64,000 nt of DNA from assembly GCA_036320915.1 (NCBI GenBank), contig JAXBDG010000011.1, forward strand, positions 642,501 through 706,500, given 5' to 3'. Positions 1 through 64,000 of the stretch are shown one piece after another. A model generated the notes under the pieces. That model saw only the letters and a list, made by a program, of their open reading frames with translations. It was not told where the DNA came from and searched no databases. This DNA comes from Linnemannia elongata. Taxonomy: Eukaryota; Mortierellomycota; Mortierellomycetes; Mortierellales; Mortierellaceae. The translations under genes were made by a program, and so were the position numbers. How positions within the stretch are numbered: the first letter of the stretch is position 1; every line of letters begins with the position of its first letter.

Positions 1-1346
1 AACTCCCGCTCCACTTCACCAACATGCTTTTCATCTCTACCATGTCGCTCAGTATCTTTGTCTTTGCCATCATAGCCACTCGATGGGTCCTCCTTATTTT
101 GCTACCCTTGGCTGTTGCCTATTATTGGCTCGGTGGTTTTTTCTTGGTCTCATCTCGTGAGCTCAAGCGTCTGGATCTGGCTGCTCGATCGCCCATGTAC
201 GCTCATTTCGGTGAGACGCTTACCGGTCTGGTCACCATCCGCGCCTTCGGTGACGCAGACCGCCTTGCCATCCAGGCCACCGCTCTTTTGGATCGATCCC
301 AGACAACCGCCTACTTGACTAACATGACCAACCGCTGGCTCCAGATCATGATCGACCAGTTGAGTACCATCACCCTGGGATTTGTCTGCGTCATGACTGT
401 CGTCCAGCGTGGCAATAGCGGCGAGGAGTACTTTGGTATCATCCTGTCCCAGATCGGCAGCTTGACCAATATGATGTCTCGCCTCTTTTCTACCGCTTGC
501 CAGATCCAGACTGCTATTGTCGCGGTCGAGCGTATTCGTGAGTATGCCAACCTGACACCTGAGGCCCGTGATGTCATCCCTGACTCCAAGACTGATCCGG
601 CATGGCCCCGGAGCGGTGCCATCGAACTCAGGGACTACAGCGTTCGATACCGCGAGGGCTTGGAGCTGGTCCTTAAGGATATCAACGTTACCATCCAGCC
701 TGGTGAGCGCATCGGTATTGTTGGTCGCACCGGTGCCGGCAAATCGAGTGTCACCTTGGCTCTTTTCCGTATCATTGAGGCCGCCCAGGGTTCAATCATC
801 ATTGACGGCATCGACATCTCGACTCTGGGACTACACGAGCTCCGATCGCGCTTGACCATCATCCCTCAGGAGCCATTCTTGTTCGGTGACACCATCCGTT
901 TGAACCTCGACCCCTTTGGCAAGTACACCGACGCCGAGATCTGGTCTGCCCTCGAATCCGCATCCCTCAAGTCCTACATCACCACGCTCTCCGAAGGTCT
1001 CTCAACCGTGATCGAAAACGGTGGCGAGAACATGTCCCTGGGTCAACGCCAACTCATGTCCCTTGCTCGCGCAATGCTGGCCAAGAACACTAGTCTTCTT
1101 TGCCTGGACGAGGCTACTGCTGCGATCGATGTCGAGACCGACAATGCCATCCAACGCGCCCTCCGTCGCGAGTTCCAGAACTGTACCGTTCTCACGATCG
1201 CACACAGGATCAACACCATCATGGATAGTGACAAGATCCTGGTCCTCGAACAAGGACACGTCGCCGAGTTCGATTCACCCTCTGCTCTCCTGCAGAAGAA
1301 GGATGGGTTGTTCTACAGCCTTGCTTCTCAGAGTGGAAATGCCTAA
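1..1346 (+). CDS. ABCC (MRP-type) ABC transporter, 3' part only
   Basis: This is the C-terminal third of an ATP-driven exporter of the ABCC/MRP family, open at the left window edge (codons in frame from base 3). It carries the end of the second transmembrane domain and a complete second nucleotide-binding domain. That domain has a Walker A motif GRTGAGKSS (about bases 723-750), signature MSLGQRQ (about 1033) and Walker B LCLDEAT with the catalytic glutamate (about 1101). It ends in TAA at 1344-1346. The visible part has no intron. It is very similar to the matching exon of the complete transporter at 3797-9167, so the pair is a tandem duplication. Members typically move glutathione conjugates, bile-acid-like anions or metal complexes across vacuolar or plasma membranes; the substrate cannot be read from sequence. 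Confidence 0.93.
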   Translation, partial: LPLHFTNMLFISTMSLSIFVFAIIATRWVLLILLPLAVAYYWLGGFFLVSSRELKRLDLAARSPMYAHFGETLTGLVTIRAFGDADRLAIQATALLDRSQTTAYLTNMTNRWLQIMIDQLSTITLGFVCVMTVVQRGNSGEEYFGIILSQIGSLTNMMSRLFSTACQIQTAIVAVERIREYANLTPEARDVIPDSKTDPAWPRSGAIELRDYSVRYREGLELVLKDINVTIQPGERIGIVGRTGAGKSSVTLALFRIIEAAQGSIIIDGIDISTLGLHELRSRLTIIPQEPFLFGDTIRLNLDPFGKYTDAEIWSALESASLKSYITTLSEGLSTVIENGGENMSLGQRQLMSLARAMLAKNTSLLCLDEATAAIDVETDNAIQRALRREFQNCTVLTIAHRINTIMDSDKILVLEQGHVAEFDSPSALLQKKDGLFYSLASQSGNA

Positions 1347-2823
1347 TCACTCTTCCTTTCTCAATTTTAATGTCCCTCTTCGTGTTACTGCAAGACGTAC
1401 ATACTTGTAGAGTGCATACAAAAACTTAATACACATTCAAACAATACCTAGGGCATCACATTGTCTCTCTAACATAGTAATATAAACAAAAACCAAAATA
1501 GCCATATCGCTTTACTGTGTGCGCTATACAATCACACTTCGGATAAACCGTGCTTTTCTTTCACGAAAAATGCGCACAACAAGCAAATAAAGGATAGTGT
1601 CGTTTTCTAGAGCAACATGATCTTTTCCTTCGCCATAATTCAGGTACCGGCATCCACTTACTGCTGATCAACGATCAATTCACTATAATTCATAACTGAT
1701 TAAGGCAATATGCATGTGCGACTGTGTCATTTTTGAATATCGAAGAATGAGCTGAGAGAGAGGGACAGAGGTTGTGTCGGTTTGTGGTATGAGGCATACG
1801 AGCGAGGTAAACAATGTGCTGGATATTCCGTGTATTGTATCCACAAGGTTAGAGATGTAACATGGCTTGTGAAAGAAAAAAAGAAAAAAAAGAGAGATAG
1901 GAGGGAGGGCGAAAAGCGTCACGCGTTCATGAGCAATGCGACACGCACTTGGAGAATCGAGAGGCATGTTGCATCTAGGGAGATAGTAGCCAGGACGGCA
2001 TTTCGACCAGACCTTACTTTATGAACAAGCAATAGCAAAAAGAAGAAACGCTAAAAGCAAGAAAGGAAAAAAAAATAATAAATAATCTCTAGTGTAACAA
2101 CCCAACCCGCAACAGGCGTTTCCGTCATTGTGCGTTTTCCCACTCTCCTTTTTCTCCGTTTGGTCTTGAGCTGCCAGACTGTTCGGATTGGACATCCGCC
2201 TCTTTTTTTTATGGAGAGAGTATGCTTGTCGACTTTCTTTCCCTACAGAGGCCTACAGCACTGCCTTCTTTTCTCTCCTTTTCTGGAGTCCGTGAAAAAA
2301 ACTTATTTGTTCTTTTACCGCTCTGGTCCGAACGTGATAGAAAAGTCTTTTTCATGAGGAAATAATGTAAGGGTGCTGCACTGCGCGTTGTCACACCTTA
2401 TTTTTTTCTATGTGAAAATAAAACTCGTCACGTTGGACAACGGACAACTACTCGTGAGTCCGATGTTTCCCATCAAGGATGTTTTAGGAAACGAAAAGAA
2501 AGAGAACCAGTGAGTCGAGAATAACGTTGAGAAGCAAAGAAAAGGCCAAGAACCCATCCTTTCTCCCTCCCTCCTTCTATCGATCTGCCTCTCTGTGTAT
2601 CTCCACCCGTTCTAACAATCAGAGTCCATTGTGTGAAATAGTAACCGGAAGGACCTTATCTCTTTGTATCGGCAGTGACTTGCAGGTCGCCATCGCTGAT
2701 ATAGTTAGGAACTACAACTTACTGGGCTAGAAGCGTATGATCGCTGTTCCTCGGACCTCGTCTTGTCGGATCTTGTGCAGGACTAGATCGATCAAGTTCC
2801 AGGGCGGGCAGGCGTAAGAGTTG
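1347..2823. other. Intergenic region, no gene seen
   Basis: This stretch follows the first ABC transporter. It is A/T-rich with several A-runs (for example near 1876-1895 and 2065-2085). Open frames are short and of poor composition. No RNA gene or coding segment was recognised. It presumably contains the 3' untranslated region of the first transporter. Confidence 0.5.
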
Positions 2824-3278
2824 TCAGGTCGAGTCCTGTTTGTTCTCATCCTTGTTAGGAGGCTTGTTGTGCTTTGTCGTGACAAGGAAAACGGCGTTGA
2901 TGGCGTCTAGGGTTCGTTTTCTGTCGATGACATCGGCGGGAGTAACCGCAGCAGCAAGAAAGGCGTGGCAAAATCACACCAATCCTTGGCAGTAGATAGA
3001 ACAGAGTTCTTCCCAAGTATGACCCAGTGCAATGATACCATCTACTTCGGTTTCTCTGAACCTTGAAAGGGAAGCATGCACAAGTATTAACATAACACAG
3101 AGAAGCACAGTAGGAAAAAAAAAAGTCTGGGCAAATACCAACTTTGTTTTCGAAGCCCGAGAGAGAAAATATCGTAGTGGGAGCAATTGAAGTCTGGTCC
3201 ATTACCCACACCCACGCCTCCACTCGCCACTTGTTTGGTTTGCTTGTGTGTACGCCGTTGTTTCTGCACGGCTCTCAT
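2824..3278 (-). pseudogene. Possible decayed two-exon gene with in-frame TGA
   Basis: On the minus strand, a frame starting at an ATG (3276-3278) runs to a good donor (GTATTTG, intron 3138 down to 3062, acceptor CTTTCAAG). It joins in phase to a second segment (3061-2824) ending in TGA. The spliced frame is protein-like (segments such as DFNCSHYDIFSLGLRK, EVDGIIALGHTWEELC and DVIDRKRTLDAINAVF) but is broken by an in-frame TGA at 2974-2976. Codons on both sides of this stop look coding, so a single TGG-to-TGA change could explain it. The family is not recognised, and the first 20 or so codons are unconvincing and may be leader. It could also be chance; a 59-nt intron starting at the GTG before the TGA is possible but puts the rest in a poor frame. 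Confidence 0.3.
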
Positions 3279-3579
3279 TTTTCTTCTCTTCTTTGTATTT
3301 GGCTTTCTTGGCAAAAAGTAGACAAACAAAGACAAGCCTCGAGCTGCACAGTTATGATTGGCCTTCGTGCATCCCCTGGAACTGTATTGTCACCCAAATT
3401 TGGGTTCGATTGCACTGCATTGCAAAGTGTATGTCCGAGGACATTGAAGGGGAAGAGTGGCAGAACCAAACCACCAATCCCTCTGTAGTTGAGTCCACAC
3501 GCTGCTCCTCTCATTCATTCATCGTTCGCCTGTCATTTCCTTTCTTGGGGAGGGCACACACAACTACACTCACACCGCT

Positions 3580-3589
3580 TATATAAAAG
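3580..3589 (+). promoter_or_regulatory. TATA box of the ABC transporter gene
   Basis: TATATAAAAG lies about 208 bases before the ATG at 3797. It is followed by the pyrimidine-rich leader (3592-3770) that is characteristic of genes in this window. The region 3279-3579 holds no other gene. Confidence 0.5.
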
Positions 3590-3796
3590 GCTCCTCCCTC
3601 CATGTATTTTTCCTTTCTTCATTGCCTTCTCATTATCGTTCTTTTCTTTACCAATTGTACACTATTTATATTGTTCCCTTTCTACGCGCTCTTCCACTTA
3701 ATTATTCCCCAGACTTCCCTTCTTCACCTGACATAACTCTCCCTCCTTTTCTTCAATCAATCCCTTCTTAACCGGCAATCGTACACTCACAGTTCG

Positions 3797-6700
3797 ATGT
3801 CGTCTTACTGTGATGCAGAGGGCTGGGCTGTTTTCAGCACCAGTCGAGCTATGGACTTCTCACTGTGCTTCCAGAACAGGTACTCTTTCTTTTCTGTGCT
3901 CGGACATTTCGGTGGATCTTCGGACCAAAATTGAATGAACACAAGCGCTTACTCACACCATTGTCCTTCCTTCCCATCTACAACAGCGTGGTGACACTCA
4001 TCCCAAGCGTGTTCTTAATGATCTTCATCTCCCCTCGCCTTTTAACGGTCGTCGGCAAGGGTCGTCTTGAAGGTGTCAAAGTAACCCCTGTCTTTGTTGT
4101 CAAGATGCTGACCGCCCTTGCTGCGTTCGCTGTCCAGCTGGGAATCCTCATTAAGGTTATCTCCGACAACGACCTCTATGGCAGTTCCAGCATTTTGAGT
4201 TCCGCCGCATACTTGGCAGGCCTGGTACGGTTTTCTTTCTTCTTTCACCTATCCTCTTCTCTTTTTTTTGGCAAGCACACACACCTTTTCCTTCCTTCAC
4301 TTCATGCGAGCAACATTATTCTTGTTTGTTTGTTTTTTTTTCCTTTTGCAGGGCAGGCTGTTATCATAACTTACAAACAAAAAAACACCAAATGCGGAAT
4401 CGATCCACCACACCTTGTTACTCGCCGAGGAACACCCATCTAGACATCCTTCCATTCAATTTTCATCACCCCTAAATTTGCATGCTCCTCCACAACTTAT
4501 CAACTAATCCTCCGTCCTCTTCACGTCTATTTACATCCCCTACAACTAATAGGCGGGAGCGTTGTTGCTACACTGGTTCGAATACTACAACATGCCAAAC
4601 CCCTCCTCCTCCCTCCTCATTTTCTGGCTCTTCACAACTCTCTTCTCCATCTTCCCAACCCGCTCTTGGATCCAAGTCACCCCTGACGGTCTCTCTGCCA
4701 CTCTCCCAGTCCTCAAACTCGTCTTTTCAATCCTCGCCCTCTTCACCTTCATCCTGGAGAACATCCCGAAGCCCAATCACAAGTCGTTGGCGCGATCTGG
4801 TGGAGTTCCAGTCCCGGAACAACCCAACCCTTCTCCAGAACCGCATTCGAATTATTTTATGAGGTTGACATTCTTCTGGTTGTTGCCTCTCCTCCGCCTC
4901 GGCAAGTCGCGGACCTTGAAGATGGACGATCTCTACAACCTCAACCCAAAACTCCTCAGTTACCCTCTTTACCTCACCACCAAAGCCAAACTCGACGCCG
5001 ACGAAGCCATCGCCCTCGACAACAAGGCCCAGAACGCAGCAGCTGTCAAGAAGGCTCAGGAGGCTGGTGATACTACGGAGGCGGTGGCGAGACGAATCAC
5101 GCCAAAGATTAATCTTTCCGGGACGATCTTCCACACTGTCGGATACACCTTTATGACGGCCGCGATTCCTAGGGTTTTATATATTGCCTTTTATTACGTT
5201 CGACCGATCTTGTTCTCGGAGTTGGTGCGCTTTGTTTCTAGTTATTCACCTGCTTCCAAGGCGAGGGGGATTGAACCACTCGCACCCTGGGTTGGATTTG
5301 GTTACGTGATTGCCGTCGTCGCCGCCTCGATCCTCTCCGCTCTCTTTGACGGACAGTTCCAGTACATCAACTACAACGCAGGCCTCAAGGCCCGCAGCGT
5401 CTTTGTCACCCTTGTTTACCGCAAGTCCCTCCGCCTCAGCTCCACCAACAAACAGGAGGGTATGGGCGCAATCGTCAATCACATGTCCACAGATGTCGAC
5501 AAAGTCGTCGCCTTCTTCGACATCATCCACCTCCTCTGGTCAGCCGCCGTCGAAGTCATCATCACCATCGCGATGCTCTACAAAGAAGTCCGCTACACTA
5601 TTTTCGCCTCCCTCGGTGTCGTCGTCGTCATGCTCCTCTTCGTCGGAATCTGCTCCCCAGCGGTTGGCAAGAACCAAAAAGCTTCCATGAAGGCCTCGGA
5701 TCAACGAATGAAGCTGATCACAGAACTCGTGGGAGCCATCAAATCGATCAAGTTGTATGGATGGGAGGAGTACTTTGTCAACAAGATTACGATTGTCAGA
5801 AATGAGCAGTTGATGTACCTCCGCCGGTTCTTCTCTTGGATCACTGTTGTTGCAACAGTCATGAATATGATCCACCCGTTTGTGATTTTCGTCACCCTCA
5901 CCGTTTATGCTGCCGTGGCTCCTGCAGATGCGCCCTTGGATATCCGTCGCATTTTTACAACCATTACTCTGATCGGCATGTTGGAGGATCCTGTGGGTCA
6001 GTTGAGCAACTCATTGTCTGCGATCGTCACCGGTCATGTCGCATACAGTCGTCTGCGCGGGTTCCTGAACTCAGAAGAAGTTGATGAGACCAACGTTATC
6101 AAGAACCCAGATGTCACCGCCTCGGAAATCGCCTTTGAGGTCACCAACGGAACTTTTGGATGGTACACCCCCGAAGCCATCGATGCTGCGATCGAGAAGA
6201 AGCGAAAGGAGGATGAGAAGAAGGCCAAAGAGGAAGCCAAGGAGGCCAAGAAGAACAAGAAGGCTCCTGCTACCCCTGCCTCCGCTGAACTCGAATCCTC
6301 CACCACCTTGGACGAGAAATCTGAACCCAACGTGACCGACAAGAAAACCGCTGACGCCGCCTCTGAATCCCTACCCGCCACCCGCGATAGCATGGGCCCT
6401 GTGATGCATGACATCAACCTCCAGATCCGTCGTGGCGCTTTGACCGCTGTTGTGGGCCGTGTCGGTGAAGGAAAGTCGTCGCTTGTCGGTGCTCTTCTCG
6501 GTGAGATGTACAAGTACTCTGGCCAGGTCCGCTCTTTCGGTTCTCTCGCCTATGTTAGTCAGACTGCCTGGATCCTTAACGCTACTGTCCGCGAGAACAT
6601 TCTGTTTGGCCGTCCTTATGACAAGGAGCGTTACCTCAATACCATCCGCTCTTGTGCCCTGGTTCCTGACTTCAAGATGCTCGTCAGCGGCGACAAGACC

Positions 6701-9167
6701 GTTATCGGCGAAAAGGTAAACAACAATAGCCACCTTCATATCGCTCTTGTGTCATGTTTTTATGTTCTGTGTTCTCGCGTCACCATAGCCTAACCTAATA
6801 CTACTTCGTCCACATGTGTAACAGGGTATCAACTTGTCGGGTGGTCAGAAGCAGCGCATCTCAATCGCTCGTGCAGTCTATGCCAACGCAGACGTGTACA
6901 TCCTCGACGACCCCCTCTCTGCCGTCGACGCCCACGTCGACCACCACATCTTCAAACACGCCCTCACCACCATCCTTGCCGACAAGACTCGTATCCTGGT
7001 CACCAACGGCGTCAACCATCTCAAAGAGGTCGATCAGATTGTTGTTATCAAGCAAGGACGGATTACGCAGGATGGCGCCTATGAGGATCTTATCCAGAAC
7101 GTTGACGGTGATCTTTACCGCTTGATTCAGGAGTCCAAGCTGGTCGCTAGTAAGGAGGATGATGCTCCGTCATCGTCGTCGTCAGGTTCGGAGGCTTCTG
7201 AGTCCGAATCGGAGGAGGAGGATGAGGCGTCTATTGTCGCCGCCATCTCCGAGAAGGAGTCCCTTCCCACCTCAACCACCGATCGCCCTGCTGGTCCCGT
7301 CAAGCGCCCGACATTCAAACGCGCCAAATCCTCCAAAGTTGACAAACAGGGCCACGACGACGTCCTCGAGATTGACGAAAAGAACGAAGTCGACGAAGAG
7401 ATCATCACCGAGGGCCGCGTAGGATGGGACGTCTACAAGTACTACATAACCTCTATCGGCCTCGGATCCTGCGCAATCTTCCTTCTCTCGACCTTCGTCA
7501 ACCTCGCCGTCCTGCTTGGGACACAAATTTGGCTCGAGAAATGGGGAAATAGTAACGAGAAGGCTACGGCAGGTCTGGAAGCCGAGTCGCATTCGGATAC
7601 TTACTGGATCTTTACGTACTTTGGATGGGTCCTTGCGGGCGGTATCACCCTCGCTGGAGCGATTGGGTTGTCGATGGTTTTCATGGCCCAGAGAGGTTCC
7701 CACTTCCTCCACGCCGCCATGCTCCGTCCTCTCGTCCGCGCACCCATGAGTTTCTTTGATGTCACGTCGTCCGGCAAGATCGTCAACCGTTTCTCGCACG
7801 ACATCAACGCCGTCGACATTGAGCTCCCCCTCCAATTCATCAACATGCTCTTTATCTCCACAATGGCAATCTCAGTCTTTGTCTTCTGTATCCTCGCCAC
7901 CCGCTGGTTCTTCGCAATTATGGTCCCCCTCGGAATCTGCTACTATATTCTCGGCGGGTTCTTCCTCGTCTCCTCTCGGGAACTCAAACGTCTCGACTCG
8001 GCAGCCCGATCGCCCATGTATGCCCACTTTGGAGAAACTCTCGCAGGTCTCGTCACAATCCGCGCATTCAATGATACAGAACGCCTCGCCATCCAGGCAA
8101 CAAGTCTCTTGGACCGGTCCCAAACCACAGGCTACTTGACAAACATGACCAACCGCTGGCTCCAGATCATGATCGACCAACTCTCAACCTTCACACTCGG
8201 CTTTGTCTGCTTAATGGCAGTCATTCAACGCGAAGGCAGCGCCGCCGGCTACTTTGCAATCATCCTCTCCCAGATCGGCGTTTTGACCATCATCATGTCC
8301 CGCATCCTCTCCACCTCCTGCCTAATCCAAACCTCCATCGTCTCCATCGAACGTGTCCGCGAGTACGCAAACCTTACATCCGAAGCCCGTGATATCATCC
8401 CCGATTCCAAAACTGACCCCGCTTGGCCTCAGAGTGGTGCTATCGAACTCAAGGACTACAGTGTCCGCTACCGTGAGGGTTTGGACTTGGTCCTCAAGGA
8501 TGTGAGTGTCAAGATCCAGCCCGGAGAGCGCATCGGAATCGTAGGCCGCACAGGCGCCGGCAAGTCTAGTGTAACCCTCGCCCTCTTCCGCATCATCGAA
8601 GCCGCCACCGGCTCAATTACCATTGATGGGATCGACATCTCCACCCTTGGCCTCCACGAGCTCCGCTCCCGTTTGACCATCATCCCTCAGGAGCCATTCT
8701 TGTTCGGTGACACAATCCGTCTCAACCTCGACCCCTTCTCATCCCATACCGACGCCGAGATCTGGTCTGCCCTCGAATCTGCATCCCTCAAATCATACAT
8801 TACCACCCTCTCGGAAGGTCTCTCAACCGTGATCGAAAACGGTGGCGAGAACATGTCCCTGGGTCAACGCCAACTCATGTCCCTTGCTCGTGCGATGCTG
8901 GCCAAGGACACCCGTGTTCTGTGCTTAGATGAAGCCACGGCCGCCATCGATGTTGAGACCGACAATGCCATCCAACGGGCCCTCCGTCGTGAGTTCAAGA
9001 ACTGTACCGTTCTCACGATCGCTCACAGGATCAACACCATCATGGATAGTGACAAGATCCTGGTCCTCGAACAAGGACGCGTCGCAGAGTTTGATTCCCC
9101 CAAAAACCTGTTGGAGAAGAAGGATGGGTTGTTCTATGGCCTCGCAGCCCAGAGCGGCAACGTCTAA
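3797..9167 (+). CDS. ABCC (MRP-type) full-length ABC transporter
   Basis: Four exons, 3797-3879, 3987-4224, 4553-6715 and 6825-9167, join in phase to 1608 codons, a normal length for a full ABCC protein. Residues 1 to about 200 form the extra N-terminal membrane domain TMD0. TMD1 follows, then NBD1 with Walker A GRVGEGKSS (about 740), signature LSGGQKQR (about 832) and Walker B YILDDPLSAVD (about 852), in which aspartate replaces the catalytic glutamate as is usual in ABCC site 1. A charged Ser/Glu-rich linker leads to TMD2 and NBD2 with GRTGAGKSS (about 1402), MSLGQ (about 1505) and LCLDEAT (about 1525). A Lys/Glu/Ala-rich insertion sits before NBD1 (bases 6190-6350). The start is chosen as the first ATG after the TATA box and leader, and it opens a TMD0-like exon. 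The protein probably exports conjugated organic anions or metals at the vacuolar or plasma membrane; the substrate is unknown. Confidence 0.93.
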
Positions 9168-9275
9168 ATCCTTTCCATTCCATTTTATTCCCTCTTTTTT
9201 TCTTACCCTGTAACTGTATCACATCCTCATGAACACTCACATCCACATAATGTAAACTATTTTGAATAAATTCAT

Positions 9276-9311
<36 letters not shown>

Positions 9312-9441
9312 TACATACTAACATGTCTGGTCGTGTGGAGAAATGCATTGCCTTTAATTTCTCGGCGAAACAAAAAAAAGGGGTGGTGGTGAGAGGATCC
9401 CATCTGTGTCCAAAGTCAAACAACATAAAAAAAAAGAGAAA
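9168..9441. other. Convergent 3' ends with AATAAA and a 30-base A run
   Basis: This is the short spacer between the convergent ABC transporter and peroxisomal Lon genes. A canonical AATAAA (9265-9270) is followed seven bases later by an uninterrupted run of 30 A (9278-9307). The signal fits the 3' end of the plus-strand transporter. Confidence 0.6.
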
Positions 9442-12400
9442 CTACAACCGACTATCCAAACCCCCATTCGCAGCAACAATCCCAGCCCGAACAGCAACCC
9501 GACCTTCAAACGCCTCCCTCAACACCTCCCATATCGTGGACGCATAAAAGAACTCAATCTCTTCCCGAACATTCGCAGGAACATCCGCCACCACATCCTT
9601 CCGATTCCTCAAGGGCATAATAATCTTTCGGACACCTGCACGATGGGCAGCAATGACTTTTTCCTTGATCCCGCCCACAGGCATGACAAGGCCTCTTAAG
9701 GTGAACTCGCCCGTCATTGCGGTGGTGGCGGGTACGGTCTGGTGGGCGAACATTGAGACGAGGGCACATACCAATGCGATGCCAGCTGACGGTCCATCCT
9801 ATTTCCACATACACAAAACAGGCAACGCGAACATGTTAGTGCTCGCGTCTACACCCAAAAAATAACCTCCGAGTTTGATAATATGCGGAAAGCATAAAAA
9901 AAAGCATTCCCGAGTCAAAATAAAGGCATAAAGGGGCTGAGGACAGTTCAAAGGTAAAAAAGTACCTTAGGAGTGCCACCACCAGGCATATGGATATGGA
10001 CATCCGATTTCTCCATCACATTCTGTCCATGACCCGTCGTAAGACCCAGATCATACCCATGTCCCTTGACCCAGGACAACGCGATCTGTGCACTCTCCTT
10101 GATCACATCGCCCAAACTGCCCGTCAACTGCAAGTTTCCCTTTCCGGGCATCTGTGAGACCTCAATGAACAGGATCCCTCCTCCAACTCCATTGTAGGCC
10201 ATCCCGGTGACTACTCCCGGTGTCGGTGTACGCTCAGTCACTTCGTTGACATATTTATCCTGTCCCAGAATCTCCTCCACATCAACGGCTGTGACCAAAG
10301 GGTGATAGTCGGGTTGCAAGAGCGCACCCCCATCATTCGCCAGCCGACGCTCCTGTGCTTCGGCGTACTCTACTGCTTTTGATCTAACAAGGGAGCCAAT
10401 CTCGCGTTCCAGTTGGCGCACCCCACTCTCACGAGTATACCCCGTCGCGACTCTGAGGAGTGCCTCCTGGGTGATTTTAACATCGTCATCGTTGAGTCCG
10501 TGCTGCCGGATCTGTTTGGGTAGGAGATGGTTGGTAGCGATGGCCAGTTTCTCGGCATAGGTATAGCCAGGGATAGTGATGAGTTCCATCCTGTCAAGCA
10601 GCGGACCTGGAATCGTGTCGAGGGAATTGGCCGTGGCGATGAATAGGACCTTGGACAGGTCGAACGGCACATTCAAGTAGTGGTCCGTCTACGAGGCACC
10701 CCCATGGTTCCATCAGAGCAGAAAAGTGGGTTAAAAAAATGTGAGACAAAAACGTCAAAAAAAAGGGTGAGTCCTGCGTTCACCCACTTGTTCCTGTTCA
10801 AAGCGATCGTGTCCCATTTTTGAATGACAGAGTGCTTATACTTACGAAGGTGTTGTTCTGTTCGGGATCAAGAACCTCCAGGAAGGCCGCGGAAGGGTCC
10901 CCGTGATGACCTCGGGATCCAACCTTGTCGATCTCGTCTATAAACATAGACATATATGCGTTCATTCCGTTTACCCGTTAATCCAGCATCACCAGATAAG
11001 ATATTGAAAGAGCGCAAACAAGGACAATAGAAGGTTAAGATTTTTCTTATACGGTCATACCACGAGATTCATTCCTACTGGATTAGCACAGGGAACAATG
11101 AGAAGTGGAGTGAGAGAAAAAAAAATATAGAAAAACAGCCAAAAGGGCGCAATAGCTTACCAAGCAGGAATACAGGGTTGTTGACTTCACACTTCTTCAG
11201 CCCATGGATGATAAGCCCAGGCAGCGCACCGACATACGTCCGACGATGTCCTCGAATCTCGGATTCATCCCACACTCCTCCAAGAGAGATCCGGTGGAAC
11301 TTTCTCCCCATCGCCGTAGCGATCGATCGCCCAAGCGAGGTTTTGCCGACCTATCGAATGATTGAGAGAGAGGGATGAAAAAAAACATTTAGCATTTTCA
11401 TGCATTCCTTCACTCCCATGTACTCACCAAGTCATACTGTACACAAAAATAAAAAAAAATAGTGAGCATTGGCATGAGACTTACACCAGGGGGTCCGACA
11501 AGGCAGAGGATAGGACCCTTGACATCGCCCTTCATCTGCTGCAGTTTAGTCACAGCCAAGTACTCCAGAATCCTGCGCTTGACCTTCTCTAGTCCATGAT
11601 GATCATCATTTAGCTGCTTCCTTGCCCGCTCAACATCCAGGATATCTTCGCTCGACTTGTTCCAGGGCAAATCGCCTAACCAATCGAGGTAGTTTCGGAT
11701 GACAGAGTACTCGGACGACGCCGGTTGCATCTTTCGTAGACGCTTCATCTCCCGGTCTGCTGCCTTTTGAACCTCGGCGGGTAAGTTGGCGGCAGTGAGG
11801 CGGTTCTCAATGGTCGTCATCTCGTCCTCCTCGCCTGCGTCCTTTTCTCCCAATTCCTCCTTGATAGCCGCAATCTGTTGTCGAAGATAAAACTCGCGTT
11901 GCTTCTTGTTCAGCTTTCCCTCCACATTGTCGTGCACCTTTTGAGAGATTTTCAGCACCTAATGTTAAGTTGGCATGAGAGGGTATTAGTTGAACCGTTC
12001 TCGATCATCTGTTCTATTTTCCAACAACAAACAAAAGGAACGTACATGAATCTGTCGAGTCAACAACTCGATGGCCTTGGGGATCCGCTCCTTCAAATCC
12101 GCAGCGTCCAGGATCATCAGCTTCTCCTCATTGGTGCTCTCAATGGTGCTCATCAGCAGGTCAACCACCTGTCCAGGAATCACACCCACATTCTCTAGGA
12201 ACTTTTGAAGTTGGACCAGGACAGGGGCGGGCAACTTGAGTGTCTGTAACAGCGAGACAAACTCCTTGGAGGTCGATTTCAATGCAACAACCTGGTCCTG
12301 CAGGTCTTGATCGTTCTTGTCGACGGGTCTGTCGAGCAGGGGTGTGACATCTGCTTCAAAGAAGGGCGTCTGGGCAATGATCTTGTTCAGTCGAAGTCGT

Positions 12401-13227
12401 ACAACACCTAGTAAGAGATAGAGATATTTGCATTAGCATGAGCAAAAGGTGAGTGGAATGGAGTGAACAGGGAGTAGGGGGTGAAAGGGAGAGCGCATTT
12501 CGGAGTTTGGTTTTTTTTGTTCGTTTGTCTCAACAAAAACCTGGTCCGTGGTCGCACACTCCTCCACAGAAAACTCGCCTAGTCAATGATTGTTTTCGAC
12601 CGCAATGATGCACAACGGCAACGAAAGGAGCAACAACAGCAGAGGCAGAACCTTTGAAAAAGCAAAAAAAAAACCTAAAGAAAACTCACCTTCAAGCATC
12701 ACAGTAAACCCACCAACGGCTCGCTCAAGACGAACCAACCGAGCCGCACATCCCGTCGCATGAATATGCGCAGGGTTCACCGGAGGGAGCTGACCTCCTC
12801 CATTGCCAGGACCGCCGATCAACGGGACCACCTGACCCGCATTGCTGCCAACAACCGCACCATCATCCGTCAAGGGGTATCCACCATAATCACTCTTGCT
12901 GATACTGCTCGACTTTTTCTTCCTGCTACCCTTGCCATGATCGCTGTCGTTATTGTTGTCGTTGTTGTCAGACGCAGAGGAGGAAGCGTGCTTGTTGGTC
13001 TTGCCACTAGGAAGAGGAGCAGGGGTATGGACGGGGAAGACACCAATGATACACTTGTTCAGGTCCTTGCTATCATAAGAGCGAAGGATCTTTTCAAACA
13101 AGGGAATAGAATCCCGTCGCGAGATTTGGAGTCGAGTGACCACTCCTGGGAGGAGGACCTTGTCGTGCAATGGGAGTAATGGCACAGTGCGTGGGATGGG
13201 AATCGACGGGCTGTTGGACCGCATCAT
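9442..13227 (-). CDS. Peroxisomal Lon protease (LonP2/Pln type)
   Basis: This ATP-dependent serine protease carries out quality control in the peroxisomal matrix. Seven exons in minus order (13227-12690, 12407-12046, 11958-11485, 11350-11161, 10937-10846, 10688-9966, 9798-9442) join in phase to 911 codons. Residues about 15-300 are the Lon substrate-binding domain, with a Lys/Ser/Asp-rich insertion near residues 75-100. The AAA+ domain has Walker A GPPGVGKTSLG (about 455) and Walker B FLLDEIDKVG (about 520). The protease domain has the catalytic Ser in DGPSAG (S797) and Lys in GGIKEK (K840), spaced 43 residues as in E. coli Lon. The last three residues are SRL, a classical PTS1 peroxisome import signal, which separates it from the mitochondrial Lon at 25900. 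The start is the first of two adjacent ATGs after a pyrimidine-rich leader. Confidence 0.93.
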
Positions 13228-14120
13228 GGTTTCTTCGAGTTTTTGTTGATGAGGAGGTTGGTTGGTGTAGGGTTGTTGTGAGGAGGGACGGATAGAAGAT
13301 ATAGGGAGGAAAGGAGGACAAGGCGAAAGGGTGGAGAGATAACAAGTGTGGGTTGGAAATACTGTGTGGAAGAAGTAGAGGGTGAAGAAAGTAAGGGGAA
13401 GGGAAGTGTGAGGGTGGGTGAGGGAAGGATGACAAAAAAGCAATAAAAGTAAAAGGAGAAATGGATAGATTGATACACTTTGTCCCATCTCCCTTTCATT
13501 CGTCCCCGTCTCGGCACAGTCAGAGTGTGGTCTGCGCTCTTTCCTTCTCCACATCATCCTCGACCCATTCACAAACAAACACTCACAAGGGGGAGGGAAG
13601 GAAAGTGTATTCACGTGCATACGTTTTTTATTTTCCAACCACTGGGAGTAAGACGCGTCCTCCTCACAGACAAGTCCAGTTATTGCATTGTTGTTGTTGC
13701 TCATTCATCGTGTAAAATGTATATCATTTCTACTCTAGTTTTTAACCAACGCCCTATGGGGCCAGGGAACACAAGTTTTTTTAGGTAGGATGGGTAAAAG
13801 TACATTTTTTTGTAGTTTGGTCATGAAGATTAGGGGAGTGCTTGTGCTAAGATAATAGGTATGCTACAACAGGGTAAAAAAAAGAAAAGAAAGGCGAATG
13901 GTACAATGGTACATGGGTGTAGGGTAAAAACAGACAGAAGGGAAAAAGATACAAACAACACAGCAGAAATCAAACAAAGCAATGAAATAAGAAAAAAAGC
14001 AAGAAAAAAAAAAGTACGAGCAGATAGATGGATGGTAAGATGAAAATCATGTTTTCCTTCCAAAAGAAAAAAAAAAGAGAAAAAAAAAGAATAGAAATAG
14101 TAAAGGAAACGACGACGTTA
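13228..14120. other. Intergenic: Lon leader and cyclin 3' region
   Basis: On the minus strand, 13228 to about 13620 is C/T-rich and reads as the leader and promoter of the peroxisomal Lon gene. The rest, A-rich on the plus strand around 13870-14110, is the probable 3' flank of the cyclin gene. No further gene is seen. Confidence 0.5.
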
Positions 14121-16221
14121 TTAGCAGTCGACGAGGAAGGAGACACTGAGACGTCTACGGGCGAGGCTACGCTGGTCCTTCATCTCCTCCGATTCCTCAG
14201 AGTCGGTCATGCGACGCTTCGATCCAGTCAACTGGGTAGGCGATCCAGACGAGGTGGGCGAGGGCAAGAACGTCTGATCATGGGCTGCCTTGGCGGTGTC
14301 AATCTTCAACTGCTGCTGAAGCTGTTGGTGGTGCATGTTAAGCGAGTAGGTGCCAGTCTGGGAGTACATGATCACGTTGTTCTTGTAGTTCTCCACAATG
14401 CTGCGTTGGGCAAGGTGAACCTGAGACGGCGACTCGGAAGGCTGCTGCTGCTGGTTGACAGTGTAACCCATCGAGCGAAGACGAGAGCGAATAAACTCAC
14501 GACGCTGATCCTGAACCCATCGAAGAGTCATGCTAGCGCCCATTCCCTGCTGCTGTCTTGGCGCCGACTCTGGCTGGACGAGACCACTAACGGTATTGAC
14601 CGAGCTGTGAGCATCCAACGCCTGCTTCGTCAAGACGGGAGCGCCAAGAGGAATAGCCATCTCAAACTGGAACGATGGCTTTTCACAGGTGGGAGTCGAC
14701 TGCAACGATCTCTGCTGTTCAGCGACAAACAACGCAAACGAGGGCAGGTGAGGAGCCACTGTTGCAGCCGTAGGAATCGAAGATTGCTGAGACTGCTGTT
14801 GCTGCTGTTCCAGAGAAGAGGCGGTAACGCAGGTCATACGAGAGGGAAGGGTGTTGTTGCAGTACTGGATCGAGCTGCGACGATTGGGTTGCTGAACAGC
14901 GACATCCGAGTTGAAGGTCCTGGCCGAAGCAGATCTGTCTCTGCACTTGCCCTTCTCCGTGAGGATAGTGACCCACTTTTGAAAGACAGCCTGGGAGACA
15001 AAGAGACGATAATCAATCAACGTCAAGAACGTGATCTCGTTGAGGTTGATCTCGGCAACGGGCAGGCCAGAGATCTTGGACCATGCCTTGTTAGAGTAGG
15101 TACGATCCTGCTGGAATTTGGAAGCAAGAATGAGAGCAGCCAAGAACATGCGACGGCCACATCCGACAGGCTCGGACTTTGCGAGGATAGGCGAGGTCGA
15201 GGTCGAGGCGGAAAGGGAAAGGGGTGAAAGGGCGGTCGGGGTGTGGTTGGCGCCGGGAGGGGTCAAGGGGAGAGAGTTCTTCTGGATCTGCGCTTTGGCG
15301 TGGGCGGCAGAGATGGAGTGGAAGTAGTCGCGCTGCTGTCTGGTGTCATCGTCGGAGGAGTAGTTGTCGAAAGAGCCGTTGGGCGAGAGGGGCTGGTGCT
15401 GGTTCTGCTGACGCTGTCTGTGCTGCTGCTGGAGGTGATCCTGACGAATCTTTTCCTGAGCTGCCAAGACCTGGTTGCGGATCTTGTAGATATAGTAGAG
15501 AGCGAGTTGGAGGGTTGAGAGGGTAGTGCGGGAGCGTCGGAGGGTTTCCTTGACAAAGATATGGAGTGGAATGACTGGGGTCTTGGCGGAGCATGTCACT
15601 CCCACAGGACTGGGCCAAATGGATTCAATAATCAACGCTGCAGTGTCTATTTTTCACAAGGAAAATGTCCAAACGTTCAAAAAAAAAAGTGGAGGGAACA
15701 GGGAAAGAAAAGATCTTTTGTCAGCAAACATGTCTGCTTACACACAAAAGAGTAATTGCAAGTGTGAAAAGAAAGGAAAGGGGAGGAAGGGAAGGGAGGG
15801 GAGGGGAAGAGTGCTTACCGACTAGGTTCTCGACGATGCTGATCTTGCTGGCAGTGAGAGAGTCGAGGATCAGGGGCTGCTTAGGGGTGGTAGTGTTGTT
15901 GATAGTGGCGGTGGTGTTGCTGCTGTTGGGTGCGGCAGCCTGTGCTTGCCAAGAGGGAGCACCGGGCATGGAGCAAGGAGTGGATGAGGAAGGGAGGGAG
16001 AAAGAGTCGAGGTTCTGGGGTTGAGGAGGAAGGGGCAGACTGTACAAGGAAGAGGAGGAAGGGGTGTTGTTATAGGAGGAGGTGGGGGCTGCGGGGGCGG
16101 ATGTAGGTGTGGAGGCGGGGGGGAGGTAGCCGCAGTGCTGCGCCCGGATGGAAGACGCAGCAGCAGCGGCCATGGGGCTCCCGGAGAACTCGGACTGGTT
16201 CATTGCAGGGAGGCAAAGCAT
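14121..16221 (-). CDS. PHO80/PCL-type cyclin
   Basis: This is a regulatory subunit for a Pho85-type cyclin-dependent kinase, which in fungi links nutrient status and the cell cycle to kinase activity. Two exons (16221-15819, 15637-14121) join in phase to 639 codons. The cyclin box starts at about residue 125 (SKISIVENLVALIIESIW) and resumes with SRTTLSTLQLALYYIYKIR. It is interrupted by a Gln/His/Pro-rich insertion of about 95 residues before MFLAALILASKFQQDRTYSN and NEITFLTLIDYRLFVS. The helices are recognisable but the insertion is unusually long. The C-terminal half is low complexity and Gln-rich, ending in a basic Lys-Arg patch that could be a nuclear signal. The start could be 16221 or the second ATG at 16203. 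Which PCL class it belongs to cannot be decided from sequence alone. Confidence 0.87.
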
Positions 16222-16520
16222 GGTTTTTTGGAGGTGGAGGCTGTGTGTTTGTTTGTTGGAGGGTGGAGGGGAGGGAGAAGTAGATCTAGGCTGTTGTTGT
16301 TGTTGTTGTTGAGTCGACTACTTTGTTGAAGAGAAGAGAAGAAAAGAAGGTGAGGAAGAAGAAAAGGGGAATGAGTGAAGGGGAAGAAAGAGGTGGAGGT
16401 GTGAAGAGAAGGAAGAAGAGTGGTTAGAGAGAGTGTGTCACACTGGTTGAGGGTATATGGTACAACGAATCGAAAAGGTAAAAATAAGGATTTTTTCGTT
16501 CTTTTGGGGGAGGGAGAGAT

Positions 16521-16528
16521 CTTTTATA
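16521..16528 (-). promoter_or_regulatory. TATA box of the cyclin gene
   Basis: On the minus strand, TATAAAAG lies about 300 bases upstream of the cyclin ATG. A purine-rich plus strand (C/T-rich on the coding strand) fills the interval, matching the leader style of the neighbouring genes. Confidence 0.4.
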
Positions 16529-17880
16529 TGTCTAGGAGTAAGACACATATGTCATCCAATCAGTCGAACAGTCTGGTCGGATCAATCATCATCAGTCCAA
16601 TCATCCACCGATTCAATCGACCCACACAGGAGAAGAGTACAAATATAGAGTAGCGCAAAAAGGGCGGCTTGGTTGATTATGGGAGGCGGAGAGAGTGAGC
16701 TGAGAGTGAAACATCTACGCAGTCACACTCATAAGAACGGTGTCTGGAAAAGTCTCTTTTTGTGAACAGGAATTATTTCACACATCACGGGCAGAATGCC
16801 TGTTTGGATTACCCATCTCAACACAGTCTTCTGCTGCTGCACCACCACGACCACCACCACCATACAATAGATACAGAAAAACAGACAAACAAGATTTCTA
16901 ATCGCACACCCCCTTCAAATGCTCGAAATACTCGTCCGATATCCCCTTCTTTTTCCTGCAAATCAGGAAAAAAGATTTTTTCGTTTCTTCCACTCCAGCC
17001 AGCCCTTCCTGCCAAAAGAGTCGGACATCCTAAACGACTGACAAATCCCCGTCGACCTCGGCTTGGCTTTCCCTGGATCCTCTTCTTTTTTCATGCCCCA
17101 TGCTCAAGCCCGCTCACTAATGCGTGATGTAAATAGACACACAACTACACAATTGCTTCTACAAGATACTACAACCTACTACCAGCTGCGACTACCGTCA
17201 TCACCATCATCCGGATCTCGGATACTCTCTATTCTCCACCTCGGCTACTATCTTTTTTTTTTCAGACATGCACGCGCCTGTGCGTGTGATTATCAACAAT
17301 GCCATGGTCCATTGACAAAAAGATAAAGAAGAGTCGCTCGCTTCACTCAAAAAAGAGTACCCACCATCCCAAAAAAAGCATTCCCGCCGCAAATGCAGCA
17401 ATGCAAGATACTCAATAACCCCTTGTCAAGTGGTTTACCAGCCCTCCCTCCTGTCTCTTTCCCATCATCTTACTCATAAATGCTGTACACAAACTCTCGG
17501 TCATGTAAAAATGCAAAATACTGTCTGCAGATTGCAGGTGGGAGAACCCCCATCCCACCCACCCCATATCCATTGTCCTTTGTTTTGTGTAAGTTGTCTC
17601 GGGTAGTAAGAAGGAAGAAGAACTGAGTCGACACCCATCCACCTGAACCTGAACCCCCTGATGTTCCTCTTACAATCCTCCTCAGTCGCTCTTTTTGGTG
17701 AATCCAGTTTTGGCCCATGCAGAAAACGGGTCTGCCGGCCCGAAGGGAAAATATGTGTTGAACCCATATGAGCCACAAATGAAAAAAAAGGGCGAACTGG
17801 CTTCTTGACTTTTTGACCGACTGCGTCATGGGAGGGTAGAAAATTATTTGACCCGTCTTTCTTGATTTTGAGGTTTTCTT
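16529..17880. other. Intergenic region, no confident gene
   Basis: Open frames on both strands are short and of mixed composition. On the minus strand an exon-like segment just to the right (17888-18079) might continue into this stretch. One frame near 17700-17765 reads as a plausible C-terminus ending in TGA, but the phases do not join cleanly. No RNA gene was recognised. Confidence 0.4.
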
Positions 17881-17887
17881 TTCTTAC

Positions 17888-18186
17888 CTTTCGATGGAGC
17901 TAGTACAATAAGCTGAGTTGAAGGCCGACGAGGTGGAGGCGCGGTGGTAAAGTTGTTGAGTTCAAGAGGCCGGTTAAAGAGAATCTGATGTTTTGTTGGT
18001 TCTTTTGCTACTGGAATTGATAGCTTTTTTTTTTTGTTGGTTTGGTGGGGGTTGATAGCTAGCAACAAGACAATAAACTAAGGTCGACGGATTCGGTTTG
18101 CTTTTTTTTAGGGTGAATTTTTTTTTCGTTTTTTTTGTTGTTTAGATTCTCTTTGCGAACTCGTCGTTAGTGAAGGTGAAAGACAT
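17888..18186 (-). other. Candidate spliced small gene or uORF-bearing leader
   Basis: After a strongly pyrimidine-rich minus-strand leader (18590 down to 18190), an ATG at 18186-18184 opens a 14-codon frame (MSFTFTNDEFAKRI) that stops at 18144-18142. No ATG occurs for the next 300 bases or more. Within that stretch, a frame from about 18079 to 17888 has gene-like codon use (for example RPLELNNFTTAPPPRRPSTQ) and ends at a good donor, GTAAGAA (17887-17881). A GC-AG intron from 18156 to about 18080 would join the ATG segment in phase, but the donor is weak. No family is recognised. It may instead be a leader with an upstream ORF. Confidence 0.3.
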
Positions 18187-18451
18187 GCTGTTATGAATAA
18201 GGAACAGAAAGAGATAAAATAGGATAGAAAAAGGGGGAACTGGAAAGTAGACGGAATGCAGTTGGAGGGAAAGTGGAGGAGAGGGTTGTTTTTAAAAGAG
18301 CATGTGGAATGAAGAATGTGGAAAGGGGATGAAACTCGATTCGATTGAGATCGGCTGTGGCGAGGATTAGGTGGAGGCGAGTGTGTGTGCAATAGTCGAT
18401 GGCAATAGAATTGAGTTGAGGAAAGAAGGGAAGAGAAGGAAGAGAAAAAGG

Positions 18452-18486
<35 letters not shown>

Positions 18487-20514
18487 TAGGAGTCGCCTTG
18501 GTTGTTTTTCAGGCACCGAAAACGGAAAAAACGAACGAAGCAAACAAACGTCAGGAAAGGAATAAACGACCCGCAGTCAATCGAGCACAATGGGCTGGTT
18601 CGCTTTGGTGGCCAAGAACGAAAAAGAAAATGAGCAGCCCTTGTCCACTTCGGACAAAGGTCCAGACATTCTCATCTTTCTACCAATGCTCGTTCGTTGT
18701 TTGCGCAATTCTGTATTTCTCTTTGCAAAGGAGATGAGTAACAATGATAATGCTTTCTAAGCTTTTTGTTTGTCTGTCAGTCTGCAATGACTACCTACCG
18801 AGTAAATGCACGATATGCAAGCACAACAGAATATGCTGACTGATGTCCGTCAATCCAGCTCTGACGCTCGAGAAATAATTACTTGGTCTTTGAGGTTGTT
18901 CCCTCCATTTTCTTGGCTGCGCTTTTTTTTTTTTTTTTTTTTTTTTGAATCCGCTGCAACTCGTCGCTCATTCTCACACCGCAGCAGTAGCAACACGCAA
19001 GGTTTCTCTTCCAGCAGGGGGCCAAGTAGACTGATAAACGAACCAATCATTCACAAAGGGGTCACTCGATATCACACACTCACTTCACCAGTCATGACTG
19101 GCTGATCGCTCCGGAACCAGATCTGAAGATTAGCTCACCTACCTTCCTGGGACACGTCTTTGTTCACTACGCTGACGTGGCTGCGGTGCCCTTTCTCTAC
19201 GTATACCCTGGCCTTTTTATTTTCTTTCCTTGGATGAATGCGTCGTGGGTGCGTTGGCAAAACCTCACATCCGAATCATTTAACAAAAGTCCGCTCTTGC
19301 GCTTTTGCGTTGCTCTTTGTCGAAATGCACGGCGGTCCGCCGATCGAACGCTCATCTTTTTTTCTTTTTTTTTTCTTTTTTTTTTTTGCCACCACTACAC
19401 TGAATTGCCACCGAAATAAAAAAAAACCTACGTGAATGAGGGGAAGGGAAGAAGCCATTTGTGTGCCCATGTATGCTCACTACCCTTGCCACCAAACACA
19501 TTGCCACTTCAGTTCTCTTGCCACCACGTTGGTCCGGGGACCCTACTTTCAAAGGGAACCGCTCTCGGCTCCCTCGTTCATTTTCTGACAACATATACAG
19601 CATACTTTACTTGTGAAAAAGCTTGGTAAGAAAATAGAATAAAAAGGGCCAAGAGCCTCGTTCGCTTGAGCATTTCGCAGTTCGCAGCAGGAAAATGATT
19701 TGGCCAAGAACTGGATGGAGCATGAAAAATCAATAGTGCCAGTACATCTTAACTCTCAAGCGACAGTGGAAGCGAATAAGGGTTGACCTCAGAACAGCAA
19801 TGCGCATGTTCGGCTCTCTCATCCCACTAGCTCCTTGCTGTTATCTTTTCAGCTTGGCAGCAGGCTTTGATATTTGGCTTGTGAGGATTAGGATTTGCAG
19901 AGAGAGAAGTGTTTAAGGAGAGAACCCCCTGGCACTTGCTGTTGTCATCTCACATCCATCCGCTCTTTCTCTCCCCTTACTATTGCTCGGACTAACTATT
20001 GTGCCTAGATTCTAGACCTTTGCATCGGTACAACTACTTTGCCTTCAATCATTTGCCTAGAGAAACAAAACCCGGAGGCTGTAGACTGTAGACAGAAATG
20101 GCGAGTGACTGGCTTGGCCGGGAGATGGAAGGGTGCCACCAAATCCAACCTGATCCCATCTCGTCCGTCATTTTTTTGTTTGACTCGACAGATCCTTCGC
20201 ACGTGAACATCAATGGTATACTTTCCCTACGTTCCTTAACTTTTTTTCCTTTTTTTTTTTTTTTTTTTTTTTTTTCTTGACCACCTCTCCACTCCACTCC
20301 ACCCCACCCATCTCCTAATCGACACAAAACGTAAGTCGACACATGGACCTCATCCCAACCTTCTCACCCCGCCGACCGACGGACATCACTTCCTGGTGTG
20401 ATCAGAGCCCTCCTTCTAACCTTTCTGTCTCGACTATTATTAACGTGTAGCATTGTCGAAAATCCAAGTTTCCAAAACAAACACAGCCCACAGCCCATAT
20501 TCCAAGCTGCCAAG
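18187..20514. other. Intergenic region rich in homopolymer runs
   Basis: No convincing coding region was found. It holds a run of about 33 A near 18450-18483, T runs near 18925-18946, 19360-19387 and 20247-20275, and the pyrimidine-rich minus-strand leader at 18190-18590. The part from about 20280 to 20514 is the C/T-rich leader of the next plus-strand gene. Confidence 0.5.
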
Positions 20515-22110
20515 ATGGACCCCCAACAGCCAAGCAAAAGTCAAAATCAAAGTCGCCTGCCACACGACCAGAGCACCACCACGTCGTCGACTTTTGGATC
20601 AGGAGGAGCGGGAGGAGTAGGACTTGGTAGTACAGCCGCCACGTCAATAGGAGGAGGAGCTCACTCGACAACGACAGCCACGACTGCTACCTCTAGTACA
20701 ACCACCCCTAGCACAACCACGTCGTCGTCGTCGACTTTGTTAGGGTCGATAGTCGCATCGGCTAGGAACGCGGCCGCGACACTGGATCCACGACAGGCAG
20801 ATGTGTTGAGACAACACCACAGTTTCGGAGGCGGCTCTTCTTCATCATCATCACAAGGAGGGATTGGCAGCTCGAGTTCAAAAGCGACCACCTCTTCGGC
20901 TTCGAGGGCTTTTCAACATACCACCAACGCTCTTGAGACCCTTGGGAGCAGTAGTAGCACTAGTGGTGCGGGATCAGGAACGGGATACACTTCTGGGTTC
21001 CGACAACCCGTTTCGTCTACAGCAGAAAGTGCGGGAGGCATGATGGATTGGGACAGTTTCTTGGGTTCTTCCGAGTCGACAGTGCAGGAGAATAGTGCGC
21101 CATACAAGCCTCCGTCAATGGCTTCCTTCGGGTTCTCAACCTTGTCTGATCCTCAATCCGTGTCAGCTCCATCTGCACCAACACGGCACGACCTTTTCCC
21201 ACAACAGCCTTACCAACAGGAACAAGGTCGACAGCAATTCGCAAAGGCACCTGCTGTACATTCACCAGCCCCAAATGCCTATCAGGCTCACTTGTCTCAG
21301 CCAATGAATCTCACCCCCGCAAATCATGCTGCCTTTCTGGAATACCTAAAGTCGACTGCCCACCCTACCCAATCCTCCTCCACTTCCGCATCAACCACCA
21401 CCGCTACCGCGTCATCTTCAGCACCACTGTCAGCGTCGACTACAGCCAATGCAACACCCTTCCCGGTCACGACGACAAGACCATCGCCTCCACTACAATT
21501 TCAACACCAGCCCTACCAACCATACCAACCACCATCAGCATCGACGGCACGACCCTTGTTCTCGAACGACATTCAACACCAGCAACACCACGATGGCGGA
21601 GACGTACTCGCGTTCTTGAATTCCACATCTTATGCCGAATATGTTGACGAGATTGATTCTGCAGGGGCAGCCATCGAAAAACATCAAAACGACCGGAGGG
21701 AGTTTGTCTATTCCTACACCCAGGACAGCGTCGGCACTGGCCCTGCAGGACGCTCGATTTTCTCGACATTACAATTGATCCAGCACTTGCCGAGTGAGCG
21801 ACAGGACATTGTATCTTACCTGTTACAGCAGGGAACGTATACGGATGACGTGTGGAGTCGACCGTTTGTTCAAGATGTTCAGAGGGAGGAGGGTGCTTCG
21901 TTGGCCGCTACCCAGGCCGAGCAGGATAGGTTTCTGAAGGAGCAGTTCGAGAGGAAAGGTGGGGATGCAACAGAGGAGGAGATGGAGAGGGTGTTGAAGG
22001 AAATTGTTGAGGGTGCCAAGGAGGAGGTCAAGACGGGACAGACGGATGGAAGGGCTTTGAATCGGTTGTTGATGGTCAGGAGTCATATCACCATGGGCAC
22101 CAAACTGTAA
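20515..22110 (+). CDS. Uncharacterised Ser/Thr/Gly-rich protein
   Basis: A single-exon gene of 531 codons starting MDPQQPSKSQ. The first 370 residues or so are low complexity (Ser, Thr, Gly, Ala, Gln, Pro) with a short motif MMDWDSFLGSSES near residue 180. The last 170 residues look folded and mostly helical: VLAFLNSTSYAEYVDEID, a long helical stretch around SIFSTLQLIQHLPSERQDIV, and a charged coiled segment rich in Glu/Lys before the end GTKL. No signal peptide or membrane segment is seen. The family is not recognised. A Trp-aromatic motif plus a helical C-terminus loosely recalls fungal peroxins of the PEX20 type, but that is only an impression. An upstream in-frame extension exists but lacks an ATG, so the ATG after the leader is preferred. 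Confidence 0.75.
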   Translation: MDPQQPSKSQNQSRLPHDQSTTTSSTFGSGGAGGVGLGSTAATSIGGGAHSTTTATTATSSTTTPSTTTSSSSTLLGSIVASARNAAATLDPRQADVLRQHHSFGGGSSSSSSQGGIGSSSSKATTSSASRAFQHTTNALETLGSSSSTSGAGSGTGYTSGFRQPVSSTAESAGGMMDWDSFLGSSESTVQENSAPYKPPSMASFGFSTLSDPQSVSAPSAPTRHDLFPQQPYQQEQGRQQFAKAPAVHSPAPNAYQAHLSQPMNLTPANHAAFLEYLKSTAHPTQSSSTSASTTTATASSSAPLSASTTANATPFPVTTTRPSPPLQFQHQPYQPYQPPSASTARPLFSNDIQHQQHHDGGDVLAFLNSTSYAEYVDEIDSAGAAIEKHQNDRREFVYSYTQDSVGTGPAGRSIFSTLQLIQHLPSERQDIVSYLLQQGTYTDDVWSRPFVQDVQREEGASLAATQAEQDRFLKEQFERKGGDATEEEMERVLKEIVEGAKEEVKTGQTDGRALNRLLMVRSHITMGTKL

Positions 22111-22277
22111 ATATATCGTACCGAAGATCAAAAGACATAATAGCAATACAATTGCCTTTCTTTTCTTAGAATCTCATTTTATTGTGTTTTATTACTTCTG
22201 CTGTATGTGTTTAAAAAAACGAGATCCCAGGAAATGAGAAAAACGAAAACAAAGTAGCCAAAAAGTGCTTCCTCCCT

Positions 22278-24862
22278 TTAGGCGGTGACGAGCTTCAAGT
22301 GGAAGGACTTCAGCCTTGTAACCTGATCATACCCAAACTTACTCAACGTACAACCCCTACCCGAATCCTTCACACCGACCCAAGCAAGCGCAGGATCCAG
22401 ATAATCACATCTGTTCATGAACCAAGTCCCTGTCTCGATCTGGTCTCCAATCCTCAAGGCCGCATCCGCATCCTTGGTCCAGATCGAAGCCGAGAGTCCG
22501 AAATCGGAATCGTTCATGAGGTGGATGGCTTCCTCGTCAGAGTTGACGCGCATGATGCCGACGACGGGACCGAAGGATTCTTCGGTCATGACGCGCATGG
22601 AGTGGGTGACGGAGGTCAGGACTTGGGGTGCCATGTAAGGGGTTCCGGGCTTGTCGGCGGGGAAGAGGGAGGCGTCGATGTGCGCTTTTGCTCCTTGCGA
22701 GACTATTTGGTAAAAAATAATAAAGTTGGTTTGATGTCAGAGGATTTCCTCCAGCGGAGAGACAAAAAATAAAAGACACACGCGTCTACCAGTTTGATCA
22801 GTATTCAATGAGATAGAATGACTTACCGGCCTCAGCGATCTGGCCACGGACAAAGTCGGCGGCCTTGGTTTTCACCATAGGTCCAAGAGTCGTCTCGGGC
22901 TCCAAGGGGTTTCCAAGACGGTAGTTCTATTAACATCGTCCATCACCAACGTAAGAAGAGTTAGCCTTCCGTTACGTACTTTATAAAAGCACAGCTGTGA
23001 CAGAAAAAAAAGATCAAAGTGACAAAAGGTACCTTGGTCTCGGCGACAAAGGCGTCGACAAAGGCGTCATAGATGTCAGCGTGGACGTAGATGCGCTCGA
23101 TGGCACAGCAGCACTGACCGCTGTTGAAGAAAGAGCCGTCAACAAGAGTTTCGACCGTGTATTTGAGGTCGCAGTCGGGGCGGACATATGCTGGGTCCTT
23201 GCCTCCCAGCTCCAATCCCGTCGCTATTCCATATTGTGGGAAGGAAAGAGGGAGTCATGACATGTTAGGATAAGTGATGAGTGGATTGAATGGTGAAAAA
23301 AAAGTTTGTACAGGATTGAAGATTGCTGATCCTTGGGGGGGGGGGGTAAGTAAGTCAGGGGTGCATGCTGATCCTATGCGGGGAGGGATAGAGTAAGGAG
23401 GTAGTGAGCAGGAAGCCAAGGAAGAGCTGGACATACCGATGAACTTGTCGCTGGCAGCTTTCTGGATCTGGTGGCCTCCCTCGACGGATCCGGTAAAGTT
23501 GACATAGTTGATGAGGGGGTTCCTGACCAGAGCCTCGGTGTCGGCATGAGACATGTGGATGCACTAATCGTTATCCGTCGTACAAGAGAGAAGAGAGGAG
23601 GAATAGATAGGCATTGCAGAGAGCCATTGGGTTCGTTAGTGTGAGTACAAGTACAACGAAGGAGAGTCTTTGTCACATTTGATCCATGTCTCCCGTGCGT
23701 ATAACAAGTTCGCTCCTACTCTCTCCCGGATGAAATTTTAGAAATGCGCCCATTCGCCTTACACTTTCGTTAGAAAACCATATATGACCCTCCACCCCCT
23801 TCATATCCCCATTCCCGTACTCTGCAACACATACGCGTGAGAAGTTGTTTGGTCGAACGCCCAAAGTTTTCGTTGGCTTTGTTTGTTTGTAATGTAAACG
23901 ATCATGTGTTTGCATAAAGGGTCTCCTCTTGCTCTTGGTCACATAGTACCCAAAAGAAAATAAATGTGGTCCGCCCTTCCTTCCTTTGTGTTGTCTGTCG
24001 ATTTGTCCTGCTCAATTGCCGTGTGCTGACTTTTTTTCTCCACTCACGTTCGATTGCTAATCTTCTTGCCGAAAGCAGCAACAGTAAAAAGAGGAGGAAG
24101 ACAATGGGACAAAACCAACAACAAAACCGCTTACCTGGAAGACGCCGTCGGGAAGACCAGCCTCTGTCCAGGCCTGGCCGAATCGCTCACCGCAGAGAGG
24201 GGTCTGGGAGGAGTGCTTGAGGATGACAGAGTTACCGGCGATGATCGAGGGCAGGACTCCGTTCAACGACGACAAGTAAGGGTAGTTCCAGGCTAAAAGA
24301 GTAGTAGTGTCAATGCAAAACGACAAGCGTGATATGCATTAAAAAAAGAAGTTAGAAATTCTGGTATCTTTTTGTCGTCATCCTCCATCACACATACTTT
24401 GGTACATCACCAGCAAGAGTACAACAACGACCAAAGAAAGAGGAACAGAGACTTACGAGCAACGATAAGGACAACACCGACGGCCTCCTTACGAATGAAC
24501 CTCTTAAACTTGCCCTCCTGACCAGCCTCCACAATCTCGACATCCTTCAAGGCCTCCTCGGCAACATCGACCATGTATTTCCCACGATCCTGGGTTCCCT
24601 TGATTTCTCCAGGAGTGTACCTCAAAGGGCGACCCATCTGCATAGTCAGCTCCTTGGCGAGCTCGTCCTTGCGGGTTCCAAAGACCTCGAGGAACCGACG
24701 GCCCATCTCGACACGTTGCTTGAGAGGGACTCGCTTCCAGGCCTTTTGGGCCTTGGCGGCACGTTCGACGGCGGCTTGGACTTGTTCAGAGGAGGAGATC
24801 TGGACGGTCGCGAAGGCGGTCGAGTCTACAGGGGTGATGACTGACAAGGTTGAAGGGCTCAT
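22278..24862 (-). CDS. NAD(P)-dependent aldehyde dehydrogenase
   Basis: The enzyme oxidises an aldehyde to the acid. Six exons in minus order (24862-24457, 24292-24135, 23563-23437, 23223-23033, 22926-22827, 22702-22278) join in phase to 468 codons, slightly short of the usual 480-500. Visible motifs are PWNYPY, the cofactor loop NFTGSVEGG, the general-base glutamate in LELGGKDP (E235) and the catalytic cysteine in NSGQCC (C269), with the family's 34-residue spacing. ESFGPVVGI and the C-terminal SGRG motif follow. The Asp in GGKDP and three consecutive cysteines (C268-C270) at the active site are distinctive. No targeting signal is obvious, so it is probably cytosolic. The third intron in transcript order (24134-23564, 571 nt) is much longer than the others. 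The precise substrate is unknown. Confidence 0.93.
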
Positions 24863-25899
24863 GGTTACGATTTGGTGTTTGGTTCTTCTTTTTCTTTGTG
24901 GTGAGAGGAAGGAGAGAAGTAGGAAGAGGTGATTGATGACTTTACAAAAGAAAGGGAGAAAAGAAGTATGAATGAAAATGACCCTTGCGCCTTTTTAGGC
25001 GTCGAGCCAAAAGATATCGTGACTGTTGTGAACACATGGACGCGACTCTGCTCTTCTGGGCGGCACACATCCATCGACAATGCATACAGGGTGCTATGTA
25101 GACACCACACCTGCTGATGTTACAGTTTAGAGTCGAGCAGTAAAACTCTTAAAAGTTGGATACTGGTTCTTCTTCATTCGTTCCTTATCTGATACGCATA
25201 CGAGTCAAAGTAGCCTTGGCAACTGTCTTTCACCTTCTGACGAGGTAATATACGTGGGTGTCGATGAACGCGTTGTTTTTTTCGGTTCCTATTCGTGTCG
25301 GTTTGGATGCTTCATCAATTGATCAATGCCAGTTATTTGAGTTGCAGGTTCGATAGGAGGGTGGGCAATCGGTACCTGTCTGCGGAGAATTTGCAGGTGA
25401 CGTCTTTATCGAATGTTGGGTGGAGTGGAGGGAGGGGGAGTGTGGTACCTGGGAGAGGGACAGACGGAGACGATCTTGCAAGAAAGGAAAAAAAAAAGAG
25501 GGCAATAATTTGTCAGAGGGCAAGAAGCAGTCATTCATCCAATTGACAAATTGCGCGTCGCTTTCACTCTCGTTCCCTCGTCTTCCGCCTTTTCTGCGTT
25601 GCCTGAGAGACTCATACTCTCACACTCTCACACTCTCACACTCCCACTCGCTCGAGTCGATCAGCCCTTCTTTTCTTTTCTTTCTTTCTTCTTCTTCTTC
25701 TTCCTTTGTTGCATTCAACACCACCCTTCCCTCTTTCCCTTCCTCATCCTTCTTCCTTCCTGTCAACACTACTCCACTCTCTCTTTTTTTTTTTCTTTCT
25801 CTTTATTATTATTTTAACGTCTCTCTCTCCCTTCCCCTCTTACACCCCTCCTCCCTTACAATTCTCACACCCACAAAAAAAAAAAAACGAAACCTTACG
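24863..25899. other. Divergent promoter region, ALDH and mitochondrial Lon
   Basis: This shared upstream region serves two divergent genes. From about 25560 to 25899 it is a C/T-rich leader for the Lon gene, including a CTCACA microsatellite at about 25615-25650. No separate gene or RNA is recognised. Confidence 0.55.
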
Positions 25900-28800
25900 A
25901 TGGCGTCCAATGCCGTGCTAGTCATTACCAAGCGCGTCTCGCCCACTGTCGACATCCTCAAGGTCGCCCTCTCCCGCACCTCTATCAACCCCACCCTCAC
26001 TCACCACTCTACAGCAAGAACTCCCGTTTCCTGGTCCGCTTTTGACGGCCACCTCCGCCCCTTCTCTACCGCAAACACCTCTGCTGCTGCTCGCCTCCAA
26101 GAGTTGCGTCCCCGCAGTCTTCACAGTCTTGTTCATGCCACCCGACCTGCTGCTCTCCTCAACAGTCGTCTCTCTTCCCTCCAGAGTGGCAACTCTCTTG
26201 TTTCGTCCACTGTCTTGCCTCTTTCGCGTCGTGCCTTTTCGAGTTCTGCACGCATCCTTAAGGACAAGAGCGACGACGGCAAGAGCGGATCGGGTGGTGA
26301 CGGCAAGGACTCGGGATCAGGATCGTCGTCCTCGTCCGGTTCTGGATCTGGATCTGGATCTGAGGGCGGCAGTGCAGGATCAGGATCGGGTGGATCGGGC
26401 AGTGGTAACAGCAAGGGTGGCAACGACCGCAAGGTCACAAAGTTCACATTCGATGTCGGATCTGGAGGACCCTCGACCAACATTCTCGAGAACGGCCTCT
26501 CCAAGCCAGCTATTCCCGAGGTCTACCCTCAAGTTTTGACCCTCCCCATCGGTCGCCGTCCTCTCTTCCCAGGATTCTACAAGGCCGTCGTCATCAAGAA
26601 CCCTGCCGTCGCCAATGCCATCAAGGAGTTAATGAAGCGTGGCCAGCCTTATGTTGGTGCCTTCCTGCTCAAAGACGAGGAGCTCGACATCGATACCGTA
26701 ACAAGCATGGACCAAATTCACTCTGTCGGTGTGTTTGCTCAGATCACAACCGTCTTCCCCGCAAGCGCAGGTAGCGACGAGGGCTCGATCACAGCCGTGC
26801 TCTATCCACACAGGAGAATCAAAATCAAGGAGTTGTTGCCTCCCTTGATCCTCCCCGACGGATCCGAGGCTCCACGCGAAGGACTGCTCGTCAAGGAGGC
26901 TGGTGAAGGAGCCGCCGAGAAATCTCAACCTCTCACTATCAAGGTCGCAGACGCTCTTCCCGCTGCTACAATCACCCCAGAGGTCACCTCAACCGTCGTC
27001 GACAAGCCAACTGGAGCGGAAGCAGGAGCCATTGATGGAACACCTGTTGATGAGGCTGCTGCTGCCTCAGATGCCTCGAAGGATCCTCAGCACCTGCCAA
27101 CTGCCTTCTTGGCCAAGGAGTATGCTGTCACACTTTCGAATGTCGAAAACATGGTCGATGAGCCCTACAACCGCAAGAACCAGGTCATCCGTGCCATCAC
27201 TTCCGAGATTGTCGCCGTCTTCAAGGATATCGCCTCGTTGAACCCTCTTTTCCGTGATCAGATCGCCAACTTTTCGATGTCACAGTCCGCTGGCAATGTT
27301 TTCGAGGAGCCTGCCAAGCTTGCCGATTTCGCAACCGCTGTCTCTCAGGGTGACCCCGAGGAATTGCAGTCTGTCTTGGAGTCTCTCTCGATCGAAGACA
27401 GGATGCAAAAGGCTCTTTTGGTCCTCAAGAAGGAGTTGATGAACGCTCAGCTCCAGAGCAAGATCAGCAAGGATGTCGAGAACAAGATTGCCAAGCGTCA
27501 GCGCGAGTACTACTTGATGGAGCAGCTCAAGGGAATCAAGAAGGAGTTAGGAATCGAGTCGGATGGCAAGGACAAGCTGATTGAAAAATTCAGAGAGAAG
27601 GGTATCAAGCTGGCTATGCCCGAGCAGGTCAAGAAGGTTTTCGATGAGGTATGTGCATTATTTCAACATCAAATTATTTTGCGTTCGATTCCTTGCGTCT
27701 GCAATGTGTGTGTTTTCTTCACAGACAATTGACGCTTTTTTTTGTGAACATCAATATGTTGCCAGGAAATCACCAAGCTCGAGCATTTGGAGCCAGCGGC
27801 TTCTGAGTTCAATGTGACAAGGAACTACCTGGACTGGCTGACCAATGTTCCATGGGGCGTTCGCTCTCCCGAGAACTACGATATTCGTCATGCTGTCCGT
27901 GTCCTTGACGAGGACCACTATGGACTCAAAGATGTCAAGGATCGTATCCTGGAGTTCATTGCTGTGGGCCGTCTCCGTGGCACAGTTGAGGGCAAGATCA
28001 TTTGTCTTGTCGGACCACCAGGTACGCACTTGTTTCAGTGTTTGTGATTAATTGCTGATCATTGATCGTATTAAAAATGACCATATTTGGAATATTAACG
28101 CCGCCATTTCTTCTTGATAGGTGTTGGAAAGACGTCAATCGGTAAATCGATTGCGCGTGCATTGGATCGCGAGTTCTACAGATTCAGTGTCGGAGGATTG
28201 ACGGACGTCGCCGAGATCAAGGGCCATCGTCGTACTTATGTCGGAGCCATGCCCGGAAAGGTCGTCCAGGCCCTCAAGCGTGTCCAAACCGAGAACCCAC
28301 TCATCTTGATCGACGAGGGTAAGATGTCGCTCGTTCTCTGTTATTCTTTGTATAGATGTTTTTTAATGACTCGTTGACTGACATCGAACCAACACCCTTA
28401 CAATGATAGTTGACAAGGTTGGACGTGGACATCAGGGAGACCCTGCCTCTGCTCTTCTGGAGTTGCTGGACCCTGAACAAAACGGCTCGTTCTTGGACCA
28501 CTACATGGATGTGCCAATTGATCTCTCCAAGGTTCTGTTTGTCTGCACAGCCAACGTTCTCGACACTATCCCTGGACCCCTTCTGGATCGTATGGAGGTG
28601 ATTCAGCTCTCAGGATACATCTCGGACGAGAAGGTCGCCATTGCTTCCCGTTACTTGGCCCCCACAGCCAAGGAGGCTGCAGGTCTCGAGGGCGCCAACG
28701 TTATTCTTCACGACGATGCTATCGAGGCTCTTATCAAGAACTACTGCAGAGAGTCTGGTGTTCGTAACTTGAAGAAGCAGATCGACAAGGTCTTCCGAAA

Positions 28801-29833
28801 GGCCGCGCTCAAGATTGTCAAGGAGATGCCCGATCTCGAGCGTGTGGAGCCCAAGAAGAAGGAGGCTGATTCCAAGGACGGTGACTTTAAGCCCTTGGCA
28901 GGAATCGTGAAGGACACTCCTGATGAGACTTTGTTGGACGACACCGATGTCTTGAAGCAGCAAGAGGGTGAGAAGAAGGAGGACAAGAAGGCCAAACTCG
29001 AGGTCTCACCTGATGTCAAGGTTGATATCACTGCCGAAAACCTGAAGGACTATGTTGGACCAGCTGTCTTCCAGGCCGACCGACTCTACGATGCTACCCC
29101 TGCTGGAGTGGTTATGGGTCTTGCTTGGACATCGATGGGAGGATCTGCTCTCTATATCGAGTCGTGCTTGGACGGTGGTCTCACTGAAAAGTCGCGTCCC
29201 AACTTCTTGAGGACCGGACAGATGGGTGATGTGATGAAGGAGTCGACATCGATCGCGTACACCTTTGCCAAGAACCTAATTGGTCGTCGCTTCCCCGAGA
29301 ACCGATTCTTCAACAAGGCAGCGATCCACCTCCATGTCCCTGAGGGTGCTACTCCTAAGGACGGACCCTCTGCCGGTATTACGATGACGACGTCGTTGTT
29401 GTCCCTCGCCCTCAACAAGCCTTTGGATCCTACTATTGCGATGACGGGAGAGTTGACGTTGACGGGTAAGGTGCTCAAGATTGGTGGTTTGAAGGAGAAG
29501 ACGATTGCGGCCAAGCGGTCTGGTGTGAAGACTCTGATCTTCCCTCAGGCCAACTTGCCCGACTGGGAAGAGCTCCCTGAAAATGTCAAGGAGGGCGTGA
29601 CGGGCGTCCCTGCCGCGTGGTACGAGGATGTGTACAAGGTTGTCTTTGGTGACTCTGTGTCGGAGGATGAGGGCAACAACGTCTGGCATAAGGAGTTGCC
29701 TGGTGGGGAGGAGGCCGAGGACGAGATCGATAACCGTGAGCCTAGAAAGAATGAGATTCGGGAGAGGAGATCTAAGAAACAAGATGGAGGGGATGGACCA
29801 GGCATTGACTGGAACAACAAGTTGAGGTGGTAA
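25900..29833 (+). CDS. PIM1: Mitochondrial Lon protease
   Basis: This ATP-dependent matrix protease removes damaged and unassembled proteins and supports mitochondrial DNA maintenance. Four exons (25900-27648, 27766-28021, 28121-28318, 28410-29833) join in phase to 1208 codons. The first 125 residues or so are rich in Arg, Ser and Leu with no acidic run, ending near [11 protein letters not shown], a typical matrix presequence. A Gly/Ser-rich linker follows (about 130-180), then the substrate-binding domain with a Ser/Ala-rich insertion. The AAA+ domain has Walker [12 protein letters not shown] (about 665) and Walker B LILIDEVDKVG (about 731). The protease domain carries S1055 in DGPSAG, with the lysine expected 43 residues on, in GGLKEK. 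An acidic/Lys-rich insertion near residues 890-930 resembles that of yeast Pim1. There is no PTS1, in contrast with the Lon at 9442-13227. Confidence 0.95.
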
Positions 29834-30022
29834 AACCACACCCATCTTTTTTATGTATAGAAAAAACGCACGTAGCGAGACGTAAGTAGATTAGTTCATG
29901 AATATTTTTTCCCTTTGCCCTACTCCCCAATTATGTTCTTGCACTCGGAAGGAAGCACACATGCAGTCATGTAAACAAGCAAGCAACAAAACGATTAATT
30001 AATAGTGGTAGATTAGGGGGCT

Positions 30023-32779
30023 TTATTCGGAAGGAGTAGAGGGAGAGGAGGGAGTTTGGAGCAACTTCTTGGAGATGCGGAGGATATTGCTTCGACCGTG
30101 CTCAGTGACATTGACGATGGGGCCTTTGGGCATTAGGGGCTCGACCAGTTGGCACCAGCGGAGACGGCACTGCCATGCCGTCTTCTGTGTCCTTACCGGT
30201 TCTAACGACTCCTTGCCACCATTCTCTTCCTTCTCACGCTGCATGGCCTGGTCGTAGAGAGGTGCCATAGCCGGCTGTGTCCCCTTAAAGCTCTTGGCGA
30301 TCGCATTCCAGTCCCGTCCACGTTCCTCAATCGTCCTCTTCAACAGTAACCTATCCTCGTCCGGTTGCCAGATCGTGTTTTTGACAATGTGTTTGAAAGA
30401 GGTTTCGAACACCCTGCGACAGGGGGAGAGGTTCCAGCCTGGTAAATGGTGTTGTGTCAATTGTTCATAGTCGATAGAGTCGGCGGTGGGTCCTGCGGCG
30501 AGGATGGTGTAGTACTCGTCTTCGGTGACTTTTGTGGCCTTGTCGGACATGATGAACCAGCGTTGGCGGATCGAGCGGGTGGTTCGCCAGGGGAGGAAGC
30601 GGTGTTGAATATCTGACCAGCTAGCTCCCAGTTCACGGATCCCTTGGTCCAAGAGTTTTGATTCTTCATGGGACCAGGAGTAGGGGGCGGCTGGTTTGAT
30701 CGGGGTGGTCTGGTTCTCCTCGAGTGGGCCATGGATGACATCAAGGTTCTGGCGGAGGTAGTTCCAATGCTCGATACAGGATGTAGGTGAGAGCCCACGA
30801 TGGACCTTGTTGGCAATCCACTGCCAGGTCCCCGCATGCATGGTCGGTGAGGCCCCAAAACGCTGATGACATATCCGCATCGTCCGCTGTAACCGCTGCG
30901 ACCGCTCCTTGGTGAACAGATACTTCTGTCGGGTATAAGGAAGGTTCTCCTGCAGCTCTGCAATCCTCTCCGCAAAGGCGTCTGGCTCCAGATCCGGGCT
31001 CGGAAACCCCTTGGTGATGCCCTCAAAGTATCTCTGACAATCTTCTGCAGTTCGGTTGGAGCAAAATTTCGAGATCCGTTTGAAGTCTGAGCCGAATTGG
31101 CGCCATGCGGACCAGAAGGTGCCTTGTTCGGTTTTTGTCCATGCGTTGAGATTAGGCATGACGGGCATGTCGAGATTCTTCCAGTGCGTACGACATTCTT
31201 CTGGTGAGTGAGGACCAGTTTGGCGGGCGATTTCTGCCCAGTGATCGTCAATGTTGTCGTTGCTGTTGCTGTTGTTGATGCCGTATTTGAGGACTTGTTG
31301 AATGAGCGCAGTTTCTTGGTCGAAAGTCCAGAAGGATTTGTTGCGGCTGACGCGGAGGTATTGTTTGCGAAGGTGTGGAATTGTGATCGAGAGAATCCGG
31401 TCTCGGGGGGACTTCTTGCCCTTGCCCTTACTGGGCTTTGTAGTTATTGGTAGTGAGGTGATATCGTCCAAGAAGTGTTGTTGGAAGTCCTGCAAGATTT
31501 TGTCCCAGTTCTCGGCACCGTGTCGCTCAGCCAGTTCCAGAATCAGAGCTGACTCATCCATCGAGAACACCACGATCTTGGTCCTACTACTGGTGCTACT
31601 TTTCCTGCCGCTCGGATCCAATGCTGCTCCTGGTGTCGAATGTTTTAGTTGACCGTCCTGATCTGACGTGAATGTACTGTCGTTGTCATATCCTGCAGCG
31701 GTCGCCAACTCAGAACGCCCTATATCAGCCCACTTGGCCTTACAGATCAGCGACTTGATCTTGAGTTCCTGTGCAATCTTCTTCCAAGACACGCCCTGTA
31801 GCGCCAACTCCTTGAGACGTTGGATCGATTCGGGGGACCAGGTCGTCCCCAAGGCTGGATCGAGGTTGGCATGATACCGGGAGTAACAGGATGAAAAGGG
31901 CCGTCCAACGGCGCGTCCGATCTCGGGCCATGAGTTTCCTGCCGCGACCATGTCCTTGATCGTCTGATCTATCGTCGCGTCCCATTTCGGACGCTTGCTG
32001 GTATTAGCTCCTAATTCCTCCTCGTCATCGGACGAAACCGCGGCAGAGAGTCCTGCTCCTGCTCTTGCTCCAGTTCCTGAACCCACAGATCGGATCTTCT
32101 TGGATAGACTCGTTCCTACTGCCTCTGCCGCTGCCGCCAAAGCCGCTGCCGACGCTTCCTTCCTCTCTCGAATAAGGTTCAACCCCTCCTCAACTAATCT
32201 CTCCAACTTTTCTCGATCCCGAATCTCTTCCAGCGTACCGCCTTTCTCAAGAATAGGCTTAATAGTGTTGATATACCGACTGTAGCATGTCGTGTAAGGG
32301 CGGTCAAGAAGCTTCCCGATGGTCCGCCAGTCAATGGAGTGGGTCTGATTCATGGCGACGATCATGGCGTCCAGTTCTGGGGTCCAATCGTAGACAGTTT
32401 TTTTGCGCGGTAGTTTTTGTGGTGAGGGTGAAGATGCTAGTTTTGAGGAGGAGACGAGGATGGGGGTGGATGGTATTGAAGAATTGGAGGAGGAGGAGAG
32501 GTGTTGTTGTTGTTGTGGTATGGGTATTGCGGGTATGTTGAGTGCTTGCTGTGCATTGGTCGAGTATTGGTATCTGCCTTTGCTTGACGCGCTCGGAGAT
32601 AAGGCGAGGTTGAGTGGACGGGTTGAGAAGAGGTTCGTTCCTGGTGTGGAAGGGAGGAGGTCGAAGGATATTATGGCGTAAGAGCGGTCATGTGCCCAAT
32701 TAAAGGATGTCCTAGATGCGGCGCCTATTGTCCGTGTTGGTGGAGGGCTTTGCCGTATCCTGTATATGACCCTGTGCAT
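30023..32779 (-). CDS. Protein with about ten Myb/SANT-like repeats
   Basis: A single-exon gene of 918 codons. After a basic, Ser-rich N-terminus (MHRVIYRIRQSPPPTRTIGA) come tandem helical repeats of Myb/SANT type, each with spaced tryptophans or aromatics. Examples are YDWTPELDAMIVAM, RPKWDATIDQTIKDMV, TTWSPESIQRLKELA, SFWTFDQETALIQQVL, NAWTKTEQGTFWSAWRQFG, YSWSHEESKLLDQGIRELG and IWQPDEDRLLLKRTIEERG. I count nine or ten, spread from about residue 130 to 900. Such repeats usually bind DNA or chromatin proteins, so a transcription or chromatin role is likely. The first 80 residues (Arg-rich, Ser-rich, few acids) also resemble a mitochondrial presequence, which would be odd for a Myb protein. 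The gene runs tail to tail with mitochondrial Lon and head to head with NCL1 across a 270-base promoter. Confidence 0.85.
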   Translation of the reverse strand: MHRVIYRIRQSPPPTRTIGAASRTSFNWAHDRSYAIISFDLLPSTPGTNLFSTRPLNLALSPSASSKGRYQYSTNAQQALNIPAIPIPQQQQHLSSSSNSSIPSTPILVSSSKLASSPSPQKLPRKKTVYDWTPELDAMIVAMNQTHSIDWRTIGKLLDRPYTTCYSRYINTIKPILEKGGTLEEIRDREKLERLVEEGLNLIRERKEASAAALAAAAEAVGTSLSKKIRSVGSGTGARAGAGLSAAVSSDDEEELGANTSKRPKWDATIDQTIKDMVAAGNSWPEIGRAVGRPFSSCYSRYHANLDPALGTTWSPESIQRLKELALQGVSWKKIAQELKIKSLICKAKWADIGRSELATAAGYDNDSTFTSDQDGQLKHSTPGAALDPSGRKSSTSSRTKIVVFSMDESALILELAERHGAENWDKILQDFQQHFLDDITSLPITTKPSKGKGKKSPRDRILSITIPHLRKQYLRVSRNKSFWTFDQETALIQQVLKYGINNSNSNDNIDDHWAEIARQTGPHSPEECRTHWKNLDMPVMPNLNAWTKTEQGTFWSAWRQFGSDFKRISKFCSNRTAEDCQRYFEGITKGFPSPDLEPDAFAERIAELQENLPYTRQKYLFTKERSQRLQRTMRICHQRFGASPTMHAGTWQWIANKVHRGLSPTSCIEHWNYLRQNLDVIHGPLEENQTTPIKPAAPYSWSHEESKLLDQGIRELGASWSDIQHRFLPWRTTRSIRQRWFIMSDKATKVTEDEYYTILAAGPTADSIDYEQLTQHHLPGWNLSPCRRVFETSFKHIVKNTIWQPDEDRLLLKRTIEERGRDWNAIAKSFKGTQPAMAPLYDQAMQREKEENGGKESLEPVRTQKTAWQCRLRWCQLVEPLMPKGPIVNVTEHGRSNILRISKKLLQTPSSPSTPSE

Positions 32780-33049
32780 GGGAGGTATGTTGTGAATGTA
32801 GAAGGGTTGGCGAATGGGTGCATCAAAGGGGCAAACGGTTGGGTTGTGAAGTTGTATGTTGTATTAAGTGTGGTAAGGAAGAGCAACAACCGCAACAACA
32901 GTGACTGCTTCTCGATTTGGAGGCGCACTTTTTTTTTTTTTTTTGTGAAGTCAAGAAGAGGCAAAAGTACTCCTCTTTTTCCATCCCTCTCCTTCTGTTC
33001 ATTCACACCCTTCTTCCCCTTTTTCCTTCAACGAACCAAACCAAAAAAG

Positions 33050-36000
33050 ATGGGTCGCCGATTCTCAAAACGCAAGAACGCGCCTCCACGCAAGGAGCGC
33101 GATCCCAACGAGGTCTACGCCGAGGTCAAGAAGGAAAATGAGCAGATGGAAGAGTACTACAAAGCCCAGAACATCATGTCCGAGGAGGAATGGCCCACTT
33201 TCTGGAACCACCTCAAGGTCACCCTCCCTACCACCTTCCGTATCACCGGCACTCGCAGGTTTGTTCCTCTTTTTGTCGTTTTGTTGTATTTGTTTTTGTT
33301 GTTATGAAAAAGGAGAAAAGCACGGTATGGCCCACGGTGATCAATTGATCAAGTATCTCACCTCTCTTACTCTAATCGCCCCAATTGATCTTATTGATAG
33401 CCACGCGGTCGAGATCCGTGACACCGTCAAGAACGCATTCGTCCCTCACCTGAGCAACATCTCCGTCGACGGCACTGTCGCAGACCCCCCACGCCCCTTG
33501 GCCTGGTACCCCGACGATCTGGGATGGCACTACGATGTTCCCCGCACACTTTTGAAGAAGTCGCCCGAGTATGCAAAGTTCCATCAGTTCTTGGTCGCTG
33601 AGACCGAGGTTGGAAACATCTCTCGTCAGGAGGCTGTTTCGATGATCCCTCCTCTTCTTCTTGATGTTCAGCCTCAGCACTGGGTAAGCCTTGCTTTTTG
33701 AGTGATGTGTGATCTGGTTGACCAGCATGGGGGCTCTCCACAACCTGTGCGCAGAATGACTAACTTTTATGAGCAAATTTTGGATCGGATATCATGTAGG
33801 TCATGGACATGTGCGCTGCTCCTGGATCCAAGACTGCCCAGATCATTGAGATGGTTCACGCCAACGAGCAACACCAGGTCGTTCCATGTAAGAAAGACTG
33901 TTCACTCTCTTGTTGAGTTCATGATCCAGGAACATATTATATGTATTGCATGAATGCCTTATTAATACCTATCCTCCTTTTGCTTTTACGTCACTTGCTG
34001 CATTGGACACATCGGACCATGGATATCACGGACACGCATGGAATACTGGAAAACCCCATGGGAACTCAACAACAAAACAGCTGGATTGATTCTTGCCAAC
34101 GATGCCGACTACAGACGCAGCCATATGTTGATCCACCAGACTAAGCGTCTTCAGAGCCCCTGCTTGATGGTCACCAACCACGACGCCTCGATGATGCCCT
34201 CGTTGAAGCTGGCCCCCAACAAGTCAGGAGAGGTCGTTCCCTTTGAATTTGACCGTGTCTTGGCTGATGTCCCCTGCAGCGGTGACGCTACCTTGCGCAA
34301 GAACCCTATGGTCTGGACCAAGTGGACTCATGGAGGCGCCATGGGACTTCACCAGTAAGTTGGAAATCAATCAATTGTTGGCTCCACCGTGCTAAGCGCG
34401 ATATGAATTATATTAACCAAATTCAACGTCTGCCTTTGTAAAAAATAGGACTCAGGTGACGATTTTGCAGCGTGGAGTTCAGATGCTTAAGGTTGGCGGC
34501 CGTATTGTGTACTCGACTTGCTCATTCAACCCCATGGAGAACGAGGCTGTTGTTGCCGAGATGTTGAACCGCGCCAACGGATCTTTGGAGTTGGTCGATG
34601 TCAGCCACGAGCTGCCCCTGTTGAAGCGCCGCCCCGGTCTTTCGTCCTGGAAGGTGTTCACCAAGGAGGGCCAGGTTGTTGAAAAGTTTGAGGATGTCCC
34701 CACAGATGCTAAGGGTAAATTCTACCCCAGCATGTGGGCACCCGCCAATGCTGGTGAACTTCACTTGGAGAGATGGTAGGTTCACGTTTCTCAACTCTTT
34801 TTTCGTGTTTGTCTTTCTAAACATAATGATGGCTCGTGTACTAACTGCTTGTTTTTCATTCATGAAATCCTAGTCTTCGTATTTACCCCCACTTGCAGGA
34901 TACTGGAGGATTCTTTGTTGCTGTTTTGAAGAAGACTGCGCCATTTGTTGTTCCCAACCCTGGCAGAGCTGCCGCCGCCGAAGCCGCCGCCGAAGCCGCC
35001 GCCGAGGCTGCTGCTGCCGCTACCGCTACTTCTTCTGCTGCTGCCACCCCTGCTTCTGAGGACATGTCGGAGGCCAAGGAGGACACACAAGAGGATACTC
35101 AGGAAGAAGACGACAAGGCCACCACTGGAGATAAGCACAAGTTGGACTCTCCAGCCGGATCAGACAGCACAGAAGCTGTGGCAGCCAAGAAGCCTCGCAT
35201 GTCGCGCTCTGAGCGGTTCGGTGCACCCGGACCCAAGGAAGAGCCCTTCTTGTTCTTGGATGCTGATAATGCCGATGTTCAGTTGTTCTCGAAGTTCTAT
35301 GGGTTGGATGAAAAGTTCCCCAAGGACCAGTTCTTGGTCCGCTCTGAAGGCGAGAAGAACAAGACGATTTACTTTGTCAGTGAGGCTGTTAAGAGCATCC
35401 TCCAGTCTGAGGAAATCCACCGCCTCAAGGTACTTGTTTTACAGTCGATGAAGGTGGGCTAGAGTTTCGTTACAATGATTGAGTACAATTTCGGTCACTA
35501 ACAAATTCATGTTTGTTGTTCTAATAGGTGGTGAACACGGGTGTCAGGACATTTATTCGTCAGGACTCCAACTCGCCCACAGAGTGCTCTTTCAGAGTCC
35601 ACAGCGAAGGCATCGCCCTCATGCGCCAATTCGTCTCGACCGCCCGCGTGATGGCCGTCCAGCTCAAGGAAGTCATCACCCTCCTCCAATCGCCCTACCC
35701 CAAGATCTCCGAGTTCCCCGAAGCAATCCAACAAAAGCTCACAGATCTCCAAACGGGCTGCTGTATCTTTGAATTCGACCCAGAACTGGAAGAGAACAAG
35801 GATCAGCCTAACCCTCGGTGGGAGGGTCAGGGTTTGACGGGTTTCGTGAAGGGCAAATTGGTGTTCCCGGTTTGGAAGGCTCAGGTGAGCTTTAATATGT
35901 TGTTGAATAAGCAAGAGCGTAGGAGTTTAGCGATGCGGTTGGGTGTTGATTGCGTGGATGCCCCACATGTTGTTGAAGGTGGGGCTAAGGGTACGGTTGC

Positions 36001-36094
36001 CAAGGCCGCTGCTGCTGCTGCTGCCGCTGAAGCTGAGGCTGAGAGTGCTGAAGCCACCCCTGAGGAAGATTCGACCATGACTGAGCAGGCGTAA
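33050..36094 (+). CDS. NCL1: RNA (cytosine-5) methyltransferase, NCL1/NSUN2 family
   Basis: This S-adenosylmethionine-dependent enzyme makes m5C in tRNAs, in yeast at positions 34, 40, 48 and 49, in the nucleus. Seven exons (33050-33258, 33401-33683, 33800-33887, 34081-34354, 34449-34775, 34874-35429, 35528-36094) join in phase to 767 codons. Motifs are the SAM site MDMCAAPGSKT, GLILANDAD, motif IV DVPCSGD with the release cysteine C259, and motif VI YSTCSFNPMENEAVV with the nucleophile C309. RCLRIYPHLQDTGGFF then matches the family. An N-terminal Lys/Arg patch (GRRFSKRKNAPPRKER) is a probable nuclear signal. An Ala/Glu-rich acidic insertion (about 418-460) and an Ala/Glu-rich tail flank the C-terminal domain. 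Confidence 0.95.
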
Positions 36095-36500
36095 GCGGTG
36101 TGAGTGTTTTTTTGAAGTATCATTTTTTTAGCATATTAAATAGTTAGCCATTGCAAAAGAAAAAGGCATATCTATGCGATGTCGGGCGATTAAGACGAAT
36201 TTTTTTCCATCACTACTTTGCCAACCTCCAGCCCTCCCCCTCCACCAGGTTTTCTTTCATGCAGTAGAGAGTCAATACTCCTCATCTCTCGCGGAATACA
36301 GGATACGAATTACATAACATTCCTTCAAGGTGTCGTTCATGACGCTCATGGTGTGATTTATTTCACATGTGTTGTTTGTTGTGTTGTGATGTGTGTTTGA
36401 TGAAAAAAATAATGCCTATCATGTCAACCGCACTCCGAAAAAAAAATGTACTTCCGCCTCTCTCAGTCCTCGCTATCAAGTGATTCAGCTGTCCGCTACC
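36095..36500. other. Convergent 3' ends of NCL1 and SPT5
   Basis: The 3' flanks of two convergent genes. It is T-rich on both sides with no coding segment or RNA gene recognised. Confidence 0.5.
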
Positions 36501-39500
36501 TCAATCGCCCAAATACTTGCCAAGAACAGACATGGTCAAGACCTTGTACATGTTCTCACCTCTCAAGCTGACAATACCATCCTGAACATCAACTCCCATC
36601 AAGGTACCCAATGCACCACGATGTTCACCCGACAAGACCTTGACGCCGTCGTTCTTGAGCGGTGCAACCGTCTTGAGGTATTGAGCTGGGACCTGAATCA
36701 TCCTATCGTCACTCAACAAACGGACATCGCAAAGGGCCATCGACGATAATGCGCTTCTTGGCGGGATCTTGATCGTGCGTGCAGACTGATCTTGATATTT
36801 GCCACCCTCGAATTGTGATCCGTCCTTTCCGGCCCCAATGCGGACCTCAATATCCGTCGCCAACCAGTCATACGAAGGACCCGCCGCAGCAGCTCCACCG
36901 GCAGCAGATCCGTATCCAGGAACCTGGCCAGAGTGACCGTGCGAATCCATACCCGAGTAGTCGCCTCCTGTAGGCATGAAGGGCGTTTGGGGAAAGTGGC
37001 TGGCAGGTGTCATGGGTGCAGATGGACCACCTGCAGGGGTCTGAGGAGTTTGGAGAGAGCCTGGTGTAGCAATCGACTGCATTCTGGCGCCAGGAGTGGC
37101 TCCAGGGGTGGCCACGTTGGTACCGAGGGAGCTACCACTGCCGCTGGCCCCGTGACCAGGTCCTGAGCCCAAAGAGGAAGAAGCTGCAGGTGTCGAGGGG
37201 AAATTGCTTCCGCTGGGTGTTGGTGCAGAGTCGTAGCTTGAGTTGGGACCAGGTGTGTAGGGGTAGTTGGTGAAGGGTGCGGGTGATGGAGCGCCAAAGG
37301 GTCCAGGCGTAGGGACACTGCGGTTCATCCAATCACTGCTGGCTGCAGGTGTCTGAGGGAATCCACTTGAACCAGAGCCAGAATCAGCCTTGTCGCCCCA
37401 AGCATTATATCCTCCCGAACCACTGGATCCGTTATGGTTGCCTGAGCCAGAGTCAGAATCGCCCCAGGCTGACCCACGCGCTGGGGTTCTGCTTCCAGAG
37501 TCCCAAGCAGGAGCTGGCGTGCGGCTACCGCTGTCCCAGGCAGATCCTCCTCCGTAGCGTGGTGTCTTGGAACCAGCATCCCAGGCGGGTGTCTGCGAGC
37601 CATCAGCATAGGGGTTAGGGGTCCTGGCACTGGCACTCCATGCGGGGGTTTTCGATCCTGCGTTCCATGCGGGTGTCTTGGATCCTGCGTTGTTCCAGGC
37701 TGGTGTGCGCGATCCAGAGTTGTGCATGGGCGTCATATCTCCAGATCTGACAGGCGTCATGCCACCATAGCCACCATAACCGCCATAGTTGCCTGCACGA
37801 GGAGTGGAAGGAGGGTTCATATCCGACATGCTCGACACAGGTGTTGTTGTACCGTTGGCGCTATAATAGTAGAAAATTAAACGAGCATGGTTAGCATTGT
37901 CGAAAAGTATTCAGCCAAAGAAAAAATCCGCCAAGCAAACGACAACATACTTGGTAATAGCGAGCTTGGCCTTCTCTACGGTGATGATACGGCAGTTGGT
38001 ATGCAACTCGACACGTGCAGTGGAGTCCGAGGCGTCCTTAACGATGCCGAGGTAACCCTTGTGGGGTCCACGGATAATGGTGACAGTCTTATCAATCAGA
38101 GGGTCACGTCCACCACGACCACGGCCCATCATCATGGCGCCACCACGTCCACCGCGACCTCCACGATCGCCGAAACCGCCACGGTTCATGTTCATCATGG
38201 CTGGGTTCATGGTATCCAGACGCATCCCTGGCTGAGCGCGACTCTTGGAGGCCATGCTGACCACAAGACGAGTAGACTGAACAAAGACTCCTGAGTTCTC
38301 CATGTACTCTCTGTTGTACAAGAACGCGTATGTCCTGAACAAATGCAAAATCTTTCCCTCGCGCATCTAATTCACATTTTCAATTATGTAATATAGATAG
38401 AGTCGGGTCAGATGTGATGATGTCGACCAAGTGTCGATGGCAAGTACCGAAGGGTTACGGCAGTGAATGAGACTTACGGCTCCAGTCATTTCGCGGACAG
38501 AGTCACCGTCCTGGATACTGTTGCCCTCGGCGTCGGTGGCGATAGCACGCGAAGAGTCACGTTTTTGTGTGATAAGGTGAGGTTCGACTTCACGAGTCAT
38601 GCCGGACTGATCCACAACACGGGCAAATCCACGCTCGACCTTGTAAATGACACCAACAGTGGCAGCACTATTCGCAACAAGTTCAATGTGCATCATTTGG
38701 TTAGATCATATCCTTATAGACAAATGAAAAGTGCGGATTCACAAAAAACGAAAGCCAAGACTTACTCGAGTTGGACGAAGTCATGGGTCTCGTATTGCCC
38801 GATAGTTCCAGTGCCTGTAGCGACGTTGGCAGCCATCTGAAGATCCTTTGAGAACACCTGGATGTCCTTGACGTTCAGGTCCGTGACAATGGTGACGACG
38901 CTGTCCTCAATCTTGATGATGAGACCGGTCTCGTCCTTGTACTTTCCGTTGACAACCTTGACGTGGTCTCCCTCCTTAAAGAGCTTGCGAAGCTGTGTAG
39001 GAGGGAACTTCAGAATGTTGCCCTTGAGATCATCGGCCAGAGGACGGACCATAATCATGTCGCTGGTGACCGAGTCGACTGTACCGTGAACGTTCTTCAA
39101 CTCTCCCTCTGTCACCTCGACCTTCTCTCCTGGCTGGAAGTGGCTCGTGACCGATGCGCTCATGGCCGACAAAGCGACAGCCGACAGATCCAAACCACCA
39201 TCCTCGTCGTCAACACCACCCTTGGCAAACTTTTGAATCTCGTCAAGTGTAGGGTTGATATTTTCCGTGATCAAGCTGGAGATCTTCATGTCCTTCTCCA
39301 GGTATCCCTCTCTGAAAACCTCGTTATTCCACTGGAAAACACCGCGGCCTCTCGATGTTGGTTTGTTCAACTTGTCAACCTTTTCTGCTTCACGAGCGTT
39401 GAACAGCTTTGGTGGGGGGCGTCCAGCGAGCGCACTGTTGACAGGTTTGCGTTTGTTGTTTCCAGCGATGTATGATGCATCTGTGCGAGGGGTCATGTCC

Positions 39501-40833
39501 AAACGAGGGATCAGCTTGACCTTGGCAGTATCTCCAGAATCTGCAATGTCCAAGATCTAATTTGGTAGCCATCGTCGCGAGAAATCGTAAGCTTCGGCAC
39601 TCGTCCGAGAATGGGCATCAAGAACCGATCAGGGCACGCACGAGCTGAGATGTAGCTATTACCTGTGCAAGATCCATGGCGTATTTACCACGCTTGACAC
39701 GAACCCAGGTTCCAGGGCGAAGGTCCGATTCCTTGTGTCTAACCTTGAGTACATCAGTCATCTCCTTGATGGGAACCAAAGTGAGCTTGGAGGCGAAGAC
39801 GTTGTTGAGACCGTTCAAAGCCTATTTACAGAGCGAGCAATGCCGATAGTGTTATTTTAGGTGCAACTGCGCAGAGGTAAAGATAGCAAGTCGACAATGA
39901 GGCTGTGCTTGGGCAAAAGTGAACTTACGGCCTGGACGTTGGCTTGACGCATACACTCGATGTAGACGTAGCCTTTGAGCGATTCACGCGAAAACGCGGC
40001 CGAGATTTCCAGAGGTTGGGCAGAGTACTCGGTGTCAAAGAACTTGCGCATGAGCGAAAAGACCAGGTCTTTCTCCTTGCCAGGCTTGCAGCGGACCATC
40101 CAGAGATGTGGCGATTGGACATCGGGCATGAGAAGCTGCTGTGGAATATCCTCTTGCTGTCCCTGGAATGCGCGGCGAGGAGCATAGTCGCGACGACCAT
40201 AGCGTTCCTTGAACCGGGCGGCCTGTTCTTCCAGATCTACGTCGTCTTCTTCCCGTCTTCTGCGGTCCAGATCCAAGTGTTTTGATGCCCTGGTTGCCTC
40301 TGCGGCCTCATCCTGCTCATCTGCAATGAAACCATCTCCTGCGCCATACTCATCATCGTATTCGTCTTCGTCCTCGTCTTCATCGTCAACCTCGGCTTCC
40401 ATATCGAGGAAAGGATTTACGGTGCGCTTTTGTTTCTTGTTGCGCCTCTGTGATGTTGTTGGTAAAAAACAATGTGAAAGTATAAAAGGATGATTAGAGT
40501 CAAAAGGCTTGGAAGTCTGAGCAAACCTGCAAGATCCAGGAGATCGAAACAATAACAGGGAACAAAATGTTAAAAATCTGAACTTACAGAAGAGACGGTG
40601 TCGTGCTCGTCCTCGTCCTCCTCATCTTCTTCGTCATCCTCGTCATCCTCGTCCTCGTCGTCGTCATCGTCGTCGCGCCGTTTGCTGCTGCGGTGGCTAT
40701 TTGACCGCTTGGCGGAGCTGTTGCGTCCTCTGCGCGAATCCTCCAGATCAGAATCGTCGTCCCTGTTATCGCGGGCCTTGCCCAGGTTCTCGTATTCCTC
40801 GTCCTCGTCACGGTCACTGTCGTTTCGAGACAT
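36501..40833 (-). CDS. SPT5: Transcription elongation factor SPT5 (DSIF large subunit)
   Basis: Spt5 with Spt4 clamps RNA polymerase II and promotes processive elongation. Seven exons in minus order (40833-40588, 40447-39929, 39821-39663, 39556-38766, 38667-38478, 38366-37951, 37860-36501) join in phase to 1226 codons. Residues 1 to about 185 are the acidic/basic N-terminus (runs of Asp/Glu). The NGN domain ([15 protein letters not shown]) begins near 196 and is split by the intron before [11 protein letters not shown] domains follow, for example [36 protein letters not shown], the FVQLDAATVGVI segment, and [15 protein letters not shown]. From about 790 a C-terminal repeat region carries GS(K/R)TPAW-type units, the phospho-acceptor repeats for CDK9/Bur1. 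A final KOW-like domain ([14 protein letters not shown]) closes the protein. Confidence 0.96.
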
Positions 40834-41203
40834 GTGTGATTATCTTGTCTTCCTATGGATGCGGGTGCTGCTGCGATGTGGGTGAGTGTGTCGCTTTTGC
40901 CTGTCTTGTCCACTTGACTGACGCGGTCTTTCTGGCAAGGTAGGTTCTTAAGTGGCGAGAGAAGAACCCCGTAAAATATTAAAAGGAATTGTTGCGATCT
41001 GATGGCAGAGAGCAAACAAACGGGGATGGGTGGAGGGTGATTAGGAGCGTTTGTAAGAGATAGTGTAAGTGCGTAAGGGAGGGTGTGGTAGGAGAGTGTG
41101 GATTGTGGAAGGTGTGAGTGGTGTGTAGGAGGAGGAGGAATGAGGAAAAGAAGAAGAAAGAGATGATCTTCTCACTTTCTTTGAATTCAGCGCCAGGTCG
41201 CCT

Positions 41204-41211
41204 CTTATATA
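41204..41211 (-). promoter_or_regulatory. TATA box of SPT5
   Basis: TATATAAG on the minus strand lies about 370 bases upstream of the SPT5 ATG. The interval 40834-41200 is C/T-rich on the coding strand and reads as leader. No other gene is seen in it. Confidence 0.4.
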
Positions 41212-41498
41212 CTCGTTTTTTTGTGACTCCACTTCCGCTTGAGATTCATTGGACAATGATTTTTCTTGGTGGAAAGGGAGAAAGGAAGGGAACAATGAGA
41301 CGCACGCAACACATGCGACTGAAATATTTACAACTACGCCACCACGGCGCGAGGGTGCAGGACAATGGACGCCATAATTCTCTTATTGGCTGAAGCTAAC
41401 CATGAAATCTTTCCTATTATGGAATAATTTTTACTGTCAATTGACACCATAATACAATGAATTAGGCACAATGAGATCATTTGACATAATACATTTAT

Positions 41499-41743
41499 TC
41501 ACTGGCATTTTCGCCCAGCACTGCTCTCGTTCAGGCCTTTGACTTGAAGATAGGCGCTGTGTAGCAAAGCTACTGTTTCTTGGAGGTACTGTAACGAGCA
41601 CTTTCGTTTCTTTTTGGCCCCGAGCGCTTGGTAAATCTTCTCAAGAAGGGCCATTAACTCTGCCTCGCCGTCCCCAAATGCTTGGACATTCTCGCCCTCA
41701 TTGGCCAATAAATCAGCCTGTCTCTTTTCAGCCCTCTAAAAAA
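41499..41743 (-). CDS. Orphan coding exon, possibly the 3' end of a broken gene
   Basis: A minus-strand open frame follows a strong acceptor (GCTATTTTTTAG) and ends in TGA, encoding about 80 residues. It begins RAEKRQADLLANEGENVQ, continues through two amphipathic helices (AELMALLEKIYQALG and LQYLQETVALLHSAYLQV) with a Lys/Arg cluster between, and ends in GRKCQ. Codon use and helix periodicity look real, but no ATG or upstream exon could be joined with confidence in 41750-42330. It may be the last exon of a small gene or a relic of a mobile element next to the fusion gene at 42427. The family is not recognised. Confidence 0.35.
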
Positions 41744-41928
41744 TAGCTCTTTGACAACTCATTTGATGGACTCAAGTTTTCGGTTGATTTGACATATTTT
41801 ATATCGCTCTATTCACTAATATATACGGCCGGCAGCCACTGCGTTGAGACCTTTGACTCCAAGCTGTTAAGTGGGAGTGCGGGGAGTAACGAAAAGAATG
41901 AGTTGACTTTATTCATATCACACGAAGG

Positions 41929-42165
41929 ATGAAAGCTATAAAAATAGCACCTGATCCGTGCTCAAGTCCTGCCACCACGGTTTACATGTATTGGAGGTAC
42001 ACTTCTCTTTTTTCGGGCTCTTATCTCATGGAATACTTCGACAGTGATCAGCGCTTGTTCTCGCTAGCCTCGAACGCCAAGGTGTTTGCGACCTCCCGTT
42101 CTGACTTCTCTCGTTCTCATTCTTCTGCCCGATGCTTTTTGAAGGTGAAGACGGATATGCGGTGA
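41929..42165 (+). CDS. Short open frame, doubtful
   Basis: A 78-codon frame beginning with ATG (MKAIKIAPDPCSSPATTVYM) lies just upstream of the large fusion gene. Composition is fairly balanced and unlike the leaders of the window, but no domain is recognised. A GTACAC donor-like site at 41997 could also make it a first exon. It may be coincidental. Confidence 0.2.
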   Translation: MKAIKIAPDPCSSPATTVYMYWRYTSLFSGSYLMEYFDSDQRLFSLASNAKVFATSRSDFSRSHSSARCFLKVKTDMR

Positions 42166-42260
42166 AATACTATTCTCCACAGTCAATTAGATTGATATCA
42201 CAACTGGTTAACTCTTGCACGAGAGTAAAGTCTCCACAAAAGCAAACTTCCATGCACAGT

Positions 42261-42268
42261 TATATAAG
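42261..42268 (+). promoter_or_regulatory. TATA box of the FEN1-Fanzor fusion gene
   Basis: TATATAAG lies 166 bases before the ATG at 42427, a spacing similar to that of the ABC transporter gene. It suggests the gene has its own promoter. Confidence 0.45.
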
Positions 42269-42426
42269 CTTCCGTTATCTGGCCTATAACGCTTTTCTCG
42301 CCGTCGCGGCCCCTTAAACGCATGATCCTCACTCAATCACCCTTGTCCCAACAGCTTCACCCATCGTTCCCCTCTTCTCAATTCCTCACATCACCCCCAC
42401 TCTCATCTCATCCGCCACTAGCCAAT

Positions 42427-45400
42427 ATGGGACTGAAGGGGTTCTATCCTTGGCTCCGCAAGAAGAAAGGCTACCATCCCACGCTTCGTCACCCCATGCA
42501 CCACCACCTGCCTGACGACGCCATTATTCGCGTGGATGTTTTGTCTTTCTTTACCAAAATTCGCGGAATCTACACCAAGCATGCAGACGACAAAACAAAG
42601 GCGCAAGCTATCCTATTCGAGCATCTCAAGAAATACGGCGACCCCTCCCACATGGTGTTCTATGTCGACGGCGCCCCTGCTCTCGAGAAGAAGGAGACTC
42701 ACCGTGAGCGAAACGAGAAGCGAGCTAAGGCCCTCAAGAATGCCAAGGTTGCCATTGAGACGCTCGGGAACCGCATCAATCAAGGCAAACCGCCCACCAA
42801 GCAGATGTTCAAGAATGTAGAGAGGAGTCTCCGTGGAGGATTCAAGTGGTCTCTTCAAGATCGGGAAGACTTCGTCCATTTTCTGCAGGCTCAAGAGCTC
42901 GATGCGCACCTTTGCAGGACCGAGGCCGACATTGATATCGCTGCAGAGTGCCAACCCAAAGACGTTGTTCTGACTCAAGACTCGGACTTTTTCGCTTACC
43001 ATTCAGTTACAACGATCTGGCGTCCTGTGGGCAAGTGGGACGACGTCAAGGTCTTAGAATATAGTAGAGAGGCGGTGCTGGCCCAGATACGACTGTCAAC
43101 CACCAAGCTTACTGCACTGGCATGCGTCTCGAGTAACGACCAGAACAAGAACATTCCATCGATGGGGATTGCCACCAACTACAGCATTATAAAGGATCTA
43201 CCCGATACAGGTAAGAACAAATAATTTGCCAGCATGCCCATACCGCCTCTATTCTTTGTGGATATGGCCAGACTCATCATGACTCCTTTGGACCCTTTCT
43301 CTATCAGACGTGCCATCCCTGGTGAAGGAGTATCTCGAGAGCCCACGCGTGGTCTGCCGCGGTCAGGAAGGAATCGATTTCACGGCCTCTATTCTCGTGT
43401 TTACCACAATGACCCAGGAGATTGCTGCTCCAGCGGGCGTATCCTCTGTTCCGTCGCCGTCGTCACAGTCAGTGACGCCTTTGACGGCCTCTGCTGCATC
43501 CATCTTATCGTACGAACTGCTCTGTCATCAGTACAAGATGATCAAGGACCAGCATGCCAGAGCCAAGGAACAGAAGCGCCAAGGGAACTCGAGCAGCAAG
43601 AGGTAACACATTAAGTGATATGTGATTCTCTCACATGACCCTTGATATGGCTTTCCCATCACTTGCGATCAGTCTAACATGCTGTTTGCCTATTACCGCA
43701 CTCTTCGACATGCTCTAGCAACTCTAAACCCAATCGGCAGGGCAAGCATAGGGAATTTAGAAGGCATCGCGTGATCGATCGGCCTGCTCACCAGCCTCGA
43801 GTCTCGCAACAGGTGCACCGGCCGCGGCATTCGTACAAGTCACGCGCAGAACCACAGCAACACGAACAGCCATCGATTTGTAAGCAATATGAACGAAAGC
43901 CCTACACGGCGGAGCAAGAGGCACGGTACCGGGAGTCGACAGCTGAGGCCAGGGGAAAGAAGGCGAAGAAGAAGCGACATCGTGAGACTCAGCGACTCAA
44001 AAAGGAAAAGGAGGTAGCCAAGAAGCCGCCGCCCAAGATCGACGAGATGAACAAGGCTCAGCTGATCAACGCTATGATGTACGAGCATCCCCTTGTTTCC
44101 CTTCAAGTCGGCACAGTCAATGCCAACAGTAAGCGGGCAGCGGCAGCAACAACCACCAACGCCAATCAACTCCCATCGTCTGAACAACAAAAGCAACAAC
44201 AGCAACAAGAGGTTTCTGCCTGCATTTTGGACATTGTTGGGCAAGTTCGCGCGACGAAGAGACATGCACAAGAGTTTTTGGGCACGTTCATCGAGACCGT
44301 CTTTGAGAGCGGTCTGACCGAGAATGACCGTATCATTCTGTACTCTTTGTGTCCCGTCGTCGAGTCCAAAATCCGTATGGTGCCTCAACCCAAGCAGGAT
44401 TCTCAGGCACGCAGCAGCAGTTCCGCTGGCACTCCCAGGAAGGCTGAAGGCAACAAAGACACGGAGGATGAAGGCGACGAAGACGCGGAGGACGAAGACG
44501 ACGAGGATGCGGAGGATGAAGGCGACGAGGATGCGGAGGATGAAGGCGACGAGGATGCGGAGAATGAAGGCGACGATGATGCCGAGCCGTCTGCAATGGA
44601 CAAACCCTTCTTTGCCTTTTACCAGATCCTTCTGGCGCATATCTACTCCCGCAAGATCAAGTTCAAGACGGTTGCCGAGCGGCAAGTTGGCCAGCTGCTT
44701 ACACGTGCCACCTCATTGGGCATCACTTTGCCCTCTGTTCCTCCACGCGACATCTCCTACCAAACCAACGGGTTGCTCGAGTCGACCACCAAGCAACTTT
44801 ATTGCTCCATCAAGAAGATGTATCGCAACGGCTCGGTCGCTCTTGAAAAGAAGGTAATGTGAAAGTTGTCAGTCAAAGCTTTGTCACAGACGAAATACAA
44901 AGAGAATAGCATTCATCAAAACATATTCCAAAACTAACGCTTTTCTTTCCCTCTACATTAGATCAACTCACAAGCGGATGTCCAACCTGGCACGGTACTT
45001 CCCAAAATCGACCCCAAGCTACCTGCCATTGAGAACTACCTACTTTTGAACAAGGCCACCGGCGGATCGAGGCGTATTGCGCCTCTCTCACCCCTGGCGC
45101 CTCGCTACGTTAGCTTCTCTGAGCGGCAGTTGCTTCCACTGTTCTGGTCTTGGCCAACCCTCAAGGACAAGATCCGACGGATGATGAACGAGGATCGCTA
45201 CTTTCAGGATCCGGCCATAGTTCCCTCGCAGGCTGACGCTTTGGACTGGCTAGCCAGGACGACGCCTGGTCGCCTTATAACCTCTTTCCTGTCGGATGTC
45301 GGTCTCCCGCCAGACAAGCACGACAAGGGCTATCGCAAAACAACAACTGTCATGGACATGGACGGCAAGGACGGCAAGGAAGGGCTTCGGGAACACCTCA

Positions 45401-46926
45401 AATGTCTGCGGGCTGAGACGTTTAACCCCAGGGATTGGCACAACAAGGTTTATGTCCTGAAGGGCTCGATCCGGACAAATGGACGTCTGCTGCAGCTGCT
45501 GGCCTACAAGCTGAAGGAACTCCAGTCTGTTCGGTACCGTCGTATTCCCGAGAACAAGGCCCCAAACCCACTCCTTACGACCATTGGTGGTATAAACCGT
45601 TATCTGACCGAAGCTCGAAATGTCTTCTTCTCAGCTGCTGATGTGGAGAATCTGTTGGCTACTGATCCCAGTCAGGTCACGGTGTTGTCACTTGATTTGG
45701 ATACCTCCTGCATCGTTGGTGCCACCGCTTCGTTCCCACCTGGCCAAAGCCCTACCACGTTGGCGCGTCCCCTGTGTCAGGATGGCGGCCAAAAGAAGAG
45801 GAAGAAGAAGGGAAGGCGTGCCAAGCTGAAGCCTGGTGATAGAAAGCGGCAGAGGAAGAGGCAGAAGGCGCGCAAGCTGGGCGGGCGGTCTCTGGCGATT
45901 CGATGCTTTGATCTGGTGGTCAAGCGAAAGGCCGTGTCGCGGCCCACAGACAGCTTTTCCAACTGGCTCGAGGACCGGCGGGAGAACACCATTGGACCAT
46001 CTACCGGCAGAACTATTCAGAAGATTGAAACCGCCCTACCGCCTCTCAAGGGAGAGGGTGCCTCGTTTTGCGAGTATGTAGCAATGCGTCGAGCGTCGGA
46101 GGAAGACCTGGACACCTTTTACAACAACACCAACTTCTGGAAGCACAAATGGGATTCCAACATTTGCCGAAAGGAAGAGTACTACAAGGTTGCTGAGGGT
46201 TTGCTAAACATGATTGGTGGATCTGTCGGTAGGCCGAGATTGCCACACCAAAACGTCGTGATCGCGATTGGGCTAGCCAAGTTCACTGCTGTTCATAGCC
46301 CACCAGCCCTCGATGGCACGTTCCAGGCGTTTTTCATCAGTCTGGTAGGGCATACTGTTGCAACGACTGTTCAGCAAGGTCATTTCTTTACAGGGACATG
46401 CTAATGTTGCTTTTATTTTTTTTTTGTCTTGACTTAGGCTCGTTCGTTGGGCTACCTTGTGGTTGGAATCAACGAATATTATTCCTCCAAACGATGCCCT
46501 CGCTGCCATGCATTTGTCTGTGCGACGTCGGACTGGCGGACCCTTTATTGCACAACTTGCAAACGGTTCCTTCAGCGAGATGTTATGGCCTCCGAAAACA
46601 TGAACAATGCAATCAAGGGTCACCTGATCCACCAGCAGCGGCCGCACTACCTTCAGCCTCGGCGTCAAGACGGATCTTACCCGTGGATGGATGTTGCTGC
46701 TGGTGACGGTAGTGGGGGTGGAGGAGGAGAAGCAGCTGGACCATCGGCTGTGGCCATGGACAGCAATGGAGACGAAGCAGGTGGTGGTGGTGGCGGAGGG
46801 GCAGTAACAGCCAGAAAGAGGCGCGCCGCTTCGATCGTCTCAGTCGAGGTCCCCGACACCGGCATCTATCCCATGACTGACGCCCTCAGTTCTTCGTCCA
46901 GCCACATGGGGAAAAAAGCGAAATGA
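42427..46926 (+). CDS. FEN1/XPG-like nuclease fused to a Fanzor (TnpB-like) RuvC module
   Basis: Five exons (42427-43210, 43308-43602, 43719-44853, 44962-46344, 46438-46926) join in phase to 1361 codons. Residues 1 to about 330 are an XPG/FEN1-type flap endonuclease opening MGLKGFYPWLRKK. The metal-binding acids are in place: D37 (IRVDVLS), D81 (YVDGAP, then Lys/Arg), E166 and D168 (TEADID), D185 and D187 (TQDSDF) and D238 in the helix-turn-helix region. A basic and Gln-rich linker and an acidic repeat (EDEGDEDA, five units) follow. The C-terminus is TnpB/Fanzor-like. RuvC-I is VLSLDLD (D983) and a very basic insertion spans 1016-1044. RuvC-II is VIAIGLAKF, without the TnpB glutamate (E1212 in GINEYY is a candidate substitute). 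The zinc ribbon is C1219/C1222 and C1237/C1240, and RuvC-III is QRDVMASENM (D1247). This predicts a nuclear DNA endonuclease, possibly RNA-guided and transposon-derived. The fused architecture is unfamiliar to me. Confidence 0.85.
44464..44583 (+). repeat. 24-bp coding minisatellite, five units
   Basis: Five tandem 24-base units inside the third exon of the fusion gene encode variants of the octapeptide EDEGDEDA. The units differ by a few substitutions and no frame change, so the array is in-frame and likely length-variable. Confidence 0.85.
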
Positions 46927-47006
46927 CCATAGCAGTTTCACAATGTAGGATGCTCCATAGCGTCTGTAGTTAGATATACATGCCTGTATGCATGTTCCAT
47001 AGTGTA

Positions 47007-47098
47007 GGGTCACGTGAGCTCGGCTACTTCATCGTGGCCGAGGCGCAGCGATTACTCACCTCGGTGACGTAATTTAAGCGCCAATTGTTCTGTGACCC
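47007..47098 (+). ncRNA. Nested inverted repeats downstream of the fusion gene (candidate structured RNA)
   Basis: Beginning 80 bases after the stop codon, three nested complementary pairs occur: GTCAC (47009-47013) with GTGAC (47064-47068), GTGAG (47014-47018) with CTCAC (47055-47059), and CTCGGC (47019-47024) with GCCGAG (47037-47042) around a 12-base loop. GGGTCAC (47007-47013) can alternatively pair with GTGACCC (47092-47098). Guide RNAs of TnpB and Fanzor genes typically lie at or just beyond the 3' end of the gene, so this is a candidate. The same block contains TCACGTGA (47010-47017) and TGACGTAA (47065-47072), typical bHLH and bZIP sites, so it may simply be promoter DNA of the gene at 47804. 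Confidence 0.3.
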
Positions 47099-47803
47099 GG
47101 CGCGACCCGCGGTTTATCTCCTGGATCTGCCTTTCTTCGCTAGATGCATGCATTTTGCAGAAATAGAGGTATTATTGCCGGAGCTTATGGTAGCCAGGCA
47201 GGTGATGGTTGCAGACAAGCAGCGACTGCAAGTCAACGTCTAGTATGTGATATTAGGTAAGTATCTGTTAAGGGTCATCACTTGAATCAGATTTACCTCA
47301 ACTCGCGTTGTCCAAAAGAAGGTGCACCAGCCTGAACCCTATCGATAATGGCGAAGAGAAGACACTGGCATCAATGCTTGGTTCAATGCCTGTTCTCTTG
47401 AACGCCTCTGTGCCCAGTCCTATCTGATACTCCACGTGCGGGCTCGAGGATTATCTTCCACCAACATGTACAGTACATATACAGTGACGCAAGGTCCGAT
47501 GTTGTGACAACTGTCTTGTTACCCCTGGGAGTGAGAGCACAAGGATACCCGCACGTTTATCGACTCGGAGCAGGAGCAGTGGCCACTTCCTCGTTTAATT
47601 ACTTTTGCCTCCTAAAAATAGTCCCTTTGGAGTGACCACAGTACCCAAACAACAACAAAAACTGTCCATCCATTCGCCTCTTCCTTGTTCTTCTTTCAGT
47701 CTCAACTTTTCACTTACACCATTCTGCAAACACATTCGCATTCACATCGACATCCTCACCCATCCACTCACTCTTTCGCCTAAACACTAATTCACATTCG
47801 ACA
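47099..47803. other. Intergenic region upstream of the secreted protein
   Basis: No coding segment is recognised. It must contain the promoter of the gene at 47804 and, if the fusion gene is mobile, possibly its right end, but no terminal inverted repeat or target-site duplication could be found by eye. Confidence 0.4.
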
Positions 47804-48445
47804 ATGGCCGCATTCTTCAAGAGGCTGAGACTCACAGCCCTACTCGTCATCATCCTCTCCCTCTTCATCCTCACCGTCGCCGCACAGGTCACACCTGACC
47901 CCACCACTGCCGAACCCACCCCTACTCCCGATCCCTCCCCTGAAGTCACACCCTCACCTACCGACACCCCATCCCCAAGCGAAACTGTTTCTGGTATCCC
48001 CACATCTACCAGCACCGTACCAGTCGCCCCCACCTCAACCCCAACGCCCGTCTTCACGACCTCAACCGACTGTATAGTTTGCAAGCCTGACTACAACATC
48101 ATCAGCACCTGTGTCCAGAGAATCCCCAAGACCGCCAACCTGACCATGATCACCCAGGTGCTGCCCTTCTACCAATGCATCTGCCCGGGCAACATGATCG
48201 AAGCTCTTCAGCACTGCAGTACCTGTCTCCGCTCGTCTGGCCAGCTCAATTTCCTTGTGCCTACACTGTACAATGTCACCAACCAGCAGGTCAAGGCCAT
48301 GAGGGAGGTTTGCAATACTACTGCCAATGGTACGCAGACACCTAACGGGGTTTCTGGAAGCCGTTTGGAGCAATTGATGGCATCGGCTAGTTGGGGTGCT
48401 GTTCTGTCTGTTGTTGTCATTGTTGTCTCCCTCGGAGGAATGTAG
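47804..48445 (+). CDS. Secreted, probably GPI-anchored Cys-rich protein
   Basis: A single-exon gene of 213 codons. Residues 1 to about 27 are a signal peptide (RLRLTALLVIILSLFILTVA). Residues about 30-85 are a Pro/Thr/Ser-rich stalk typical of O-glycosylated wall proteins. A domain of about 90 residues follows with eight cysteines (CIVC, STC, YQCIC, HCSTC, VC) and NxT/S sites. The C-terminus is hydrophobic (VLSVVVIVVSLGGM) after a Ser/Ala-rich stretch, consistent with a GPI-anchor signal. It is probably a cell-wall or plasma-membrane surface protein of unknown role; the cysteine spacing does not match CFEM. Confidence 0.82.
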   Translation: MAAFFKRLRLTALLVIILSLFILTVAAQVTPDPTTAEPTPTPDPSPEVTPSPTDTPSPSETVSGIPTSTSTVPVAPTSTPTPVFTTSTDCIVCKPDYNIISTCVQRIPKTANLTMITQVLPFYQCICPGNMIEALQHCSTCLRSSGQLNFLVPTLYNVTNQQVKAMREVCNTTANGTQTPNGVSGSRLEQLMASASWGAVLSVVVIVVSLGGM

Positions 48446-49060
48446 ACCTTTTATCGTTTTCTATTCACAACGCATGTTTATTACCACAATAGAGCTCATT
48501 TTTTGTACCATTACCCGACATGTTGTTTCTTTTGCATATATGGTTGTTTGAAGGATGATTTCAACGAGGACACTGTGTTTTCATGACCACAGGAGTAAAG
48601 CTGTGAAATGAAGCAACTCCATGGCAATGGCATATTGTCGGTATCAAAGGGACAGGTGTGCCTGACAGTCGCCCCTTCGCCTTCTGATTAGAGTGGTTCA
48701 ACCCCTGTCATCGAGAATCGCGTCACAGCTCAAAAAAAAAAGCCACTCCACTTTTCACTTTCCTCAAGGTTCGCCTTCAGAAAACAGGAAAAAGATCCCT
48801 TTCCCTGCTCTCCATGGGGTCATTCTCTTTTTCTCTCTTTACCCTCCTCTTGCCCATTCATCACATCCTTCCTTTCTTGCAGCACACACCCTCCTACTTC
48901 AAGTACTTGGAGCCACTCTTCTTCTTTACTTTTTAACTCCCTGACACAGGACACAGACGTTACCAACTTCCCTCACACTTACTGCTGAACAAGAAAGAAA
49001 AAACACGACACGGTTGCATAAACAAGAGCGAGGAATAAGGAACGATATATTACAACCATC
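48446..49060. other. Intergenic region with C/T-rich leader
   Basis: The first 300 bases are the 3' flank of the secreted-protein gene. From about 48740 to 49060 the sequence is C/T-rich and reads as promoter and leader of the MIT-RasGEF gene. No other feature is recognised. Confidence 0.5.
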
Positions 49061-52000
49061 ATGACCTTGGACAGGGAGCGAGACCTCTCCAAGTATGCCA
49101 CCCTGCTGACTGCAGCTAAGGCAGAACAGGACCGAGGCGACCTCAAGGTATCATTTTTCCTCCGTTTTGCGTCTCCTCTTTTTCACCGTGATAGCATGCT
49201 ATGCGTTCAATGCCAAGAATCTGAAGTGGAAAGAGTTACGTTGCTGATTCTCTCTCAAATACACTTTTCATTGCGATAATAAGGCCGCCTATGCGACGTA
49301 TCTGGAGGCACACGGGATCATCATTCACATCATCAGTTCAAATGTCGTTTTCAAAGACAAAGGTATTTTTTATCCATCCCCTGCTTGCCCTTCTTGAAGG
49401 TTGACAACGGTTACTAAAATATCAATGAGCTAAAAAACAAAAAGATTTGAGCACTCACATCTCCTCCTCCTCCTCCCATGTATTTGAATATCGTTCCGTT
49501 TGTTACTTAAAAAAAAGACTCGCTCGAGTCTGCACCTGGCAATTATATCCAACTACTCGCCCACGCACAAGAGATCCTTCGCAGACTCAAGGATATCATC
49601 GATCTCTCCAAGAGCCATGAATCATTTTCCTCCTCTTCACTCGCTCTCCCAACCTCGACCAGCAGTGCAAAGTCGTCCAAACCATCATCGATCTCGCCGC
49701 TTATCCGGCCAGGACTGGGACCCTCTCGGCCCTCTCAACGCTCCGTCGCAACGACCACCACGACCATGACACAGAACTACAAGCGAACCAGGAAGAATAT
49801 ACCAATGATACCCATCTCACCCCTGACCAAGCAGTCGCTCTTGCATTCCTATGCGCTCTCGCAGGTCACTCAGAAATTGGAGCAGGCGAAACATGGGTCA
49901 AGTCCTCAACAACAGCAACATCATCAACAGTCAGGAGCTGGGAGCCCATCTCTTTCTGCCAACAGAGACCTTGCGCACCTGCGACGTTTGATCGAGGATG
50001 TTCGTATCCAGCGTGCCAAGCTCGACACCGTCAGCCTTCAAATCCAGTCTGTCGCCTCCTCGACCATCACTTCTTGGGACCCCGACACCATCGCCAAACA
50101 ATTGACCATCATCGACACCCTGATTTTCAAGGACGTCGCCATCCCTCGAGACCTCGTTCGCGCTGGTCGTCACCACCATAACTCGCGTGCTCAAAACTGC
50201 ATTGACTTTGAAAACTATATCGCCCACAGTTTCGCCCACCTCTTGCTCCTCGAATGGATCGCTGTTCGCCAAGCCTCCCCAGCAACCAGTCCGTCCGCAT
50301 CCAAGAGCCACAATCATGCTCCCGTCAATGCTGTTGCTCACACGATCAGGATTGCCCACATCCTCCTTCACGTTTACAGGAACTTTAATGGCTTCAGGGC
50401 GCTCATGAGGGCGCTGACGAGTCCCGAGATCAAACGGATGCACAAATTGTGGTCGGGTGTCCCCTCCAAGACCAAGGATACCTACCGTCGACTGGTAGCC
50501 ATTTACCAGGATCAGGCTGAGCAAGGAGGCTACAAGGGGGCCTTGATCCAAAAACTGGATGCGTTTCAGGATGTTGGTCGGGACGCCATGGTCGCTATCC
50601 CCTGGATGCGGTACCACCAGGATGAGGTCAAATCGATCATCCAGTCGTACCTCACAGGTCAGGAGTCTTCTGGTGGATCAACCGACATTGTGTTGTCAGC
50701 ACCAGGAGCCAGGAAGCTCTCGGCCGTCACAGCCTTGCTTCTGCAATGCAGATCCAACGACCCCGGAAACTTTGACCGTCAGGAGACAGACTCTCGGTCA
50801 GGACCCGTATCGCACACCAAACACCGTGAGCCCGTCCAGGTCGATGGCCTGAAAACACCTCTGAGCCCTGTCTGGGATTTGATCTCTCTTGGCGCTGGCG
50901 ATGTCACTCTCCATCATTGGCTGTTGTCGCGCCCGTTCCTCAACAAGCAGCAGCTCATTGACGAGAGTTTGGAGATTGAACCGCTTTTCAACGGCGAGGA
51001 ACTCCCTGTCTTTGAGACCTCCATGGACCTGGACGAAAGCGACGACTCAGCGTCATTGGCGGGCGATATCGACCAGGACGAATCGTTTGAGCAAGTCATT
51101 CAACCGGAACACGACTTGGAACCTTCCTCGGCACCTTTGACGCCAACTCAGCGTTCAGCCAGGCCTGCTTGGACCCGGACCCCGGTATCAGAGTCAGAAG
51201 TGAACGACATTATGAATGAGCTCTTAAACGATGACACCAGTGACAGCAGAGGGCTCTTTGGCGACTTGGACGACGATGATGACAACAAAGACAGCACCAG
51301 CCCCAGCGGAAGCAGTCGACCTGGATTGACAAGGGGAGCCAGCGGATCATCAGTCACCAAATCTCCTCAACGCACCCGAGATGTTTTCGAGTTTTTGGGC
51401 ATTCAGCCAGAGGATGCCTCGGATGATAATGATGAAACCGGCGGAGATCTGGGCGCCTCAACAAGCAGCGGCTTCAAAAACAAAGGAAAGGCATTGTGGA
51501 GCGGCGACGATGATGACGAGCTCGATAGTCTGATGGCCAAGGTGAAGGGCCTCGTCCATGAATCCAAGGCGTTCGCGCAGGATGTTGAGAGCAAACCTGA
51601 TTCAGTCAAGTCACCTCAGGATGACTTTGACAATGATCCATGGGGCAAGGATGACGACGACGACGACAACCCCTACAGCTCTGGAAAGAAGTTTGAGCCA
51701 TTCCAGCAAGGTAACGAGGAGGACGAGTGGGGTGTTGGTGATAGCCCAGCAGCTCCTGTCGCCACGTCGACTCCAAGTGAACCTGCTCCTTCAGAATTGT
51801 CTTCTCTGGACGCTCTGAGGAAGCAGTTCGCCAGCCTTGGTCCTGTACCCGTTTCAGACGATATCGCGGACGACTCCCTCTCGCCCAAGTCTGAACCAAG
51901 AGCAGACAATAACAGCAAGGATGATCAGGACGCCATCAAAACCGTCTCCATTCCCACTGGTGACGCACCAGTCGGTGCCGAGTTCGCTTTATCTCCGCAT

Positions 52001-53622
52001 TCCACTTCTGGACCAGGATCAGCCGCCGCCTCGCCCCCCGCTTCGAGTTCTGCCTCAAACCCCTTTGCACCCTTTATGATCACCAAGCCCGCTGGATCTG
52101 GAGATTCGCATTCGCCACCCCATGTAATCGGGAAGGCACGGAAACGCAAGATCCTTGTCGACCGGTCAGGACATACCAACCACGATCCCGCTGCCGAAGA
52201 AGCAGGAGCAGGAGCAAGTTCTGGTTTCCCGGGCGACAAGACCCCTACAGCATTGAGTCCTCCCAGACAAGTCGTTGGTCCTCTTTCACCTCTAGAGGCG
52301 TCGGATGAGACTATGGCTGCGATTGCTGCCAAGGCAAAGATGTCTCTGGCTGGATTCTTGAGCGGATCCCATCCTTCTGTCACTGATTCTGAGAACAAAG
52401 ACAGTCCTCAGGACCACGATGCTGTTGATTCCCCAGCTTCCAAGAGTGCAACCAGTGGAGAAAGTGGAAGTGGTAGTACCGATGAAGTTGCGTCCGTGAG
52501 CATCCAAGAGCTTGACAAGGTAAACATATATATTTCTGCAATTGGTTATTTCGCTATTTTCTCGTGCTGTGTGCGACATATGAATCTCTTTAATATAGAG
52601 ACGACTGGACGAGTAACAACGAACCCACCTCCTGGAACCACCTGAACCAATTCATCGCCTAGACAATTTCCAATAGCTCACTGCCCTCTTTCGGAGTATC
52701 GACGTCAAGTTTACCCTCACTGTCGACGACAGCAGCGACGATGACGACGACGGCAACGAGTACAGCAACAACGCACACAACAAAGACGATGAAGACGAGT
52801 TCTCGTGCAGCAGTAGCCGATTCCGAACCCAAGGTGGTGTTTCAATTGGGGCCCAACCTCTTCGAGGGCACCCATGACGAGGCTGCGTCGCTGATTTCTC
52901 CCACCACCTCAAAGGAATCTGCCGTCGATGCAGCCAATATTCCCACCAACGAGGATGATGAGTATTCCTCTATTCATTCGCAACAGCGTCAGGAGGAGAC
53001 TGGAGAACCCAGCTGTGCCGACAGCCACGCGGAGGAGGAAAGGAGCAAAAGCCCTCGCTCTGACCACGAGGGCACTGGAGGTCCAGGAGGAGAGTCTGGA
53101 TCGTTGGATAGTCGTACGCGAGCGAATCGTCAGCGTCGTAGGATTGCGGGTGGGGTTATCTCATTACCGACGTCGTCCAAAACTTTGAGCTCTATGAAGT
53201 CGACCTCGTCACTTTCGAATGCCTTCAAGGAGACTTCTTCTTCGTCGGTAGCATCTGATGCTGTTCATCGTCCGGAAAGTAATATCCCTCATAAGGTGGA
53301 ACATGAGCATGAGCACGAGCACGAGCACGGGCACGAGCTGGAGCACGACCATGCGCATGAGCACGAGGATGGGCGGAATGAGTCACTGATGACTTCGGTG
53401 GCGATGGCCGAGAAGGAGGCTGAGGCCGGGGGTGACGATGGTGCCGAAGCAACAAGGGCGACGAAAAATGGAGATTTGGCGACTGAGGCGATGATGGTGG
53501 ATGTGGAGGCGGATGTTACTATCGACGAGGCAAATGCTTTACTCAAGTCACCTCCAGTGCCAGTAGCGAACATCGCAGCGCAGAAGGATGAGGATGACAC
53601 AGAGGAAGGAAAACGGCGATGA
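49061..53622 (+). CDS. MIT-domain RasGEF protein
   Basis: A guanine-nucleotide exchange factor for a Ras-like GTPase, probably recruited to endosomal membranes. Four exons (49061-49147, 49284-49362, 49518-52519, 52663-53622) join in phase to 1375 codons. Residues 1 to about 80 form a MIT-like three-helix domain (RDLSKYATLLTAAKAEQDRG, then AAYATYLEAHG and YIQLLAHAQEILRRLKDII). A catalytic Cdc25-type RasGEF domain spans about 240-430, with AKQLTIIDTLIFKDVAIP, FENYIAHSFAHLLLLEWI, HILLHVYRNFNGFRALMRAL and MHKLWSGVPSKTKDTYRRL. The long remainder is disordered, with acidic Ser/Asp-rich tracts and a His/Glu repeat (bases about 53305-53370). The last junction has two possible acceptors (52661-52662 and 52675-52676). 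The first is used here because it opens the long frame. Confidence 0.85.
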
Positions 53623-55127
53623 GAGCAGCAAAGATGCAATGAAAATAAAAATTAAAAAAAGCGCGTAGGTCGATCAACCATCTTTTTTAGACCCGAGACC
53701 CCTCAGCATGAAAGTCGCAGATATAGGCAACAAAGTGTTTAACAGGAATGAGATCTTACTGCTGCTTGAATTACAAAAGGGCTGATAGGAACGACAGAAA
53801 GAAAGAAAGCAAGAAGAAAGGAAGGAGGTTGGAGGGGCAAAAGGAGGAATGAAAGGGATGGACGAATGAAATGCCGTGGAAAGAGAACAGCAAGAAAAGG
53901 GGAAAAAAAGGTTTTGGGTGTGTCCATCCGTCAAGGAGAAGGTTAGAAGTAATGGACGATCAGGATACATGGGCTCTACATAGACCTTATAAGAGGTGGG
54001 GAACGAAAGGCGGATATTCCCCCATTTCAGAGCGCGAAAATTAAAAAAAAATGGGGTGGCAGTGGTTGGTGATTCCCTTAGGTTCCTTTGGTCCCTTTGG
54101 TCCCTTTTGGGCACCCTGCTTTATCATTCGTGCTCTAAGGTGAGCGTGTGTCGTCCGCCTCGGTCATCATGCGCTTAGCAGTTCTTTTTCACCTTAGTAG
54201 TATGCTTTCAATTGTTCACACTTCACCCATTCCTTTGTCGCTTCCCCTTTTCCCTTATTCCTTTTTCCCGGCACTTACACAGCTACCTTTTTTTAAGTTT
54301 TTAAGCAACAAGAACTCCTGGTGTACGCATTAACAATGCTCCGCATGCCCATGCGCTCTTCCTTCTCTTCCTTCTCATCCGTCTGATAATTATCACACCT
54401 TACTTTCTGTTTATCTTTCTCTCTTCCATCCTCACACTGCACTCTCTCCTTCTCCTTGTTTTTTTCCTGTAATTCTGTATGTCCCCTCCTTCGCTTTTGA
54501 CATTCATTCTCGACTCATTCCACTTACTCCCTCATTCACTTCATTCAAACACTCTCCTTTCTGCATTGCACTCATCTCACCTTCTACAACACCATACACC
54601 ATTCTCTTGTCGTTCTTTGTGTTCTTCCTCACGCCCCTGCTTCTATCGCCTACTGCATTAGCTCGATTTCTGACAGCCAACAACAACTACAACTTCGCGA
54701 CCTTTTATTTTCTGCTTACCACACACAGTCAACTAAACAACTTCCTTCAACACCCCTCAGATTGTACTCATGGACCCTTTGCATCCTCTCTTTTCTCTTT
54801 CCTAGTCAATTCGTCCTCTCTTTTTTCTTTTGTTTCTGTTGATCAGTCTTTGCATTGACGTTTTTTTTTTTCATTCATTCCATTCCTTACTTTTCCCCTT
54901 CAAGTTGTGTGTCTGTGCGCAACCCAAGCCCAAACTTCCCTCCGACTCTGTCGCACGAAAATTCAATTCGTGTCTGTCCAACTGCCCAAATTTTTTTTTT
55001 TTTCTTTCTCTCATTGTATGTTTCAGACCCTTCCTATCTCAATACCGTACGCCCGCCTGTCACCCCTTTGGCACTTTTCATCGCATCCAATTGTTCATCA
55101 GCGCATTTTCAAGGGTGAAGGGAGAGA
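53623..55127. other. Intergenic region, long C/T-rich leader of the K+ channel gene
   Basis: No gene is supported. From about 54180 to 55127 the plus strand is strongly pyrimidine-rich with T runs. It contains several ATGs with short frames, which suggests a long leader or promoter for the channel gene. Minus-strand frames at 53674-54114 are low complexity and are not accepted. Confidence 0.5.
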
Positions 55128-58100
55128 ATGCCCACATCACCAATTCCACAGCCAGCTTCTTTCTCATTGACCAGCCCATCACTTGCAAACAAGGAGGACC
55201 AGTCTCCTGCAGCAAGCAACATCACAAGTGGCTCATCCAAACCACTCATCCGCCCTATCCTTCATGAAGGGCATCGCCTCGTCGATAGTGCCGACTTTGG
55301 ATCCGAGGCTTACGAGGACGAAAAGAACGATATCCGACTCTCCACTAGTGTCAGCGCACGACGAGATCCTCGTTCTCCTAATAGCAACAACAGCAACAAC
55401 CACAATAACAAGAAGGGGGTTGCACGTCAGGGATCAGATAATACGACACTACGGGGTGGTGGAGGTGGATGTTTGGACCCACCAGAATCGAGCAGCAATT
55501 CGACAATCTCGCCAGACTCGACGCTCGGTCCACCAGTCGATCTCAATCAACCGCGTCCGAGGCTCAGTCAGGTCGGACCTCACATCGCGACAGCAACGAT
55601 TCAGTCTTACAATATCTTGACGGTCGTCCGTGCTGTTGCTGACCCAACATGGATGGTGTTGAAGTCTAGTAACGACAAGCTGGGGAAGGACGATAGTGAC
55701 CATATGGGCCACATTGACAAATTCGAGATTATTTTTCTGGCATTGGCGATTGCCTGTGCGTTCTTGAGTTGTATTGGGTTCTCGCTCCGGATTATGGATC
55801 GGTTGACTTGGATCCGTAAAGCTCCTGTCGTTACTTCTTACCTGCAGAGTAGGTTACCTTCTCGAATGTGCACAATTCGCAAACAACAACAATGATGGTG
55901 ATGTGAGAAGAGAGCTGAAAAGAAGACTAACGCACAGAAACTCGATTTTATGTCACCCTTTCCTTGATGTCTGTCCCTTTCTCCTCTTCTCTCTCTCTCT
56001 CTCTCTCTCCTTGTCCGTCCGACTTATTTTTCGCGCTAACAACAACCACAAAAAAAAAAGCTGGATTCTCGTTAGCAGCAATATCGCACTACCACACTTA
56101 CAACAAGCTGCCTCCAGGAGCCCAATACTCCCACGGGTTTCTCACCTGCGTCCTAACTATCATCCTCTCCATTCTGGTCACCATCCTCTTAACCATCGAT
56201 TGGGTTCGAGGGTTCCCTAGCCCCGGTCTCTCGATCGTGTTAAAGGAGTTGATAATTTCGTCATTTGTGATGACGACGGTTATTATTATTGGAGCTGCGA
56301 CTTACACTTGGCTCGAAGGATGGTCGTTTGACAATGCTGTTAATTTCTGTATCGTCTCCTTTTCTACCATCGGTATGTCGTTGATTTTGTTTCTCATTAA
56401 TGTGGCAGACCATTAAGGCACAATGAGAAAGACTTTATGTTAACTAACGGCTTCGTTCAATTGCTTTAGGGTACGGGAATGTGAGTCCACAGACGATCGC
56501 AGGACGGGTGATATTCTTCTTCTACGCCATCATCGGGATCAGCGCCGTCGGATACTTTATCGTCGCCCTCCGCAACGCTGTTCTTGAACAATTCCAATGG
56601 CGACTTCTCGAACGGTTCTCGAAACCTGCCCACATTACCCGTGTCCAGACTCGAATGTCCACCAAGGATATGTCGTTCCCTCTGGCTCGGTTTGAGGAAG
56701 AGCAGCGGGTCAAGAAGATGGTGAAGCGGAATATGATTTTTCGAATGTCGACGATTTGGATTGTGCTTTGGTTTGGAGGTGCGGGAGTCTTTTGTGCATT
56801 TGAGGACTGGTCTTATCTCAACTCTCTTTACTTTTGCGTAAGTTTCAGCGTCTTTTCTTTTTTATTGTTCCGAATTCATCATAACCCAATATCTGTTGCT
56901 GTTGTTTTTTTCACGCCTCTCTAACCCATCCAATACAAAAAAAAACTATCAAAATAGTTTGTGACATTGACGACAGTGGGATTCGGTGACATGGTGCCCG
57001 CAGAACCAGGGTCGATCGAATTCTGGAACATCTACGTCTTTCTCGGCCTCACAGTGTTCGCTTATATCCTCTCCCTTTTCTCTGACACCATGGCCTCACA
57101 GATCCATTTAGTTGATGATGGTGAGGGGGACGAGGAGGATGAAGGGATGTATGGCTGGGAACAGTGCGAGGATCCTAATAACCAGTTCTTGGGGTGGAGT
57201 GGGACTTTAGGATTGGAGGGGTTGAAATGGGCGCAGACGCAGCAGTCGTTTAAGGTTAATCTGGGGCAGGATATTGCGGATGGGGTAGGACAAGGGAGCC
57301 CCATGCCGGGACAGCAGGTGCAGAATGGTGGACCCAAGGGATCGCAACGCGTTCGGTTCTGGAACAGCGGAGGAGGTGGCGGCAGTGGAATCATTGGCAG
57401 GGATTCCAGTGTTGGTCCACTGGAAGGTCAGTCGTCTTCTCAGTACCCATTGGACGGCATGGACCTGCAACCCCTACAGCGACAACAGCAACAGCAGCAG
57501 CAGTGCGCAAGGCCCAAGCTTCAGCGACGCAACTCTGCTGGTCGAATCCTAATGGTGCCCGCCAAGGAGCGTAAACAAATGCTCGAGGCCGAGTACTATG
57601 CAACCCACGGCGGACCGCCCGCCGACCCTGCCAACATCAACAGCAATATTGACACTGCTGCCATAGGCTCCACGATTCAATCTGGAACTGGCACGATAGA
57701 GTCAACACCATCAGGAAGCGCAGGTGGGGTAATGATGATGACGACAGCGCCAGCGACGATCAAGTTTGTCGACAAGTTTGGATACCCCCACCAACGCGCT
57801 ATTGGCCGCCGGATGAGTTACATCCCCGGGGGTATTCAGGCCAGTCAGGTTGCTGCACTCATGGATCCTGGCACAGCTAGATCGAACACTTCTGCTTCTG
57901 CCACAATCGCGACGACGACTACAGGAGGAAGTTACCCGAGATATCAACAACAGCAACATCAGCAAGGGTACACCTACAGTACGAAGGGGTACTACGACGC
58001 ACTGGCGAAACGACGTGGCACTCTTGCTGGAATTCATCATAAGCATGACCATGAACATAAACCTGACGCGGGCCATATGTACGGACATGATGGAGGACAG

Positions 58101-60404
58101 GAGCAAGGAAGACCATCGACACCTATGCAGGAACAGTATCATCATTACGACGAAGACAACACTATCCAGACAGGTGCCTTGGAACACCAGCCCATTGTTC
58201 GGTTCGAATCACCACGGACCAGATGCGGAAATGGAGGCGCCTCTACTCCACAGCAGCGAATCACTCCTCAAAGAACTCCTCAGCAACAACAACAAAAGCA
58301 GCAGCAACATCAACAACCTTGGCAGTGGCAACAACAGAACCACTACCAGTACCAGCACCAATATCAGGACTACCCGCTTTCGACAAATCCTTTCGACACC
58401 AGCTCTTCCCCTAGCGCTATGTTGGCCCTGCAGCCTGGCAGTGGTAGTAATGGAGGAGGCGGAGGTCTCAGAATGCCATGGCCAACTGTGGAGGATAACG
58501 ACTACGACCTGGAATACGATTATCACAGAACTGCTGCCATGTCCGATGCTTTTGCGCGGTACTTGGATCTGGACCACACTCGTCAAAGCCATTCCAGTGA
58601 TATGACCAAAGTCGGCAGTCCACCCGTTGGCGTCCATATGGTTCAGTCTCCCTTTTTTGTGGATGGTGATGGCGCAACCAAGGACGAGAGGACATCCTTT
58701 TCCCCCACCTCACAACAACCACAGCAACAGCAACAGAAAGTTGATGCTAGTGGAGGTGGAGTTGCGAGTAGAGCAATAGTGGCAAGCGGGACAGGAATGC
58801 AGACTCCGCCCTCCAGTCGACCAACGACGAACGCGAACCATAGCGCCGGCGGTGGTAGTGGTAGCGGAGGTGGGAATCACGTGGAGCCAATGAACGAAAC
58901 TAGGAACTCGGAGGATCTACCCACCTTTGCGATGGACGTTGATTTGAGCAGTGAAGGGGCTGCCACAACAACAATAGCACAGACCGGCGAAGATGTTGTT
59001 CCTTCCAGCCCTCAGTCACCTCCATCACGAGCAGCAGCAGCAATGAAACAACAGCTATTACCTCGAATGCCACCACCACCATCATCCTTCAAGGCGAAGG
59101 GCAGCAGAAGCAATGTTCCACCAATAGCAACCACCATAGTCGAGGACCCGGGCCTGGAAGTGGGACCGTTTGGAGAAGTGCGGGACCTCAGCAGACTCCC
59201 CGAATTCAGCAAAATCGACATCAACCGTGCAGGGTCCTGTACCTGTCCAGAATCCACCCCTTTCACCTCTTCCACTAGCAGTGGTCATGGTACGATACGA
59301 CAGCATGAGTCCACATCAACACAAGAGGACACCAACACCCTTAGGCGATCTTTGTCCCCCCCTGCAGGACCTGTAACACTGTCTACCACATCCACTCCTT
59401 CCTACTCCTTTTATGCTGTTCCTTCCAACAAGAACAACACCAAAACCAGGACCATACCTTTCAGTGATAGCAGTAACAGTGCAAGCATAAATTCCCGAAC
59501 GACCACACTTGCCGCTGCAGCAACACGACCCTCTCCACTTCCTTTCCCCTTCTTGCCTGCCGAAGTGCCGCTTGCAGGACCCCTTGGCGAGTCTAAGCAG
59601 TATCTCTTGGGAGGAGGGCCGCTTTCCCCTCCTTCGTCTTCAGAGCCTCGTCTAGGAATAGGACAAGGACCAACCAAAGGTTCTAGTGGTGTGAATTTGA
59701 ACCGTCCCATCCAACAGCAACTCCAAACGACGACCAAGACCCCCGATCCACTTCAAGCGTCTCATCCCGCCTCCTCCTACACGTACACATACGACCAAAG
59801 CGAAGGTGGAGGAGGTGAAGGAAAGAACAACAATAGCAATAACAACAACCCCTTTTTGTCGTTCTCCCGTAGGATGAGTACAGTAGCATCAGGAGGACCT
59901 CTCTCTCCTCCTATGGACATGCCAATTTCCCGTCCTCGTCAGCAACGGCACCAGCCTCCTACAACCAACACCAATCCCTTCATCCGACCACCTCAAGCAG
60001 TAGCCCCCGTATTTCCTCTTTCTACCGCAACTTCTTACTATTCGCCATCCCCCTCCTCCTCAGGCGCACCAGGCCAAGGCCCTGTAGTGGTGATGATGGA
60101 CGACGACGACGACGACAGGAAGGGTCCGTTTGACGAGCATAAATCTCGGAACTCGATGATCCCCTGGTTCAATGACGACGTAGACCTGAACAAGATTGGG
60201 CCCAACCCGAAACAGGTCGATGAGGCTCGGAGAAGTGTTGCCGAGATTGAACGTCGGACGAGTGAGAAAGAGGCTGAGATCTGTTTAGAGCAGAAGCGCG
60301 CTTCTTCTTTGGCGTCCGCGGCGGCGTCGTCCAACAAGACCCCTACAACTACAATGACAACAGGAGGACAAGGAGGAGGAGGAGGAAGGACACCTCAGTC
60401 TTAA
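55128..60404 (+). CDS. TOK1: TOK-type outward-rectifying K+ channel with a very long tail
   Basis: A fungal two-pore-domain, eight-helix potassium channel of the plasma membrane that sets membrane potential. Four exons (55128-55848, 56061-56372, 56470-56837, 56958-60404) join in phase to 1615 codons. About 200 disordered residues precede the first membrane helix (FEIIFLALAIACAFLSCIGF). Pore 1 is FSTIGYGN (GYG near 345-347, split by an intron) and pore 2 is TTVGFGD (GFG near 475-477). Helices of the TOK fold lie between and around them. After helix FWNIYVFLGLTVFAYILSLF comes a cytosolic tail of about 1100 residues, rich in Gln, Ser, Gly and Pro. Yeast Tok1 is about 690 residues, so the tail is exceptional. 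The start is the first in-frame ATG after the leader. Confidence 0.9.
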
Positions 60405-60587
60405 ATCCACAAATGACCACCATCCAGCAAAGTACAATTTGTAAAATATCGTTGAATTTGTATTATTATTTTTCGTAATTAAAAAAAAACAACAACCACA
60501 AATAGAGAGAGAGAGAGTGAGTGAGAAAGAAAGAAGTGTTGTTGGTACAAGGGTTATGTTACAAGAAGAAATAAAGAAAGGTAAAAT

Positions 60588-63410
60588 CTATTCTACAAGG
60601 ATTGGGGTGTTGCTGTCATAAGGGACACCAACAACAACAGGAACCTCTTCCGCCATGAACTGTGCATCCGACTCATCCAACTCGGACACAGTCGCGCCAC
60701 CACTTGACGATGAAAACGATGAAGAAGCAGACCGGTTAAGAGAAGCCCACGAGGCAAGAGGACGAGGAAGAGGAAGAGGCAATGGAACCTCGGCACCTGC
60801 CTCCCACCAGTCAACGACCTGGTCTGCAACAACATCTAGCTTCTGCTCTAAGCGAGTCTTGATCTTTCGGCCCAACCAGCTGTTGCCAATGTTGCGGACA
60901 ACGCCCTCGATCGACGGGTACTTGCTCTGCAAGATCTTGCCCGCACGATTAAGGCCCGAGAGCGTCTGTTGGTATCGAGCGGCCTTTTGTTGCTGCTGTT
61001 GCTGGTAATATGTAGTGGTGGTTGTGGTGGTGGTAGTGGTGGTTGTGGTTGTATATGTGGTAGTGGCAGTGTCAGGATGAGCGGGCTCCAAGGCCTTTTG
61101 GTGGACACGCTTGGATTTGTGCTGCACCGCAGAATCCTCCTCCTGCACAGCATCTTCAACTTGAAGCTGAAGATACGGTCCATCGGCAACAGCGATGTTG
61201 GTGTTACCGTTAGATCGGGGAGCATCCTCAATGCCCAAGAGCGTCAATCCCAACGACAAACTCTCAATCACCTGATCAATCGTCGTCTCCAACAGGTACT
61301 CGCACCAGTCTTGGAACTGTGCCTGACCCGCATGCACGGTCTGGATCCACTGCTTCCAGGCGTTTAACGCAATCGTCACAAACATGCCCGACCAAGGCAA
61401 CGTCGCCTTCGAGGGGAAAGCGAGGAAGGATGGCATCGGGTTGGCATGGCCACTAAGGTTGCGGCATCGAGTCGCCGTCATCAGCTGCTGAGAAGGCCGC
61501 CGCAAGACCTGCTGCTGCTGAGAAGAGGCCGAGATCGGCAAGGGAAGGGAACCGGGCATCCGCAGAGCCATCTCGTCTTGGCGAGAGAGTGATGTGAAGG
61601 CCGAAAGGTTGAGCTGCTTAGGCATCCTCATGCCTTCCTCCAGATCCATCCTCTTGGACTTTGACTTCCACCCCTTCTCTTGGATGAGGTGGCTTCGGGC
61701 ACTGCTGCGACGAGAAGATGTGATCAGGCTACTGGATACAGCGGCGGCGGCGGCGGCGGCAACAGTCGCGAGAGAAGCCTCATTGGCCTGATCAAAGAGT
61801 TCAGCAGAGGTCAACGGGCGGACAACTAGCAAGGGTTGGCTGTTGGTGAGAACCCCTGTAACCTCGGCCCAGACATACTTGGCCAAGGTGTGACCATCGT
61901 TCGAGACCCTGGCAGTGAGCGAGGCTTCAGGAACAGCGGTCGGATCGACATATTCTTCAAAGGACTCTCCCTGAAACTCAATGAGGCGGACAGACTCCAT
62001 CTTGGCCTGCGCAGCGACGAAGGGGAAATGTTGATGATCAGACTCCAGGAGAGGCTCCTGACCCTCAAGGCGCCAACGGACGCGAAAGACGGTGTAGAGG
62101 GCTTTACAGGCGCGGTCGAGTCCCTGGCAGAGGGAACGGGTATCATCTGGGTGAACATAAGACATGACGGAAGTGTTGGTCATAGCCGTGACCATACGAC
62201 CCTCCTGAGAGTCGAGAAGAAGGGTGGGCTGGATCGATTGCTGTTGCTTTTGCTGAGGAATGGTGATGGCATGATCGACAGTGCCGAAGCGGGTGACGTG
62301 GAGGAGGAGGAGACCAGGGTCCGTTGGTTGTTGTTGCTGTTGATGATGTTCGGTGGGGAGAGGAGAAATAGGCGACGCGTTGGAGCAGGAGCAGGAGCAA
62401 GGTGGAACAGATGTGGAGGAGGAAGTGGACAGAACAGACGATGACGCCCAATGACAGTGTGCGGAATGTCCAGTTGACCAATCAAGGCTGTCTTTGGGGC
62501 GATAGAGTTTCTTTCGGGTCACGTTTGCCTCTTGTCCATCCGCCAATTGTGCAGTCATTGTCTGGGTTGCTGTTGTCGTTGTGCTAGAGAGAGCTGGTGT
62601 AGTTGATGATGAAGTCGTGTGAGGGGAGTGTGTCCATGTCGGTGGCATTGATACAGCCGAGCGACGTGAGGCTGAGGTGCGTGCTTTCTTCAGGGCGTCT
62701 GTTCTGGCAGCGAGGGCGAGACTGTGCATCTCCGTGACATCTTTGAGAACATAGACCCGACAGGGCTGCTGGGACTCGTCGAAGGATCGTTCCATAGTTG
62801 AACACTCTTCTGTCTCCTGTAATGATTCTTCCCACGATGGGACGACTTGATCCAGTAACCGTTGCTCCTGTAAGCGAGCCGGTGACCTCGAAGGTGATAA
62901 TGATGTTGTCGTCGTCGAGTGGAATAAGGGAGAAGGTGAGGATAGGCGGGAAGGAGAAGAAAAAGAGGAAGAGGAGTGGGAGATGGTGGAAGAGTGAACA
63001 CACCCATGGATACGCCTCGTGGTGTGTCGGGCCTTTTGGATAAATCCCCCGCTCACGTTGCTGTCGGTGCTGCTGATGTTGTTGGTATAAGACTGGAGTT
63101 GGTGAAGGAGGTTGTCGGCGAAGATGTAGGATTGAACAGCGCCGTCTGTATCATCGATCGACGTGAGACAGGACTCATGATCGACGATCAACAGATGATC
63201 AATAGGCCGCCCTCTGAGGAACTGCAGGGCCTTTGTCCTCCGTTGCGCAAGTATGGCTTCCTCGGAGGATGAGCGGGCAGTTGAAGGTTGTAAGGAGGAG
63301 AGGAGGAGGTCGAGGGCGGGGAAGTCTATGTTGAGGATTGGGAAGGGAGCATAGCCTGCGGTGGTGATGCAGCAGAATGTCCGGAGTGGACAGTCGGCAA
63401 GCGAGTGCAT
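60588..63410 (-). CDS. PAS-like domain protein, uncharacterised
   Basis: A single-exon gene of 940 codons starting MHSLADCPLRTFCCITTAGY. Two regions resemble PAS folds: residues about 1-90 (LNIDFPALDLLLSSL, then DHLLIVDHESC) with RVYVLKDVTEMHSLALAAR near 210, and about 345-440 (GLLLLHVTRFG, SVMSYVHPDDTRSLCQGLDRA and FRVRWRLEG). The C-terminal half has low-complexity Ser/Ala/Gln tracts and poly-Thr, plus a folded helical segment (SGMFVTIALNAWKQWIQTV, SKYPSIEGVVRNIGNSWLG). No kinase, GATA or DNA-binding domain is visible, so it is not a simple White-collar or histidine-kinase protein. It may be a sensory or transcriptional adaptor. The gene is convergent with the K+ channel gene, 183 bases apart. 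Confidence 0.75.
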   Translation of the reverse strand: MHSLADCPLRTFCCITTAGYAPFPILNIDFPALDLLLSSLQPSTARSSSEEAILAQRRTKALQFLRGRPIDHLLIVDHESCLTSIDDTDGAVQSYIFADNLLHQLQSYTNNISSTDSNVSGGFIQKARHTTRRIHGCVHSSTISHSSSSFSSPSRLSSPSPLFHSTTTTSLSPSRSPARLQEQRLLDQVVPSWEESLQETEECSTMERSFDESQQPCRVYVLKDVTEMHSLALAARTDALKKARTSASRRSAVSMPPTWTHSPHTTSSSTTPALSSTTTTATQTMTAQLADGQEANVTRKKLYRPKDSLDWSTGHSAHCHWASSSVLSTSSSTSVPPCSCSCSNASPISPLPTEHHQQQQQPTDPGLLLLHVTRFGTVDHAITIPQQKQQQSIQPTLLLDSQEGRMVTAMTNTSVMSYVHPDDTRSLCQGLDRACKALYTVFRVRWRLEGQEPLLESDHQHFPFVAAQAKMESVRLIEFQGESFEEYVDPTAVPEASLTARVSNDGHTLAKYVWAEVTGVLTNSQPLLVVRPLTSAELFDQANEASLATVAAAAAAAVSSSLITSSRRSSARSHLIQEKGWKSKSKRMDLEEGMRMPKQLNLSAFTSLSRQDEMALRMPGSLPLPISASSQQQQVLRRPSQQLMTATRCRNLSGHANPMPSFLAFPSKATLPWSGMFVTIALNAWKQWIQTVHAGQAQFQDWCEYLLETTIDQVIESLSLGLTLLGIEDAPRSNGNTNIAVADGPYLQLQVEDAVQEEDSAVQHKSKRVHQKALEPAHPDTATTTYTTTTTTTTTTTTTTYYQQQQQQKAARYQQTLSGLNRAGKILQSKYPSIEGVVRNIGNSWLGRKIKTRLEQKLDVVADQVVDWWEAGAEVPLPLPLPRPLASWASLNRSASSSFSSSSGGATVSELDESDAQFMAEEVPVVVGVPYDSNTPILVE

Positions 63411-64000
63411 TCTGTCCTACTCGTCTATGAAGGTGTGAGTATATGAATGAGGGAGTGGAAAGTGCTGAGTGTGATTGTGAGAATGAGTTTGAGTGTGAAG
63501 GAGGAAAGAAATAGGGTGGATGGGTGTATGCGTCTGTCTTTGAAAATGGATGTTCAGGGTTGAGAGTTGTGGAGGTGGTAAGGTTGAGGTGCAGCTAGGG
63601 TGTAAGGGTGTATTATAGAAGTGAGTGAAAGGAGAGGGGTAGGTGACGAAGGGTGGTGTGAGAGAGGGGGGTGAGTAGAGAGAGAAGAGAGGAGAGAGAA
63701 GAGTCGGTCGAGAGAGAAGAGAGAGAGAGAAAGAGGAGTGGAGGGAGAAGAGCAGTGAGAAGAGTAGAGAGAAGGTGGAAAAATGTAGTCTATGAATGAA
63801 ATGAAAGAAAGAGAGAAAGAAAGGAAGGAAGGAAGGTAAGAAAGAAGGAAGGAGTATGAAGAAAGGAGAAAAAGGAGAAAAAGGAGAACGAGAATTGGGG
63901 AAGACAGAGAAGAAAGAAGAGAGAGAGAAGAGAGTAAAGAGAGAGACAGAGAACGAGGAAAAAAAAAGGGACAAATGGGCCAAAGGAAAATAAATAAAAT
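63411..64000. other. Purine-rich promoter and leader of the PAS-like gene
   Basis: From about 63640 to 63990 the plus strand is almost purely A and G, with GAGA and GGAAG microsatellites; on the coding (minus) strand this is a C/T-rich leader and promoter. The 188-codon frame here on the minus strand is pure low complexity and is not accepted as a gene. Confidence 0.6.

Follow-up and report, generated by a model that had tools for sequence, protein, structure and literature searches.

A transposon-borne fusion of an XPG/FEN1-like nuclease and a TnpB/Fanzor-like nuclease in Linnemannia elongata

A family of DNA transposons in Linnemannia elongata has a single evident gene, which encodes an XPG/FEN1-like nuclease followed by a TnpB/Fanzor-like RuvC and zinc-ribbon nuclease. 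The copy described here lies in the window, i.e., the whole stretch of 64,000 nucleotides that was analyzed (Table 1). A sequence-only reading had proposed that two nuclease types are joined in this gene, and the gene model, profile matches, and active-site residues bear this out. The account that we favor, with moderate confidence, is that the fusion would perform an RNA-guided cut that restores the element, with trimming by the XPG module.

Table 1. Features of the window copy (positions in the window).
Feature	Position	Strand	Description
Left-flank motif ACGCCAC	41336..41342	+	6/7 of family core ACGTCAC, derived from 20 left flanks
Left target-site duplication CGGCGCGA	41345..41352	+	8 bp, identical on both sides
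Whole transposable element	41353..47097	+	5745 bp; ends from comparison with ten other loci
Left terminal inverted repeat	41353..41381	+	First 120 bp of element match 30 genome places, whole or in part
Fusion gene, five exons	42427..46926	+	1361 aa, four GT-AG introns, no internal stop
Exon 1	42427..43210	+	Residues 1-261, XPG/FEN1-like nuclease module
Exon 2	43308..43602	+	Splice sites kept in relatives
Exon 3	43719..44853	+	Ends at residue 738; holds a basic linker, an acidic stretch, and probably the start of the Fanzor-like part
Exon 4	44962..46344	+	Residues 739-1199: GSIRTNG motif, RuvC-I D983, G1175
Exon 5	46438..46926	+	Residues 1200-1361, with E1212 as the alternative Glu, the C4 zinc ribbon, RD1247, and the stop codon
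Right-end/3' untranslated region (candidate guide-RNA scaffold)	46927..47097	+	Predicted stable fold
Possible right-end hairpin with the element's own TGACGTAA	47051..47073	+	Alignment of right ends
Right terminal inverted repeat, imperfect	47069..47097	-	End comparison
Right target-site duplication CGGCGCGA	47098..47105	+	8 bp, identical on both sides

Gene structure

The five exons proposed in the sequence-only reading proved correct in coordinates and phase, and every residue that it had named is present in the resulting frame (D37, D81, E166, D168, D185, D187, D238, D983, the four Cys, and D1247). The GT and AG dinucleotides of all four introns are kept in each of the nine relatives aligned end to end (the tenth, C4, being available in part); exon length changes are all multiples of three in six of the nine, while C28, C23, and C12 also have broken frames. 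Residues 360–469 contain no Met, yet they can be aligned with divergent relatives at a dN/dS of 0.32–0.45 (constraint over residues 362–472); thus, exon 3 is coding ahead of any in-frame start. Introns of the window and C27 copies are 80–86% similar and exons 80–89%, and since the introns are as similar as the exons, this comparison does not discriminate. The acidic stretch of exon 3 is encoded by a 24-nt tandem repeat.

The five exons very likely yield one fused polypeptide. That two adjacent genes had been misjoined could draw on the stop codon met directly at the donor when exon 2 is left unspliced (TAA, 43604–43606), but it is highly improbable given the constraint on the Met-free stretch, the identical order and spacing at 34 loci, and the retention of splice sites in all nine relatives.

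C-terminal TnpB/Fanzor-like module

The proposed placement of the C-terminus with TnpB/Fanzor hung on a profile search, which matched Pfam PF07282 (Cas12f1-like_TNB) above the cut-off (E = 1.7e-9). The sequence also follows the defining motif D-X(125,275)-[TS][TS]XX-C4-X(5,50)-RD, in which D983 is followed by 231 residues, SSKR, C1219/C1222/C1237/C1240, 5 residues, and RD1247. RuvC-II has the alternative glutamate (E1212, in NEYYSSKRC), which the sequence-only reading had not listed; the canonical one is absent, with no Glu in IAIGLAKF or GVGLGQF. NEY or NEF directly precedes the zinc ribbon in all 15 copies, of 18, with a correctly stitched exon 5 (C16, C1, and C23, whose stitched frames were misread into intron 4, are excluded from this count).

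In the Fanzor1 reference SPu-1-1p, the conserved G500 lies about 36 residues before the conserved glutamate E536; G1175 and E1212 are 37 apart. The Fanzor1 RuvC-I signature DPG, termed near-exclusive in Fanzors, is replaced by DLG, DGG, or DAG in relatives and by DLD in the window copy; DPG is present in L063, a diverged zinc-ribbon place that has an upstream XPG match. The conserved GSxRTxG carries RTNG or RTDG and is a candidate counterpart of the TDG in the Fanzor1 WED domain. Further Pfam matches did not reach the cut-off. They are DNA_pol_phi, which covers the acidic stretch of the window protein (0.00045), and, among five aligned family members, DUF188 (3/5) and C1_1 (2/5, best 0.00071). 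Separately, the window copy has Asp at position 985 (G985D), beside the catalytic D983, where the 17 other copies compared have Gly.

N-terminal XPG/FEN1-like module

The XPG match of the N-terminus is clearer in the family than in the window copy, whose XPG_I match alone (E = 0.0081) scores 17.0 bits against a Pfam cut-off of 24.9. XPG_I is matched by all five aligned members (best 7.3e-6), two fusion copies (C1:1163887 and C8:285901) pass the Pfam XPG cut-off, and a five-member profile of the N-terminus retrieves Rad2 at 1.1e-5 and also XPG. The seven XPG/FEN1 acidic positions, D37 to D238, which we take to correspond to the metal-site residues of FEN1, are intact in every copy that includes this part (17 copies) except dC1c, which has N37 and N238. 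A single-sequence structure model of exon 1 has a mean pLDDT of 40 and is uninformative on the fold. The window copy carries His at position 192, which is Asp in the nine close relatives that include this region.

Age and constraint of the fusion

The XPG-then-zinc-ribbon order is old: an XPG match lies 3.7–4.9 kb upstream of 34 of the 54 zinc-ribbon places in the genome. This pairing used 38 of the 39 XPG places, the second fragment of one gene being dropped; a scripted count gave 35, but one pair, at 7.6 kb, reuses an XPG already paired. The 20 places without an XPG partner of their own are truncated copies or lineages in which XPG is absent or too diverged. Active-site residues are retained even where the XPG and RuvC segments of relatives share about 30–38% identity.

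Both nuclease modules are under purifying selection, with dN/dS ranging from 0.09 to 0.17: between the window and C27 copies it is 0.125 in XPG, 0.166 in RuvC, and 0.09 in the zinc ribbon, and 0.26–0.29 in the linkers (rows for C1, C16, and C23, read into intron 4, are excluded in the zinc ribbon, and C28, with a 5-bp deletion, in RuvC). As the sequence-only reading had supposed, the literature searched yielded no description of an XPG-Fanzor fusion. Among 34 and 181 pattern matches in viral contigs, no relative of either module was confirmed.

Transposon boundaries and copies

The fusion gene almost certainly sits in a mobile element. In the comparison with ten loci, the start falls within 6 bp of 41353 in six (C31, C28, C32, C5, C16, and C27) and the end within 6 bp of 47097 in all ten, with unrelated flanks. 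A duplication of at least 7/8 is present in 12 of 17 end pairs and in none of 2000 shuffles; it is exact over 8 bp in ten pairs, and the five pairs without it include one with a 9-bp duplication. At least eleven loci, the window's included, match over most of the fusion protein, besides more diverged loci; since 34 of 168 candidates from the protein search were scored, copy numbers are lower bounds. The many copies, inverted repeats, and 8-bp duplications agree with the earlier suggestion of a novel transposon, while its alternative, a domesticated single-copy gene, is not supported, given the eleven or more loci and the transposon ends.

Beyond the gene itself, complete ORFs of the element reach at most 87 aa; antisense ORFs, the longest of 290 aa, overlap the gene's exons. 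Left ends are 82–90% alike among elements whose proteins are about 30–39% identical, and right ends vary in step with the protein subfamily.

Left-flank motif

In 12 of 20 left flanks, TGACGTCA occurs at 6/8 or better 19 bp from the element, and in two more at 20 bp; at each remaining offset between 8 and 45, no more than one flank has such a motif, and six flanks, including the window's own (5/8), are below 6/8 at offsets 19–20. The core ACGTCAC, at −17 to −11, carries 0.61–1.14 bits per position and the preceding T and G 0.27 each, giving (TG)ACGTCAC-NN and then the 8-bp duplication at a fixed distance. Neither ACGTCA nor TGACGT occurs in 28 right flanks. The set comprises 20 of the 30 genome places with a match to the element's first 120 bp; C9:206774, the inner part of a counted copy, and C23:1323536, C32:2401125, and C13:948330 were left out. 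Six of the other ten were read: L080 has TGGCGTCG at −19 (6/8), L082 has GAGCGTCA at −20 (5/8), L081 lacks the motif, L083 and L084 lack a detectable end, and the end of L085 is changed.

By analogy, the motif lies where a target-adjacent motif (TAM) of a Fanzor would be, and there is about an even chance that it acts as one; the candidate TAM for a guided nuclease would be ACGTCACNN. Host CREB/ATF-type bZIP factors tether the retrotransposon Tf1, and TGACGTCA is the CRE palindrome; the motif could thus reflect tethering by such a factor rather than reading by the element's protein. This is unlikely, since the conserved core is asymmetric and lies within one base of a common position in 14/20 flanks.

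Right end and candidate guide RNA

The right-end region has a predicted fold of −62.5 kcal/mol (z = −3.66), and none of 200 shuffles is equally stable. CGGTGACGT is invariant across 20 aligned right ends, which were collected by a pattern that includes GGTGACGT, with at most 9 mismatches of 35. A possible hairpin, named by eye, pairs 84.9% of its cells, whereas slid versions reach no more than 54.8%. Its covariation is weak: the score is matched by 3/500 shuffles, but two-sided changes occur at one of nine pairs, which 465/500 shuffles attain, and a +3 slide has three such pairs. RNAalifold returned a different structure with no two-sided changes, and the two Rfam matches are both far under gathering scores and outside the element. 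In described Fanzor elements, transcription of the RNA runs from the right end on into the flank, and a short motif precedes the left repeat. In one described Fanzor1, the duplication forms part of the RNA scaffold; a similar arrangement here would shift the guide off the left-flank motif.

Mobilization of the element

A tentative alternative, somewhat short of an even chance, is that the element is a passenger: an unrelated transposase in trans would read its ends and ACGTCAC, the role of the fusion being limited to competing DNA or to the stage that follows excision. Its inverted repeats and 8-bp duplications fit this, as do described Fanzor1 elements, both IS4-type with 8-bp duplications and MuDR-like with 9-bp duplications and no transposase, left ends common across subfamilies, and MULE genes at 24 places in the genome. 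However, none of the loci read, which cover 35 of the 39 terminus matches with 0–1 mismatch (C6, C16:509588, C21, and C29 fall outside them, as do most of the 54 two-mismatch matches), showed a partner sharing the ends, and the prolonged maintenance of both nuclease modules calls for some function. No MULE match lies in or near the element on C3. The mostly 8-bp duplication and the absence of a MULE transposase place the family outside MuDR/MULE; hAT elements share the 8-bp duplication, but the window element has no hAT gene.

Several loci were considered as partner sources and rejected. The C9 copy (199859–207610) holds hAT-like and DDE-like genes (by eye), each within its own long inverted repeats; those of the hAT-like gene, the one such gene seen, are 130 nt long, and the copy around it is decayed. 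A 16.7-kb stretch of C27 (513–530 kb) is a decayed copy with an exon 5 remnant, and retroelement-like and LRR-like frames (by eye) were observed in it. The match at C28:359034 lies within an esterase-like frame, and that at C5:1163321 is a 27-bp match next to an inverted duplicate.

It is doubtful that the fusion is itself the transposase, its RuvC-like and XPG modules excising and inserting the element with an 8-bp stagger beside ACGTCAC, and a guide being optional. The lack of any longer ORF elsewhere in the element would accord with this, as would two long two-ended copies that contain only nested elements (by eye), the absence of MULE matches within 20 kb of any terminus match, right ends that change with the protein subfamily, and a fixed target geometry. 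However, Fanzor elements without a transposase have already been described, and the similarity of left ends despite protein divergence fits a shared recognizing factor. Furthermore, no TnpB or Fanzor protein is known to move its own element. A still less probable variant is a one-protein RNA-guided transposition enzyme, in which the Fanzor-like part would use a right-end RNA to pick ACGTCAC-adjacent DNA and XPG would cut the second strand or flap; if true, a eukaryotic RNA-guided nuclease would have become its own transposase, with the joining leaving the 8-bp duplication.

Proposed mechanism

The fusion protein is probably an RNA-guided nuclease. Its N-terminal metal-dependent XPG/FEN1-like nuclease precedes a nuclease of TnpB/Fanzor type, which comprises RuvC and a zinc ribbon and carries the alternative glutamate. 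In the restoring-cut account, the right-end RNA would carry the flank as a guide, and the Fanzor-like module, reading (TG)ACGTCAC-NN as the target-adjacent motif, would, once the element is excised, cleave the vacated site or the sister chromatid, and repair would bring the element back. The XPG module may cut displaced-strand or flap structures arising from guided cleavage and repair. Insertion could be performed by an unseen transposase in trans, to which we lean, or be helped by the fusion.

Several observations sit uneasily with this account: RuvC-I is D-x-G rather than DPG, though the XPG-paired L063 has DPG; TAMs reported for known Fanzors are 3–5 nt, shorter than the 7–8 nt here; the guide would leave the motif if the duplication belongs to the scaffold; the window copy carries G985D and an XPG match under the Pfam cut-off; and there are the five end pairs without the duplication, the six flanks below 6/8, and the weak hairpin covariation.

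Fanzors are the eukaryotic RNA-guided nucleases. An old fusion with a structure-specific nuclease, both halves of which are selected, hints at a physical step that accompanies or follows the cut. Since there are many insertion sites with a motif at a fixed distance, the reading of the motif, the use of a guide, and the part played by the second nuclease are directly testable, and a natural cut-and-trim fusion would interest genome engineers.

Comparison with known systems

XPG/Rad2/FEN1 nucleases resemble the window N-terminus in the seven acidic positions, in identical order, and in the profile match, although sequence similarity is weak. Academ transposons likewise carry an XPG nuclease within a DNA transposon but differ by duplications of 3–4 bp, a helicase, and the absence of a Fanzor module. 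A RecQ helicase is mentioned for Academ in Bao and Jurka 2013 (PMC3627910).

The Mucorales Fanzor1 elements ROr-4, PBl-3, and MCi-4, described in that paper, share inverted repeats, a Fanzor gene, the absence of a MuDR transposase, and a several-bp duplication with the present family. However, they have 9-bp duplications and MuDR-like repeats, whereas the duplication here is 8 bp and accompanied by an XPG module and a left-flank motif; "XPG" is absent from the main text of the paper. Fanzor1 is also described in IS4-type elements with 8-bp duplications.

The TnpB clade of Yoon et al. 2023 (PMC10711439) combines the alternative Glu with D-Phi-G, and relatives in the window subfamily combine it with D-L-G; those are TnpB proteins, while here the gene is spliced and encodes an XPG module, and D-G-G or D-A-G takes the place of D-L-G in some relatives. 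SPu-1/SpuFz1 (Saito et al. 2023, PMC10432273) is likewise a single-gene inverted-repeat element with the Glu right before the zinc ribbon, a short motif upstream of the left repeat, and an RNA at the right end (here a candidate). It differs in its 633-aa protein with no reported XPG module, its 2.1-kb length, and its CATA TAM, and its RNA guidance has been demonstrated, whereas guidance in the present family is a prediction.

Transposon Carrying the Fused Gene

The fused gene sits in a transposon. When the genome (51 Mb, 32 contigs) was searched at the protein level, with 34 of 168 candidates scored, at least eleven loci, including that of the window, matched most of the protein at approximately 70–100% identity by segment, while further loci were mostly 30–50% identical. 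Among ten loci compared as DNA, six begin within 6 bp of window position 41353 and all ten finish within 6 bp of 47097, and the termini form an imperfect inverted repeat. The 8-bp flanks of the two ends agree at seven or more positions in 12 of the 17 copies with both flanks (10 exactly), one further copy has a 9-bp repeat, and four mismatch, with 5, 4, 2, and 1 of 8 positions in agreement; 2000 shuffled flank pairings yielded zero 7/8 matches. The window copy is flanked on both sides by CGGCGCGA. Coordinates are collected in the table, in which copies are named after their contigs and L numbers denote genome stretches.

Features of the fused-gene transposon family
Feature	Location	Observation
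H192, window copy	window 43000-43002	Asp in nine close relatives with that part
24-nt tandem repeat	window 44417-44608	encodes an acidic stretch
D985, window copy	window 45700-45702	adjoins catalytic D983; Gly in all 17 other compared copies
Left end shared with dC1b, a diverged family element (L068/L087)	window 41353-41735	383 bp about 90% identical; proteins about 35% identical
Folded right end	window 46927-47097
Site of the C31 copy (L027)	C31:23811-23847
Inverted-orientation right end (L029)	C1:391559-391982	directly upstream of the C1 copy
Nested elements (L092)	C9:199800-207700	hAT-like element (130-nt inverted repeats) nested in an element that has 153-nt inverted repeats and a DDE-like gene; the latter element in turn lies in a decayed member of the fused-gene transposon family
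Element-like terminus, 27 bp (L096)	C5:1161000-1163420	adjoins an inverted duplicate of a glyoxalase-like frame (label by eye)
Seven XPG-less zinc-ribbon places, each at most 16 kb from a contig end	C2:8289, C32:6152, C6:6338, C3:12111, C9:1447301, C27:2931583, C31:2724596	leucine-rich neighbor ORF shared, by eye, by the four that were read (L060, L062, L064, L058)

One Reading Frame for Two Nuclease Modules

The sequence-only reading had proposed a single five-exon gene joining an N-terminal FEN1/XPG nuclease to a C-terminal Fanzor-type RuvC and zinc ribbon. Its exons indeed join into a stop-free frame of 1361 residues, in which every residue it had named lies at its claimed position. End-to-end alignment covered the close loci other than that of the window, C4 excepted (nine of ten), and GT and AG are kept at all four introns in all nine. 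Exon length differences are all multiples of three in six of the nine (largest −72), and frame-breaking changes are additionally present in the C28, C23, and C12 copies. The frame is open to its end in three aligned copies (C31, C16, and C1), meets a stop four residues before the end in the C5 copy, and is interrupted in the other five. Six of these copies have an exon 3 length change of −24, −48, or −72 bp. Support for the XPG part being joined to the remainder comes from residues 360–469, which lack Met and align with divergent relatives, and from a dN/dS of 0.32–0.45 for residues 362–472. Since introns and exons are about equally similar between the window and C27 copies, that comparison is neutral on the gene model.

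The XPG module is weak in the window sequence alone, which scores 0.0081 against Pfam XPG_I, under the cut-off, and reaches an XPG/FEN1 chain in the PDB at 0.0039; at the family level, however, it is clear, as XPG_I is matched by all five aligned members (best 7.3e-6) and the family profile matches Rad2 (1.1e-5) as well as XPG structures (best 5.5e-5). The seven acidic positions are all retained in 16 of the 17 copies with an XPG part. A single-sequence structure model of exon 1 was uninformative (pLDDT 40).

Age of the Fusion and Selection

An XPG match lies 3.7–4.9 kb upstream, on the same strand, at 34 of 54 zinc-ribbon places, and 34 of 38 XPG places are so paired; in four such pairs, the XPG part is only 24–31% identical to that of the window. 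A second XPG query returned a largely identical set of places. The XPG-less places near contig ends perhaps represent a subtelomeric Fanzor-like lineage or a remnant. Comparison of the window copy with the C27 copy gives a dN/dS of 0.125 for the XPG part, 0.166 for RuvC, 0.09 for the zinc ribbon, and 0.26–0.29 for the linkers, with close values for the C12 copy; selection on both nuclease modules argues that both are in use. The window copy itself may be impaired, given its D985 and H192.

Element Ends and a Possible Target Motif

Allowing at least 6 of 8 matches, TGACGTCA occurs at offset 19 in 12 of 20 left flanks and at offset 20 in two, as compared with none or one at any other offset from 8 to 45; the window flank matches 5/8 of it and 6/7 of its core. 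The highest-scoring positions, −17 to −11, read ACGTCAC; two free bases separate them from the 8-bp duplication. Neither ACGTCA nor TGACGT was found within 30 bp of the right end in 28 right flanks. CGGTGACGT lies inside the element's own right end and is common to 20 aligned right ends, an invariance that is partly built in, since these were collected with a pattern containing GGTGACGT. The C31 copy is located at a motif site of this kind, TGACGTAATTT, apparently within the right end of another member; thus, family elements may target one another's ends.

In SpuFz1 elements (PMC10432273), the RNA extends out of the right end into the adjoining flank, and upstream of the left repeat stands a short motif; TAMs of 3–5 nt are reported for Fanzors. 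A guide beginning at the duplication would place our motif, two bases before it, in the TAM position. In one described Fanzor1, the duplication forms part of the RNA scaffold; were this so here, the motif would lie eight bases farther from the guide. We give even chances to the motif being a TAM.

The predicted folding energy of the right end is −62.5 kcal/mol, compared with −46.9 on average for shuffled sequences (z −3.66). One hairpin, picked out by eye, is well paired with weak covariation, in that a single pair changes on both sides (4 of 14 distinct rows), a count reached in 465 of 500 shuffles, while a control slid by +3 shows three such pairs; unconstrained RNAalifold favors a different structure. 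The fold makes the right end a candidate RNA scaffold and no more.

Mobilization

A partner transposase in two long copies with both ends was rejected, their contents being nested elements. The longest ORF within the element outside the gene is 87 aa. The terminus pattern occurs at 93 places in the genome versus 10 for a reversed control; 39 matches have 0–1 mismatch, 35 of which were read at the terminus. MULE genes occur at 24 places elsewhere in the genome, none within 20 kb of any terminus match. The left ends of three elements are 82–90% alike to that of the window over 150–390 bp despite proteins only ~30–39% identical, which suggests end exchange or a shared factor across subfamilies. 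Movement in trans is judged more likely than self-transposition.

Relation to Known Fanzor and TnpB Systems

Literature searches (Fanzor/TnpB with XPG or flap endonuclease, Fanzor with Mortierella, and XPG with transposon and Academ) returned no XPG–Fanzor/TnpB fusion by title or abstract start among the papers listed, and "XPG" is absent from the main texts, supplements aside, of PMC10711439, PMC10432273, PMC11423790, and PMC3627910. As far as these searches go, which covered few subscription papers, the fusion is unpublished.

The zinc ribbon was rightly placed with TnpB/Fanzor-type profiles, matching Pfam Cas12f1-like_TNB at 1.7e-9. All five aligned members match this profile (best 1.1e-11). 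They match NCBIfam guided_TnpB as well (best 6.1e-8), where the score of the window member is 20.6 bits for a cut-off of 100. A C-terminal profile search retrieved the mimivirus TnpB-like protein L79 (1.1e-5), then Cas-phi3 (0.033) and Cas12f (0.044). The window protein carries in full the Fanzor/TnpB motif defined by Bao and Jurka (PMC3627910). The canonical RuvC-II glutamate is absent; an alternative, E1212, is present in 15 of 18 copies, those with a correctly read exon 5 (misread in C16, C1, and C23). RuvC-I reads DLG, DGG, or DAG in the family, whereas DPG is described as near-exclusive to Fanzors in PMC10711439, a difference that speaks against strict membership. A diverged lineage at L063 has DPG at RuvC-I and an XPG match upstream. 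Since the Bao–Jurka motif, the alternative Glu, and the profile matches are combined with a RuvC-I lacking DPG, the C-terminal module is predicted to work in a TnpB/Fanzor-like way, nearest to Fanzor1 and departing from it in one fingerprint.
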